Assembly (NCBI GenBank): GCA_938002665.1
Contig: CALLAE010000069.1
Span: 83,541-147,540 of the forward strand
From: an uncultured Saprospiraceae bacterium
Lineage (GTDB): Bacteria; Bacteroidota; Bacteroidia; Chitinophagales; Saprospiraceae
Length of the DNA: 64,000 bases
Reading direction: 5' to 3'
Shown: one piece after another, positions 1 through 64,000 of the stretch
Position numbering within the stretch: the first letter of the stretch is position 1
Layout of the letters: each line of letters opens with the position of its first letter
Position numbers and translations under genes: made by a program
The notes under the pieces: generated by a model
What the model saw: the letters and a program-made list of their open reading frames with translations, nothing else
What the model was told of the DNA's origin: nothing
The model's database searches: none

Positions 1-1
1 T

Positions 2-2653
2 CAAGGCTTCCTTAGAGCAAGTGACAAGAATATCGTCAATGCCGCAGGAGAGAACTATCTCTTGCGTGGGATGGGTCTAGGTGGATGGATGTTGCAAGAA
101 GGCTATATGTTACAGACGGCGGAATTTGCCACTGCACAATATCAAATCAGAGAAAAGATAACTGAGCTTATAGGAGAGCAAGCAATGCTAGACTTTTATG
201 AGTCATGGTTAGCTAATCATTGTACCAAGGCTGATATAGATTCCCTTGCTGCTTGGGGGTTTAATTCTGTACGCCTACCGATGCATTATAATTTATTTAC
301 CCTACCCATAGAAGACGAGCCAGTTGCTGATGAAAACACTTGGTTTGAGAAAGGCTTTGAATTAACTGATCAGCTCATCGAGTGGTGCAAGGCGAATGAT
401 ATGTATGTCATACTGGACCTGCACGCAGCGCCTGGAGGGCAGGGCTATGACCAAGCCATCTCCGACTATGATCCTACTAAGCCTTCTTTGTGGGAGAGCA
501 ATGCCAATAAAAGAAAAACCATCGCGCTATGGCAAAGAATAGCTGAACGCTATGCTGATGAGCCTACCATAGCTGGCTATGACTTACTCAATGAAGTCAA
601 CTGGGATCTAGGAGGTAATACCCTTAGAACCCTGTATAGAGAAATAACAGAAGCGATACGAACTGTAGATAACAACCACATTGTCTTTATAGAAGGTAAC
701 TGGTTTGCCAATGATTTCACAGGTCTCACTCCGCCCTGGGATGATAATATGGTGTATAGCCCTCATAAGTATTGGTCCATCAATGACCAAGCTTCTATCC
801 AGTGGGTATTGGACTTGAGAGAAGGCCAGAATGTACCCTTGTATCTAGGAGAAAGTGGAGAGAATTCTAACGTATGGTTCAGAGATGCTATTCGCCTTCT
901 GGAGGATAACAACATTGGTTGGGCCTGGTGGCCGATGAAAAAAGTAGAGTCTATTTCTGGGCCTTTATCTATCACTAAGTCAGATGATTATACCGCTTTA
1001 CTTAATTACTGGAAAGGCAATGCGCCAAAGCCTTCTGTCTCCAAAGCAACTGAGACCTTAATGGCACTAGCGACTAATACCAATATCGCTAACTGTACTT
1101 TTCAGAAAGATGTCATAGATGCTATGTTTAGGCAAGTATATTCTGATGAGGCTATTCCTTATGAGATACAGCAAGTGCCAGGTGTGGTGTTTGCCTCAGA
1201 ATTTGATCTTGGAGTCAATGGCTCTGCTTACTATGATAATGAGTATGGAAATTATTCTGTCTCCACTGGTAATTATACTCCATGGAATACTGGCTGGGCT
1301 TATCGTAACGATGCCGTAGACTTACAAGTAATAGATGATAACATTAACTCTAACGGATATAATGTAGGTTGGATGGCAGAAGATGAGTGGATGCAGTATA
1401 GTATAGAAGTGGCAGAAGATGCTGTGTATGCAGCCAGGATAAGATATGCGGCAGGGAGCAGTGGCGGGAGTTTTCATTTGAGCACTGAGGATGGTGATGT
1501 CAGTTCTACAAAAAATTTGCCTAATACAATGGGCTTTGATAACTGGAGGACCTATACCCTTGAGGATGTGATCTTGACGACAGCTGATAGTAAATTAATA
1601 TTCCATGTGGATGGCGAAGGTTATAATCTTAGCAGTCTAGAATTCATTAAACAAGGGGAATTGTCAGATCTAGCAACGACTTTTGTTTCAGCGAGTACGG
1701 AAGATGAGCAGACGATTGCTGTCGTGGTTAATAAGCCTTTAAGTGTTTTTGATAATGTCATGCCGAGTAATTTCACGATAACTGTTAATGGGAACTTGGT
1801 GCCAGTGGAAGACGTGGTTTTTGATGCGGCATCTAGGACTTTCAGACTTCGCATACAGAATAGCTTTTTGTCCACACATACCATCAGGGTCACCTATGAT
1901 GGTAATGGCGGGATACAAGCAGTGGATGGAACGATACTGGATGCATTTACCTTGGAGCCAGTTAAGAATAATCTGATTTTTTACAATCCTATTCCAGGGA
2001 CTCTAGAAGCAGAAGATTACTATTTCCAATCTGGTGTCCAACTAGAAGATACTGAAGATGCAGGTGGAGGGCAGAATGTCGGTTATCTGGATACTGGAGA
2101 TTATCTAGATTACTATGTCAATGCAACAGTAGAGGGTAATTATCAAGTGTCGTACAGAACGGCTTCTGAGAGTGCGACAGGCGTTATGGAACTCTTACTT
2201 ATAGAAGGTAATGAAGAGACGCTATTGCATACCATCAGTGTGCAGCCTACAGGTGGGTGGCAATCATGGACGACGACCTCTAAAGATATCACCCTACCTA
2301 AGGGGAGGCATCAGTTGAGAATACTGATTAAGGAAGCACCTTTTAATATTAACTGGATAGACTTTGGGTCTTATACGGCGACGGAAGAACTTTCGACTAT
2401 TACCCAGTTTTCTGTTTTTCCTAATCCTGCTAAAGACTTTATAATTCTGAGTGCAGAGTTGGAAAGGGCAGAGCACTATACTTGTAGGCTCGTAGATGTT
2501 CTCGGTAATAGCATCAGAGAATGGAAAGTGCAGAACACCTCTTTGCTTCATCAGAAGGTTTCTATGGAAGAATGTCTTTCTGGGAATTACTTTCTTATCA
2601 TTGAGTCTAGTAGAGGAGAGCAAACTGTTAGAAAAATATCAGTTGTAGACTAG
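2..2653 (+). CDS. Glycoside hydrolase family 5 (cellulase-like) with CBM6-like domain and T9SS C-terminal sorting tail; 5' end truncated by the window
   Basis: Reading frame is open from base 2 (QGFLRASDKNIVNAAGENYLLRGMGLGGWMLQEGYM...). GH5-like motifs include YDLLNEVNW and YLGESGE. CBM6-like segment is LEAEDYYFQSGVQLEDT..VGYLDTGDYLDYYV. C-terminal FSVFPNPAKDF... tail is typical of T9SS cargo. Confidence 0.88.
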   Translation, partial: QGFLRASDKNIVNAAGENYLLRGMGLGGWMLQEGYMLQTAEFATAQYQIREKITELIGEQAMLDFYESWLANHCTKADIDSLAAWGFNSVRLPMHYNLFTLPIEDEPVADENTWFEKGFELTDQLIEWCKANDMYVILDLHAAPGGQGYDQAISDYDPTKPSLWESNANKRKTIALWQRIAERYADEPTIAGYDLLNEVNWDLGGNTLRTLYREITEAIRTVDNNHIVFIEGNWFANDFTGLTPPWDDNMVYSPHKYWSINDQASIQWVLDLREGQNVPLYLGESGENSNVWFRDAIRLLEDNNIGWAWWPMKKVESISGPLSITKSDDYTALLNYWKGNAPKPSVSKATETLMALATNTNIANCTFQKDVIDAMFRQVYSDEAIPYEIQQVPGVVFASEFDLGVNGSAYYDNEYGNYSVSTGNYTPWNTGWAYRNDAVDLQVIDDNINSNGYNVGWMAEDEWMQYSIEVAEDAVYAARIRYAAGSSGGSFHLSTEDGDVSSTKNLPNTMGFDNWRTYTLEDVILTTADSKLIFHVDGEGYNLSSLEFIKQGELSDLATTFVSASTEDEQTIAVVVNKPLSVFDNVMPSNFTITVNGNLVPVEDVVFDAASRTFRLRIQNSFLSTHTIRVTYDGNGGIQAVDGTILDAFTLEPVKNNLIFYNPIPGTLEAEDYYFQSGVQLEDTEDAGGGQNVGYLDTGDYLDYYVNATVEGNYQVSYRTASESATGVMELLLIEGNEETLLHTISVQPTGGWQSWTTTSKDITLPKGRHQLRILIKEAPFNINWIDFGSYTATEELSTITQFSVFPNPAKDFIILSAELERAEHYTCRLVDVLGNSIREWKVQNTSLLHQKVSMEECLSGNYFLIIESSRGEQTVRKISVVD

Positions 2654-2694
2654 TCAAGATTTCTTCTTGTATCTAATTCTTTTCACGATTTAAA

Positions 2695-5289
2695 TTACTT
2701 CCTGTTAATCTGACTGATTATTGTACCATCTTCTATTTTGTCATCTTCAGCCAGTAAGAAGGCCTTGCTCAGCACTATAGAAAGACCTCTGTCTCCTTCA
2801 AAGGGGATAAAGATATTCTTAGTTGCTGTATCAGCAGATCTAGAAGGTACGATGCATAAATACTGATCATTAGGTTCCATGAGAATATTACCACTTCCAA
2901 TGTGAATTTTGTAGGTTCTAACTTGGCCTTTGATGATCAAAAATTTTCCTACTATCTCTGCTTTGTCTCTAATCTTCTTGAGTCGAGGCAGTAGTCCCTG
3001 AAGGATTTCTTTTCTGGTTTTAGCGATTTCATTGAGGTCACCAAAGGAGTATGATTGCCAGTAATCTCTATACTCTCTGCGCTCACCATTGTTGTCCATC
3101 CACTGAGGGTCATTGCCTACACTGGCGACACCAACAAATAAATCCACATCTCTCATGATTTCTGTAAAGACCATTTTTGGCACATCTATAAGATCTAAAG
3201 TATTGCCATCTTCATCTTTAAATTTGACCTGGTCAGTAGCGACATATAGCCAGATGCCCGCTTCATTGAAAGCATCATCATGAATCAATTCGTCTATCCA
3301 ATATTCTGCAACGATACCATGCTCTGGCAAGTACTTGGAACAAGTGGAATTATCTCTACCATCATCATAAGAACCCATCAGTGCATATTTCCAGTCTCTG
3401 ATACTTGCTAGTGAATTAAACTGATGTTGTTTTAGTATATGAGCTGCCATCCTGTTAGAATAGGACTTGGTATTTATTTCTGCCTCAGTGAGAATATACA
3501 ATTCTCTGAACGCTTGCTTGATAGGTTGCTTCCATTCTAAGGCTATCATCTTCTCTCGCCAAGCTACAATTTCATCTTCTGTGGAGACTACTGGATGCCA
3601 CAGTTTTACCTTAGTATCTTCAGAAATAGAATCTATGTTTTTGCCATCTAAGGTTTTCCATCCACCCTCCTGCCATATGCCATTAGCCATTTCTTTGCCT
3701 GCTCCAAAAGACCAAATCAATTTTGAGGCAATCGGGAACACCAGACCATGGTCTAGGTAGTACTTCTTAAAGGAAGTGTAATCCCAGCTGCGATCTAGAA
3801 TAAACTGATTATCAATTCTCTGTTTTTGGGCGGAGAAGACTTTCTGTATTTCTTTGACCTCTTTCCTTGCATCTGCGAGTTTCTTCTTGAGTGCAGGTGT
3901 ATTTTTTACAATAGAAGGCACACTTTTCATGGATGAGCCATCTGGCTTTATCCATTGCTGAATGACTTTCGCTCCTTGGATGCTTATTTTTAGTTTGTAC
4001 TCTCCAAACTCAATGTTCTTTACCCCTGCCACCATACCATAATGGGGTACAGCCATTTCCTTTAGTTCCTCTACCGAGACCTTGTATTTTTTTGCACCCT
4101 CTAAGAGTAGCTTGTCTATGCTTTTCCTGACATTATTTTGCCGCACCTTAAGCTTTAGTCTGGATAAAGCGCCTAGGCCGTCTTTGCCCTTCATATTGCC
4201 TAGAATTTTGACACATGCATTTCCAATAGAGGCTGCGGCAGGGCCTTTACCAGGAATCTTTTTGTAGCACTTTTCAGCTAGGCTAGTCATCAGGAGAATA
4301 GTCTCTTTATCGGAAAAACGGCCACAAGTCCATGCTAGACCTTTGATGAAATTTTGACTTTTGTCAGTAAGGAAACTAGATTCTGTATAGGTGTAGGTAT
4401 TGCCATTCCACTCATTGGTTTTAGTAGTAATAATTACTTCCTTCTTGATAGCTGTTGCTAATAGTTTGTGGACTGTAGTTCTATAATTATCTAAGCCTAT
4501 TTTGTCTAGTTCTAAATTGATTGCTTTACTGAATTTTACTGTTGGCTTTGATCCAGAGACGCCAGCGGCTAAGTGAAAGATTCTATTGTAGTTAGTTGCA
4601 TTGTTCTTTATGCCAGCGATAACCTCATTGACTTCGTCACCGATGTCATTAGTTTTTATCTTGAAGGGGGGCTCTTCTCCATCATGTATCAGAGCTTCTA
4701 GCTTCTTTAAGGCTTTCGTCATGTCACTTCCGTAGGAGTAACGATCAGTATCTTTGAATACTTCCCAGGCCAATATAGACTCTATGTAATTCTTTAGTTT
4801 AGCGGAAAGGGAGTTAGTCTTGAGATAGTACTCTATTTGTTTGATGGAATGATTGATGGGGAGGCTACTTAGATTGAAATGGAAGGTGTGGTGGTTGCTT
4901 AGCTTATTGTCTAGATAGCAGTATTGTTCAAACAATGCCATCCATTCCTCTTCAGTATAATCAAGTTTTTTTCTCATTATACCTGCTAGCATTGCATCTA
5001 TAATATTGCAGGCATAATGAAGGTAGATTTTTCTATTGTAACTATAACCGACTACTGTTTTAGACGCCTTGATTTTAAGATCCGTGTAATGGTCTAATAA
5101 TTTTGAAATGAATTGTTTGAGCTCGTCAGCGGGCTGGGCTTTTAGCTCCTTATATTCTTCTACGTCTTTGAGGTCATTTGCACTTAAGACATAATGCGTC
5201 TTATTGTGTATCGTTTTAATTAGTGCTTTTAGCTCACTTGTAGAATCTTGCTTTTCCTTTTCATTTTTCTTTTTAAAAAAATTGAACAT
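2695..5289 (-). CDS. DUF4132 domain-containing protein (MolR/YehI-like C-terminal region)
   Basis: 864 aa ORF. The C-terminal part (WKQPIKQAFRELYILTEAEINTKSYSNRMAAHILKQHQFNSLASIRDWKYALMG) resembles the DUF4132 signature. Confidence 0.75.
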   Translation of the reverse strand: MFNFFKKKNEKEKQDSTSELKALIKTIHNKTHYVLSANDLKDVEEYKELKAQPADELKQFISKLLDHYTDLKIKASKTVVGYSYNRKIYLHYACNIIDAMLAGIMRKKLDYTEEEWMALFEQYCYLDNKLSNHHTFHFNLSSLPINHSIKQIEYYLKTNSLSAKLKNYIESILAWEVFKDTDRYSYGSDMTKALKKLEALIHDGEEPPFKIKTNDIGDEVNEVIAGIKNNATNYNRIFHLAAGVSGSKPTVKFSKAINLELDKIGLDNYRTTVHKLLATAIKKEVIITTKTNEWNGNTYTYTESSFLTDKSQNFIKGLAWTCGRFSDKETILLMTSLAEKCYKKIPGKGPAAASIGNACVKILGNMKGKDGLGALSRLKLKVRQNNVRKSIDKLLLEGAKKYKVSVEELKEMAVPHYGMVAGVKNIEFGEYKLKISIQGAKVIQQWIKPDGSSMKSVPSIVKNTPALKKKLADARKEVKEIQKVFSAQKQRIDNQFILDRSWDYTSFKKYYLDHGLVFPIASKLIWSFGAGKEMANGIWQEGGWKTLDGKNIDSISEDTKVKLWHPVVSTEDEIVAWREKMIALEWKQPIKQAFRELYILTEAEINTKSYSNRMAAHILKQHQFNSLASIRDWKYALMGSYDDGRDNSTCSKYLPEHGIVAEYWIDELIHDDAFNEAGIWLYVATDQVKFKDEDGNTLDLIDVPKMVFTEIMRDVDLFVGVASVGNDPQWMDNNGERREYRDYWQSYSFGDLNEIAKTRKEILQGLLPRLKKIRDKAEIVGKFLIIKGQVRTYKIHIGSGNILMEPNDQYLCIVPSRSADTATKNIFIPFEGDRGLSIVLSKAFLLAEDDKIEDGTIISQINRK

Positions 5290-5301
5290 TCCAGTAAGCT
5301 T

Positions 5302-5685
5302 TTAGCCACCTACTAATGGGGTGAGTTTAATAAAGGAAACTTTGGTAGAACTATCTACTAGAAATTTTTGATCTAATTGATCTACCTGCTCATCATTTAC
5401 TAAGATGAAAAAGGCATTTTTATTAAAAGCATCTAGCGCAACATAGATCTGCTTCTCTACATCTATCGCAATTTTGGCTTTCTTATTTAACCTGCTTTCC
5501 ATATCCGTGGGAAGTACTAAACCTTCTCTGTAACTGTCTAGGTTTTCTTGATATTTGAGAACTTCTAGCTTTATACGTGCAGAAATAAGTTCTTCTACAG
5601 AAATATATTCCTTTTCAAATTGGAGAGCTATTTCGTTCAATAACTTTCCTGAAGCTGATTCATCTTTGATTTTTATAGTTGTCAT
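5302..5685 (-). CDS. Small protein ending in Gly-Gly; putative ThiS/MoaD-like beta-grasp (ubiquitin-like) protein, co-directional with the DUF4132 gene
   Basis: 127 aa ORF. C-terminus FFILVNDEQVDQLDQKFLVDSSTKVSFIKLTPLVGG-stop resembles the C-terminal half of ThiS/MoaD. It lies 12 nt upstream of the DUF4132 start codon. Fold assignment is inferred by eye. Confidence 0.5.
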   Translation of the reverse strand: MTTIKIKDESASGKLLNEIALQFEKEYISVEELISARIKLEVLKYQENLDSYREGLVLPTDMESRLNKKAKIAIDVEKQIYVALDAFNKNAFFILVNDEQVDQLDQKFLVDSSTKVSFIKLTPLVGG

Positions 5686-5830
5686 CTTGTTTTATTGTTG
5701 CATTATCCTTTCATCTAAAACTAAGAAAAATATTAATCATATTCACAAGCCGATTGGGTGACTTTAAAAAAACAGTACTGTTGGTGATACAAGTAATCCC
5801 ATTAATATCTCTAAAATTCCTGATTGTATG

Positions 5831-6805
5831 CTAGTTGTTTTGCATTACTTCAGAGCGATCATCTGACTTAATGTTTTCCTCAGAACCAGTTATTATACAT
5901 TCGTTGATAATGGCCTGAGTGGTTATAATGCTATCCTTAGAAGTACTGATGTCAAAGCCTACTTTGTTACCTGAAAGAACATTGGTGTTGAAAGTAGCTT
6001 CAGAGGATTGCTTTAAGATGACGCCTATCCCGCAATCCTTTATCACATTTGATTCTACTATCAGGTCTGTAGACCGCCCAAAGTTTTCACTTCCCAGTTC
6101 CATACCTGCGTCAGCATAGCCAGAAATCTGGTTGTCTTTTATAAGAGTGCCTTTGCAGCCATTGAGATCTATAGCGTCATCTATACCATCCTTGAAGATG
6201 TTATTAATTATCTCCCCTCTGTCACAATTAATATACTCCACACCATCAGGTACTGTCTGGAATTGGCAATTCTTCACCACCGCATCATTGACATCATGCA
6301 ATAAAAATCCTTCAGCTTTATTGACACCTGTGACTTTACAATTTTCGATGAGTACCTTCCCAAACCAAAAGCGAGCGGCTGCCCACTCCCAATTGAGGTT
6401 TTGCCTATTTATGAAATGGACATTCGAAAAATGATTATTGGAGTTATAGGAGGTCACAATACCATCTTGGATAGTAGTGTGCTGGATTTTAAATTGTTTC
6501 GCTTCGTTTTTTAGTTTGAGATAGCCCCAGCCAGGATCTTGATTTTTGGCTTTAATTAGAACAGGTTCTACTGCTGTGCCATTAATAAATACATCCCCAA
6601 AGCAGACGATATTTATTCCATCACCTATGATGAGTTCAGCCCCTGCGTCTATAGTAATGGATTGGCCTACAGCAGTTTCTATATGTTTATCAATGTGATG
6701 TGGAGAGTCTGCTTGGTTAAATACAATAGGGCTGTGGTTCCTATCTTTGCAACCTATAAATGATAAGATAGTGATAATTAAAATCAGCGTTCTTGTTATA
6801 GTCAT
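5831..6805 (-). CDS. Right-handed parallel beta-helix repeat lipoprotein
   Basis: Lipobox-like signal peptide MTITRTLILIITILSFIGC. Repeated short N/G/V-rich segments (IENCKVTGVNKAEGFLLHDVNDAVVKNCQFQ...). ORF track extends to 6835, but the Met at ~6805 gives a better signal peptide. Confidence 0.7.
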   Translation of the reverse strand: MTITRTLILIITILSFIGCKDRNHSPIVFNQADSPHHIDKHIETAVGQSITIDAGAELIIGDGINIVCFGDVFINGTAVEPVLIKAKNQDPGWGYLKLKNEAKQFKIQHTTIQDGIVTSYNSNNHFSNVHFINRQNLNWEWAAARFWFGKVLIENCKVTGVNKAEGFLLHDVNDAVVKNCQFQTVPDGVEYINCDRGEIINNIFKDGIDDAIDLNGCKGTLIKDNQISGYADAGMELGSENFGRSTDLIVESNVIKDCGIGVILKQSSEATFNTNVLSGNKVGFDISTSKDSIITTQAIINECIITGSEENIKSDDRSEVMQNN

Positions 6806-6938
6806 TTCTGCCATTCTGTTCTGAGAAGGGCACAAGATAAGTAAATCACTGTTCAGGCATTAATTACGTTAGCTAACTAAGAACTTTTTTCATCATAAAT
6901 TGATTGTAATTGCGTTACTGTATTTGAAAAGCTGAATA

Positions 6939-7952
6939 ATGATTAGACTAGTTGTATGTGTATGGCTTCTTTTTAGTTCTGGGCTCGTTGCCCAAGAGGC
7001 TTATAATGATATGTACAGATCCTATAATGTGGAGATAGGCCTAGAAGAAGATTCTATTACTTACTTATACGAAATATTCTTTACCGCTACAGATTCTAGT
7101 TCGAGATCTAAGTATGAGACTGTCTCTTTGGACACTTTTGTTTTCTTATTGAAAGAAGATCTCAAGGTGCTGCCAGAGGACAAGCGACAGGTCTTCTTTT
7201 ATATTCATGGAATGATGGGTGGCCAGAGAATGAATTTCAGAATGACAAAAGAGGACTTAAGGGATAGATATATTTCTAATGAAAATTCTGATATAGGAAG
7301 ACTAATCACGTTCAGGTGGCCTGGAAATAAACCAGCTTACCAAGCTGACAAGGCTAATGTGTTTGTCGTCGCAGAGTCTATGTCTTTTATGATGCAAAAT
7401 ATTATTAGCTCGGTGCAAGATGCAAAACTGGGAGGAACTGAAAAAGTAGAATTCGACATGATGAGCCATTCCCTAGGCTGTGAGCTTTTCAAGGAAATGG
7501 TATTCTATTTTAAGGAAGAAAGAAAATATTTTGATCAGATATTGTTATGTGCACCGGACCTTGATGTGGATGTGTTTGTGAAAGAAGGCCCTCTGTACAG
7601 CCTACATAATTATGCCAATAGAGTAACGACCTATCATTCTAACAAAGATCTCACCTTGGGTTTTTCGCGTAAGCTAAATGAGAAGGGAAGGTTAGGCATA
7701 GATGGGCCGCATGATGAGTCCTATGATCATGCTTCTTACATTTTTGTGGATATGACTCAGGTGAGCGATGAGAAGTTTTTTCCTATGAAACTTACTGGAC
7801 ATGCTTATTATCGAGGTTCAGATATAGCCAGTGCGGATATGTTGTCTACCATGTTGGGACAAGAGGCTCAAGAAATTCCCCTCAGGGTCAAAAGGAAAAA
7901 AGCGCCCGGAAGCCACTACAAAGTCGTACCTGCAGAAGAAGATAATGAATAA
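6939..7952 (+). CDS. Alpha/beta hydrolase, DUF900-like, secreted
   Basis: N-terminal signal peptide; FFYIHGMMGG, ITFRWPG and MSHSLGCEL (nucleophile elbow) motifs. Confidence 0.7.
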   Translation: MIRLVVCVWLLFSSGLVAQEAYNDMYRSYNVEIGLEEDSITYLYEIFFTATDSSSRSKYETVSLDTFVFLLKEDLKVLPEDKRQVFFYIHGMMGGQRMNFRMTKEDLRDRYISNENSDIGRLITFRWPGNKPAYQADKANVFVVAESMSFMMQNIISSVQDAKLGGTEKVEFDMMSHSLGCELFKEMVFYFKEERKYFDQILLCAPDLDVDVFVKEGPLYSLHNYANRVTTYHSNKDLTLGFSRKLNEKGRLGIDGPHDESYDHASYIFVDMTQVSDEKFFPMKLTGHAYYRGSDIASADMLSTMLGQEAQEIPLRVKRKKAPGSHYKVVPAEEDNE

Positions 7953-7957
7953 AAATA

Positions 7958-7981
7958 AGTGCTCTCAGATTAGAGAGCACT
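7958..7981 (-). terminator. Rho-independent terminator for the minus-strand gene ending at 8004
   Basis: Perfect 9-bp inverted repeat AGTGCTCTC-AGATTA-GAGAGCACT, with a T-rich tract (TTATTTTTATTC) following on the minus strand. Confidence 0.65.
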
Positions 7982-8003
7982 AATGGATAGTTATTCTATA
8001 ACT

Positions 8004-10979
8004 CTACCTAATGACTCCAACATCCCCTGTATATATCTTGGTCTCACCATTGATAAATTCCACCTCTACGATATAAGCATAGGTTCCTATGGCTACTTTT
8101 TCGTTTCTATAGGTGCCATCCCACCCGCTCTCTATATTGCGATCTGTTGTTCGTGCACCTATGTAAAGAGGGTTCCCCCATCTGTCATAGATAGATAACT
8201 GACTAGAGGCTACTGTAGCAGAAGCTCCTATGTTAAATAGGTCATTGACCCCATCGCCATCTGGGCTGATGATATTGGGAAAGTAAATATCTATTTCCAA
8301 TATGGATCTAATGAAAACAGAATCCAGAGCGACACATAAGAGATCATTGGTGGATTCGAAATAGATCCACTCATCATCGTGTACGAGATAGTCTAGGACT
8401 AGTGCATCGCTCAGAAACATGTCTACCTCTGTCCACTCATTATTGATAAGATCACCTCCTTTAACCTCAGGTTCTAGAATAATAGTTTCACCATAATTCA
8501 GCTCCAGTTCTTCTTCTACATTTATCCGAGTAAGATTTTCACCCACTTCTAAGTCTAGTACTATGAGACTATCACAGCCATTAGAGTTCATAATGGTATC
8601 AAAGTAGATGCCTGCTGCAAAAAGATCCAATTCTCCAAAAGCATAGGTTTCACCTTCACAGATCGTATCTCTCATTTCTCTCTCAGTGTCAGGAAGGACA
8701 GTAAGACTTACAGTAATGATGGAATCACAGCCCTCAGAGGTAGTCATTACCTTGAGATATTCACCAGCTTCCTCCAGTTCTTCATCGCCGAATAAATAGT
8801 AGCTACCTTCACAGATTTTAATGTCTAGATCCATATTGTATGTTTGATGTTCTGTCAGCTCTAGAGTGATTAGACTATCACAACCATCAGAAGTCATGAA
8901 CATATATTCATAGGTTCCAGGATTGGTCAATATTTCTCCATTGTATATGTAGGTACTATTCTTGCAAAATCCATCTTCTAGATAGGTCTCCTTTAAGGAT
9001 AGCTCCGTCACAGTTAATTCTATAATGCTGTCACAGCCATTGGTAGTAGCTAAGGTATCGAAGTAGCTACCTCCTTGAGTAATTAGCTGGTCACCAAAAG
9101 TTAAATCTTCTTCTGGACATAATTGTGAATCTTGGTAGGTGTATGCAGCATCATAGTAGTCTAGTGAAAGTGAGACTATGCTGTCACAATCATAGGCAGA
9201 TGCCAATGTGTCTAAGTAGATACCTGTCTCCGTAAGCCAGTTGTTATTGTATAAATAGCTCTCTCCCTCGCATAGTGTAAGCTCTGATAGGGTGACAGGA
9301 ATCTCATTATAATATTCTACCATTATTCTTTCTACTAGCGAATCACATCCTGTAAATGCAGAGGGCAAATAGTTATAATAAATGCCGGCAGAAAATATCC
9401 ATTCATCATAAATAAAAACCGAATCCTGAGGGCAGAGATATACAAAGACTGGAATCGTATCAGGCGGCACTAGCTCATGTGGATAGTAGTCCAGTAGTTG
9501 TGCCTGGTCTGCGGTGCAGCCATAGGAGTCAGTCACCAGTACTTTTATGTCATAGGAGCCCCTGTTATTATAGCTGTATAGGAAACTACTTTCGGTCTCT
9601 ATGTCGTTATTGTCCAGATTCCATACCCATTCCAAGTCCGCTGTAGAAAAATGATCGGAGCTTCCTTGGAAGCTCACTGGGCCTGCTATACATGTGTCAT
9701 AAGTAATACTCATTTGTGGCTCTATGTCAGGTACTATTCTGACTTCTAGATAAGCAGTGTCAAAGCAGGTGCCTCCATCATTAAGTATCATAAGCCCTGA
9801 GTAGAGTCCAGCTTCTTCAAACTCGTAATCCAGATCTCTGTGGTCACTATCAGAGGTTTCGAAAACCACTGTATTATCTTCGTTAGAAAACTGCCACTTA
9901 TAATCCTTGATGAAGGCTTGGTTTTCGCTTTCATTGATAAAGCTAAAGGCTCTTTCATCACAGGTTTCAAAGTAGGCAATGGAATCAGCTGGCAGATCAG
10001 TCCTACTTTTAAGGTAATTATCTGAAAATACTTTGGCAATTAGGTTATCTGAGCACTCCACTACATTGAACTCGAAATCCCTTCTTGTCTTAGTTAGGAG
10101 TGCGCCATTTCTATATTCTTCTATGCAGACTGCCACCACAAATGAGCCAGTAACACTTGGTGTCCCACTCAAGAGTCCAGTTATATTATCCACACTTATC
10201 TGAGGAGCTCCAGGCATAGGATTCTGATCTGTGAAAGGTACTCTGTATGGGATAGAGCTATATGGAGGTAGGCATATCTCGGGGTCAGGAGTCTGCCCGC
10301 CACATCCACCTGGTAGGGAAGTGTCAGCACTGGCAAACTTAGGTGGGCAAAATTTATACACCAGTTCATCGCCGTCTACGTCTATCGCAGAGTTATCGAC
10401 ATTGAGTGGATAATTGGCGCAGATGAATATCGGAGGGAGGTCATTGAAAGTGGGACTACTATTTCCGTTTCTGAGAGCTTCAGGTGTGATGATGATATCA
10501 TATACAGAGCCTATATCTCCTCCTACACCTTCAATGTTGTTGATAGTATAGTTTCGACAGCACTTCTGATAAGAAATCATGTAGTTATGATTTCCGACTT
10601 CCAGAGTAAGTTCGAATGTGTAAGTGCCTACCTCTAGTCGTTCTTGATTAAGGTCTCTATCCTTGCAGGGGTCATTGTCGGGAGGAACTTCGGCAACTAT
10701 TCCTAGGGGGACATTTCTGATCGCCTTATAAGATTTCCATGCACCCCAAGTTTCTTGTTCGAAAACACCAAAACTTGCATAGGCATCGTAGTCTATGCCC
10801 ACTGGGTCTCTATAGAGTTTCATAGTCACTTCGTAGGTTACAATGGTTTGGTCAGTATTGTATTCTATAAACCGATACGATATCTCGCCTCCTACAATAT
10901 GAGATGCCCTAACTGTGAAAGTCAAATAAGAAATGAAAAGTGCAGTTATAATTAGTCTGTACAGATTAGAAAGTTGCAT
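8004..10979 (-). CDS. Large secreted protein with PKD-like region, ~50-aa Cys-containing tandem repeats and a gliding-motility-associated (CHU_C-type) C-terminal domain
   Basis: Signal peptide; N-terminal SHIVGGEISY; six units of pattern LCxxxxYxFxxxxLxxxGxYxDTLxxxxGCDSIIxLxL; C-terminal FPNIISPDGDGVNDLFNIG...IYDRWGNPLY...GWDGTYRNEKVAIGTYAYIVEV. Confidence 0.85.
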   Translation of the reverse strand: MQLSNLYRLIITALFISYLTFTVRASHIVGGEISYRFIEYNTDQTIVTYEVTMKLYRDPVGIDYDAYASFGVFEQETWGAWKSYKAIRNVPLGIVAEVPPDNDPCKDRDLNQERLEVGTYTFELTLEVGNHNYMISYQKCCRNYTINNIEGVGGDIGSVYDIIITPEALRNGNSSPTFNDLPPIFICANYPLNVDNSAIDVDGDELVYKFCPPKFASADTSLPGGCGGQTPDPEICLPPYSSIPYRVPFTDQNPMPGAPQISVDNITGLLSGTPSVTGSFVVAVCIEEYRNGALLTKTRRDFEFNVVECSDNLIAKVFSDNYLKSRTDLPADSIAYFETCDERAFSFINESENQAFIKDYKWQFSNEDNTVVFETSDSDHRDLDYEFEEAGLYSGLMILNDGGTCFDTAYLEVRIVPDIEPQMSITYDTCIAGPVSFQGSSDHFSTADLEWVWNLDNNDIETESSFLYSYNNRGSYDIKVLVTDSYGCTADQAQLLDYYPHELVPPDTIPVFVYLCPQDSVFIYDEWIFSAGIYYNYLPSAFTGCDSLVERIMVEYYNEIPVTLSELTLCEGESYLYNNNWLTETGIYLDTLASAYDCDSIVSLSLDYYDAAYTYQDSQLCPEEDLTFGDQLITQGGSYFDTLATTNGCDSIIELTVTELSLKETYLEDGFCKNSTYIYNGEILTNPGTYEYMFMTSDGCDSLITLELTEHQTYNMDLDIKICEGSYYLFGDEELEEAGEYLKVMTTSEGCDSIITVSLTVLPDTEREMRDTICEGETYAFGELDLFAAGIYFDTIMNSNGCDSLIVLDLEVGENLTRINVEEELELNYGETIILEPEVKGGDLINNEWTEVDMFLSDALVLDYLVHDDEWIYFESTNDLLCVALDSVFIRSILEIDIYFPNIISPDGDGVNDLFNIGASATVASSQLSIYDRWGNPLYIGARTTDRNIESGWDGTYRNEKVAIGTYAYIVEVEFINGETKIYTGDVGVIR

Positions 10980-11171
10980 ACAAGTTTTTTACGGATTATG
11001 TTGTTCAAAAAACCGAGTATTACTTATTGCAAAGAAGGGGGAGGGCTTTATAAATTTGGGAGTGGGATTATAATCTGCAGTTTAAAATTAAGGATAATAC
11101 GCTTTAAAAGTAATTGTTATATAATAATTAGGGGAATACCCCGATTAAGCTATGTATGCTAATCCGTGTAA

Positions 11172-12179
11172 CTACTGAATCAGTTCAGTTCTAGGTATGA
11201 GTTGGAGTACATTCTCTGTGTAGGCAAAGATGGAATCTTGGACAGACTTCCAGTTTTTATTCATGTATATAGAACTTATCACATGTCCATATCCATCGGC
11301 AAAGGGAATGACTTTGAGCTCAGGTGCAGGAGTACCACTATGCTCTACATAGTCATCTATAGCAGCTATGGAGATGATCTTATCCATGGTATCTTCGTCT
11401 TTATAAAAGTAGCCTATAAAGGTTGGCACTGCATTCTGTTTCCATATGGCTTCTGTCATGGTCTGATCTAAGAGCGATCTCAGCGCTATGAGGCCTTCTA
11501 TTCTATAGCGCTCATTCCAGTAGGGTTTTGCCGCTTCTGGTGCTTTCCATTGTCTGTAATCACTGCCTACTATTTGCTTTAAGATTTGCTTGCCCCATGG
11601 TTTGGTAAGAAATATGGAATTTGCATCTGCAAGATCAAAGTTCGGAGAGGTCATAAGCTGAGCATGGATTGAGGGGTCATTTGCAGCTAGATAAGTGCTG
11701 AGAGTGCTGCCAGTAGAGGTAGACATGACTATCACTCTATCGCCTACGAGTCTTCCTACTGCAATAGCATGCTTAGCAGACTCTACCATGCCCAGTGGTG
11801 TTTCAGTTAGTAATGCATCTGGGTCAGTGAGGCCTTGTCTAGAAATTCTTCCCAGAACAATATTGCAGCCATACCTCTCACCAAAGTTTTCTATGATAGG
11901 ATGTGCTTCTCCATATGAAGCTTCGAAACCATGAAGATAGACTAAGGCATAAGGCGTTTTCTTGAGACTATCTGCCCAGATAATTCTGGATTCGTTATCA
12001 GGCTTTACCGAACCTACAGCAGTTTCCTTCTCAGCCAAATAGCTATCCACTTTATCTAAAGGAAGGTCTAGACTCATTGGCTTATTGTCTACCTTTTTAT
12101 ATTTGACTTTAGGTCCCAAAAGAAATGATATGATACATACCAGTATGAACGCTAACACTATTTTGATAAGGAGCTTCAT
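11172..12179 (-). CDS. Alpha/beta hydrolase (serine hydrolase)
   Basis: YLHGFEAS and VMSTSTGSTLSTYLA nucleophile motif; N-terminal membrane anchor or signal. Confidence 0.65.
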   Translation of the reverse strand: MKLLIKIVLAFILVCIISFLLGPKVKYKKVDNKPMSLDLPLDKVDSYLAEKETAVGSVKPDNESRIIWADSLKKTPYALVYLHGFEASYGEAHPIIENFGERYGCNIVLGRISRQGLTDPDALLTETPLGMVESAKHAIAVGRLVGDRVIVMSTSTGSTLSTYLAANDPSIHAQLMTSPNFDLADANSIFLTKPWGKQILKQIVGSDYRQWKAPEAAKPYWNERYRIEGLIALRSLLDQTMTEAIWKQNAVPTFIGYFYKDEDTMDKIISIAAIDDYVEHSGTPAPELKVIPFADGYGHVISSIYMNKNWKSVQDSIFAYTENVLQLIPRTELIQ

Positions 12180-12301
12180 CTATTCAGAAACTTTATTCGT
12201 GGTATAGGTATAAATTGAACCAAGATAGATATTAGTCAGTCTTTTTCTACTCTCAGCCAATTACAATATTATATATTGAGGATTATTACAATTTCGAGCA
12301 T

Positions 12302-13369
12302 ATGAAAAATCTAATCTTCGTCCTAGCGCTTCTTATTTATATTCCTCTAGTAGGTCAGTATGAATTCACACATACCAAGGATGTAGAATGTACTCCCGTT
12401 AAGAATCAAGCCAAGACTGGAACTTGCTGGTCTTTTGCGACCTCTTCTTTCATAGAATCCGAACTCATGCGTATGGATAAGGGTCAGCATGATCTTTCGG
12501 AAATGTACGTTGTAAGAAGTATTTATCAGGACAAGGCTAAGAATTATATCCTCAGACAAGGGAAGGCCAATTTCTCTCAAGGAAGCTTGTCACATGACCT
12601 GATTAATATTGTAAAAAAGAGTGGAGTTATGCCTGAGGCAGTGTATTCTGGGCTTTTACCTGGTGACAAGGCACACAATCATAGCGAGATGGAGGCAGGG
12701 CTAAAGGGTTTTTTGGATGGTGTTTTGAAATCAAAGAGACTGAGTAAAAAATGGCCGCAAGCCTTAGATGCTATTCTGAATGTATATATGGGAGATGCGC
12801 CAAAATCTTTTACTTACAAGAATAAAAAGCATACACCTGCATCGTTAGCCAAAGAGCTAAGCATAGAACCTGATGAATATGTCAATCTTACTTCCTTTAC
12901 TCATCATCCTTTTGATGCTTCTTTTGTATTAGAGATACCTGATAATTATTCCAATGGTAGTTTTCAGAATATACCGATGGATGACCTGATTGCTACCATA
13001 GATAAAGCTTTAGCCAATGGTTATACTGTGGCCTGGGATGGTGATGTCAGTGAGAAGGGTTTTGATGCAAAGAAAGGTCTAGCTGTACTCCCTGCTCAGC
13101 CAGGAAGAAAAGACTTATTTGATAAGCCAGGGGAAGAGCTTAAGGTTACTCAGGAACTGCGTCAAGAAAATTTTGAAAGCTTTTCTACGACTGATGACCA
13201 TCTGATGCATCTAGTAGGAACAGCTCAAGACCAAGAAGGTAACGATTACTATATCGTAAAGAATAGCTGGGGGCCTATCAGCCAATTCAAAGGCTATCTA
13301 TATATGTCTAAAGCATATGCAGCCATGAAGACTGTTTCTATAATGGTACATAAGGATGTGCTTAAATAG
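12302..13369 (+). CDS. C1 family papain-like peptidase (aminopeptidase C / bleomycin hydrolase-like)
   Basis: Active-site Cys context PVKNQAKTGTCWSFATSSFIESE; His context DDHLMHLVG; YYIVKNSWG; signal peptide. Confidence 0.85.
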   Translation: MKNLIFVLALLIYIPLVGQYEFTHTKDVECTPVKNQAKTGTCWSFATSSFIESELMRMDKGQHDLSEMYVVRSIYQDKAKNYILRQGKANFSQGSLSHDLINIVKKSGVMPEAVYSGLLPGDKAHNHSEMEAGLKGFLDGVLKSKRLSKKWPQALDAILNVYMGDAPKSFTYKNKKHTPASLAKELSIEPDEYVNLTSFTHHPFDASFVLEIPDNYSNGSFQNIPMDDLIATIDKALANGYTVAWDGDVSEKGFDAKKGLAVLPAQPGRKDLFDKPGEELKVTQELRQENFESFSTTDDHLMHLVGTAQDQEGNDYYIVKNSWGPISQFKGYLYMSKAYAAMKTVSIMVHKDVLK

Positions 13370-13477
13370 ATTATAGTTATATCTCTTTTTACTTTTCTAT
13401 GACAATCATACAAGCCTATCAACACTAATCATAGGCGCTTTTGTCTACATTCGCACCCGAAATAAAAATGGGTAAAA

Positions 13478-15313
13478 ATGAGATATTTTGCTGTTCTATT
13501 CGCTTTCCTACTTACTTTCAATCTCTTTGCTCAAGATATCGTATCAGATAGCCTTGCCGCAGAAATAGAAGAAATCACGATACGTGCAAATCGGCTAGCC
13601 ATTCCTTTTTCTGAAGATTCGAGAAGTATCTCAATCATTACACAGAATGAGATAGAAAGGCTCAATGTCCTGAGCATTAACGAATTATTACAAACGGTAG
13701 CTGGCCTAGATCTTAGGCAACGCGGTGCTAATGGCGTCCAAGCAGACTTATCTATCAGAGGTGGTACTTTCGAGCAGAGCCTTGTACTCATAGATGGTGT
13801 ACGTATGTCTGATCCCCAGACCGGCCATCACTTGATGAACCTACCACTACATATGCAAGACATAGAGCGAGTAGAAATCATCAAAGGTCCAGCGGCAAGA
13901 GTATATGGTCAGAATGCCTTTGCTGGAGCTGTAAATATTGTAACTAAGATGCCTGAAGAAATAGGCGCGACTGTAGCCTTAGAAGGGGGAGAGTATAAGA
14001 TGCAAAATATCTCTGCAGCAGTCTCTTTACCTGTAGGCAGTTATATGCAGAAATTAAGTGGTGCCTATAGATCTTCCGATGGATACAGATTTAATTCTGA
14101 TTATAAAATCGCCAATCTTTTGTATCAATCTAAAGTAGATATAGCAAACTCTACATTAAATTTCAAGGCGGGCTACGTAGATAGAGATTTTGGCGCTAAT
14201 GGTTTTTATGGTAGAGAATCCTTTACTGATCAGTACGAAACTGTCCAGACCTCCTTTGTTTCTACTGAACTGCAGACCAGCATAGGTGAAACGAAATTGA
14301 CGCCTCGTGTGAGTTATCGTCGGAATAAGGATAACTGGCAATTCATGCGAGAGGATCCTGGTTTTTTTCAAAACTTCCATACGACAGATGTTGTAACTGG
14401 AGAGCTACATGGTTCTAGATTACATGGCTTAGGGTCCCTGGGCTTTGGTGTCGATTACACTTATCTGTCACTCACTAGTAGCAATCTCAAGGACAGCTTG
14501 GGCAATGGGGAACATGTGAGGAAGCAAGTAGGTTTGCACCTAGAAAATAGATTTATACTTGCTGATGGAAAACTGGATATTACCCCTGGTGTCATGGTTC
14601 TTAACTTGTCTGACTACGGCACTTCTTTTTACCCAGGTATAGATATAGGCTATGAGTTGAGTGCTGGACTTAGGTCATTTGCTAACATAGGTTGGACGAC
14701 TCGTATTCCGACTTTTACAGACTTATACTATCAGGATAGTGGAAATGAAGGGAATCCTAATCTAACTGAAGAAAATGCTTTTACTTATGAGCTAGGACTG
14801 AAATATCAGAACAGAGGACTACAAGCTAGTCTCAGTTATTTTGACCGTCAGGCTTCAGACCAGATAGACTGGTTTAGAGAGTCAGAAGAGGATAAGTGGA
14901 TGCCTGATAATTTTAGTTCAGCTAGCTATAGGGGTATAGATCTTAGTATGAAAGCTTTGCTCAGCAAGACTGCTCTAATAGAATATGTCTCAGTAGGGTA
15001 TACCTATCTGTCTGCGACGTTTGAAGAAAATGATTTTGCTTTTTCTAGAAATCAGCTTGAGAACCTACAGCACCAGTTTATTTTTAACTCTCAGTTAACT
15101 CTAGGACCTCTCGCCCTAAATGTAATGTTGAAATATAATGATAGAGTTTCTCTAGAGGATTATTATACCATCAATACCAATCTTAGCTATACAATAAGAA
15201 ATCAGAGAATCTTTATCAGAGCAACTAATCTTACTAATCAGATCTATAGGGAAACCAATCTAGTAGAGATGCCAGGCAGGTGGATGAGTGGTGGCGTGAA
15301 TATTAAGTTATAA
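13478..15313 (+). CDS. TonB-dependent outer membrane receptor
   Basis: Plug domain SISIITQNEIERLNVLSINELLQTVAGLDLRQRGANGVQADLSIRGGTFEQSLVLIDGVRMSDPQTGHH; beta-barrel; C-terminal aromatic-rich strand region. Confidence 0.9.
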   Translation: MRYFAVLFAFLLTFNLFAQDIVSDSLAAEIEEITIRANRLAIPFSEDSRSISIITQNEIERLNVLSINELLQTVAGLDLRQRGANGVQADLSIRGGTFEQSLVLIDGVRMSDPQTGHHLMNLPLHMQDIERVEIIKGPAARVYGQNAFAGAVNIVTKMPEEIGATVALEGGEYKMQNISAAVSLPVGSYMQKLSGAYRSSDGYRFNSDYKIANLLYQSKVDIANSTLNFKAGYVDRDFGANGFYGRESFTDQYETVQTSFVSTELQTSIGETKLTPRVSYRRNKDNWQFMREDPGFFQNFHTTDVVTGELHGSRLHGLGSLGFGVDYTYLSLTSSNLKDSLGNGEHVRKQVGLHLENRFILADGKLDITPGVMVLNLSDYGTSFYPGIDIGYELSAGLRSFANIGWTTRIPTFTDLYYQDSGNEGNPNLTEENAFTYELGLKYQNRGLQASLSYFDRQASDQIDWFRESEEDKWMPDNFSSASYRGIDLSMKALLSKTALIEYVSVGYTYLSATFEENDFAFSRNQLENLQHQFIFNSQLTLGPLALNVMLKYNDRVSLEDYYTINTNLSYTIRNQRIFIRATNLTNQIYRETNLVEMPGRWMSGGVNIKL

Positions 15314-15324
15314 GGTAACAGGGC

Positions 15325-15930
15325 TTACGAGAAATCTGGAAATTTTTCTAGGTCAGCTATATTGTCAAGATCTGATAGCTTCTGAACTACAGTAAAAAGC
15401 AAGCCCTCAGCAATGATTTTTTGTCTGGTCTGCTCGTAAACTTCAGCAGTACTCCAGTGAATATCCTCGAACAGAATGGGATGGTTTTTTTTCATTCCCA
15501 AGAGATAGTAACCGCCATCTAGGGTCGGCCCTAACACCACGTCTACCAGCTCCAATTTCTCAAAAGCTTCTTCTACTAACTCAGTTGTCAATTCAGGGCA
15601 GTCGCTGCCTATGATAACGGCTTTCTCGTTTTCGGCTAACACAGTTTCGAATGCGGCTCGCATTCTATCGCCCAGGTCTCCTTTAGCTTGGAGGAGTTTA
15701 TTGAAGTCGTGGCTGTCCCAGTCGTCGTTCTCATTGATTTCAGTATCATAGAACAAGTATTTTTTCGACTTAGTGGCTAAGGCAGTTTCTTTGGTGTAAG
15801 ATAGCAACTTGTTATAGACGGCTACAGCCTTTTCATCTCCTATGGATTTAGCAAGACGCGTTTTGACCTTGCCGGGTACTGGATTTTTAATAAATATTAT
15901 GAGGGCTGCTGACTCGATGGTTTTGGCTTT
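15325..15930 (-). CDS. DUF2064 / TIGR04282-like glycosyltransferase; conserved N-terminus extends beyond the tracked ORF and has no canonical start codon
   Basis: In-frame extension reads KAKTIESAALIIFIKNPVPGKVKTRLAKSIGDEKAVAVYNKLLSYTKE..., preceded by a stop (plus-strand TTA 15931-15933). The C-terminal part has SDCPELT and GPTLDGGYYLLG motifs. Confidence 0.75.
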   Translation of the reverse strand, partial: KAKTIESAALIIFIKNPVPGKVKTRLAKSIGDEKAVAVYNKLLSYTKETALATKSKKYLFYDTEINENDDWDSHDFNKLLQAKGDLGDRMRAAFETVLAENEKAVIIGSDCPELTTELVEEAFEKLELVDVVLGPTLDGGYYLLGMKKNHPILFEDIHWSTAEVYEQTRQKIIAEGLLFTVVQKLSDLDNIADLEKFPDFS

Positions 15931-15939
15931 TTAGCAAAG

Positions 15940-17322
15940 CTAATCTTTTTCGTCCTTATCTTTTTTCTCATGTTTCTTTTCATGAATTTCACTGCCATCT
16001 TCTAGTTTGGTAGAAATGGCAGCATAAGGGCCTTTTACTATCTTCTGCCCATCAGATAAGCCACTGAGAATCTGAATATACTCATCGTCCTGTATGCCGG
16101 TGGTGACCTCTGTCATCTGTACAGAATCCGCTGCCACTGTGAAGATGACTTCCATGAAATCATCATCGGTCTTTTCTTTTTGGTATTCTTCGGGCTGATC
16201 TTTGTTTTCGTCTTTCTCTCTTGCTGACACAGCTTGAATCGGGACTGAAAGTACATCTTTGGCTTGGTTAGTATAGATATCTACAGAGGCTGACATACCT
16301 GGTCTGAAAGGATACTTCTGAGTGGCAGTGCTGAGGCCTTTATAGGAATCAGAGTCTACTCTTATTTTTACTACAAAGTTGGTTACCTGATCAGTAGTAA
16401 GTGTCATTCCTGCCGTGGCTATGTTAGCAGCAGAATTAGCAATTTCTGTCACAGTACCTAGGAATTTCTTACCGAGATAAGCATCTACTTCTATATCTAC
16501 CTTATCCCCAAGCTCTACTCTTACGATATCATTTTCTGAAACGTCTACTTGTACTTCCATGGTGTTGAGATTGGCAATACGCATCATCTCAGTACCAGTC
16601 ATCTGAATTGTGCCCACGACCCGTTCTCCTTGCTCTACACTAAGACTGGACACAATACCACTCACAGGAGCCTTGATAGTAGTACGACCAAGGTTGGTCT
16701 GGAATTCCTTCAGGGTAGCCTCTGCACTTTCCACATTATACTGAGCACCTTTGATACTTTCTTCCGCAGACCTTATGCTGGCTTCTGCTGCTCTGATATT
16801 AGCTTGGAGATTTTCTACATTGGATTCTGAGAGATCGTAATCTGCTTGCGAGATGATGCCATCTTTAAGTAATTGGACATTTCTTTCTAAGATGCTCTTT
16901 GCATTTTTGAGTTGTACTGTGATCTGTTCTTTTTGCGCGATGCTAGCTTCTTTTTGGCTTTTAGAAACAGCCATTTGCGACTTCGCTCCACTAACTGCTG
17001 CCTTGCCTCTCTGTACAGTAGAAACATAGGATTCTGGGTCTATCTTAGCCAGCAACTGACCCGATTTCACACTATCCCCCTCCATGACAAAGAGTTCTAC
17101 TATTTCTCCAGAAACATCTGAACTTATTTTTATCTCTTTTTCTGGAAATATTCTTCCTGAGGCTGAGACCTTCTCCTCTATAGTTCTTTTAGTGACTTCA
17201 TCAAAATCTACAGCTATACCTTTAGGCTTAGTAGAGTTCTTGTAGAAAGCAAAGGCTGCTATCGCCCCAATTATAAGTAAGAGTATTACTAAGAACCAAA
17301 ACCTTTTTCCTCTCTTGGCCAT
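15940..17322 (-). CDS. Efflux transporter periplasmic adaptor subunit (HlyD/MacA-like membrane fusion protein)
   Basis: N-terminal TM; SGRIFPEKEIKISSDVSGEIVELFVMEGDSVKSGQLLAKIDP (biotinyl-lipoyl-like); long coiled coil; APVSGIVSSLSVEQGERV. Confidence 0.88.
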   Translation of the reverse strand: MAKRGKRFWFLVILLLIIGAIAAFAFYKNSTKPKGIAVDFDEVTKRTIEEKVSASGRIFPEKEIKISSDVSGEIVELFVMEGDSVKSGQLLAKIDPESYVSTVQRGKAAVSGAKSQMAVSKSQKEASIAQKEQITVQLKNAKSILERNVQLLKDGIISQADYDLSESNVENLQANIRAAEASIRSAEESIKGAQYNVESAEATLKEFQTNLGRTTIKAPVSGIVSSLSVEQGERVVGTIQMTGTEMMRIANLNTMEVQVDVSENDIVRVELGDKVDIEVDAYLGKKFLGTVTEIANSAANIATAGMTLTTDQVTNFVVKIRVDSDSYKGLSTATQKYPFRPGMSASVDIYTNQAKDVLSVPIQAVSAREKDENKDQPEEYQKEKTDDDFMEVIFTVAADSVQMTEVTTGIQDDEYIQILSGLSDGQKIVKGPYAAISTKLEDGSEIHEKKHEKKDKDEKD

Positions 17323-17324
17323 AT

Positions 17325-18746
17325 TTAAAATTTAAGTGGTTTGCCTAAGTAGAATTCAATGACTTTTATCTTAAACAAGTAATCGTATTTATCATTGAGT
17401 CTTGTTAGTTCTAGATTTTCTAGTTGTGTTTTCTGATTCTCCCATTCGAAAGTATTGGAAGCGCCTATCTCTAATCTTTTACTGACGTTTTCAAAGGCAG
17501 CCTTTTGAGCAGCGACACTTTTATCAGATGCTTCTAGTTTCTTTTTGGCAGCTCTAGCATCAGCCAGTGCACTTTGAAGGCTGATCTTGAAGTTTTCCAG
17601 TAACTGATCCTTTATCAGACTTTGGTTTTTTACATTGAGTTGGCTACGCTGCACATTCGCTTTAGTAATACCATTATTATAGATGGGGATGCTGAGTCCT
17701 AATCCAAAACCATAAGACAGGAAGTTATCTAATTGACTACCGAAGCTTGGTTTGCTGAAGACAGGCAGCTCCACTTCTTGACCGACATTGACAGTCTGAT
17801 TATTGATGACAAAGTCAGCTTCCCTTAGTTCAGTTCTGAAGGCTGTTATTTCTCTTGCCTGATTAGAATAGTTAGTAGCGAGATTACCGAAGGCTGTTAG
17901 TCTAGGGTGGTAGCCTGCCTTAGCAATCTGTATGTCCTTTGTCGCACTCTGAGTTCTGAGTTCTGCAGCTATGAGGTCGTATCTATTCTTCAGTGCTGAC
18001 TGCAAGAGTTCCTCATAGGTGAGCACTTCTACATCAGTACTTACCTCAAAATCAGTCGGCACCTCTACTTCTATCTCTTCTGATGGTGCTATTCTCAAGA
18101 ATTGTTTTAGCTGAAGTAAGGCCAACTCATAACTGTTTTCTGCTACGATAATTCCTTGTTCGCTTTGTGCTATCTGTGCTTCTAAGTTGAGCCTTTCTGC
18201 GGCAGGCATGGCACCAGCCTTTATGGATTTATTTATTTGATTCAGTTGCTGCTCAGAGAGTTCTACTTGTTTTTTGGCTATGTCGATATTTTCTTTGCTG
18301 AAGAGGATGTTGAGATACGTCAGAGCCACCTGAAGGGCAATATCTTGCTCGGACTGTTTGGTTTCTGCCTGAGCAGCCTCCAGGTCTAGTTCGCTTTTAT
18401 CGATGGTGTTTTTGATTCTAAAACCATCATAGACAAGTACACCAGAGTTGAGGCCATAATTATTAGAGAAGAAGGTCTCTGTGATAAATTCATTAGAGGT
18501 AGGATCTATGGTCCGTCCAAAATTCCATCCCACATTTACCGATCCATTAAGGTTAGGGTAGCGGGCTTGCTTGGCGGCGCCGAGATTGACCTCTGATCCT
18601 AGAGTAGCGAGCTTGGCTTGTTGTATAGCGATGCTCGAGCTGAGAGCTTGCTGGACGCTTTGTTCTAGTGTCCATAGCTGCTGGCCGCTCAGATATGTAG
18701 TGGAAAGGCAGATAAAGAGTACAATAATGGATTTACCCAGCTTCAT
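17325..18746 (-). CDS. TolC family outer membrane efflux protein
   Basis: Signal peptide; LWTLEQSVQQALSSSIAIQQAKL; coiled-coil repeats; NVGWNFGRTIDPTSNEF typical of Bacteroidota TolC proteins. Directly upstream of the adaptor gene. Confidence 0.88.
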   Translation of the reverse strand: MKLGKSIIVLFICLSTTYLSGQQLWTLEQSVQQALSSSIAIQQAKLATLGSEVNLGAAKQARYPNLNGSVNVGWNFGRTIDPTSNEFITETFFSNNYGLNSGVLVYDGFRIKNTIDKSELDLEAAQAETKQSEQDIALQVALTYLNILFSKENIDIAKKQVELSEQQLNQINKSIKAGAMPAAERLNLEAQIAQSEQGIIVAENSYELALLQLKQFLRIAPSEEIEVEVPTDFEVSTDVEVLTYEELLQSALKNRYDLIAAELRTQSATKDIQIAKAGYHPRLTAFGNLATNYSNQAREITAFRTELREADFVINNQTVNVGQEVELPVFSKPSFGSQLDNFLSYGFGLGLSIPIYNNGITKANVQRSQLNVKNQSLIKDQLLENFKISLQSALADARAAKKKLEASDKSVAAQKAAFENVSKRLEIGASNTFEWENQKTQLENLELTRLNDKYDYLFKIKVIEFYLGKPLKF

Positions 18747-18918
18747 AATATGGACTTTATTCAGTGCGAATATTAACTAAGTATAGCTAATTCAAAAATT
18801 TAATCTATTAAGCAATTTAAATATCAGATAAATAGTGGGATATATGTCTATTTCTCTCTGAATTAAAGGGTCTGGCTTTGTAATAATAGCTTATTAATAA
18901 ATACTTTTGTGAGCCTAC

Positions 18919-19002
18919 GCCGGTGTGGTGGAATTGGTAGACACGTTGGATTCAAAATCCAATGCAAGCAATTGCGTGGGGGTTCGAGTCCCCCCACCGG
19001 TA
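18919..19002 (+). tRNA. tRNA-Leu (anticodon CAA)
   Basis: Acceptor stem GCCGGTG/CACCGGT with discriminator A; D-arm TGGTGGAATTGGTAGACA; anticodon loop TTCAAAA within TTGGA/TCCAA; variable arm; T-arm GGTTCGAGTCC. CCA not encoded. Confidence 0.95.
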
Positions 19003-19011
19003 CTGAGATAA

Positions 19012-19041
19012 AAGCCCGATATTTAAGAATATTGGGCTTTT
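19012..19041 (+). terminator. Rho-independent terminator after tRNA-Leu
   Basis: AAGCCCGATATT-TAAG-AATATTGGGCTT hairpin followed by TTCTGTTTTC. Confidence 0.7.
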
Positions 19042-19107
19042 CTGTTTTCAAAAGTGAGCTCACTTTTCAATAATTTCGATTTTAGATCGTGAAAAGGTTG
19101 TAATGCT

Positions 19108-19704
19108 ATGAGTGATTTGAAATATGTCATTGCAATATTAATTGCGTACACGTTTATTAGTTGTAAAGTATCTGACCAGCAATCGGCACTCACAGAAGTA
19201 CTAGAGGTTGCTCTGGAAGAGTCTGAGTTATATTACCTGAAAAATAGAGTTAAGAATTGTGATAGTTCTATAGTTCACATGAAAAGATTGATGAAGTTTG
19301 ACTCAGTATCTATTATATCTGATAATTACATTAATCTCAACTATAAGCTTGCTGGAATTCCTGATGCTAAACTTAGTAGCGATTATGATTTTAGGTATTT
19401 CCACCTATCTCCTAGTTGCTTTGAAAAGAGGAAATATAAAGATGTTTTTGAACTACCACGCCAAGCTACAGAAATATTAGATAGCATTTTTAGTAAAAGG
19501 TACTATGTACGAGTAGGTGTAAAAATAGGCTTTTGTACCCCTGTGCTTTTTGGGGTAACAGGAAAAGATACAATTAGGTTTTCAGGTTGGGGCACACATT
19601 CTAATTATCCTGATAAAATAATGAAGGTAGAAGAATTTCATCTTGTAGATAACCAAGATGACATAAGTATAGAATACACCTCGGCCATTATAAAAAAAAG
19701 GTAA
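19108..19704 (+). CDS. Hypothetical lipoprotein
   Basis: 198 aa ORF with lipobox-like N-terminus (IAILIAYTFISCK). Confidence 0.5.
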   Translation: MSDLKYVIAILIAYTFISCKVSDQQSALTEVLEVALEESELYYLKNRVKNCDSSIVHMKRLMKFDSVSIISDNYINLNYKLAGIPDAKLSSDYDFRYFHLSPSCFEKRKYKDVFELPRQATEILDSIFSKRYYVRVGVKIGFCTPVLFGVTGKDTIRFSGWGTHSNYPDKIMKVEEFHLVDNQDDISIEYTSAIIKKR

Positions 19705-19729
19705 TTGTTCAGTTTTAAATGATGGAGTT

Positions 19730-19981
19730 ATGGTTATCAATGCAGAGATATATGGTGACCCCAATTTAAGCAACCTAAAATCACTACAAAAATGTTACTT
19801 TAATCCTAACCACTATATTGGATTAAAAGTTAATGAGGTCACAAAATTGTTTACCAGAGATAGTTCTCTTTGTGAAACATCAAAAGAGATAATTAGTATT
19901 GATATATCTGTAAAGGGTTTACCTCTTATGAAAATGAATGTAAAGGAGAATCAGGTATCGGACTTTATATTTTTGAAATGA
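19730..19981 (+). CDS. Hypothetical protein
   Basis: 83 aa ORF with ATG start; no family recognised. Confidence 0.3.
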   Translation: MVINAEIYGDPNLSNLKSLQKCYFNPNHYIGLKVNEVTKLFTRDSSLCETSKEIISIDISVKGLPLMKMNVKENQVSDFIFLK

Positions 19982-20047
19982 TGCCAAAGTTAAATTCTAC
20001 TTTAGGTATAATTTTTGACATATTATATAATTATCTAATATGTTCCT

Positions 20048-20275
20048 ATGAATACTCCAGAATACATAGTGGTCCCTTTTAAGCCAGTTTTGGAAAAAGA
20101 TGACAAATACTATGACATAGCTAACCAAGTGCATCAGCTGCTATCTCAATATGTCTCTCAAGGGTGGAACTATGTCGGCATTGAGAAAGTAGAGGCAGGC
20201 GTTAAAGGCGGCAGACTGACAGGCGATACTGTAGTGCAGAATACCTCCATTCAAGTCATGATTTTCAAGAAATAA
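20048..20275 (+). CDS. Small DUF4177-like protein
   Basis: 75 aa; EYIVVPFKP...LLSQYVSQGWNYVGIEKVEAG...VMIFKK pattern. Confidence 0.5.
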   Translation: MNTPEYIVVPFKPVLEKDDKYYDIANQVHQLLSQYVSQGWNYVGIEKVEAGVKGGRLTGDTVVQNTSIQVMIFKK

Positions 20276-20367
20276 TCAGCCTTCGACTTATCGTATGGCA
20301 ACAATTTCTATACATATTTTATTTCCATATTTTGATACTCTATATCGTTTTGGCGAGTATATTTGCT

Positions 20368-20467
20368 CTTGCATCAAGAGATTAGCTTAGGCTAACATCA
20401 ACCGAGCTGCGAAACGCCACGGTGATAAAATGGATGCGGGCATACGACCAAAACTAGTTTCGTTCCC
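20368..20467 (+). promoter_or_regulatory. Candidate SAM-I/SAM-IV-clan riboswitch upstream of metF
   Basis: P1 CTTGCATC/GATGCGGG (20368-20375 / 20433-20440); AAGAG junction; P2 TTAGC-TTAG-GCTAA (20382-20395); CAACC; P3 CCG...CGG (20402-20422); GGTGATAA; possible pseudoknot CGAAAC (20410-20415) with GTTTCG (20457-20462). Located 68 nt upstream of metF. Confidence 0.6.
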
Positions 20468-20534
20468 GTTTACTTACTTATCCTCATGTGTAGCTTTCAG
20501 CTTGTAGTGCACTTTAACTTATAACTACATTAAT

Positions 20535-21491
20535 ATGAAAGTTTGTGATCACATAGAACAAGCTAAGGGTAATACTCTTATCTCCTATGAAGTCTTACCT
20601 CCACTGAAAGGAGGCAGAATGCAAGATATCTTTGATACGCTAGATCCCTTGATGGAATATAAGCCCTCGTTTATAGACGTGACTTATCATCGAGAAGATA
20701 TCATCTTCAATAAACGCGAAAGTGGCTACTACGAAAAAATGTCCATCAGAAAGCGACCTGGTACAGTAGGAATCTGTGCTTCGCTGATGCATAAGTATCA
20801 TGTGGATACTGTTCCGCATCTTATCTGTGGTGGCTTTACTGTTGCGGAGACTGAGGATGCTCTGATAGATCTGGCTTTTTTAGGTATAGATAATGTGTTA
20901 GCGCTGAGAGGCGATGCACGAAATATGGATACTAGATTTGTGCCTGAGCCTGGTGGTCATAAGTATGCTGTGGATCTAGTCCATCAGTTACAACATATGA
21001 ATGTAGGAAAGTACCTAGACCAAAACCTAGCGAATGCAGCTCCTACAGAATTTTGCATAGGTGTTGCTGGCTATCCAGAGAAACATTTTGAAGCACCTAA
21101 CTTTGATATAGATCTCAAGTATCTAAAAGATAAAGTGGATGCAGGAGCGGACTATATTGTCACCCAGATGTTTTTCAATAACGATAAGTATTTCAATTTT
21201 GTAGACAAGTGCAAGGAGGCAGGAATTAAGGTACCTATAATTCCAGGTCTGAAACCAGTCACGAGAAAATCTCAACTGACAAGCATCCCTCGTATGTTCT
21301 ACATTGATTTTCCTGATGACTTTGCTAACGAAATGGCTAATGCCAAAGACAAAGACGCAGCCAAGACTATCGGTATAGAATGGTGCATAGCACAATCAAA
21401 GGAACTGAAGGCAAAAGGGGCACCGCTCTTACATTACTACACGATGGGTGATACGAAGACGATGTTACGTGTACTCAAAGAAGTAATGTAG
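20535..21491 (+). CDS. metF: Methylenetetrahydrofolate reductase
   Basis: ISYEVLPPLKGG, ALRGDA, AGYPEKHFEAPN, DAGADYIVTQMFFNNDKYF, IIPGLKPVTRKSQL motifs. Confidence 0.93.
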   Translation: MKVCDHIEQAKGNTLISYEVLPPLKGGRMQDIFDTLDPLMEYKPSFIDVTYHREDIIFNKRESGYYEKMSIRKRPGTVGICASLMHKYHVDTVPHLICGGFTVAETEDALIDLAFLGIDNVLALRGDARNMDTRFVPEPGGHKYAVDLVHQLQHMNVGKYLDQNLANAAPTEFCIGVAGYPEKHFEAPNFDIDLKYLKDKVDAGADYIVTQMFFNNDKYFNFVDKCKEAGIKVPIIPGLKPVTRKSQLTSIPRMFYIDFPDDFANEMANAKDKDAAKTIGIEWCIAQSKELKAKGAPLLHYYTMGDTKTMLRVLKEVM

Positions 21492-21513
21492 AACTGGAAT
21501 CATAGAGATATAA

Positions 21514-23199
21514 TTATTTCTGATACTTTATCTTTCCTCCTACCATAGTCATGAGCACTTCGGTATTGAGGATATCTAAGTCGCTACAGTTGCGTAAATC
21601 ATTGGATAGCATGATAAGGTCGGCTAGCTTCCCCACCTCTAGACTCCCTTTGATATCATCTTCAAAGGCACCATAAGCAGCATCTATAGTATACGATCTG
21701 AGAGCTTCTTCTCTACTCATTTTATTAGCCACATAAAATTGCATGCCGTTGTCTATTCTTGTTCTTGTCACAGCTGCATAGAAATTTTTAATGGGGTCTA
21801 TATCTTCTACAGGTACATCAGTGCCATTGACGATAGTGACCCCAGAATTAAGTAAGGCTTTCCAAGCATAGGCACCTACTTTGGCTCTGATAGCTCCCAG
21901 TCTTTTTTCTACAAAAGGGGCATCAGACGTACAGTGTACAGCCTGCATAGCTGCAATGGCCCCCGTTTCCTTGAATCTCATGATATCAGTAGGGCTGAGA
22001 TGTTGGGCATGTTCTATCCGCCATCTCTTATCGGCATCTTTACTATAGGCTTGGATGATATCCAGGACTTCTTTGTTAGCCCGGTCACCGATGGCATGGA
22101 CACAGAGCTGCATGTCATTTTGGTCCGCGATGAGAGCGATGTCTTTTACTTCTGAGATCTCAGTTGTATTCTGGCCATAAAAGTCGGGCTTGTCCTCATA
22201 GGGTTCTAGTAGCCAAGCACCGTGTGCACCTAATGCACCATCTACCTCTGTTTTGAGCGCGGCACAGGTATAATGAGCCTGACCAAGTCTTACTCGTTTG
22301 TAGTCAGTAATGTTGGCATCTTTTAGCTCATCTATTTTATGTCTTATCATTGCCCACAGGCGCATATCGAACTTGCCATCTAAGGCCATTTGCTCGTATC
22401 TTTTTAGCTCATAGAATTTCGATCCCGCGTCTTGAAAACTGGTCACGCCATTTTCTAGGCATTCCTTTTGGGCAAGGGCAATAGCTTCGTACCATAAGGC
22501 TTCTTGCGCAGCTTCATCTAGACTTTTTTTGTAATCGTTAAAAACCTCCTTGATAGGAATCATAGCATTCTCCTCGAAGACTCCTATGGCATTATTAGCC
22601 CCATCTCTTACTATCTTACCGCCTTTGAGCTCCGCGGTTTCTTTTGTGATGCCTGCCTGCTTCATGGCTAGCTCATTAGCAAAAAGGCTATGCCCACTGG
22701 CATGTACAAGGAGCACAGGGTTGTCTGGAGATATTTCGCTAAGTGTATGGTGGGTAGGGTAGCTACCCACGTGCTTTTCGGGTGCTACATTCCATTTTTC
22801 TTGATGCCAGCCTCTGCCATATATCCACTCTCCAGGCTTAGCAGTTTTTACTTTCTCTTTTACTTTTTTGACGACTGTTTGCCAGCTTGTATCTGCTAGA
22901 AAATTTAGGTTTTGTAAGGTTTCACCCATACCAGAAAAATGCCCATGACCTTCTATAAAGCCAGGCATAATGAATTGGCCAGCTGCATCTATGATATTAG
23001 TATTGGATGAAGCCTTAGACTTTATTTCTTCATTGTTTCCGATTGCGATAATCAGATCATCTTTAATGGCAAGTGCAGTGGCATCGGCTTGCGTGCTAGC
23101 CGTATACAGTTTGGCCGAAACAATAATAGTATCGGCATAATCAGAGGTGTTATTGCAACTAATGATTAATAAAGCAAATAGCAGTGTGAGCAGCTTCAT
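21514..23199 (-). CDS. Amidohydrolase family protein (YtcJ-like metal-dependent hydrolase), lipoprotein
   Basis: Lipobox LLIISC; MPGFIEGHGHFSGMG; EVDGALGAHGAWLLEPYEDKP; CVHAIGDRANKEVLD; GTDVPVEDIDP. Confidence 0.88.
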   Translation of the reverse strand: MKLLTLLFALLIISCNNTSDYADTIIVSAKLYTASTQADATALAIKDDLIIAIGNNEEIKSKASSNTNIIDAAGQFIMPGFIEGHGHFSGMGETLQNLNFLADTSWQTVVKKVKEKVKTAKPGEWIYGRGWHQEKWNVAPEKHVGSYPTHHTLSEISPDNPVLLVHASGHSLFANELAMKQAGITKETAELKGGKIVRDGANNAIGVFEENAMIPIKEVFNDYKKSLDEAAQEALWYEAIALAQKECLENGVTSFQDAGSKFYELKRYEQMALDGKFDMRLWAMIRHKIDELKDANITDYKRVRLGQAHYTCAALKTEVDGALGAHGAWLLEPYEDKPDFYGQNTTEISEVKDIALIADQNDMQLCVHAIGDRANKEVLDIIQAYSKDADKRWRIEHAQHLSPTDIMRFKETGAIAAMQAVHCTSDAPFVEKRLGAIRAKVGAYAWKALLNSGVTIVNGTDVPVEDIDPIKNFYAAVTRTRIDNGMQFYVANKMSREEALRSYTIDAAYGAFEDDIKGSLEVGKLADLIMLSNDLRNCSDLDILNTEVLMTMVGGKIKYQK

Positions 23200-23574
23200 G
23201 GTTTCAAGAATTTTTTAGAATCTACGCTAAGCTATAAGAAAGAAACTTTTTGTCAGCAGCTAATTACTCGATATGAAGGTTTTAAGCTTGGTTTTTTGGT
23301 TACATATTGCAAAATGGCATAATGTTTGGCTTTTATGAGTCGAACGAATTACCACCCTGAAAACTTACACATTAGACGGGTACGTAATTGTAAAAAGCCA
23401 TTTGCATGATACCCCTTTATTCCACTCGATCTGGGTCTTCGTACCTTAAGTTACTTGCCTTTATAACTTATAAGATTCCATCTAACTACTTAGAAATTTC
23501 TGTGCTCTCAGGTTAGCTTGAGTAATAATAGCCAGACTCCTCATTTATCCGATTATCCATTTTTAATCTATCCC

Positions 23575-26500
23575 ATGAAATCTTATACTCATTGTCTGAG
23601 CACATGTGCTCTGCATACCCTTCTAGTTATTTTGGTCAGTTATGGCCTAGGTTACGGACAAACAGAAGACCCTTTTCAGTTAAATAATTTTGACGAAGGT
23701 ATGGGTATCTGGTCCCAGAGCCAGTCAGCAAGCATAATCCCTGTTAGTGCCAATGATAATCAAAAATGGTTATTACTCCAGAAAGGTATAGGTAGCGAAG
23801 GCGAGGAGGCTGATCAAGATCCTTTTATTGCTACCGAAGCATTGCAGTTAGGTGGGAGTTGCGGAGTGACAGTCACATTTGATTTGTTTGCCTTAAATGC
23901 TTCTGAAGATGAAATCATCTACTTGGAAGTTTCTTCCGATAACGGAAAGACCTTTAAGATGCTAAGAGAATCACAAGAAGAATCTTTTTTAAAGAGTGGT
24001 AAGTCCTTTGTAAATGGTGCTAAATCTCGTTTCAGTTACCCTCTCAGGAGTTTCGTTTCTGATCAGATTGTTCTGAGACTTAGCACTAAGAATATGAGGT
24101 CAGAATCACAATTCTTTTTAGATAATCTAAACTTGATCAGTAGTCAGAACGAAGATTACTTATTAGCTGAGTGGCAGATGGGTCAGGTAGAAGGGACTAC
24201 CTCGGCACTTATGCCAGAATTTGATGCTGGAAATTGTTCAGGTGTTTTTGCACATCCATTGAGCCTGGATTCTGAAGGGAGTCACATAGGAGTGGAAGGC
24301 TACACCTATGAGTTATTAGAAGATTCTCCAGTGGTGCAATCTAGCAAGCTCAATAACGGAGGCTTGTGCATCGATATACAGAATAAGATTGACCCTTTGT
24401 CTAGCAATAAGCTAACTTTTACCATTGACCTAGTACCTGCTGAGAAGGGCATAATCTCAGGTTTCGAATTTATGGAGAAAGCCCCCGTACAACTCAATGG
24501 AACCGCAAATGATTATCCGAAGACTTTCAGCCTAGAAATTTTTAAAGAAGGAGAGCTGTTGTTTTCACAAACAAATATTCCTACTTCGAGAGAGTGGTCT
24601 GATAGAACTTTTAGGCTACAACACATCAAGGAATTTCTTACTTCAACTGCTGCCCAATATACTTTTGTATTAACACCTCAAGTTAATGCTGGAAGCAGAG
24701 GTGAGCTTGCGGTGTGGTTAATTGACGAGGTGAAAATACTAGGAGGATGTTGTGATTTGGATTGTGAATTTATTGAAGTCAATATCCTTACAGAAAAAAC
24801 GGAAGAGGGATTATTGTTAACTCCTTCTATAGATGGAGATTATGATTGTCTTGCTGTTTGCCAAGGTCAAATATCGAATGAGGGTGCAGAAGTGGTGTCA
24901 AAACTAGATAATCAGTCTACGGGTTGGTCATACTTTAATGCCGCCTCTACCATAGAAAACACAGAAAGCACAATTGCACTTCCTGAGAATTTTGAGGCGC
25001 ATTCTTTTATGCTTAGCAGTAGAAATAGCATTGCGGCTCCATATCTCGAAACTGATATAATTAATCTATGCCCTGATGAAGTTTATTCTGTCTGCTTTGA
25101 TCATCTTAAGTCTTCTGCTGGAAATTCTTCATCAAAAAGGAATGGTGGTCTATGCGTATGGGTAGATGGCAAATGTAAGTACATAGCTAGTGGTACAGAA
25201 GCGAAGCAGACCTGTATGAGTTTCACGGCAAGTAACTCTAATCATAAACTTCAGTTATCAGTAGATAAGAGGTTTTTTTCCTCTAGAAACGACAATGTAT
25301 ATTATCTGGATAATGTGCTTGTAGACCATCTTCCTGCCGAACAGGAAATGGAATTGCCTGTAGACTGGAAAGATTCTGATAATATAATTTATAAAACAGA
25401 AGTACCTGAAGTCGATCTGAATTTAGATTATTCATTTACAATAACATCTGCCCTAGACACGAGCTCTACTTACAAAAAGAATAAGCTATATACATTGTGC
25501 TTTAAAGCAGAACTCAATGATGATACTGAATTCAATCAGCTAAATCTGCAAATAGATAGTGAAATCGAAAAGCAGGTTAATTTAGATAATATGCTAGCTG
25601 ATTATTGTATAGATTTTTTCAGTGATAAAAGAGTACATGAGCTAGCTTTCAGTCAAGTGAATAACCAAGGTGAAAAGGTATATCCAAGTTCTATTACCAT
25701 GCAGAATCTTGTCGTAAGGTCAAACATATTATCAGAATTATCAGAAGTAGAGCCGAAGGGTATAAGGTGGACTTTGCCTGATGGAACACAGACGTCAGAC
25801 TTTGAAGTGCTAGTGGATCAGAATGGAGATTATGATTTAGAATTTACTAACTGTCATCAGTGTAGTGTACATGAGGAGTTTACTAGCGAAATTGATTTTT
25901 CAGTTTGTCCAGAGGATTTAAAAGTTGATTGCAGTGAAAGTTTAAATCCAGATATTAATGCTCTTCTCAGATTGCACCAACCACAGGCCCCATATTCTAT
26001 AGGCTATTTTTATTACGAGGATGAGCTACCAAGTACTTCTTGTGTGGGCGAATTCTCGAGACTGTGGACTGTGGAGAGAAGGTATAAAGATGAAGTTCTA
26101 GATACAACTTATTGTCACCAAGTTATAGCAGTGAAAGATAATGAAAAGCCTCAGCTAGGGGATTTTGCAGATATCTTGCTTAGCTGCAAGGATGAGCTTC
26201 CAGAGCCTGAAAACTTTGGAGTAATAGATAACTGCTCTCGTAAGATTAGTCTTAGTTCTGAAGATATCGAATATAAAGGAACCGGTTGTGCTGAATCACC
26301 TATAGTAATTTCTAGATACTGGACGGCTACGGATGCTTGCGGAAATACTATAACAAAACCTCAGAATTTTGTAATCGTCTATGATGTACCTAAGGTAACT
26401 TGTCCTCCTTCACTATCTGTTGTATGTGAGGCAGATATAGTGCCTGGTATGCCAGAAGTCACTTGGAGTTGTGAAGAGTTAGAAAGTAGTTATGTAATTG

Positions 26501-29500
26501 AGTTGAGTTTGAGTGAAGGTACAGATGGATGTAGTGGGTCCGTCTATGATATGACATACAACGTAGAAGATGTATGTGGAAGAAATACGACCTGTATCCA
26601 GCAGTTCTATCTAGAAGGTCAGACTCTTGAGCTCAGTTGTCCAGCAGCTGTTACGGTTTCTTGTGTCTCGGATTTTGAATATGGTACACCTACCCATACT
26701 GTTAGTTGTGGAACAGAAATAGCACTTTCTTTTTCTGACTTGGAATTAGCTAATGGAGAAATTGATTGTGATGGAGCAGAGTATCTTGTAAAATATACGG
26801 GAGAGACTAATTGTGGTCTTTCGGCTAGCTGTATTCAGTCTGTGTTTGTTTCAAATTCAGGGATTTCGATTTTTTGTCCTACAGATGAAGAGGTCATTTG
26901 CCCAGAAGACATTGTTTCTGGCACAGCCTTGATTCAGCAAGCTTGTAATCTGCAATATTATTCTCACCATACAACACCTTATCTAGTTTCTGGCATTGCT
27001 GATTGTTCTGATGCTGTATATGAAATCGAATACACTGCTGAAGATGACTGTGGCAATGAGGCAGCTTGTATCCAAGAATTTACGATTGTAAACACTGGCA
27101 TGACTATTTCTTGCCCTCCTGATCTTACAGTAGAATGCTTCACACATATTCAAGCTAGTCTACCAGAATTGTTTTCTTTTTGTTTTTCAGAACCAGACTT
27201 TTCGTTTTCAGATCCTCTGCCATTGAATACTGATTTTAGTTGTGATCAAGAAGTCTACGAAATTGAATATTCTGGTACTAATTCTTGTGGTGATGAGGTT
27301 TCTTGTTTTCAGCTTTTTACGTTGAGCAACGATGGACTGAGCATAGTCTGCCCTGCAGATCAGGTTGTTTCTTGCTATGATGATATTGAAGTTGGGGAGC
27401 CGTCTGTTATGAGTGCCTGTGATGTATATTATTCTGTGTCTAATTCTACCCCTATTTTAGAAACTGGATATGATGGATGCCCGCAGTCGACTTATTCTAT
27501 CTTATATGATCTGAGTGATGACTGTGGAAATTTCACCTCTTGTATGCAAACATTTGTTTTGGACAGTCCAGACTTGAGCTTAGAATGTCCTGCTGATAAA
27601 GTGGTTACTCAATTCGAGGATGTAGAACCAGATGCTATTGAAATAAATCAGCCCTGTGGCTTGGCTTTTGAATTATCAACACAAGTTAATCTATCCATCA
27701 TAGATTGTAACCAGGCGACCTATGTAGTAACTTATTCAGTAGAGAACGTCTGCTCAGAATTTGTTTATTGCGATCAGATGATTGTATTGACAGATGAAGA
27801 GAACGCGATCAATAGTGATTTTATCTGTGCTAACACGGAGCTCTTTATTGGTTTAGATTGCGATCAGGGTGGGGTAGATGATATAGACGAATGTAATAAT
27901 GGAACTGACCTTGACTATCCCTGCGATGATGTAAATATAGAAATAGAACCTATGGATGCTTTGTGTTTCGGTACTAGTACAGGAGAGATAAATATTCTTA
28001 CTGTAAATGGGAATCCGCCATATGAATTCAGTACCGATAATAACCTTTGGATACAAACACCATATTTTGGAAATCTCCCAGCTGGCACCTACACAGTGTA
28101 TATAAGAAGTACTTATGGGCCAGAATGCAATTTCAGTGAAGAGGTGATAATTTCAGAGCCTCACTTGACTGAAGCGGAGGCGGGAGATGATCAGGAAATT
28201 TGTATTGGCCTTATGGCAGAATTAGGTGCAACAGGAGGGGATTCATACGCATGGAGTACAGGCGATCAGACTCAGAATATATCGGTTAGCCCTTCAGTAA
28301 CTACAACCTATACTGTTACAGTAACCCAGAGTGACGGATGTTACAATATAGATGAGGTCACTGTTATTGTAAATGAAAATAATGCTGCGACTACCAGTGC
28401 AGATCAAGAAATTTGTATCGGATATTCCGCTGACCTAACTGCCGATGGGGGAGTAGCTTATCTATGGTCTACTGGAGATGAAAGTTCTGATCTAACTGTT
28501 ACACCAAGCCAAAGTACCATCTACACTGTTACAGTTACAGATGCTAATGGCTGCACTGATATTGCAGAAACAACAGTCAATGTAAATCCTAGTCCAGATG
28601 GCTCAGCTGGCGAAGATCAAAGTCTTTGCTTAGGAGATGAAGCCACCTTAACTGCTAGTGGTGGCAGCTCGTATGAATGGAGTACAGGATCTAATGAGGT
28701 GACATTTGTAGTAGCACCAACGGTAACGTCTACCTACAATGTTACAGTAACTGACGAAAAGGGTTGCACCAGTATCGATGAGGTGACCATAGTTGTCAAT
28801 TTTAATGATCAAGCGGATGCAGGCCCCGACCAAGCCCTCTGCACAGGCCAGAGCACCAGCTTAACTGCGACAGGTGGCACTAGCTATGTGTGGAGTACAG
28901 GAGAAACAACAAGCACTATCAGTCTAACTCCTAGTCAGACAACCAGCTATGCCGTTACGGTTACAGATGACAACGGCTGTACGGATACAGCAGATGTCGA
29001 GGTAGTAGTTCATGATATACCTGTAGCACAGATAACTGGAGATGAGGTTATCTGTATAGCTCATAGCAGTACGTTAAGCGCCTCAGGAGGCATTAATTAT
29101 TTGTGGAGCACAGGAGAGACTACAGCAGAAGTAACTGTATCACCAAGTACAACAACGATATACTTTGTTACTGTTACAGATGTCAATGGTTGTACAGATA
29201 TGGCAGAGAAAGAAGTTATTGTCCATTCTAATGATTCAGCAGATGCAGGCTTTGATGAAGAATTGTGCATAGGAGAAGAGGTGGAGCTAGAGGCTACAGG
29301 TGGAGATATTTTTACGTGGAGCACAGGAGAAACGACATCGACTATCATGGTTGCACCTAGTACAACGACCACTTATGCTGTCACAACTACAGATACAAAT
29401 GGCTGTACAGATGTAGCAACAGTAGCAGTAACAGTTCACCCACTTCCTATAGCGGATGCAGGCCCTGATCAAGCGATTTGCTTGGGAGATAATGCTGTAC

Positions 29501-31566
29501 TGGTTGCAACAGGTGGGACAGAATATCTTTGGAGCAATGGCTATACTGATATCACTATTTCAGTCAGCCCAGATACCTCTGCGGTATATGCAGTCACCGT
29601 GACAGATGTTAATGGCTGTACTGCAGTGGACCAGGTGGAAGTGATAGTTAATCCTTTGCCACTTGCAGAAACAAACGATGCAGAAATTTGCCTAGGAGAT
29701 TCTAGTGATCTAGTCGCATCAGGAGGCCTAAGTTATTTGTGGAGCTCAGGAGAAACAACAGAAGTTATTACAGTTTCGCCGACGGTAACAACCTCATACA
29801 TTGTTACTGTAACTGATGGGCTTGGTTGTTCTGATTTAGATACAGCTGAGGTTATAGTGCATGAGCTGCCGCTAGCTGATGCTGGTAATGACAAAAACAT
29901 TTGCATAGGAACAGAAACAACACTTATTGCGACAGGTGGTGTTAGTTATCTATGGAGTACAGGAGAGGTGTCAGACAGTATTACGGTATCGCCAAACCTT
30001 GACTATTCTTATTTTGTTACGGTGACAGACTCTTATGGATGCACCAGCCAGGATGAAGTACAAGTATTTGTTCATGAGTATCCTAATGCTGATGCTGGAA
30101 GCTGGGCGGTAGCTTGCGGCGCAGAAGGAGCGATGCTCACAGCAACTGGTGGAACTAATTATCTATGGAGCACAGGAGATACCACAGCAGTCGTTACTGT
30201 ATATCCATCCTCATACCAAGTGTATTCTGTTACAGTTTCCAATAACTATGGTTGTTCAGATGTGGAAGAAGTGCATGTGTTTACAGTGCCAGCCCCACCT
30301 GTAGACGCTGGTCCAGATATTGTAATCTGTCCAGGCGATTATGCATTGCTGTATGGATATGGTGGGGACGAGTATTTGTGGGAACCTAATTTATATCTAG
30401 ATACTAATACTGGCCCTTTTGTAGTCAGCACTCCAGATAGCACTATAACGTATACCCTTACTGTAACTGATGAAAGTGGCTGTACAGCATCAGACCAAGT
30501 AACTGTTACTGTGGAAGAAGATACCACCCCTCCTTATGCTCAGTGTTGGGATATAGTTGTCTATACAGATGAGAACGGGCAAGCAACTATTTCGCCTTTC
30601 GATGTCGATGATGAATCTAGTGATAACTGTACACCAGTAGATTTAGAATTGGATGAAACAACTTTTTCATGCCTACTGAAAGATTATACAGTGACTCTGA
30701 CGGTGACTGACTATTATGGTAATTCTAGTACTTGCCAGTCAATAGTTACGCTAGCTGGGCCTGATAATGATTGTGACTTCATGGTTAATGGCTGTGACTT
30801 ATGTGAAGGTGGAGATGATACAGTAGATGTAGATGGAGATGGGTTTCCTGATTGTGCTTATCCGCCAGCATCATATACGGATGTGGAAGATTTGTGGAAG
30901 TGTGACTCAGGAAATAATGTAGAAGAGGTATGGGTATGTCATAGTCCTAACCAATCTATCTGTATAGATTATGCGGAAGTATATACGCATGTGTCTTACC
31001 ATCAAGATGATTATTTGGGACCATGTCATGCAGTGGGTTGTTATAGCGATAGAGAGGTAAATGTGCAAGATGTATTAGATGATTTAGAGGCCTATCATCA
31101 TGAATTAAAAATATCTTGCCCGCCTACCGTATTACTTATCAATGATCTACAAAGTGAACTCCTTGAGGAATTGAAAGCAGCGGTTGTGATTGAAGAAATT
31201 CATTGTGATTTGGAAAGTATTTCATTTGATCTTAGTGAAGAAGCATTAATTAATCAGCTCTACCTAGGCGAAGCGGTTGAATTAGCGTTTCAGGTGAAAG
31301 ACCATTGTGGAAATTCAGAAAATTGTAGAAGCCTAGTTAAGGCAAAACAACAAAATCTAGGTCTCTTCCCTAACCCCACTAACGAATGGCTTAATATTTC
31401 GGGACTTGAAAACGAGTCTTATGTAATATACAATGCAAAAGGAGAGAGAGTGACTGTAGTCAATTATGCAGAAATTTTAAATGTCAGTTACTTAGATGAA
31501 GGCATATATCTATTAGTAACCAATTCGGGGAGGAGTTCTAGATTTGTCATTTCTGGTATTCGTTAG
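23575..31566 (+). CDS. Giant (~2660 aa) secreted multi-repeat protein with T9SS C-terminal sorting tail
   Basis: Signal peptide MKSYTHCLSTCALHTLLVILVSYGLGYGQ; Cys-rich ~79-aa repeats; eleven ~70-aa Ig-like repeats; HYR-like segment; C-terminal NLGLFPNPTNEWLNISG... tail. The tracked start at 23518 is a TTG; ATG at 23575 fits the signal peptide better. Confidence 0.88.
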   Translation: MKSYTHCLSTCALHTLLVILVSYGLGYGQTEDPFQLNNFDEGMGIWSQSQSASIIPVSANDNQKWLLLQKGIGSEGEEADQDPFIATEALQLGGSCGVTVTFDLFALNASEDEIIYLEVSSDNGKTFKMLRESQEESFLKSGKSFVNGAKSRFSYPLRSFVSDQIVLRLSTKNMRSESQFFLDNLNLISSQNEDYLLAEWQMGQVEGTTSALMPEFDAGNCSGVFAHPLSLDSEGSHIGVEGYTYELLEDSPVVQSSKLNNGGLCIDIQNKIDPLSSNKLTFTIDLVPAEKGIISGFEFMEKAPVQLNGTANDYPKTFSLEIFKEGELLFSQTNIPTSREWSDRTFRLQHIKEFLTSTAAQYTFVLTPQVNAGSRGELAVWLIDEVKILGGCCDLDCEFIEVNILTEKTEEGLLLTPSIDGDYDCLAVCQGQISNEGAEVVSKLDNQSTGWSYFNAASTIENTESTIALPENFEAHSFMLSSRNSIAAPYLETDIINLCPDEVYSVCFDHLKSSAGNSSSKRNGGLCVWVDGKCKYIASGTEAKQTCMSFTASNSNHKLQLSVDKRFFSSRNDNVYYLDNVLVDHLPAEQEMELPVDWKDSDNIIYKTEVPEVDLNLDYSFTITSALDTSSTYKKNKLYTLCFKAELNDDTEFNQLNLQIDSEIEKQVNLDNMLADYCIDFFSDKRVHELAFSQVNNQGEKVYPSSITMQNLVVRSNILSELSEVEPKGIRWTLPDGTQTSDFEVLVDQNGDYDLEFTNCHQCSVHEEFTSEIDFSVCPEDLKVDCSESLNPDINALLRLHQPQAPYSIGYFYYEDELPSTSCVGEFSRLWTVERRYKDEVLDTTYCHQVIAVKDNEKPQLGDFADILLSCKDELPEPENFGVIDNCSRKISLSSEDIEYKGTGCAESPIVISRYWTATDACGNTITKPQNFVIVYDVPKVTCPPSLSVVCEADIVPGMPEVTWSCEELESSYVIELSLSEGTDGCSGSVYDMTYNVEDVCGRNTTCIQQFYLEGQTLELSCPAAVTVSCVSDFEYGTPTHTVSCGTEIALSFSDLELANGEIDCDGAEYLVKYTGETNCGLSASCIQSVFVSNSGISIFCPTDEEVICPEDIVSGTALIQQACNLQYYSHHTTPYLVSGIADCSDAVYEIEYTAEDDCGNEAACIQEFTIVNTGMTISCPPDLTVECFTHIQASLPELFSFCFSEPDFSFSDPLPLNTDFSCDQEVYEIEYSGTNSCGDEVSCFQLFTLSNDGLSIVCPADQVVSCYDDIEVGEPSVMSACDVYYSVSNSTPILETGYDGCPQSTYSILYDLSDDCGNFTSCMQTFVLDSPDLSLECPADKVVTQFEDVEPDAIEINQPCGLAFELSTQVNLSIIDCNQATYVVTYSVENVCSEFVYCDQMIVLTDEENAINSDFICANTELFIGLDCDQGGVDDIDECNNGTDLDYPCDDVNIEIEPMDALCFGTSTGEINILTVNGNPPYEFSTDNNLWIQTPYFGNLPAGTYTVYIRSTYGPECNFSEEVIISEPHLTEAEAGDDQEICIGLMAELGATGGDSYAWSTGDQTQNISVSPSVTTTYTVTVTQSDGCYNIDEVTVIVNENNAATTSADQEICIGYSADLTADGGVAYLWSTGDESSDLTVTPSQSTIYTVTVTDANGCTDIAETTVNVNPSPDGSAGEDQSLCLGDEATLTASGGSSYEWSTGSNEVTFVVAPTVTSTYNVTVTDEKGCTSIDEVTIVVNFNDQADAGPDQALCTGQSTSLTATGGTSYVWSTGETTSTISLTPSQTTSYAVTVTDDNGCTDTADVEVVVHDIPVAQITGDEVICIAHSSTLSASGGINYLWSTGETTAEVTVSPSTTTIYFVTVTDVNGCTDMAEKEVIVHSNDSADAGFDEELCIGEEVELEATGGDIFTWSTGETTSTIMVAPSTTTTYAVTTTDTNGCTDVATVAVTVHPLPIADAGPDQAICLGDNAVLVATGGTEYLWSNGYTDITISVSPDTSAVYAVTVTDVNGCTAVDQVEVIVNPLPLAETNDAEICLGDSSDLVASGGLSYLWSSGETTEVITVSPTVTTSYIVTVTDGLGCSDLDTAEVIVHELPLADAGNDKNICIGTETTLIATGGVSYLWSTGEVSDSITVSPNLDYSYFVTVTDSYGCTSQDEVQVFVHEYPNADAGSWAVACGAEGAMLTATGGTNYLWSTGDTTAVVTVYPSSYQVYSVTVSNNYGCSDVEEVHVFTVPAPPVDAGPDIVICPGDYALLYGYGGDEYLWEPNLYLDTNTGPFVVSTPDSTITYTLTVTDESGCTASDQVTVTVEEDTTPPYAQCWDIVVYTDENGQATISPFDVDDESSDNCTPVDLELDETTFSCLLKDYTVTLTVTDYYGNSSTCQSIVTLAGPDNDCDFMVNGCDLCEGGDDTVDVDGDGFPDCAYPPASYTDVEDLWKCDSGNNVEEVWVCHSPNQSICIDYAEVYTHVSYHQDDYLGPCHAVGCYSDREVNVQDVLDDLEAYHHELKISCPPTVLLINDLQSELLEELKAAVVIEEIHCDLESISFDLSEEALINQLYLGEAVELAFQVKDHCGNSENCRSLVKAKQQNLGLFPNPTNEWLNISGLENESYVIYNAKGERVTVVNYAEILNVSYLDEGIYLLVTNSGRSSRFVISGIR
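26398..27800 (+). repeat. Six ~79-aa Cys-rich tandem protein repeats within the giant gene
   Basis: Recurring CPxxxxVxCxxDIxxGxP...C...YxIxYxxxxxCGxxxxCxQxFxLxxxGLSI pattern. Confidence 0.8.
28165..30516 (+). repeat. Eleven ~70-aa (~210 bp) tandem Ig-like repeats within the giant gene
   Basis: Recurring ADAGPDQxICxGxxxxLxATGGxxYLWSTGETTxxITVSPxxTTTYxVTVTDxNGCTDxxEVxVxVx. Confidence 0.9.
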
Positions 31567-31589
31567 TAACTGAAACGCCTACTTATATT

Positions 31590-31628
31590 AAAGGGATGTT
31601 AGCATGTAATAACTAGCATCCCTTTTAT
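31590..31628 (+). terminator. Rho-independent terminator after the giant repeat gene
   Basis: AAAGGGATGTTAG-CATGTAATAA-CTAGCATCCCTTTT hairpin (13 bp with one G-T wobble). Confidence 0.75.
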
Positions 31629-31702
31629 ATACATGGAAATAAATAGCTCTTTAGGCTGACTAATTCACTTCGAAAACTTAGTTTTGATTTCTCAATAGAA
31701 TA

Positions 31703-32671
31703 ATGCTAACAGTAGACCAACTACAGACTATCTTTTGTGAGAAACTCGATGCTTACAAGTTCCCTCAAAATCCCTCGGCCCTTTATCAGCCAGTAGAATA
31801 TATCTTATCACTTGGAGGCAAACGCATAAGACCTGTCTTACTCATGGCTGCTTACAATCTCTATAAAGAGGAGGTAGATTATGTATTTGAGGCGGGTATG
31901 GCCATAGAAGTATTTCATAACTTTTCTTTGCTGCATGATGATATAATGGATCAGGCAGATATTAGAAGAGGGCAGACAACAGTACATGTTAAGTATGATG
32001 AGAACACCGCTATTCTTTCTGGTGATGTAATGTTGATCTATGCATACCGTTTCTTGGAAAAGTACCCTGAAGACCTTGTAGAGCTCACAAGACTATTTAC
32101 CAATACTTCTATAGAAGTTTGCGAAGGACAGCGGCTTGATATGGATTTTGAGACTCAGGAGGAAGTAGAAATTGCCTCTTACCTCAAAATGATAGAGCTC
32201 AAGACCTCTGTTGCTATAGCGGCATCCCTAGCTATGGGTGGTATTCTTGCCAAAGCTTCTTCCGAAGACCAGAAGCACCTGTACGAGTTTGGTCGGAACT
32301 TAGGTATTGCTTTTCAGATTCAGGATGATCTCCTAGATACCTTTGGCACTGAGGCACTTTTAGGAAAGAAGATCGGAGGTGATATCCTTCAAAAGAAGAA
32401 AACTTACCTCTATCTGAAATCTCTGGAGCTGTTAAATAAAGAAGAAGCGGCAAGGCTGAAAGCCATCTTTAGAATGGAGAAACTGGGGCCAGACGAAGTA
32501 CAAGAAGTCAAAAAACTCTATAAAACTGCTCATGTAGATGTACATGCTCAAGAACTTAAGCTTGTATATCAGCAGCTTGCAACATCTCATTTGGCAGCCG
32601 TTTCTGTCTCTACTGATAAAAAGCAGATGCTCTCAGACTTATCTGTAAAATTGCTTAATCGGAACATCTAG
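31703..32671 (+). CDS. Polyprenyl synthetase family protein (isoprenoid diphosphate synthase)
   Basis: GGKRIRPVLLMAA, LLHDDIMDQADIRRGQTTVH, FQIQDDLLDTFG motifs. Confidence 0.92.
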   Translation: MLTVDQLQTIFCEKLDAYKFPQNPSALYQPVEYILSLGGKRIRPVLLMAAYNLYKEEVDYVFEAGMAIEVFHNFSLLHDDIMDQADIRRGQTTVHVKYDENTAILSGDVMLIYAYRFLEKYPEDLVELTRLFTNTSIEVCEGQRLDMDFETQEEVEIASYLKMIELKTSVAIAASLAMGGILAKASSEDQKHLYEFGRNLGIAFQIQDDLLDTFGTEALLGKKIGGDILQKKKTYLYLKSLELLNKEEAARLKAIFRMEKLGPDEVQEVKKLYKTAHVDVHAQELKLVYQQLATSHLAAVSVSTDKKQMLSDLSVKLLNRNI

Positions 32672-32701
32672 TCGCTTAAGAGTTTTACAAAGAAGGGCTT
32701 C

Positions 32702-33151
32702 CTAAAAGACAATCTTACCGTTCCACCACTCTTTCTCAATACTAGCTCCATGCCGCTCGTAAAATTTGGTAGCTTGGGTATTCCAGTCCAAAACTTGCCA
32801 TTTCATAAGTTTGCAGTCCCTCTGCTTGGCTTCTTTTAGTGTGGCCTTAAAAAGCCTGTCACCTATACCTCTGCTTCTATGGGCCTCTTTGACAACAAAG
32901 TCCTCCAAGTATAGCATTTTCCCTTTCCAGGTAGAAAAAGTATCATAGAACAAGGTCATGCCCAAAATTTCCCCGTCCTCCTCCGCTACCAGTATGCTTA
33001 TCAGACCCTTTTGGTAGGCAGATATATAGTCATCTACAGTTGCTGTTACAGCTTCGGGTTCTTTTTCAAATATGGCCAATTCTATGACCAGCCCTCTAAT
33101 AGTCTCTAAATCAGCCATTTCGGCAAATCTTATTTTAAGTTTTTCAGACAT
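32702..33151 (-). CDS. GNAT family N-acetyltransferase
   Basis: LRFxD-type fold; YLEDFVVKEAHRSRGIGDRLFKATLKEAKQRDCKLMKWQVLDWNTQATKFYERHGA. Confidence 0.9.
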   Translation of the reverse strand: MSEKLKIRFAEMADLETIRGLVIELAIFEKEPEAVTATVDDYISAYQKGLISILVAEEDGEILGMTLFYDTFSTWKGKMLYLEDFVVKEAHRSRGIGDRLFKATLKEAKQRDCKLMKWQVLDWNTQATKFYERHGASIEKEWWNGKIVF

Positions 33152-33183
33152 CTGAGCCTTAATTTTTAAGTCGAATTTTCATG

Positions 33184-33214
33184 TTGGCAATCCTAAAAAT
33201 ATATAGTACCTTTG
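33184..33214 (+). promoter_or_regulatory. Bacteroidota-type promoter for the str/ribosomal cluster
   Basis: TTG (33184-33186), 20 nt spacer, TACCTTTG (33207-33214), matching the TAnnTTTG -7 pattern; 52 nt upstream of rpsL. Confidence 0.7.
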
Positions 33215-33265
33215 CACCTCATTTTTCAGAGCTATAGCTATAGCTAAAATATAAATCAATAATAT

Positions 33266-33640
33266 ATGCCTACTATCAACCAGTTGGTAAGAAAAGGGAG
33301 AAAAAAGCAAGTCGAAGCTAGCAAAACAAGAGCACTAGAGGGCTGTCCTCAGAAAAGAGGTGTCTGTACAAGAGTTTATACGACTACTCCAAAAAAGCCT
33401 AACTCTGCACTAAGAAAGGTTGCTAAGGTTAGATTGACCAATGGACAAGAGGTAATTGCATATATTCCAGGCGAAGGCCACAACCTTCAGGAGCACTCTA
33501 TAGTATTACTAAGAGGAGGGAGAGTAAAAGATCTTCCAGGTGTTAGATATACGATAGTGAGAGGAGCGCTAGATACTGCTGGTGTAGAAGGAAGATTACA
33601 ATCAAGATCAAAATACGGGTCTAAGAGACCTAAAAAATAG
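33266..33640 (+). CDS. rpsL: 30S ribosomal protein S12
   Basis: [14 protein letters not shown]...[20 protein letters not shown]. Confidence 0.98.
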
Positions 33641-33647
33641 TTAGGAC

Positions 33648-34115
33648 ATGCGTAAAAGAAAACCGAAAAAGAGAATCCTACAACCGGATCCAAGGTTTAA
33701 TGATATCATGGTGACACAGTTTGTCAACAACCTCATGTGGGCAGGGAAAAAAACCAGAGCCTATGAAATCTTCTACAATGCTATGGATATGATCCAAGAA
33801 AAGACTGGAGAAGACCCGCATGATCAATGGAAAAAAGCACTGCAAAATATAACGCCAGGAGTAGAGGTTAGATCTAAGAGAATAGGTGGAGCAACGTTCC
33901 AGATACCTGTAGAAGTAAGACCTGCAAGAAAGATTTCTGTAGGTATGAAGTGGCTAATAAAGTACTCTAGAGCTAGAAATGGTAAGGGTATGGCTGACAA
34001 ATTAGCGAATGAGATAATGGCAGCTGCTAAGGGTGAAGGAGCAGCAGTTAAGAAAAGAGAAGATACCCACAAAATGGCGGAAGCTAACAGAGCATTCGCA
34101 CATTTTAGAACTTAG
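33648..34115 (+). CDS. rpsG: 30S ribosomal protein S7
   Basis: [19 protein letters not shown]...[23 protein letters not shown]. Confidence 0.98.
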
Positions 34116-34154
34116 GATTTACTTTCAAATAATTAACAAGACAGAGAATAAGCC

Positions 34155-36290
34155 ATGGCTAGAGATTTATCCTACTTAAGGAATATCGGTATTGCGGCAC
34201 ACATTGATGCTGGAAAGACTACCACCACTGAAAGAGTACTATTCTACACAGGTATGTCACACAAGATAGGTGAGGTACATGATGGTGCTGCTACGATGGA
34301 TTGGATGGAGCAAGAGCAAGAAAGAGGCATCACTATTACCTCGGCTGCCACAGCTACCAACTGGAAGTGGAAGGATGAGAACTATCCTATGAACATCATA
34401 GATACACCTGGTCACGTGGATTTCACAGTGGAGGTTAATCGTTCATTAAGAGTCCTAGATGGACTAGTTTTCTTATTCTGTGCTGTATCTGGTGTTGAGC
34501 CTCAGTCTGAGACTAACTGGAGACTAGCTAACAACTATAAAGTTCCGAGAATAGGATTCGTTAACAAAATGGATAGATCTGGTGCAGATTTCTTTGCAGT
34601 GGTGAAAGATGTTTTTGAAAAATTAGGCTCTCCAGCTATTCCGCTCCAGGTTCCTATCGGAGCAGAAGAGACTTTCAAAGGTGTGGTGGATCTTATCACT
34701 GGAAAAGCTATCGTGTGGAACGAAGCAGATATGGGAATGACCTATGAGGAAATTCCTGTCCCTGAAGATCTAGTGGATGTTGTGGCTGAGTGGAGAGAGA
34801 AGTTGCTAGAAGCAGTAGCTGAGTATGATGATACATTGATGGAGAAATTCTTCGATGATCCTGCCTCTATTACAGAGCAAGAAATGATAAATGCAGTAAG
34901 AGGTGCCGTATTGGATAACAAGTTTGTTCCAATGATGTGTGGTTCTGCTTTCAAAAATAAAGGAGTTCAAGCTGTACTAGATGCAGTATGTGCTTTCTTA
35001 CCATCACCACTAGATATAGGAGGTGTTACAGGAACTAATCCCAAAACAGATGCAGAAGTAGAGAGAAAGCCTTCTAATGATGAGCCTTTTACCGCTTTAG
35101 CATTTAAAATAGCTACCGATCCTTATGTAGGGAGACTAGCCTTCTTCAGAGTTTATTCTGGAGTTCTGGATGCTGGTTCATATATCTTCAACTCTAGATC
35201 TGGGAATAAAGAACGTATCTCTAGATTGTATCAGATGCACTCTAATAAGCAGAATGCAATCGAGAAAGTAGAAACTGGTGATATTGCAGCAGGTGTAGGA
35301 TTTAAAGATATCCGTACGGGAGATACTTTATGCGCAGAGGGTCATCCTCTTGTACTAGAGAGTATGGTATTCCCAGATCCTGTAATCGGGGTTGCTATTG
35401 AGCCTAAGACGCAAAAAGACATAGATAAGCTAGGTATGGCTTTAGCTAAGCTTTCTGAAGAGGATCCGACATTTAGAGTAAGATATGATGAGGATACTAA
35501 CCAGACCATTATTAGTGGTATGGGAGAGTTGCACCTTGAGATTATTATAGACAGATTGAAGAGAGAGTTTAAGGTAGAATGTAATCAAGGTCCACCTCAG
35601 GTAACTTATAAGGAAGCACTTACAACTACTGTAGATCATACAGAAAGATTGAAAAAGCAGTCTGGTGGTTCTGGTTTATTTGCTCAGATGCAATTCGAAT
35701 TAGGTCCTGCAGATCAGGAGTTTCTTGATTCTGATGAATTTAAGGCAGGTAAAACTAGACTACAATTCGAAAATAAAATTGTCGGTGGTAAGATTCCTAA
35801 AGAATTTTTCCCGTCTATCATCAAAGGCTTTAATGCAATGATGGATAATGGTGTACTTGCTGGATATGGCATTGACTCTATGAGAGTAAAGCTTTACGAT
35901 GGAGCAACCCACGCTGTGGATAGTAAGCCTATTGCCTTTGAGCTTTGTGCTAAGGAAGGTTTTAAGGCTGCAGCAAGTTCAGCTAAGCCAGTCTTACTAG
36001 AACCTATTATGGCTCTTGAAGTAGTGACTCCTGAAGAATATGTGGGGTCAGTTATTGGTGATTTGAATAGAAGAAGAGGTTTGCCAAAAGGTCAAGACTC
36101 TAGACCAGGTGGAGCTGTTGTCATTTCAGCAGATGTGCCTCTTTCTGAAATGTTTGGTTATGTAACCTCTTTAAGGACGATAACGTCAGGAAGAGCGAGC
36201 AGTACTATGACTTTCGACAGATATAGCGCGGCACCGCAAAGTGTTGCAAAAGAAATAATTGAAAAAGCGAAAGGCGAGGTAAATGTTTAA
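34155..36290 (+). CDS. fusA: Elongation factor G
   Basis: [56 protein letters not shown]. Confidence 0.98.
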
Positions 36291-36298
36291 ATGCTTTG

Positions 36299-36320
36299 AT
36301 TAGTTGAATTATCAACTAAT
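36299..36320. repeat. Perfect 9-bp inverted repeat in the fusA-rpsJ gap, overlapping the predicted rpsJ -33 element
   Basis: ATTAGTTGA-ATTA-TCAACTAAT. Confidence 0.7.
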
Positions 36321-36334
36321 TAACGCTACATTTG
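36304..36334 (+). promoter_or_regulatory. Bacteroidota-type promoter upstream of rpsJ
   Basis: TTG (36304-36306), 20 nt spacer, TACATTTG (36327-36334); 26 nt before rpsJ ATG. Confidence 0.6.
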
Positions 36335-36359
36335 CGCTCCTTTTAACATTTATAAGGTT

Positions 36360-36668
36360 ATGAATCAAAAAATTAGAATCAAACTTCGAAGTTACGACTA
36401 CAACTTAGTTGACAAGTCTACTGAGAAGATTGTGAAAACGGTACGTAATAGTGGTGCTGTGATCTCTGGTCCGATTCCTCTGCCAACGGATAAAGAAATG
36501 CATACGGTACTTAGATCTCCGCATGTCAACAAAAAATCTCGTGAGCAGTTTTCTCTTCGGACCCATAAGAGACTCATAGAAATCTATACGCCGACTCAGA
36601 AGACGGTGGATGCATTGTCTAAGCTCGAGTTACCTAGTGGGGTAGACATTCAAGTCAAGCTCACTTAA
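36360..36668 (+). CDS. rpsJ: 30S ribosomal protein S10
   Basis: [25 protein letters not shown]...GPIPLPT. Confidence 0.98.
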
Positions 36669-36756
36669 GACCAAATTTCACATTTTAATTATTTCTAATA
36701 TGAGACCTTCCGAGGTCCTATAGAATTGTTTTGCTTAGTCACATATATAAAAATAT

Positions 36757-37377
36757 ATGAACGGATTAATAGGAAAGAAAATAGGTATGACCAGTATCTT
36801 TAACGAGGCAGGGATGAATATTCCTTGTACAGTTATAGAGATCGGTAAAAACGTTGTTTCTCAAGTGAAAACTGAGGAGACAGATGGGTATAGTGCATTA
36901 CAAGTTGCCTATGGCTCTAGAAACGAAAAAAATATAAATAAAGCTCTTGGTGGACACCTGAAGAGATCTGGGCTCGGCTCTACACAGAAGGTAGCTGAAT
37001 TCAGAAACTGTGATTTGGAAAAAGCGCAAGGTGATGCATTGACTATAGCAGACGTGTTTGCCGAAGGTGATACGGTTAGCGCAGTAGGAACCTCTAAAGG
37101 AAAAGGTTTTCAAGGGGTAGTAAAAAGACACAAGTTCGGTGGTGTAGGACAAGCTACTCACGGACAACATAACAGACTCAGAGCACCAGGAGCAATAGGT
37201 GCTTGTTCTACTCCTTCTAAAGTCTATAAAGGGACAAGAATGGGAGGAAGAATGGGTGGAAATAGAGTTAAGACTACTAATCTTAAAGTGGTTAAGATTC
37301 TTGCTGAGAAGAATTTAATGTTGATCAAAGGAGCAGTGCCAGGGCACAAAGGTTCTTTAGTAATCATAGAAAAGTAG
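36757..37377 (+). CDS. rplC: 50S ribosomal protein L3
   Basis: [28 protein letters not shown]...[15 protein letters not shown]. Confidence 0.98.
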
Positions 37378-37381
37378 AATC

Positions 37382-38011
37382 ATGAAAGTTGACGTATACG
37401 GAATAAATGGCCAGTCAACTGGAAGATCAGTAGACCTTCCAGATGAGATCTTTGGTATAGAGCCTAACGATCATGCTATGTATCTAGCTGTAAAGTCTAT
37501 TCAGGCTAATAAAAGGCAAGGAACACATAAGTCAAAAGAAAGAGGCGAGATTAAAGGATCTACTAAGAAGATTAAGAAGCAAAAGGGAACAGGTACTGCA
37601 AGAGCAGGTAGTATAAAAAATCCTTTGTTCAGAGGTGGAGGTAGAATGTTCGGTCCTAGACCAAGAACTTACTCTGTTACTCTTAACAAAAAGGTGAAAG
37701 CATTAGCGAGAAAGTCTGCACTCTCATCCAAAGCAGCCGCTGGAACGCTTAAAATAATCGAAGATTTTACTTTTGATGCGCCTAGAACTAAGGAGTTTGC
37801 TACTGTGCTGAACAACCTAGAAGTTGCCAACAAAAAGACGCTTTTTGTTATGTCAGGTGCTGATAAGAATTTAGTCTTATCCTCCAGAAATATTAAGAAA
37901 GCAAATGTTTTGGACGCTTCTGTGGTAAGTACCCTTGACATTATGAGCGCTGGGCAAGTATTTATGTCTGAGGCCTCTGTTAATAAGTTAAAAGAAGCAT
38001 TTTCAAAATAA
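37382..38011 (+). CDS. rplD: 50S ribosomal protein L4
   Basis: KQKGTGTARAGSIKNPLFRGGGRMFGPRPR. Confidence 0.98.
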   Translation: MKVDVYGINGQSTGRSVDLPDEIFGIEPNDHAMYLAVKSIQANKRQGTHKSKERGEIKGSTKKIKKQKGTGTARAGSIKNPLFRGGGRMFGPRPRTYSVTLNKKVKALARKSALSSKAAAGTLKIIEDFTFDAPRTKEFATVLNNLEVANKKTLFVMSGADKNLVLSSRNIKKANVLDASVVSTLDIMSAGQVFMSEASVNKLKEAFSK

Positions 38012-38014
38012 GAT

Positions 38015-38311
38015 ATGCAAAAGAGAGTATTAATCAAGCCAGTAATTTCGGAGAAAGCAGAAACGCTTTCCGGTGGAATGAATCACTATAGTTTTATAGT
38101 GAACAAGACTGCTAATAAGATCGAGATCAAAAAAGCAGTGGAGGCAATGTATAATGTAAATGTATCCTCTGTGAATACTTTGAATATGCCAGGTAAGTCT
38201 AAGACTAGAAATACGCGATCTGGAGTATTGAAAGGAACGATGAGTTCGTACAAAAAAGCAGTAATCAAATTAGCTGCTGGAGAGGAAATTGATTTTTTCG
38301 GAGAAGTATAA
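38015..38311 (+). CDS. rplW: 50S ribosomal protein L23
   Basis: LIKPVISEKAETL...NKTANKIEIKKAVEAMYNVNVSSVNT. Confidence 0.97.
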   Translation: MQKRVLIKPVISEKAETLSGGMNHYSFIVNKTANKIEIKKAVEAMYNVNVSSVNTLNMPGKSKTRNTRSGVLKGTMSSYKKAVIKLAAGEEIDFFGEV

Positions 38312-38321
38312 TTAGAGCATA

Positions 38322-39158
38322 ATGCCAGTTAAAAAACATAAACCAGTATCACCAGGACTAAGACATTACGTAAGTAATGATTACTCTGAGTTGACTAGTA
38401 AGTCTAGTAAGCCTTATAAGAAACTAACTGTAGGTCTCAAGAAATCTGGTGGAAGAAACCATGATGGAAAAATGACCGTCAGAAATATAGGTGGTGGTCA
38501 CAAAAAGAAATACAGAATCATAGATTTCAAGAGAGACAACGAAGGAGTTGTAGGTACTGTGCAGACGATAGAGTATGATCCGAACAGATCTGCTTATATC
38601 GCACTTGTAGATTATGCAGGCGAAAAGAGATATATAATCGCTCCTAATGGATTGAAAGTGGGAACTGAAATCGTTTCAGGTAAAAATGCAACTCCAGTAG
38701 TAGGGAATGCGATGTATCTAAGTGATATTCCTTTAGGTGCAGACATTCACGCTATAGAGATGAATCCTGGTAAGGGTGCACAACTTGCTAGAAGCGCAGG
38801 TACTAATGCTACCTTGATGGGTAGAGAAGGAAAATATGCGATTATCAAACTGCCAAGTGGTGAAGTGAGAAGAATCTTACTTACGTGTAAGGCTACAATA
38901 GGCACCACTTCTAATCCTGATCATGGTCTAACTGTAATGGGTAAGGCTGGTAGAAACAGATGGAAAGGTAGAAGACCTAGAGTAAGAGGTGTAGCGATGA
39001 ACCCTGTAGATCACCCGATGGGAGGTGGAGAAGGAAAAGCATCAGGAGGACATCCTAGATCTAGAACTGGTGTAATGGCCAAAGGTCAGAAAACTAGAAA
39101 TAATAAGAAGCACTCTACTAAGCTGATAATTTCGAAAAGAAAAACTAAAAATACTTAA
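38322..39158 (+). CDS. rplB: 50S ribosomal protein L2
   Basis: [11 protein letters not shown]...[16 protein letters not shown]...[14 protein letters not shown]. Confidence 0.98.
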
Positions 39159-39160
39159 GC

Positions 39161-39424
39161 ATGGCTAGATCATTAAAGAAAGGCCCTTACGTGTATCATA
39201 AATTGTTGGCTAAGGTGCAAAAGTCGCAAGAGTCAACTAAGAAATCTGTGATCAAGACGTGGTCAAGATCTTCTATGGTAATACCGACAATGGTAGGAAG
39301 TACGATTGCGGTACATAATGGAAAGACCTTTGTTCCAGTATATGTGACAGAAAATATGGTTGGCCATAAGTTAGGTGAATTTGCACCGACAAGAACTTAC
39401 AAAGGTCACCAAGGAAATAGATAA
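39161..39424 (+). CDS. rpsS: 30S ribosomal protein S19
   Basis: [15 protein letters not shown]...[25 protein letters not shown]. Confidence 0.98.
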
Positions 39425-39451
39425 TTAATCGAGAACTAATATTAATTAGTG

Positions 39452-39841
39452 ATGGAAGCAATAGCAAAATTGAAAAATGTATCTCTCTCTGAAAGGAAAA
39501 TGAGATTCGTAGTAGATAGTATAAGAGGTAAGTCAGTGGACGATGCCCTAGATATTCTTAAATTCTCAAAGAGAGAAGCTGCAGAGTATGTAGAAAAGTT
39601 ATTGCTTTCTGCTATCTCTAATTGGGAAAACAAATTGGATATGGCTTATAGCGCTGATGACTATGGCTTGTATGTAAAGTCTATACACGTAGACGGAGCA
39701 GGTATGCTAAAGAGATTCAGACCGGCACCACACGGTAGAGCACACAGAATCAGAAAAAGATCTAATCATGTGACAGTGGTAGTTTCTAACAAAGTAGAGT
39801 TAGAAGCTGATAATACTAAAACAACAGAAGAACAAAATTAA
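39452..39841 (+). CDS. rplV: 50S ribosomal protein L22
   Basis: [27 protein letters not shown]...[21 protein letters not shown] at 39452 preferred over GTG at 39449. Confidence 0.96.
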
Positions 39842-39842
39842 T

Positions 39843-40622
39843 ATGGGTCAAAAGACTAATCCAATAGGTAATCGTTTAGGTATCATCAGAGGATGGGAAT
39901 CTAACTGGTATGGTGGAAAAGATTTTGGAAGGAAGCTTGTGGAAGATGAGAAAATCAGAATCTACCTAAAAGCGAGAGTTAATAAAGGTGGTATCGCAAG
40001 GATAATCATCGAGAGAACCCTTAAAAGAATAACTGTTACGATACATACTTCTAGACCAGGTATCATTATAGGTAAAGGTGGAGCAGAAGTAGATGCGATC
40101 AGAGAAGAGCTAAAAAGATTGACTGGACAGGATGTCCAAATCAATATAATAGAAATAAGAAAGCCAGAATTAGATGCAGCTATTGTTGCTGAATCTGTAG
40201 GAAAGCAACTAGAAGGAAGAGTAAACTTTAGAAGAGCTATCAAGATGGCGATTCAGTCTACTATGAGAGCTGGTGCAGAAGGTATAAAAATAAGAGTGAG
40301 TGGAAGACTGAACGGTGCTGAGATGGCTAGAAGTGAAGAGTTCAAAGAAGGAAGAACACCATTGCATACTTTCAGAGCAGACATTGATTATGCTCTATTT
40401 GAAGCACTGACGGTATATGGGAAGATAGGTGTGAAATGCTGGATATGTAAAGGAGAAGTACTAGGAAAGAGAGATCTTTCTCCTAACGTAGGTGATCCTA
40501 AACAAAAAGGTGGAAGAGGCGGAAGAGGCAATGATAGAGGCGGAAGAGGTGGAAGAGGAAATAATAGAGGTGGAAACAGAGGCGGCAACAGAGGTGGCGG
40601 CGGAGGAAGAAACCGTAATTAG
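39843..40622 (+). CDS. rpsC: 30S ribosomal protein S3 with RGG-rich C-terminal extension
   Basis: [28 protein letters not shown]...KH-type region [17 protein letters not shown]-term [37 protein letters not shown]. Confidence 0.97.
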
Positions 40623-40650
40623 ATTAGAAAACAGATAATTCATTTTGTAT

Positions 40651-40658
40651 TACCTTTG
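40651..40658 (+). promoter_or_regulatory. Possible internal promoter -7 element in the rpsC-rplP gap
   Basis: TACCTTTG identical to the rpsL -7 motif, in a 70-nt gap; no convincing -33 TTG at the right distance. Confidence 0.35.
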
Positions 40659-40692
40659 CGAAACTTTTCAAAAAAGGGAAATAAATTAAGAT

Positions 40693-41112
40693 ATGTTACA
40701 GCCAAAACGTACGAAATATAGAAAGCAGATGAAAGGCAAGAACAGAGGTCTTGCTTTTAAGGGGAGTACGATTGCCTTTGGTTCTTTTGCCTTGAAGACA
40801 ATGGAGAACGCCTTCATTACCAATAGACAAATAGAAGCGGCAAGGATAGCGATGACGAGACATATGCAAAGGCAAGGGAAAGTATGGATCAGAATATTTC
40901 CAGACAAACCTATCACATCTAAGCCATTAGAGGTAAGGATGGGAAAGGGTAAAGGAAACCTTGATCACTACGTTGCAAGCATAAAAGCAGGTAGAATAAT
41001 GTTTGAGCTAGACGGTGTTCCAGAGAAATTGGCTTATGAAGCTTTGAGATTGGCAGCACAGAAGCTGCCTGTAGCGACAAGAACTATTACCAGACCTGAT
41101 TATTCAGAATAG
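40693..41112 (+). CDS. rplP: 50S ribosomal protein L16
   Basis: [19 protein letters not shown]...[25 protein letters not shown]. Confidence 0.98.
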
Positions 41113-41126
41113 AAAACTAGAATTAG

Positions 41127-41387
41127 ATGCCTAGTAAAAAGTATATAGAACTACAAGAATTCACAGATGACGAGTTGAAAAACGAGTTATCGGAGACACA
41201 GTCTCAGTATCAGAAGTTGCTATTTGACCATACGCTAAAAGGATTAGAAAATCCCCTTGCACTAAGAGAGGTCAGAAGAGATGTAGCTAGAATGAAGACA
41301 GAGGTGAGAAGAAGAGAGATTGCTGTTATGACTCCAGAACAATTAGAAGGAAGATCTAAGAAAATTGCTAGAAGAAGAAAACAATAG
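41127..41387 (+). CDS. rpmC: 50S ribosomal protein L29
   Basis: [52 protein letters not shown]. Confidence 0.95.
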
Positions 41388-41388
41388 T

Positions 41389-41661
41389 ATGTCTACAGAG
41401 CAAGAAAAAGTACAAAAGAATAAGAAGACAAGAATCGGTCTGGTGACAAGTACCAAGATGGATAAGTCTATAACAGTTTCTGTAGAAAGAAAACTGCGTC
41501 ACCCTATCTACGGAAAGTTCGTAAAGAAGACAAAGAAGTTTGTAGCTCACGATGAGCTAAATGACTGTAATGAAGGGGATCTGGTAAAAATAATTGAGTC
41601 AAGACCTCTCTCTAAAAGAAAGAGATGGAGACTTACTGAAATCTTAGAAAGAGCTAAATAA
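41389..41661 (+). CDS. rpsQ: 30S ribosomal protein S17
   Basis: [47 protein letters not shown] at 41389 follows the rpmC stop. Confidence 0.96.
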
Positions 41662-41667
41662 AATAAA

Positions 41668-42033
41668 ATGATACAGCAAGAGAGTCGATTAAATGTTGCT
41701 GATAATTCAGGTGCCAAGCAAGTACTTTGCATAAGAGTATTAGGTGGTACTAAAAGAAGGTATGCGTCTATCGGAGACAAAATTATTGTCACAGTAAAAG
41801 AAGCATCACCTGGAGGCATCAAAAAAGGAGTCGTATCTCCTGCAGTTATCGTGAGAACGAGAAAAGAGATAAGAAGAAAGGACGGTTCATATATCAGATT
41901 TGATGATAATGCTGTCGTACTTCTTAATGATTCTGATGAGCCTAGAGGTACACGTATTTTTGGACCTGTAGCGAGAGAGCTTAGAGACAAGGAGTACATG
42001 AGAATTATATCATTAGCACCAGAGGTGTTATAG
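41668..42033 (+). CDS. rplN: 50S ribosomal protein L14
   Basis: [37 protein letters not shown]. Confidence 0.98.
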
Positions 42034-42048
42034 ACAATCAATAAAAAG

Positions 42049-42387
42049 ATGAAAGGTATAACATCACATAAGACCAATAAGATTCACATCAAGAAAGGTG
42101 ACAAAGTAGTCGTCATCTCTGGTGCTTATAAAGGTACACAAGGAGAAGTACAGAAAGTATTGCCAAGCAAATATAGAGCTATAGTAACAGGCGTCAATGT
42201 ATCTAAAAAGCATACTAAGCCTACAGCAGATCAGCCAGGTGGTATTAATGATGTAGAGCAGCCTATTCACATTTCTAATTTACAGTTAGTAGATCCAAAA
42301 TCTGGGTCGGGTACTAGAATAGGAAGAAGAAAAGAAGGCGATAAAAACGTCAGATATTCTAAGAAATCAGGAGAAACAATTAAATAA
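42049..42387 (+). CDS. rplX: 50S ribosomal protein L24
   Basis: [28 protein letters not shown] (KOW motif). Confidence 0.97.
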
Positions 42388-42944
42388 TGAGCTACGAGCC
42401 GCGACTAGTTAAAAAATACAAAGAAGAGGTAGTCCCTAAATTAAAGGAGACTTTTAACTATTCTTCTGTTATGCAAGTACCTAAGTTGGTTAAGATCACG
42501 ATGAACCAAGGTGTGGGCTTAGCAACGCAGGATAAAAAGTTGGTAGAAAATGCTGTAAAGGAAATGACCTTAATATCAGGTCAGAAAGCAGTAGCAACTA
42601 TCGCATCAAAGTCTGTCTCAAACTTTAAATTAAGAGAAGGCATGCCTATCGGATCTAAAGTAACCCTGAGAAAAGAAAGGATGTGGGATTTCCTAGATAG
42701 ATTTATTTCTGTAGCACTTCCTAGGGTAAGAGATTTTAGAGGTATCAGTGATAAGAGTTTTGACGGTAGAGGAAATTACTCTATAGGAATAAAAGAACAA
42801 ATCATATTTCCAGAGATCAATATAGATCAAGTGAGTAAGATAACGGGAATGGATATCAATTTTGTAACAACAGCCAATACTGATGCTGAAGCACTAGAAT
42901 TACTGAAGTTATTAGGTATGCCTTTCAAAAATCAAAGAAACTAA
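42387..42944 (+). CDS. rplE: 50S ribosomal protein L5
   Basis: [34 protein letters not shown]...[30 protein letters not shown]. Confidence 0.98.
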
Positions 42945-42950
42945 TATCCA

Positions 42951-43220
42951 ATGGCTAGAAAAGCACTTATAGCAAGAGAAGAAAAAAGGCGTAAGCTAGT
43001 AGCTAAGTATGCTGACTTGAGAAAGAAACTTAAGGAAGAAGGAAAATGGGAAGAGCTAGATAAACTTCCAAAAAACTCATGTAAAGTAAGACTACATAAT
43101 AGATGTCAGCTTACGGGACGTCCGAAAGGATACATGAGAAAATTTGGAATCAACAGAGTTACTTTTAGAAAAATGGCTTTGGAAGGAAAAATTCCTGGTT
43201 TAACTAAATCAAGCTGGTAG
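42951..43220 (+). CDS. rpsN: 30S ribosomal protein S14
   Basis: [24 protein letters not shown]...[30 protein letters not shown]. Confidence 0.98.
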
Positions 43221-43242
43221 TACCACAAAAATCAATTTAGAA

Positions 43243-43644
43243 ATGGTTACAGATTCAATAGCAGATTATCTTACAAGAATTAGAAATGCTCAACAAGCGA
43301 AGCATAAGATTGTAGAAATTCCAGCTTCTAGAATGAAGAAGAGTATCACTGAAATCTTATATGATCAAGGTTTTATTCTTAAGTACAAGTTTGATGATGA
43401 TGCTGGAAAGCATGGCTTGATCAAAATAGCAATCAAGTATGATTCCAAAACTAAGGAGCCAGTAATTAAAAAGCTAGGCAGAATAAGTAAGCCTGGTCTT
43501 AGAAAGTACTCAAAAGCAGTAGATATACCTAGATCAATGAATGGTCTTGGAATCAACATAGTTTCTACCTCAAAAGGCGTTATGACCAGCAAACAAGCTG
43601 CAAAAGAAAACGTTGGGGGAGAATTAATTTGTTTCGTACACTAA
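43243..43644 (+). CDS. rpsH: 30S ribosomal protein S8
   Basis: [32 protein letters not shown]. Confidence 0.98.
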
Positions 43645-43659
43645 TTAACGTTAATAAGA

Positions 43660-44214
43660 ATGTCACGAATAGGAAAAGCACCAATATCTGTACCCAGTGG
43701 AGTAACCATAGATATATCTAAAGGTAACCTCATTACAGTTAAAGGTCCTAAAGGAGAACTTAAGCAACAAGCTGATCCAGACTTAGAGTTTAAACTCGAA
43801 GATGGAGAGCTCGTAATAAGCAGGCCCACTGAGCAAAAGAGACATAAAGCTATGCATGGTCTATACAGATCATTAGTGAGCAATATGGTAGAGGGAGTAA
43901 ACAATGGGGTAACAAAAGAATTGCAACTTATCGGTGTCGGTTATAGATGTGCTAACACAGGTAACCTATTAGAATTGACTTTGGGATATTCTCACCCTAT
44001 CTTTTTCTATGTTCCTGACGAAGTTAAAGTGGAAACTAAAATGGAGAAGGGTAATCCTCCCACTATCCTTTTAACAAGCCACGATAAGCAACTTATAGGA
44101 CAAGTTGCGGCTAAGATCAGAGCCTTCAGAAAAGTAGAGCCTTACAAAGGAAAAGGTGTCAGATTTGCAGGAGAACAAATTAGAAGAAAAGCTGGTAAGA
44201 CAGCTACATCTTAA
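43660..44214 (+). CDS. rplF: 50S ribosomal protein L6
   Basis: MSRIGKAPISVPSGVTIDISKGNLITVKGPKG...PYKGKGVRFAGEQIRRKAGK. Confidence 0.98.
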   Translation: MSRIGKAPISVPSGVTIDISKGNLITVKGPKGELKQQADPDLEFKLEDGELVISRPTEQKRHKAMHGLYRSLVSNMVEGVNNGVTKELQLIGVGYRCANTGNLLELTLGYSHPIFFYVPDEVKVETKMEKGNPPTILLTSHDKQLIGQVAAKIRAFRKVEPYKGKGVRFAGEQIRRKAGKTATS

Positions 44215-44226
44215 TACATAAGTATC

Positions 44227-44565
44227 ATGGGAAAATTTACCAAGAAGCAAAAGATTCGATTAAGAATCAGAAAAAAAATAAGCGGAACTCCTGAAGTGCC
44301 TAGATTGAGCATTTTTAGAAGTAACAAATACATCTACTGTCAGATTATAGATGACGTAAATGGTGTTACTATAGCTGATGCAAACTCTAAGGCTCTCAAT
44401 GCTGGATCTAATTTAGACTCAGCAAAGAAGGTAGGCTTGATGATTGCTGAGAAAGCAAAAAGCAAGAATGTAGATACAGTGGTTTTTGATAGAGGAGGAA
44501 ATCTTTTTCATGGGAGAGTAAAAGCCTTAGCAGATGCTGCTAGAGAAGGTGGACTCCAATTTTAA
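44227..44565 (+). CDS. rplR: 50S ribosomal protein L18
   Basis: [33 protein letters not shown]...[28 protein letters not shown]. Confidence 0.98.
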
Positions 44566-44586
44566 CCAAACGAATAAGCAAACACA

Positions 44587-45114
44587 ATGGCTCAACGTAA
44601 CGATAGAGGAAGAAAATCTAAAGCTGTAGATACCTCCGATCTTAAGGATAAACTTGTCAGCCTTAACAGGGTGGCAAAAGTCACAAAAGGTGGTAGAACT
44701 TTTAGCTTTTCTGCACTAGTAGTCTTAGGCGATGGAAAAGGTAAGGTAGGACATGGTCTAGGTAAAGCTAGAGATGTACAAGAATGTATATCTAAGGCAG
44801 TAGACGATGCAAGAAAAAATCTTGTTACTGTACCTATCATTAATGGCACTATACCTCATGAGCAATTAGGGAAATATGGAGCTGGAAAAGTTTTTATCAA
44901 GCCAGCTGCAGATGGAACAGGTGTAATAGCAGGGGGTGCGATGAGAGCGGTACTAGAGAGTGCTGGAGTTGCAAATGTACTCGCTAAATCTCAAGGATCT
45001 TCTAATCCACATAATGTTGTGAAAGCGACTATAGATGCACTAAAGAGATTAAGAAGCCCGCATGAAGTGGCTAGACAAAGAGGTATCACATTAGAGAAAC
45101 TTTTTGAAGGATAG
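44587..45114 (+). CDS. rpsE: 30S ribosomal protein S5
   Basis: [39 protein letters not shown]. Confidence 0.98.
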
Positions 45115-45117
45115 ACA

Positions 45118-45294
45118 ATGAGTAAGATTAAAATAACACAAATCAAAAGTGTCATCGATAGACCTAAGCGTCAGAAAGAAACGATGAAAGCACTAGGTCT
45201 AAGAAAAATGAACCAGACTGTAGAGAAAGAAGCGTCTCCTCAGGTAATGGGCATGATAAGAAAAGTAAGCCATCTTCTAAGAATAGAAGAGTAA
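45118..45294 (+). CDS. rpmD: 50S ribosomal protein L30 (not in the ORF track; 58 aa)
   Basis: Read directly: MSKIKITQIKSVIDRPKRQKETMKALGLRKMNQTVEKEASPQVMGMIRKVSHLLRIEE-stop. Confidence 0.95.
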   Translation: MSKIKITQIKSVIDRPKRQKETMKALGLRKMNQTVEKEASPQVMGMIRKVSHLLRIEE

Positions 45295-45323
45295 TAGTAT
45301 AACTAACAGCAAGAATTTTTAAA

Positions 45324-45770
45324 ATGGAATTGCATAATCTAACTCCTGCTAAAGGATCTGTAAAGAAAGGAAAGAGAATTGCGAGAGGGCAAGGATCAGG
45401 CCGAGGTGGAACTTCTACAAGAGGTCATAAAGGTGCTAAGTCTAGATCTGGATGGAGCAACAAGAGAGCTTTCGAGGGTGGTCAGATGCCACTTCAAATG
45501 CGATTGCCTAAGAGAGGTTTTAAAAACCCTAACAGAACAAGTTATACTGCCCTGAATTTATCAAGATTGCAGGAAATCAGCGATAAGTTAGGTTTGAAAG
45601 AAGTATCTATCGAAGCATTATATGCTAATAGAATTATAAAGAAAGGCGAAAAAGTAAAAGTATTGGCTAATGGAGAATTGACTTCTTCAGTAAGTGTCAA
45701 AGTGCATGCTATTTCCGAAAAAGCTAAGTCCCAAATTGAATCAAAAGGCGGTTCAGTTACCTTACTTTAA
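45324..45770 (+). CDS. rplO: 50S ribosomal protein L15
   Basis: MELHNLTPAKGSVKKGKRIARGQGSGRGGTSTRGHKGAKSRSG. Confidence 0.98.
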   Translation: MELHNLTPAKGSVKKGKRIARGQGSGRGGTSTRGHKGAKSRSGWSNKRAFEGGQMPLQMRLPKRGFKNPNRTSYTALNLSRLQEISDKLGLKEVSIEALYANRIIKKGEKVKVLANGELTSSVSVKVHAISEKAKSQIESKGGSVTLL

Positions 45771-45779
45771 AATTGAAGA

Positions 45780-47135
45780 ATGAACAAGTTTATAGAAACT
45801 TTTAAAAACATCTGGAAAATTGATGAGCTAAGGAATAGAATACTATTCACATTAGCTCTTTTAGCAATTTACAGAGTTGGGTCTTTTATTGTTTTACCTG
45901 GTGTCAATTCTGATGCACTGGAACAAGCAATGGGAAATCAGAATAATGACCTTTTAGGTTTAATAAACACTTTCACTGGTGGTGCTTTTAACCAGGCTGC
46001 AATTTTCGCACTCGGGATAATGCCTTACATCACAGCATCTATCATTGTTCAACTTTTGGGCTTTGCAGTCCCTTATTTTCAAAAACTACAACAGAAGGAA
46101 GGAGAATCTGGACGTAAGAAGATTACACAGATTACAAGAATCCTTACTGTATTTATAACACTAGTTCAGGGTGGAGGTTATCTTACTTACCTTAACTCTA
46201 TGCCAGGTGCTGTCCACCAGTCTTTGAGTCCGACAGTTTTTTGGTTTAGTAATATTATTATTCTTTCTGCAGGGACGATTTTCGCCATGTGGTTAGGAGA
46301 AAAGATTACAGATAGAGGAATCGGGAATGGTGTATCTCTATTAATAACAATAGGTATCATAGCTACTTTACCAAGATCATTTGTAACGGAGGTAATCTCT
46401 CAGTTTAACGGAGGTGGTGGTTTCTTACTGATTCTAGAGTTTGCTGTACTTTTCTTTGTGATTCTCGCTACTGTACTTATCGTACAAGGAGTCAGAAGAA
46501 TCCCTATACAGTTCGCGAAGAGAATGGTAGGTAGAACAGGCGCTAACATGCCTGCTGCTGGTGCAAGAGATTTCATACCACTAAAAGTGAATGCTTCTGG
46601 TGTAATGCCTATCATCTTTGCTCAGGCAATAATGTTCCTTCCCGTTACAATCGCACAATGGGCTGGTAACCAAGGTGGAGGTATCATAGGCCAATTGAGC
46701 GATTGGAAATCAATACCTTACAACATAATATTCTTCTTACTAGTAGTATTGTTTACCTATGTGTATACAGCATTGCTCGTAAATCCTCAGCAATATGCTG
46801 AATACCTAAAGAGACAAAATGCATTTATCCCAGGTATAAAGCCAGGATCTATGACACAAGAATTTATAGATACACTTACTACCAGAGTAACCCTTCCCGG
46901 GTCTATCTTTTTAGGTCTTATTTCTATACTACCAGCAATCGTTGCTGCTTTTGGTGTCAATGATGCGTTTGCCTTATTCTTTGGTGGTACATCTTTGCTG
47001 ATCTTAGTAGCCGTAGTATTGGATACCTTGCAGCAGATAGAGAGTTACCTACTTATGAGAAAGTACGACGGACTAGTGAAGTCTGGAAGAATCAAAGGTA
47101 GATCAGGTATGCAGACTATTGGAGCTGGTATGTAA
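45780..47135 (+). CDS. secY: Protein translocase subunit SecY
   Basis: Ten-TM protein; LGIMPYITASIIVQLL; GQRRIPIQFAKR-like VQGVRRIPIQFAKRMVG. Confidence 0.97.
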   Translation: MNKFIETFKNIWKIDELRNRILFTLALLAIYRVGSFIVLPGVNSDALEQAMGNQNNDLLGLINTFTGGAFNQAAIFALGIMPYITASIIVQLLGFAVPYFQKLQQKEGESGRKKITQITRILTVFITLVQGGGYLTYLNSMPGAVHQSLSPTVFWFSNIIILSAGTIFAMWLGEKITDRGIGNGVSLLITIGIIATLPRSFVTEVISQFNGGGGFLLILEFAVLFFVILATVLIVQGVRRIPIQFAKRMVGRTGANMPAAGARDFIPLKVNASGVMPIIFAQAIMFLPVTIAQWAGNQGGGIIGQLSDWKSIPYNIIFFLLVVLFTYVYTALLVNPQQYAEYLKRQNAFIPGIKPGSMTQEFIDTLTTRVTLPGSIFLGLISILPAIVAAFGVNDAFALFFGGTSLLILVAVVLDTLQQIESYLLMRKYDGLVKSGRIKGRSGMQTIGAGM

Positions 47136-47941
47136 TGATATATTACAAGACAGCAGAAGACATAGAACATATTAGAGAAAGCTGTCTCTTGGTATCCAAG
47201 ACCCTTGCTCAAGTTGCCTCAGTCCTAAAGCCTGGAATGACCGGGTTAGAAATAGATAAGCTAGCTGAAGAATTCATTTTAGATCATGAAGCCAAGCCAG
47301 GCTTTAAAGGATATAGAGGTTTTCCAGGTACCCTATGTATTTCTCCTAATGAGGGAGTTGTACATGGTATTCCCACAGACGTTCCATTCAAGGAAGATGA
47401 TATCTTAAGTATAGATTGTGGTTCATATCTCAATGGTTACTACGGTGACTCAGCATTTACTTTTGCAATGGGCGGAGTAACAGATGAAGTGATGGAGTTA
47501 TTAGTATGCACTAATGCCTCACTATATAAAGGTATAGAACAAGCCAAAGTAGGGAATAGAATAGGAGATATAAGCTTTGCTATACAGAACTATAACGAAG
47601 AAAGGAACTACTCGGTAGTGAGAGAACTAGTAGGGCATGGTATAGGTAAAAACCTACATGAGGCTCCTGAAGTACCTAATTTCGGAAGAAGGGGTAGAGG
47701 ACCTAAAATAAAGGATGGTCTAGTGATAGCAATAGAGCCTATGATTAATATGGGAGTGAAAGGTGTCAAGCAGTCTAATGATGGCTGGACTATTATCACT
47801 AAGGACAATCAGCCTTCAGCCCATTATGAGCATACTATAGCAATTACTGACGAAGGGCCGGACATTTTGTCCAATCATACCTTGATAGAAGACGTTATAA
47901 AAAATAACCCAGAAATCAGGAATATTACCCTAAAAAAATAG
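47135..47941 (+). CDS. map: Type I methionyl aminopeptidase
   Basis: LSIDCGSYLNGYYGDSAFTFAMG; VRELVGHGIGKNLHEAPEVPNFG; AIEPMINMG. Confidence 0.97.
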   Translation: MIYYKTAEDIEHIRESCLLVSKTLAQVASVLKPGMTGLEIDKLAEEFILDHEAKPGFKGYRGFPGTLCISPNEGVVHGIPTDVPFKEDDILSIDCGSYLNGYYGDSAFTFAMGGVTDEVMELLVCTNASLYKGIEQAKVGNRIGDISFAIQNYNEERNYSVVRELVGHGIGKNLHEAPEVPNFGRRGRGPKIKDGLVIAIEPMINMGVKGVKQSNDGWTIITKDNQPSAHYEHTIAITDEGPDILSNHTLIEDVIKNNPEIRNITLKK

Positions 47942-47965
47942 ATATTTGCACTCCAAAATTTTTTA

Positions 47966-48184
47966 ATGTCAAAAAAGAACCTAATTGCTCAGGATGGCGT
48001 CATTGAAGAAGCCCTTTCTAATGCAATGTTTAGAGTGAGACTTGAGAATGACCACGTAATAGTTGCTACTATCTCTGGAAAAATGAGAATGCACTATATA
48101 AGAATCCTTCCTGGAGACAAAGTGGCCGTCGAAATGTCCCCGTACGATTTGACAAGAGGCAGAATAACATACAGATACAAGTAG
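47966..48184 (+). CDS. infA: Translation initiation factor IF-1
   Basis: [59 protein letters not shown]. Confidence 0.98.
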
Positions 48185-48186
48185 AT

Positions 48187-48303
48187 ATGAAAGTAAAAGC
48201 ATCCATAAAAAAAAGATCTGCTGATTGTAAGATCGTCAGAAGAAAAGGAAAGCTCTACGTTATTAACAAGAAGAACCCTAAGTTCAAGCAAAGACAAGGA
48301 TAA
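48187..48303 (+). CDS. rpmJ: 50S ribosomal protein L36 (not in the ORF track; 38 aa)
   Basis: Read directly: [38 protein letters not shown]-stop. Confidence 0.96.
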
Positions 48304-48306
48304 GAT

Positions 48307-48684
48307 ATGGCTAGAATAGCAGGAGTTGATTTACCCAAGAATAAGAGAGGCTGTATAAGCCTTACTTACGTTTATGGCATAGGTAGAACTAGAGCCAAGC
48401 AAATACTTGACAAAGTAGAAGTTGGTCATAATGTAAAGGTGAACGATTGGTCTGATGAAAACATCAAACAAATCTCTAAGCTGATACAAGACGAATACCT
48501 TGTAGAAGGTGAACTTAGAAGTGAAGTGCAGACTAACATTAAGAGATTAATGGATATCGCATGTTACAGAGGTCTGAGACATAGAAGAGGTCTCCCTGTA
48601 AGAGGGCAGAGAACACAGACCAATGCTAGAACTAGAAAAGGAAGAAAGAAAACTGTTGCTAACAAAAAGAAAGCAACTAAATAA
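48307..48684 (+). CDS. rpsM: 30S ribosomal protein S13
   Basis: [34 protein letters not shown]...[25 protein letters not shown]. Confidence 0.98.
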
Positions 48685-48692
48685 TAAGTAGT

Positions 48693-49073
48693 ATGGCAAA
48701 GGCTAAAAAGAAAAGAAAGGTAAATGTAGAACCAGAAGGTTTGGTATACATTAAAGCCAGTTTCAATAATATTATCATCTCTATGACTAACAAGGCAGGC
48801 CATGTTATATCATGGGCATCCGCAGGAAAGGCAGGTTTTAGAGGTTCTAAGAAGAATACACCATTTGCAGCTCAGATTGCAGCTAAGGATGCCGCACAAA
48901 CTGCTTATGACGCTGGAATGAGATATGCAGAGGTACTTGTAAAAGGACCTGGATCAGGAAGAGAGGCAGCTATAAGAGCAATAGATGAGATAGGTATCAA
49001 AGTAACTAGAATCAAAGATGTTACCCCTATTCCACATAATGGTTGTAGACCACCTAAGAAAAGAAGAGTTTAA
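48693..49073 (+). CDS. rpsK: 30S ribosomal protein S11
   Basis: [46 protein letters not shown]...[18 protein letters not shown]. Confidence 0.98.
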
Positions 49074-49114
49074 GTAAAACGACTTTTAGAAGTAAACAAT
49101 AAAGTACACAGTAA

Positions 49115-49729
49115 ATGGCAAGATATACAGGACCGACTACTAAAATTGCAAGAAAATTTGGTGAGGCAATATACGGACCGGATAAAAGCTTTGAAAAAAG
49201 AAAATATCCACCAGGCCAGCATGGTGGTGGAAGAAGAAGAAAGCAGAAGTCTGACTATTCTATGCAATTAACTGAAAAGCAAAAAGCGAAGTACACTTAT
49301 GGTGTACTCGAGAGACAATTCAGAAACTTGTTTACTAAGGCCGCAGGTAAGTCAGGAGTAACAGGAGAAATCTTGCTACAATACTTAGAAGCACGTCTAG
49401 ATAACTCAGTATATAGATTAGGCATAGCACCTACCCGAAGAGCAGCGAGACAATTGGTTTCTCACAAGCATATCTTAGTGAACGGTATATTGACTAATAT
49501 TCCTTCATACCAACTCCGCCCTGGAGATGTTGTGTCTGTAAGAAATAAATCTAGAAACCTAGAAGTAGTACAAAATTCAATCGCAGGTAGAAGTTCTGAG
49601 TCCAAAAAGTGGACATGGATAGAATGGAACCCTGAAAGAATGGAAGGAACTTTCCTAGAGTATCCTGAGAGAGAAAAAATCCCAGAAAATATCAACGAAC
49701 AACTTATTGTAGAACTTTACTCTAAGTAA
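49115..49729 (+). CDS. rpsD: 30S ribosomal protein S4
   Basis: [66 protein letters not shown]. Confidence 0.98.
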
Positions 49730-49806
49730 TCGGAAGATTATTGTGTGCTAGTAGGTGACGATCTGCTATGCTTAATTCATGAATTCATTCTTTATTAAAT
49801 CAACGC

Positions 49807-50805
49807 ATGAGTATTCTAAATTTTCAGAGACCTAATAAAATCTTATTAACTAAGGCCACTGAATTTGATGGCAACTTCGAATTCAAACCTCTAGAGCCTG
49901 GTTTTGGTCAAACAATAGGAAATTCTTTACGTAGAGTATTGCTTTCTTCCCTAGAAGGTCACGCTATCAGTGCTGTAAGAATAGCTGGTGTAGATCACGA
50001 GTTTTCTACAATCAAAGGCGTATACGAAGATGTCGTGGACATCATACTCAACTTGAAACAAGTAAGACTAAAGCCGGAAATAGATATGCCGGATGCTGAG
50101 AGTGAGAAAATCTATCTTACTATAAGTGGTAAAGAACAACTTACTGCTGCAGATATAGAAGCACATACCAACGTATTCAAGGTAATGAATCCTGAACTAG
50201 TCATCTGTCAGATGGAAAAATCAGTTAACCTTGAGGTAGAGCTTACTGTAACTAAAGGAAGAGGTTATGTATCAGCAGGTGAGACACTAGCTAAAGATGC
50301 ACCTATCGGAGTCATACCGGTAGATGCTATTTATACACCAATAAAAAATGTTGCTTACAAAGTAGAATCTACTAGAGTAGGCCAACGAACAGATTACGAA
50401 AAATTAAGCATAGATATCAAGACAGATGGGACCATCCATCCTGAAGATGCAGTAAAAGAAGCATCTAGAATATTGATACAACACCTTATGCTTGTTACAG
50501 ATGAGAACATCACATTCGAAACTGAAAAGAGCAGAGAAGACGATATCGTAGATGAGCACATTCTACATATGCGTAAGTTATTAAAGACGCCACTAGAAGA
50601 TCTTGATCTATCAGTAAGAGCATATAACTGTCTCAAAGCTGCTAAGATCAACTCACTAGGAGAGATGGTTAAATATGATACTAATGAATTATTAAAGTTC
50701 AGAAACTTTGGTAAGAAATCATTAGTAGAGATAGAAGAGCTTCTTCAAAATAAAGGTCTAACCTTTGGTATGGATCTTTCTAAGTACAAACTAGACGAGG
50801 AGTAA
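49807..50805 (+). CDS. rpoA: DNA-directed RNA polymerase subunit alpha
   Basis: [37 protein letters not shown]-terminal [23 protein letters not shown]. Confidence 0.98.
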
Positions 50806-50812
50806 GAACATA

Positions 50813-50912
50813 GGATCGTATCGACTCAGTTCTTTCAAGACTGGATCCTTATTTAATAAATATCATTAACAGATTTTGTCATTTATGACAAGTTGATTAT
50901 ACCGACAAAATC
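50813..50912 (+). promoter_or_regulatory. Structured rpoA-rplQ intergenic leader (candidate cis-regulatory RNA)
   Basis: Hairpin 1: GGATC...CAGT-TCTTTCAAG-ACTGGATCC (50813-50848). Hairpin 2: GATTTTGTC (50872-50880) with GACAAAATC (50904-50912), competing with an inner GTCA-TTTA-TGAC hairpin. Confidence 0.4.
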
Positions 50913-50935
50913 AGTGATGAACTTAATTTTTAGTC

Positions 50936-51418
50936 ATGAGACACGGTAAAAAATTCAACCACCTAGGTAGAAAAAAAGGGCATAGAAACGCCTTGCTCAA
51001 GAATCTTTCTAAGAATCTTATTGAGCACAAAAGAATCAATACAACACTTGCAAAGGCCAAAGCACTTAGAGTGCATATAGAGCCACTTGTTACTAAAGCT
51101 AAGACCGATACGGGTCACTCAAGAAGAGTCGTCTTTAGTTATCTACAAGACAAAGAAAGTATCAAAGAACTTTTTGGACCTATAGCTACTAAGATAGGAA
51201 CTAGACCTGGTGGCTATACTAGAATAATCAAGACGGGTCATAGAAAAGGTGATTGTGCAGAAATGGCCATGATAGAATTTGTAGATTTCAATGAGGTATA
51301 CTCTAATACTGGATCTGCTAAGACAAAGAAGACAAGAAGAAGAGGAAAGAAAAGCGGAGGGGCTAAAGCTGCTGTTGCAACGGCCGCTGCTGCTCAGAGT
51401 AGTCAAGAAGAAGAATAG
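50936..51418 (+). CDS. rplQ: 50S ribosomal protein L17 with basic/Ala-rich C-terminal extension
   Basis: [45 protein letters not shown]...[26 protein letters not shown]. Confidence 0.98.
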
Positions 51419-51440
51419 TATTCAATAGATATATTATTAA

Positions 51441-51470
51441 ATGGGTTGCAATTCGCAGCCCATTTTTTTT
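51441..51470 (+). terminator. Rho-independent terminator at the end of the ribosomal cluster
   Basis: ATGGGTTGC-AATTC-GCAGCCCAT followed by TTTTTTT. Confidence 0.85.
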
Positions 51471-51551
51471 GTCCGCGACTATTATTGTTTGGACTGCATG
51501 CTTTTCTATTATATTATAGTGTTTCGTTATATTTGGGGCCAATCTAAAACC

Positions 51552-53950
<2,399 letters not shown>

Positions 53951-53984
53951 TAGATTATATATATTTGTGTTTGAAATTTCCCCC

Positions 53985-54290
53985 ATGAATATTAAGGAGA
54001 AACTTTTAGATACATTTCAATCTATTCGCCTATCTAACTTTTTCAATAAGTACTATATAACAGCTTTTGCTTTTGTTGTATGGCTTAGTTTTTTTGACAG
54101 ATATAATCTGATGACTCAGTACAAGCTGAGCCAAAATGTCAAACTCTTAGAAAATAAGAAACAAGATTATGAGAACCTGCTAGAAGAGGCACTAGTAGAA
54201 AGAAAGATTATCAAAAGTGATATAGAAAAATATGGAAGAGAGAAATACTTGTTCCATAAACCTGACGAAGAAATAATATTAATCAAGTAA
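53985..54290 (+). CDS. Septum formation initiator / DivIC-FtsB-like protein
   Basis: Short single-TM protein with coiled coil: [40 protein letters not shown]...[24 protein letters not shown] at 53985 preferred over GTG 53967. Confidence 0.8.
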
Positions 54291-54294
54291 CGAA

Positions 54295-55311
54295 ATGAGC
54301 ACACTAGTTAATAAAGATTCCAAAATTATAGTACAAGGAATCACAGGTAAAGAAGGGAGTTTCCATACAGGTCAGATGATCGAGTATGGCACACCTATTA
54401 TAGGAGGCGTAACGCCTGGAAAAGGTGGACAAGACCACCTCGGTGTACCTGTGTATAATACAGTAGATGAAGCTGTGAAAAAGGGCGGTGCTGATACTTC
54501 TATAATTTTTGTACCACCGAGATTTGCAGGTGATGCAATTATGGAAGCTGCGTCAGCAGGTATCAAAGTCATCATCTGTATCACTGAAGGTATTCCAGTA
54601 CAAGATATGGTAAAGGTAAAAGCTTACATCAATGATTTCGATTGTAGACTTATAGGCCCTAACTGCCCAGGTGTTATGACTCCAGGTGAAGCAAAGGTAG
54701 GTATCATGCCAGGCTTTATACATAATCCAGGTAAGATAGGTATCGTATCACGTTCTGGAACCCTTACTTATGAAGCTGTAGATCAAGTGACTAAAGCTGG
54801 AATGGGACAGTCTACTTGTATAGGAATAGGAGGAGATCCTATTCCAGGTACAACAACTAAAGAAGCAGTAGAACTTCTAATGAATGATCCTGATACTGAA
54901 GGTATCGTTATGATAGGCGAGATAGGAGGAAGCATGGAAGCAGATGCAGCTCACTGGATCAAAGAACATGGAACTAAGCCAGTTGTAGGCTTTATAGCTG
55001 GCCAGACAGCTCCTAAAGGAAGAACAATGGGACATGCCGGTGCTATAGTAGGAGGCAAGGATGATACAGCGGAAGCGAAGATGGAAATCATGAGAGCTTG
55101 TGGTATCTCTGTAGTTAATTCTCCTGCAGATATAGGCGTGACAATGGCTAGACTGATGGGGAAGATAGAAACCAAATCAGAAGCAGATATTAAGAAAATG
55201 CTAGAGCCAGAATTAGTAGCGTATGCTAACGAGCTAGGGATATCTGCTCATGTAGATGACCTGAAAGCGGATACACTTACTAAAGTGATGAAGCTTCTAG
55301 GATATAGCTAA
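54295..55311 (+). CDS. sucD: Succinate-CoA ligase subunit alpha (with a C-terminal extension)
   Basis: [22 protein letters not shown]...[48 protein letters not shown]. Confidence 0.95.
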
Positions 55312-55342
55312 AAAAATAACTTCGACTAAAGTTATAATAAGG

Positions 55343-55371
55343 AGCCTCGCAATTTTTTGTGAGGCTTTTTT
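55343..55371 (+). terminator. Rho-independent terminator after sucD
   Basis: AGCCTCGCA-ATTTTT-TGTGAGGCT followed by TTTTT. Confidence 0.8.
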
Positions 55372-55421
55372 AGTCTTACTAGATTCACCTAGATTTTTAT
55401 GAATTCAGATATCTTTATGCT

Positions 55422-56174
55422 GTGACTTCGAGGTATTTCATACGCCTAGCATATAACGGATCAGACTTTTCTGGCTGGCAAAACCAACCCAATGCCCCTA
55501 CGGTACAAGCTGAAATAGAAAAAGCCTTATCCATCCTCTATAATTCTGAGATCCATGTCGTAGGCTGTGGGCGGACGGACACTGGTGTACATGCCTCTGA
55601 TTTTTATCTGCACGTAGATTTAGATAATCGTTTTAGCGGGGAGCTACTCTTATTTAAGCTCAACTCTATGGTGCCTAACTCCATTGCCTTCCGCGAGATA
55701 ATGCAAGTGCCAGCCGAGGCGCATACCAGATTTGATCCTGTCTCTCGCTCCTATACTTATAAGATGACTTTTGCCAATGACCCTTTTAGGCCTCACACTA
55801 TATATAGATTTGACCAGTCGGGTAGACCAGACTTTGATCTCATGAATGAAGCTGCAGCCCTGCTCTTGGAGTATGATTCGTTTTTTCCTTTTTGCAAAAC
55901 ACATAACGACAGTGAAACTTACTTCTGTAATCTAACAGTTTCAGAATGGCGAAAAGAAACAGACAGCGAATGGCATTATAGGGTTACCTCTAATCGTTTT
56001 TTAAGAGGTATGGTAAGAATGATAGTAGGCATGACTTTGAATGTAGGACTGCACCGTCTAGATATAGAAACCGTGAAGAATGCTATGGATAAGCAGTTGC
56101 GACTACAAAAGGCCTGGGCAGTACCAGCAAAGGGGCTGTTCCTAAGCAACATAAGCTATCCAGACTATTCTTGA
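55422..56174 (+). CDS. truA: tRNA pseudouridine(38-40) synthase TruA
   Basis: RLAYNGSDFSGWQNQPNAPTVQAEIEKAL; GCGRTDTGVHA; GTG start. Confidence 0.94.
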   Translation: MTSRYFIRLAYNGSDFSGWQNQPNAPTVQAEIEKALSILYNSEIHVVGCGRTDTGVHASDFYLHVDLDNRFSGELLLFKLNSMVPNSIAFREIMQVPAEAHTRFDPVSRSYTYKMTFANDPFRPHTIYRFDQSGRPDFDLMNEAAALLLEYDSFFPFCKTHNDSETYFCNLTVSEWRKETDSEWHYRVTSNRFLRGMVRMIVGMTLNVGLHRLDIETVKNAMDKQLRLQKAWAVPAKGLFLSNISYPDYS

Positions 56175-57445
56175 AAAAGGTGCTCATATATAGCCCCATA
56201 AAGTCCAATAAATTAGACTATGTGTTCAAGTTTATTTTTGAGCAACAACTGGGGCTAGATTGGAAATATCTGACAGAGATTCAGGAGGTGGAAGTACTAT
56301 CAGAATCATCACTACTCATCAATTATTCCGCCACAGCTATCAAGCAGGCTATCTGGATAAAGAACAGTAATTATTTTTCTCACTTCCAGATGGATACTAT
56401 TCCAAGCTTCCAAGAAGAGTTAATTTTTTCTTCAGATTCAGCATCCAGCTTTGATCTTTTTGCAGCTGTCTTTTACCTATTAGCTAGGGTAGAGGAGTAT
56501 GGAGAAAACAACTGGGATGAGCATGGTCGTTTTCCCTCCTCTCAAAGTATCCTCTCCCAGAAAGATTTACTCAGTATACCAGTAGTGGACAAGTGGGTAG
56601 GAGAGCTGCGAAAGGAAGTAGAAAAGAAGTCTGGCCAGTCCCTCATTCCTAAGATTTACAAATTTATTTCTACTCTAGACATAGATCATATCTATGCATA
56701 CAAAGGGAAAAGTACATTAGTCACACTAGGCGCTTTAGCAAAAGATGTCGTTCGGCTTAAAGCTCGAAGGCTAATAGATAGACTAAAAGCGCAAGATCCT
56801 TATGATCGTCTGGAGAATATATTGCAGTGGCATGAGCAGGTGGATTTGATACCGCAGTTTTTTGTTTTGACAGCAAGCAGAGGCCCATATGATAAAAACC
56901 TCTCGCCACAGAGCAACCATTTCCATACACAGATTCTCCAGCTCAGCACAAAAGCTCCTCTTGGCATTCACCCTTCCTATCAGTCTAGTAAAGACTGGTG
57001 CTTTGATGAGGAAAAAGGAACTTTAGAAAACATAATAAAGCAACCTGTCCACCAATCTCGGCAGCATTTTCTTAGGCTTCGATTCCCCGCTACTTACCGT
57101 AGTCTCATCGCAGCAGAGATAAAAGAAGATTATTCGATGGGCTATCCTGATGTGCTAGGCCATAGGGCAGGCACTTGTAGCCCTTTTTTCTGGTACGACC
57201 TTGAAAAAGATGAAGAGACAGAGCTCATGATTTTTCCTTTTCAGTTAATGGATGTCACTATGAAGAATTACTTGAAGTATGATCCTGAGACTGCACTAAA
57301 GGCAGCAAAGCGAATTGTCGATTCTGTAAAAGAAGTCAATGGTACTTGTTGCCTTATCTGGCATAATAGCTCCTTCTATGAGGAAGAAGGTTGGGCAGGC
57401 TGGGAGGCAGTATACAGAGAAATCTTATCTCTGGCCTCAGCATAA
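56171..57445 (+). CDS. Polysaccharide deacetylase-family-like protein (DUF7033-type N-terminus)
   Basis: 424 aa; DLFAAVFYLLARVEEY, FISTLDIDHIYAYKGK, LGIHPSYQSS, DVLGHRAGTCSPFFWYDLEKD. TTG start overlaps the truA stop. Confidence 0.65.
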   Translation: MKKVLIYSPIKSNKLDYVFKFIFEQQLGLDWKYLTEIQEVEVLSESSLLINYSATAIKQAIWIKNSNYFSHFQMDTIPSFQEELIFSSDSASSFDLFAAVFYLLARVEEYGENNWDEHGRFPSSQSILSQKDLLSIPVVDKWVGELRKEVEKKSGQSLIPKIYKFISTLDIDHIYAYKGKSTLVTLGALAKDVVRLKARRLIDRLKAQDPYDRLENILQWHEQVDLIPQFFVLTASRGPYDKNLSPQSNHFHTQILQLSTKAPLGIHPSYQSSKDWCFDEEKGTLENIIKQPVHQSRQHFLRLRFPATYRSLIAAEIKEDYSMGYPDVLGHRAGTCSPFFWYDLEKDEETELMIFPFQLMDVTMKNYLKYDPETALKAAKRIVDSVKEVNGTCCLIWHNSSFYEEEGWAGWEAVYREILSLASA

Positions 57446-57461
57446 TCTTTATATTTAGACT

Positions 57462-58934
57462 ATGGAAGGATTAGGGCTTTCGCCGATAATGCTGGTTAGT
57501 GTAGTAGGGGGATATTTTCTATTCTTATACTTTATTTCTTATCTGACTGGAAAGGACGCGGATACACAGACTTTCTTCACGGCTCAGCGCCAGTCCCCTT
57601 GGTATCTTGTAGCCATAGGAATGATAGGTGCTAGTCTCTCAGGGGTGACCTTTATCTCGGTACCAGGCTGGGTAGAAAGCACTCAGTTTTCTTATATGCA
57701 GATGGTCTTCGGCTATCTGTTGGGTTATCTCATAATTGCTACTGTGCTGATGCCGATGTATTATCGTATGGATTTGACCTCCATCTATACTTATCTGGAA
57801 GAGCGGTTTGGTATGGCCTCTTATAAGACAGGAGCTGCTTTCTTTTTATTATCACGTACTGTACAAGCTTCTTTTAGATTATATCTCGTAGCATTAGTCT
57901 TGCAATCATTTGTGATGGATGCCTATGGTATTCCTTTTTGGCTGACTGTAGCCATGACCATATTGATGATATGGATATATACACATCGGGCAGGTATAAA
58001 GACCATCGTTGTGACAGATGTTTTTCAGACTGTGTTTATGTTGTCCGCAGTCATCATGACTATAGTAACTATAGGTCGCGCGATGGATTTATCTTTAGGT
58101 AATTTGATTAGTGAAGTATGGCGCAGTGATTATTCTAAGATGCTGTTTTTTGAAGGTGGCTGGAGTGATTCTCAGAATTTCTTTAAGCAGTTTCTAGCTG
58201 GTGCTTCTATAGCTGTAGTGATGACTGGTCTAGATCAAGATATGATGCAAAAAAATCTGACTTGTAAGAATATAGGGGAAGCACAGAAGAATATGTTTTG
58301 GTTCAGTATAGTCTTGATTTTTGCTAATATTCTTTTCCTATCGCTAGGTGTTATCCTTTATCTATATGCCGCACAGTTGGGTATGGACCTTCCGGCTAAG
58401 AGAGATTTATTGTTTCCCACCATAGCGCTTAATCATTTGTCACCTGCCCTGGGGATAGTGTTTGTGTTAGGGCTTATAGCGGCGGCCTATTCTAGTGCAG
58501 ATTCTGCACTCACTTCTCTGACGACGTCTTACTGCGTGGACTTCTTGGGCTTTGAAAAGAAGGAAAGAACTGAAGCTGAGAAAAAGAAAACTAGGCTACT
58601 AGTGCACATCATGTTTTCCTTTCTGTTACTATTCGTCATAGTTATCTTTTATTATATCAATGATGATGCAGTTATCAGCCAGATCTTCAAGGTAGCTGGT
58701 TATACCTACGGACCTCTGCTTGGCTTATATGCCTTTGGCTTTTTTATGAGACAAGGCGTCAGAGACAAATGGGTTCCTATAGTCTGTATCCTTTCGCCTA
58801 TTCTGACTTATGTTATTAATGCTAATTCTGAGGCCTTACTAGGAGGTTATAAGTTTGGTTTTGAATTACTTATTCTCAATGGGCTGATTACTTTTTCTGG
58901 ACTCTTATTACTGAGTAAAAAAGGGACGGACTGA
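57462..58934 (+). CDS. Sodium:solute symporter family transporter
   Basis: Multi-TM; DTQTFFTAQRQSPWYLVAIGMIGASLSGVTFISVPGWV; GLIAAAYSSADSALTSLTTSYCVDFL. Confidence 0.92.
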   Translation: MEGLGLSPIMLVSVVGGYFLFLYFISYLTGKDADTQTFFTAQRQSPWYLVAIGMIGASLSGVTFISVPGWVESTQFSYMQMVFGYLLGYLIIATVLMPMYYRMDLTSIYTYLEERFGMASYKTGAAFFLLSRTVQASFRLYLVALVLQSFVMDAYGIPFWLTVAMTILMIWIYTHRAGIKTIVVTDVFQTVFMLSAVIMTIVTIGRAMDLSLGNLISEVWRSDYSKMLFFEGGWSDSQNFFKQFLAGASIAVVMTGLDQDMMQKNLTCKNIGEAQKNMFWFSIVLIFANILFLSLGVILYLYAAQLGMDLPAKRDLLFPTIALNHLSPALGIVFVLGLIAAAYSSADSALTSLTTSYCVDFLGFEKKERTEAEKKKTRLLVHIMFSFLLLFVIVIFYYINDDAVISQIFKVAGYTYGPLLGLYAFGFFMRQGVRDKWVPIVCILSPILTYVINANSEALLGGYKFGFELLILNGLITFSGLLLLSKKGTD

Positions 58935-58974
58935 CCGCAATTCATGAGGGGCTACCTCAATAAAGTTGTTAGAT

Positions 58975-59163
58975 ATGGATATATGGAGGTATTACCTACT
59001 CTTCTTCTATGACCAATTTTGTCAAAGCAAAATTTTGGTCAAGCAAGGAAAGTAATTAGAGGCAAAGCAGTACCTCTCTAAAAGTAGAAATCTAGCCGAG
59101 TCCACTGGCAATAACTATGACCTAGAACAAATAGAACAATTTCAAGAAACTCTAAAAAACTAA
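58975..59163 (+). pseudogene. Possible decayed TPR-like gene remnant with in-frame stop
   Basis: Frame reads MDIWRYYLLFFYDQFCQSKILVKQGK-stop(59053-59055)-LEAKQYLSKSRNLAESTGNNYDLEQIEQFQETLKN-stop. The GK-x-LEAKQYLxKSxxLAExTGN pattern is TPR-like. Confidence 0.4.
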
Positions 59164-59171
59164 AGAACAAA

Positions 59172-59205
59172 AAAGGATCATTCAATTTTAAATGAATGAT
59201 CCTTT
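59172..59205. terminator. Strong bidirectional-looking hairpin terminator
   Basis: Perfect 13-bp AAAGGATCATTCA-ATTTTAAA-TGAATGATCCTTT flanked by A/T tracts. Confidence 0.7.
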
Positions 59206-59448
59206 AATTAAGATACTGAAAAAATGTCTTTTAAAGAGAATCAGAGATAGGAATGATTCGATTAAGAATTCAAATGTAGCTTTTATAGACCTAGCATGTT
59301 TGTCACGGTTTTAACATTTAGGGATTGCAACTGACAGCTAGTTGTCAGATAAAGAAAGAAGCTGTTTTTAGCTAGTATTCTAGTTTTTTTTGTAATCCTT
59401 CACTTTCTTCCTTTGAGAAAGTTATATGCCTTTTCCTAATTTTACCTT

Positions 59449-60258
59449 ATGAGTAGAACCACAGAAAAAGATTCTAACTACCGCCACTTAGATAAAATGA
59501 CAACTGAAGAACTATTGAGTAATATCAACCGCGAAGATCAATCTGTCCCACAAGCCATTCAACTTGTCCTTCCTAGCATCTCCGCTCTTGTAGAGGCAGT
59601 CTATCAGAAGATGTCCGCAGGAGGCCGGCTCTTCTACATAGGTGCAGGCACTAGTGGGCGCTTAGGCATAGTAGATGCATCAGAATGCCCACCCACCTTT
59701 GGAGTACCACATGACTGGGTCGTCGGCATTATATCTGGAGGTGACCGTGCTATCAGAAAAGCAGTAGAGTTTGCAGAAGATGATACAGCCCGGGCCTATA
59801 AAGATCTCCAAGCCTATGATGTTTCCAGCGCTGACTTTGTTATAGGTATCGCTGCTTCTGGAACAACACCATATGTAATAGGTGGCTTAGCACAATGCCA
59901 GCAAGCAGGAATTCAGACTGGCTGCATCGTCTGTAATAAAGAAGCGCCTATGGAGCAGCATGCAGATTTTGCCATAGTCTGTGAAGTCGGGCCAGAATTT
60001 GTAACAGGAAGTACTAGAATGAAAGCAGGCACCGCACAAAAGCTCATTCTCAATATGATAAGTACTTCTGTCATGATTAAGCTAGGTAGGGTAGTGGATA
60101 ACAAGATGGTAGATATGCAGCTAAGCAATGATAAGTTAGTAGATCGTGGTGCAAAGATGGTTATGAAGCAGTCGACACTAGATTATGATGCTGCCAAAGC
60201 ACTCCTGCTAAAACATGGCTCTGTAAGAAGCGCTTTAGCTAGTATTGAAACTGTATAA
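59449..60258 (+). CDS. murQ: N-acetylmuramic acid 6-phosphate etherase
   Basis: GGRLFYIGAGTSGRLGIVDASECPPTFG; VIGIAASGTTPYVIGGL; EVGPEFVTGSTRMKAGTAQKLILNMIST. Confidence 0.95.
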   Translation: MSRTTEKDSNYRHLDKMTTEELLSNINREDQSVPQAIQLVLPSISALVEAVYQKMSAGGRLFYIGAGTSGRLGIVDASECPPTFGVPHDWVVGIISGGDRAIRKAVEFAEDDTARAYKDLQAYDVSSADFVIGIAASGTTPYVIGGLAQCQQAGIQTGCIVCNKEAPMEQHADFAIVCEVGPEFVTGSTRMKAGTAQKLILNMISTSVMIKLGRVVDNKMVDMQLSNDKLVDRGAKMVMKQSTLDYDAAKALLLKHGSVRSALASIETV

Positions 60259-60271
60259 GTAGATACTTGAC

Positions 60272-61024
60272 TTAAGAAAAGTCTTGGTCATCGAGACCTC
60301 TGGTAAAGTCTCCTCTGCTCATGCGCTCCTGCAATAAGGCTTCCCGCCGCTGTTGCTCCATTATTCTGCGCTCCTCTTTTGTCATATCAAATGTATCTCT
60401 AGGCAGGTAATATTCAGCATCTTCATAGGCTTCATTAGCCCATGGATCTCTATCTTCCTCATCTTGCTCTATGATACCTTTGAAAAGAAAAGCGATAAGA
60501 ATACCGACTATGCCGCCCAGTAGATGACTCTCCCAAGAAATACCTTCTTTGAAGGGTAGTATGCCACCTAAGTAGCCACTGTATAAGACGGTTACGATGA
60601 GCGCTAAGACAATAGACTTGATATTTCTTCTGAAGATCCCACTCCAAAAAATAAAGGATACCAACCCATACACCACACCACTCGCACCAATATGATATAC
60701 CGATCGACCAAACATCCATACCGCAGCACCGGTTAGCAGATAAATAAAGCCTATGCTTGCCCAGGCCACTCGCTTGTAGAAAAAATGTATGATAGTAGTA
60801 GTGACAAAGAAAGGAGCAGAATTAGAAAACAAATGTTCCCAACTGCCATGAATAAGAGGAGCAGTAATAATGCCCATCAGCCCATCTGGTTCTCTCGGAA
60901 AGATGCCCCAAGGGGTAAGATCTCTTGCAGTAAAGTGATTAATCACATGCACCACAAAGAGTAGTGCGGTAACTGTGATGCTAAATTTCAAAGCATCAAC
61001 TAAGAGTTGATTGGTCTTATCCAC
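60272..61024 (-). CDS. Rhomboid family intramembrane serine protease
   Basis: PLIHGSWEHLFSNSAPFFV; HIGASGVVYGLVSFIFWSG (GxSG); WESHLLGGIVGI. Confidence 0.9.
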   Translation of the reverse strand: MDKTNQLLVDALKFSITVTALLFVVHVINHFTARDLTPWGIFPREPDGLMGIITAPLIHGSWEHLFSNSAPFFVTTTIIHFFYKRVAWASIGFIYLLTGAAVWMFGRSVYHIGASGVVYGLVSFIFWSGIFRRNIKSIVLALIVTVLYSGYLGGILPFKEGISWESHLLGGIVGILIAFLFKGIIEQDEEDRDPWANEAYEDAEYYLPRDTFDMTKEERRIMEQQRREALLQERMSRGDFTRGLDDQDFS

Positions 61025-61039
61025 TTGTGAGTATCCTAC

Positions 61040-61744
61040 TTACTTAAATCTTCTTTGGATGAGCTTAATCAGTGTTTTTGCTTTTTTCTGTTTGTCTGGC
61101 GTATCCCAGTCATATTTACTAGCGGCACTTTTCATGAGCACGGCTTTAGCGGAGTCGTAGTTGTCTAGTCCATTGAGAGCTACCATTAGATTGTTGAATT
61201 CGTCTTGATTTCCATCAAATAATTCATTGACCGTAAAGATACGTTCATTGATACCCATCGCTTTAGTCAGATCTTTGATAGGTGAGGAACTTAGCTTATC
61301 TGAAAGTTCAGCGACGGTATCTTTTTTGAATAGTTCTAACATTTCTGCCGAAAATCCTGAGGGTGCAGCAGGGGCAGCCATTTTTATATCTGTGGAAGAA
61401 CTTGCTGCAGTCTGAGGCTTACTTATTTGCTCTACTGGTTCCTCTTTCTCCTTTCTTGCAGAGGCCATTTGTTCCTCTTCAGCTTTTCTTTCTTCTCGTT
61501 CAGCAGCAGCTTTTTTCTCTTGCTCTTTTTTGAGCTTTTTTTCTTCTTTCTTTCTTTGCTTTGCTAATTCTTTTGCTGTTTTATCAGCTTCTACTTCATC
61601 TTCGTCTTTGAGAGAATCATAGAGATCTTTAGCATAGGCTTTGAGTAGGTCTATTTCAGTTGCACTAGCTTCCCCTATATCACTGATGATATCGTAGAGT
61701 CTATTGATCTTTTTAAGTGCTTTCGCTGTTTTATCCAAGTTCAT
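61040..61744 (-). CDS. Conserved hypothetical protein with charged coiled-coil middle region
   Basis: 234 aa; K/E/A-rich centre; C-terminal INERIFTVNELFDGNQDEFNNLMVALNGLDNYDSAKAVL...KYDW. Confidence 0.6.
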   Translation of the reverse strand: MNLDKTAKALKKINRLYDIISDIGEASATEIDLLKAYAKDLYDSLKDEDEVEADKTAKELAKQRKKEEKKLKKEQEKKAAAEREERKAEEEQMASARKEKEEPVEQISKPQTAASSSTDIKMAAPAAPSGFSAEMLELFKKDTVAELSDKLSSSPIKDLTKAMGINERIFTVNELFDGNQDEFNNLMVALNGLDNYDSAKAVLMKSAASKYDWDTPDKQKKAKTLIKLIQRRFK

Positions 61745-61860
61745 TATATAGCTTTAGTAATTCTTTGCAATTAATATTCCTAATTTGCCTCAGAAGGCTA
61801 CAGAAGTGCATATTTGCTCTACTTTAACTGCTTTTTACCAAAAATTAGTTTCTTTTAGGA

Positions 61861-62448
61861 ATGTTTTTAGAGCCCAATTTTAGAGGACAGCGTAGCGGAT
61901 GGATAGAGGTGATCTGTGGCTCTATGTTTTCTGGCAAAACAGAAGAGCTGATCCGCAGACTCAACAGAGCTAAAATAGCGAATCAGAATATCCAAATATT
62001 CAAACCGCTCAAGGATAACAGATACGACAAGACAGCTGTGGTTTCCCATAATGAAAATGCTATTGCCTCACTGCCAGTAGCCAAGAGTATAGAGTTCTAT
62101 GAGCATCTGGAGAATATCAATGTGGTAGGGGTCGATGAAGCACAGTTCTTTGATAGTCAGCTTACCGAAGTCTGTCAGAAGATGGCCATCAAGGGCATCA
62201 GAGTCATCGTTGCTGGCCTAGATATGGATTTCAGAGGCAAGCCCTTCGGCCCTATTCCTAACTTGCTCGCAGTAGCAGAATACATCACAAAAGTACATGC
62301 CATCTGTCCCCACTGTGGAAGTCTTGCCACTCATTCTTACAGACTCTCTGCAGAAGAGGAAACAGTCGTACTAGGTGAAAAGGACAAATATGAGCCGCGT
62401 TGCAGAATCTGCTATGAGATGGGTAATATATTAGATTTCAGATCATGA
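61861..62448 (+). CDS. tdk: Thymidine kinase
   Basis: [61 protein letters not shown] zinc site. Confidence 0.96.
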
Positions 62449-62552
62449 GATATTGGGCCCACTTATTAACAATAGTTATAATAACTTATTCTCCTATTTC
62501 TAGCCATCTCAACCTAGATTTCCTACATTTGCCGCCATCATAAGCCACTAGA

Positions 62553-64000
62553 ATGTTTAATAAAACGAACCATGAGGTCAAGATAAAATCGGCCCTTATT
62601 TCTGTCTTTGATAAAGGCGGATTGGATACAATTATAGATCTGCTCAAAAAGTCTGATATCACTGTCTATTCCACAGGAGGAACTTACAGGCATCTGGAGG
62701 AGAATGGACTTGCTCCCAAAAAAGTAGAAGATCTGACTTCATATCCTTCTATTCTAGATGGAAGAGTGAAGACCTTACATCCTAAGGTATTCGGCGGCAT
62801 ACTAGCTCGTCGTGATGAAGGACATCTTGCTCAGATTTCTGAGTACGAAATTCCAGAAATAGATTTGGTAGTCGTAGACCTTTATCCCTTTGAGGATACA
62901 GTCAAAAGCACAGATGATGAAACTAAGATAATAGAGAAAATAGATATAGGCGGTATTGCTCTCATAAGAGCCGCTGCCAAAAATTTTAATGATGTCGTTA
63001 TCATTCCTTCTAAAGACCAATACAAAGATCTGGAAGTCATTCTAGGAGAGCAGGGAGGCAGCACTTCAGTGGAAGATAGGAAGAGACTTGCGGCAGAAGC
63101 ATTTGCCGTTTCATCTCATTACGACACTGCCATCTACGGTTATTTCAATCATGGCTTAGAGCTACAAGAGAGATTCAAGCACAGCCACATGGGCGGAGCA
63201 GCTTTGCGTTATGGGGAGAATCCTCATCAGCAAGCCAAGTTCTATGGGAATCTTGATGAGGTATTCACTAAGCTCTCTGGCAAGGAATTGTCATTCAATA
63301 ATCTAGTAGATGTAGATGCAGCAGTACAGTTGATGGCTGAGTTTCAGGATGATGATCCTACTTTTGCAGTGCTGAAACATACTAATGCTTGTGGGGTGGC
63401 TACGCGACCGACAGTGTATGAGGCTTGGGAAGCGGCACTGGCAGGTGATCCTGTATCCGCCTTTGGAGGTATCTTAATTACCAATGCCAAGGTGGATCTC
63501 AAAACTGCGGAAGAAATCAATAAGCTCTTCTATGAAGTACTGATTGCACCAGACTTTGATCAGGATGCAAAAGACTTACTAACCAAAAAAAAGAAAAGAG
63601 TCTTACTCAAAATCGATACCTTCTTCCGTCAGAACAAAGCCTACAAGAGTCTGCTCAATGGTGTCATCCAGCAAGACATGGACCTGAAAGTAGAAGCTTC
63701 CGAAGAGTTAAAAATTGCAACTGAAGAAACGCCTACCATGGAACAAATTTCTGATTTGCTCTTTGCTAATAAACTCGTCAAACATCTTAAATCCAATACT
63801 ATTGTGATAGCGAAGGATAAGCAGTTGTTAGGAATGGGCTGCGGGCAGACTTCCAGAGTAGATGCTTGCAATCAGGCTATAGCAAAGGCGGCTAAGTTTG
63901 GCTTTGATATTACTGGTGCTGCAATGGCCTCTGATGCATTTTTTCCTTTTCCAGATTGTGTAGAGCTAGGGCATAAGGCTGGTGTGGCAGCTATCATACA
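62553..64000 (+). CDS. purH: Bifunctional phosphoribosylaminoimidazolecarboxamide formyltransferase/IMP cyclohydrolase, truncated by the window end (not in the ORF track)
   Basis: Read directly: MFNKTNHEVKIKSALISVFDKGGLDTIIDLLKKSDITVYSTGGTYRHLEENG...LDGRVKTLHPKVFGGILARRD; LRYGENPHQQAKFYG. Confidence 0.93.
   Translation, partial: MFNKTNHEVKIKSALISVFDKGGLDTIIDLLKKSDITVYSTGGTYRHLEENGLAPKKVEDLTSYPSILDGRVKTLHPKVFGGILARRDEGHLAQISEYEIPEIDLVVVDLYPFEDTVKSTDDETKIIEKIDIGGIALIRAAAKNFNDVVIIPSKDQYKDLEVILGEQGGSTSVEDRKRLAAEAFAVSSHYDTAIYGYFNHGLELQERFKHSHMGGAALRYGENPHQQAKFYGNLDEVFTKLSGKELSFNNLVDVDAAVQLMAEFQDDDPTFAVLKHTNACGVATRPTVYEAWEAALAGDPVSAFGGILITNAKVDLKTAEEINKLFYEVLIAPDFDQDAKDLLTKKKKRVLLKIDTFFRQNKAYKSLLNGVIQQDMDLKVEASEELKIATEETPTMEQISDLLFANKLVKHLKSNTIVIAKDKQLLGMGCGQTSRVDACNQAIAKAAKFGFDITGAAMASDAFFPFPDCVELGHKAGVAAII

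Follow-up and report, generated by a model that had tools for sequence, protein, structure and literature searches.

A Gly-Gly-tailed putative ubiquitin-like protein and a DUF4132-DUF7737 partner form a candidate ubiquitin-like module in a Saprospiraceae bacterium and its homologues

In the stretch of DNA analyzed here, 64,000 nucleotides from an uncultured Saprospiraceae bacterium (the window), a gene encoding a small protein that ends exactly in Gly-Gly lies immediately before a gene encoding a protein with the domains DUF4132 and DUF7737, and this pair, often joined by an E1-type activating enzyme, recurs in distantly related bacteria, among them the radiation-resistant Deinococcus. The existence of the module is well supported, and the chemistry is inferred: with a probability of roughly 0.6, the small protein is a ubiquitin-like protein (Ubl) that is activated by an E1 enzyme, with Cys812 of the partner as acceptor of the activated C-terminus. 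The pair looks like an undescribed ubiquitin-like system. With this reading DUF7737 and a group of DUF4132 proteins acquire a first proposed function, and a Ubl family that no Pfam or NCBIfam model covers is added. The reading also allows a near-ideal natural comparison between a lineage that has the Gly-Gly (GG), the cysteine and often an E1, and a sister lineage that does not. DR_A0165/DR_A0166 of Deinococcus radiodurans, reported to be induced by DNA damage, would on this view be a GG-tailed Ubl together with its partner.

Results

The features of the locus are collected in Table 1. The small ORF ends in LTPLVGG (...STKVSFIKLTPLVGG-TAA). The original prediction, which described a 127-aa minus-strand ORF with an exact Gly-Gly end at 5302-5685, agrees with the sequence and with the ORF list, and the 12 nt that it gave between the stop codon and the ATG of the DUF4132 protein match the ORF at 2695-5289. 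GG-tailed homologues in other genomes (phmmer E-values of 5e-31 to 1e-38) carry LTPLVGG or a near variant at the exact C-terminus, and for this reason the ORF is a real gene and not a chance one. The flanks of the pair look unrelated to it, with a convergent 863-aa ORF (62-2653) on one side and a right-handed beta-helix/NosD-like protein upstream. A promoter and terminator scan yielded promoter-like sites no more commonly than shuffled sequences did.

Table 1. Coordinates of the Ubl-DUF4132 locus in the window
Feature	Position	Strand	Evidence
Beta-grasp ubiquitin-like protein (Ubl), predicted, 127 aa	5302..5685	-	ORF, AF2, Foldseek, homologues
Terminal Gly-Gly codons	5305..5310	-	Sequence; kept in 34 GG-type homologues
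DUF4132-DUF7737 partner, 864 aa, 12 nt downstream of Ubl	2695..5289	-	ORF, Pfam, linkage
N-terminal part (residues 16-401), largely helical; possible alpha-solenoid	4087..5244	-	AF2, moderate pLDDT; Foldseek mostly armadillo/HEAT, none significant
DUF4132 domain, residues 451-633	3391..3939	-	PF13569, E 4e-35
DUF7737 domain, residues 756-861	2707..3024	-	PF24879, E 1e-36
Cys812 codon, candidate acceptor cysteine (...NDQYLCIVP...)	2854..2856	-	32/32 GG vs 0/18 non-GG partners

The Ubl is an accessory gene with a sporadic distribution: its profile picked out 13 genomes among 395 from the class, and homologues were present in 8 of 101 relatives and absent from 13 other genomes of the genus of the window. 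A search for DUF7737 recovered the same 13 genomes among 390 of the class, a sample that overlaps with that used for the Ubl and is not guaranteed to be identical to it. When Flavobacteriaceae were searched from DUF7737 alone, 18 genomes were found, in 17 of which the Ubl was adjacent or one gene away; the remaining locus ends at a contig edge.

Conservation of the terminal GG and recurrent adjacency to DUF4132 had been proposed as checks on the original prediction, and both were borne out. All 34 members found in the lineage of the window and in Deinococcus, which span four phyla, end exactly in GG, and the relatives that lack it form a separate lineage. DUF4132 genes adjoin 32 of these 34 Ubls, and the genomes of the other two have a DUF4132 gene elsewhere; the gap between the two genes is 15 nt or less in 27 of 30 GG pairs. 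Such pairs occur in Bacteroidota, Novosphingobium humi, Nonomuraea gerenzanensis and four Deinococcus. One of the 32 linked loci (L142, 2250-2860) shows an apparent frameshift of the Ubl before the GG, and another locus (L060, 8550-8993; G747) retains only a fragment of DUF7737; either could reflect decay or an assembly error. Shorter relatives of the Ubl that end in FVQMK (L012, 1489-1818) and FVRC (L013, 1339-1644) have no GG, and no DUF4132 was detected in their genomes.

The AlphaFold model of the Ubl (AF2, five homologues; pLDDT 79) is a beta-grasp in which two strands are followed by a helix, a helical insertion and further strands, with residues 123-127 disordered. The insertion spans residues 48-88 approximately and follows the first helix, not the first strand as had been supposed. 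The leading PDB matches in Foldseek were mostly SAMP1, MoaD (in the MoeB-MoaD acyl-adenylate complex), MOCS2A and the Urm1-like 1WGK, with E-values of 0.007-0.03, none below 0.001, and TM-scores of 0.3-0.6, and some of the top matches were unrelated beta-grasps. With moderate confidence, then, the small protein has the beta-grasp fold that was predicted for it. An independent prediction published in 2022 for the D. radiodurans homologue DR_A0165 names 5MPO, 3PO0, 1WGK and 2L52, neighbours of the same kind (PMC9650054). Searches of Pfam and NCBIfam with 28 diverse Ubls gave chance matches only, with no family that fits; the ThiS/MoaD profile PF02597 matched none of the 28 at E-values up to 0.1, and a sequence search of the PDB with the Ubl profile returned nothing relevant.

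The partner passes the curated Pfam cut-offs of PF13569 and PF24879. In the E. coli control DUF4132 is present and DUF7737 is absent. An AlphaFold model of the 864-aa protein, built from four sequences, left the C-terminal half unmodelled, with a pLDDT below 50 around Cys812. No Foldseek match to this model was significant, and most were armadillo/HEAT proteins; the N-terminal region is perhaps an alpha-solenoid. The names DUF7737 and DUF5724 were not found in the literature searched, which mostly excludes subscription papers and preprints, and DUF4132 is seldom mentioned there.

Alignment of the partners from 50 pairs showed that Cys812, within DUF7737, is present in 32/32 partners of GG-tailed Ubls, Deinococcus included, and in 0/18 partners of non-GG Ubls, where its position is occupied by Ser (13), Asn (3), Ala (1) or His (1). 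Of 47 columns that are near-invariant in the GG partners, the non-GG partners retain 37; the residue is absent throughout at Cys812 alone. A phylogeny-aware test of GG against Cys812 found one independent pair, and no significance is claimed for the correlation because a single joint loss on the tree is enough to explain it; the coincidence is a pointed clue from the alignment. A DUF7737-like protein on an Acetobacter plasmid (L118, 4831-7629) has Phe at this position, and no Ubl was detected alongside.

In the non-GG sister lineage the Ubl tails read (A/S/T/V)G(S/A/T)YW or similar, and also GGW, GRLW, GSIW and GSTY. The partners of this lineage have 1650-1750 aa, and the one that was scanned has the architecture DUF5724-DUF4132-DUF7737. 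Deinococcus has this long architecture yet retains the GG. An intermediate tail type was observed in L143 and L145, whose Ubl ends in LTFLAGGW, a GG followed by Trp, and whose partner lacks the cysteine. The Fulvitalea axinellae plasmid pFA1 (L115/L157) carries one pair of each type, GG and non-GG, side by side in divergent orientation. RlaP genes, of an RNA-repair nucleotidyltransferase family, were found upstream of one non-GG pair (L058, 9134-10228 and 13834-14589), perhaps indicating a link with RNA repair.

In ten loci, all of the GG type (L003 of Flavobacterium sp. H122, L005, L036, L037, L038, L042, L045, L055, L140 and L142), a ThiF/E1 gene encoding 230-240 aa directly follows the DUF4132 gene as the third gene. 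All ten proteins keep the nucleotide loop (GxGGL), NLxRQ, the acidic DC(S/T)D motif and the catalytic Cys. In the best tree a single branch separates these operonic E1s from 24 further E1s encoded in the same genomes, with a support of 72/92 that is not conclusive. None of the 18 non-GG loci has an operonic E1 (Fisher p 0.009 for the comparison with GG loci); about two thirds of the GG loci also lack one. No ThiF was found in G646, a complete genome of the non-GG lineage. The only ThiF found in the assembly of the window is a MoeB-like protein with a weak rhodanese-like C-terminus, encoded on another contig opposite moaD. The E1 that was not visible to the original prediction is present in the ten homologous loci, and the proposed search of the rest of the genome yielded only this MoeB-like protein; the assembly, at 87.5% completeness, may lack a second E1.

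As was originally noted, no thiamin or molybdenum cofactor (Moco) genes lie beside the Ubl in the window, and the genome carries its moaD apart from the Ubl gene, on a different contig; ThiG, MoaE and thiamin/Moco genes linked to the Ubl operons were not found. The neighbours scanned gave no Pfam match to a UBC-fold E2 or a JAB domain. No JAB deconjugase was found in the operons, and of 12 genomes a single one had a JAB match above the threshold. Among the PADLOC defence models neither the Ubl nor the partner has a match; the E1 alone does, through generic E1-E2 models.

Discussion

The module would consist of two or three genes, with a Ubl of predicted beta-grasp fold whose tail, ...PLVGG, is flexible. 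Adenylation of the terminal glycine of the Ubl would fall to a MoeB/ThiF-type E1. About a third of the loci may supply this enzyme from the operon, and the others probably rely on a housekeeping E1; in the genome of the window this might be the MoeB-like protein, which could serve both MoaD and the Ubl. The activated C-terminus would then pass to the invariant cysteine of DUF7737, and the partner may act either as an E2/E3-like acceptor or as a sulfur-transfer partner, its helical N-terminal part being the likely substrate- or complex-binding part. In the sister lineage the GG tail, the cysteine and any operonic E1 have been lost, and the two proteins probably work as a non-covalent pair.

ThiS, MoaD, SAMP1 and Urm1 share with the Ubl a beta-grasp, a flexible Gly-Gly tail and an E1 of the MoeB/ThiF type. 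Unlike them, the Ubl has 127-145 aa with a helical insertion and does not match PF02597, and its partner is a DUF4132-DUF7737 protein instead of ThiG or MoaE, with no thiamin or molybdopterin genes adjoining in the window. Bacterial Ubl-conjugation operons (the types of Iyer et al. 2006, type II CBASS, Bil-like and the FtsH-ternary tri-ligase) are likewise patchy, accessory operons with a Ubl and an E1; in the module, however, the large DUF4132 protein stands where no UBC-fold E2, RING or JAB was found. The terms MolR and WGR are absent from PMC1779556, and DUF4132 is absent from PMC7159879. YehI of E. coli shares the DUF4132 domain with the partner, as do other DUF4132 proteins, but the control lacks DUF7737, and the neighbours of yehI are MoxR, VWA and SWIM genes, among which no Ubl is annotated. 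The small protein most likely behaves as an E1-activated Ubl that lies outside both the ThiS/MoaD family, whose profile failed to match, and the E2/JAB systems.

The pair of D. radiodurans, L119, is identified as DR_A0165 (SEP068184) and DR_A0166 by the thioredoxin gene beside it and by the reported order of the genes. As in the window, a GG-tailed Ubl (LTALAGG) precedes, here by 2 nt, a DUF4132-DUF7737 protein that has the cysteine; this partner differs in its 1626 aa and in belonging to the DUF5724-bearing lineage. The genes thiS, thiG and modA lie near this pair. They bear on a possible but doubtful alternative, in which E1 and a sulfur donor would convert the C-terminus of the Ubl to a thiocarboxylate, and DUF4132-DUF7737 would be the sulfur-accepting enzyme of a thiolation (of tRNA, a cofactor or a metabolite), related to the Ubl as MoaE is to MoaD. 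Sulfur carriers are indeed the nearest folds of the Ubl, and the operonic E1s are of the MoeB/ThiF kind, with the cysteine that ThiF uses in sulfur transfer; nonetheless, the operons contain no genes for a sulfur donor, ThiG, MoaE or a thiolase, and the thiS context is missing at three other Deinococcus loci.

Equally tentative is the proposal that the Ubl serves DUF4132 as a stable subunit or as a regulator, with its tail docked in the partner, the E1 acting in some species only or being incidental. The pair does persist in 18 loci that have neither GG, cysteine nor operonic E1, one of them in the complete genome that lacks ThiF. DR_A0165 bound Trx1 and co-purified with 157 proteins, and co-purification of proteins was seen with a tag at either end (PMC9650054); since the C-terminally tagged form still co-purified proteins, this binding needs no free GG. 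Against a purely non-covalent pair stand the exact C-terminal GG in 34 homologues from four phyla and the confinement of third-gene E1s to GG loci. The reading of the GG as a coincidence in an unrelated small protein is highly improbable and was rejected on account of the invariant, conserved tail, the fold, the linkage and the association with E1.

A further and speculative step would be to regard DUF4132-DUF7737 as a Ubl transferase of the E2/E3 kind, unrelated to UBC, HECT or RING proteins, that forms a thioester at Cys812; with the Ubl and the E1 it might constitute a conjugation system of its own kind, acting in the DNA-damage response of some bacteria, D. radiodurans among them. Such a role in stress or DNA damage is suggested by the Deinococcus literature. 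A DdrO motif is present at DRA0165-DRA0166, expression of the pair rises when DdrO is depleted, and the DRA0166 protein increases with mitomycin C in an IrrE-dependent manner (PMC8533742). DR_A0165 was described as a stress peptide restricted to Deinococcus that resembles MoaD, and its deletion led to a higher antioxidant capacity (PMC9650054). The GG, an E1 and the wider family are not mentioned in the parts of either paper cited here, and the two papers conflict as to whether an RDRM/DdrO site lies upstream of DR_A0165.
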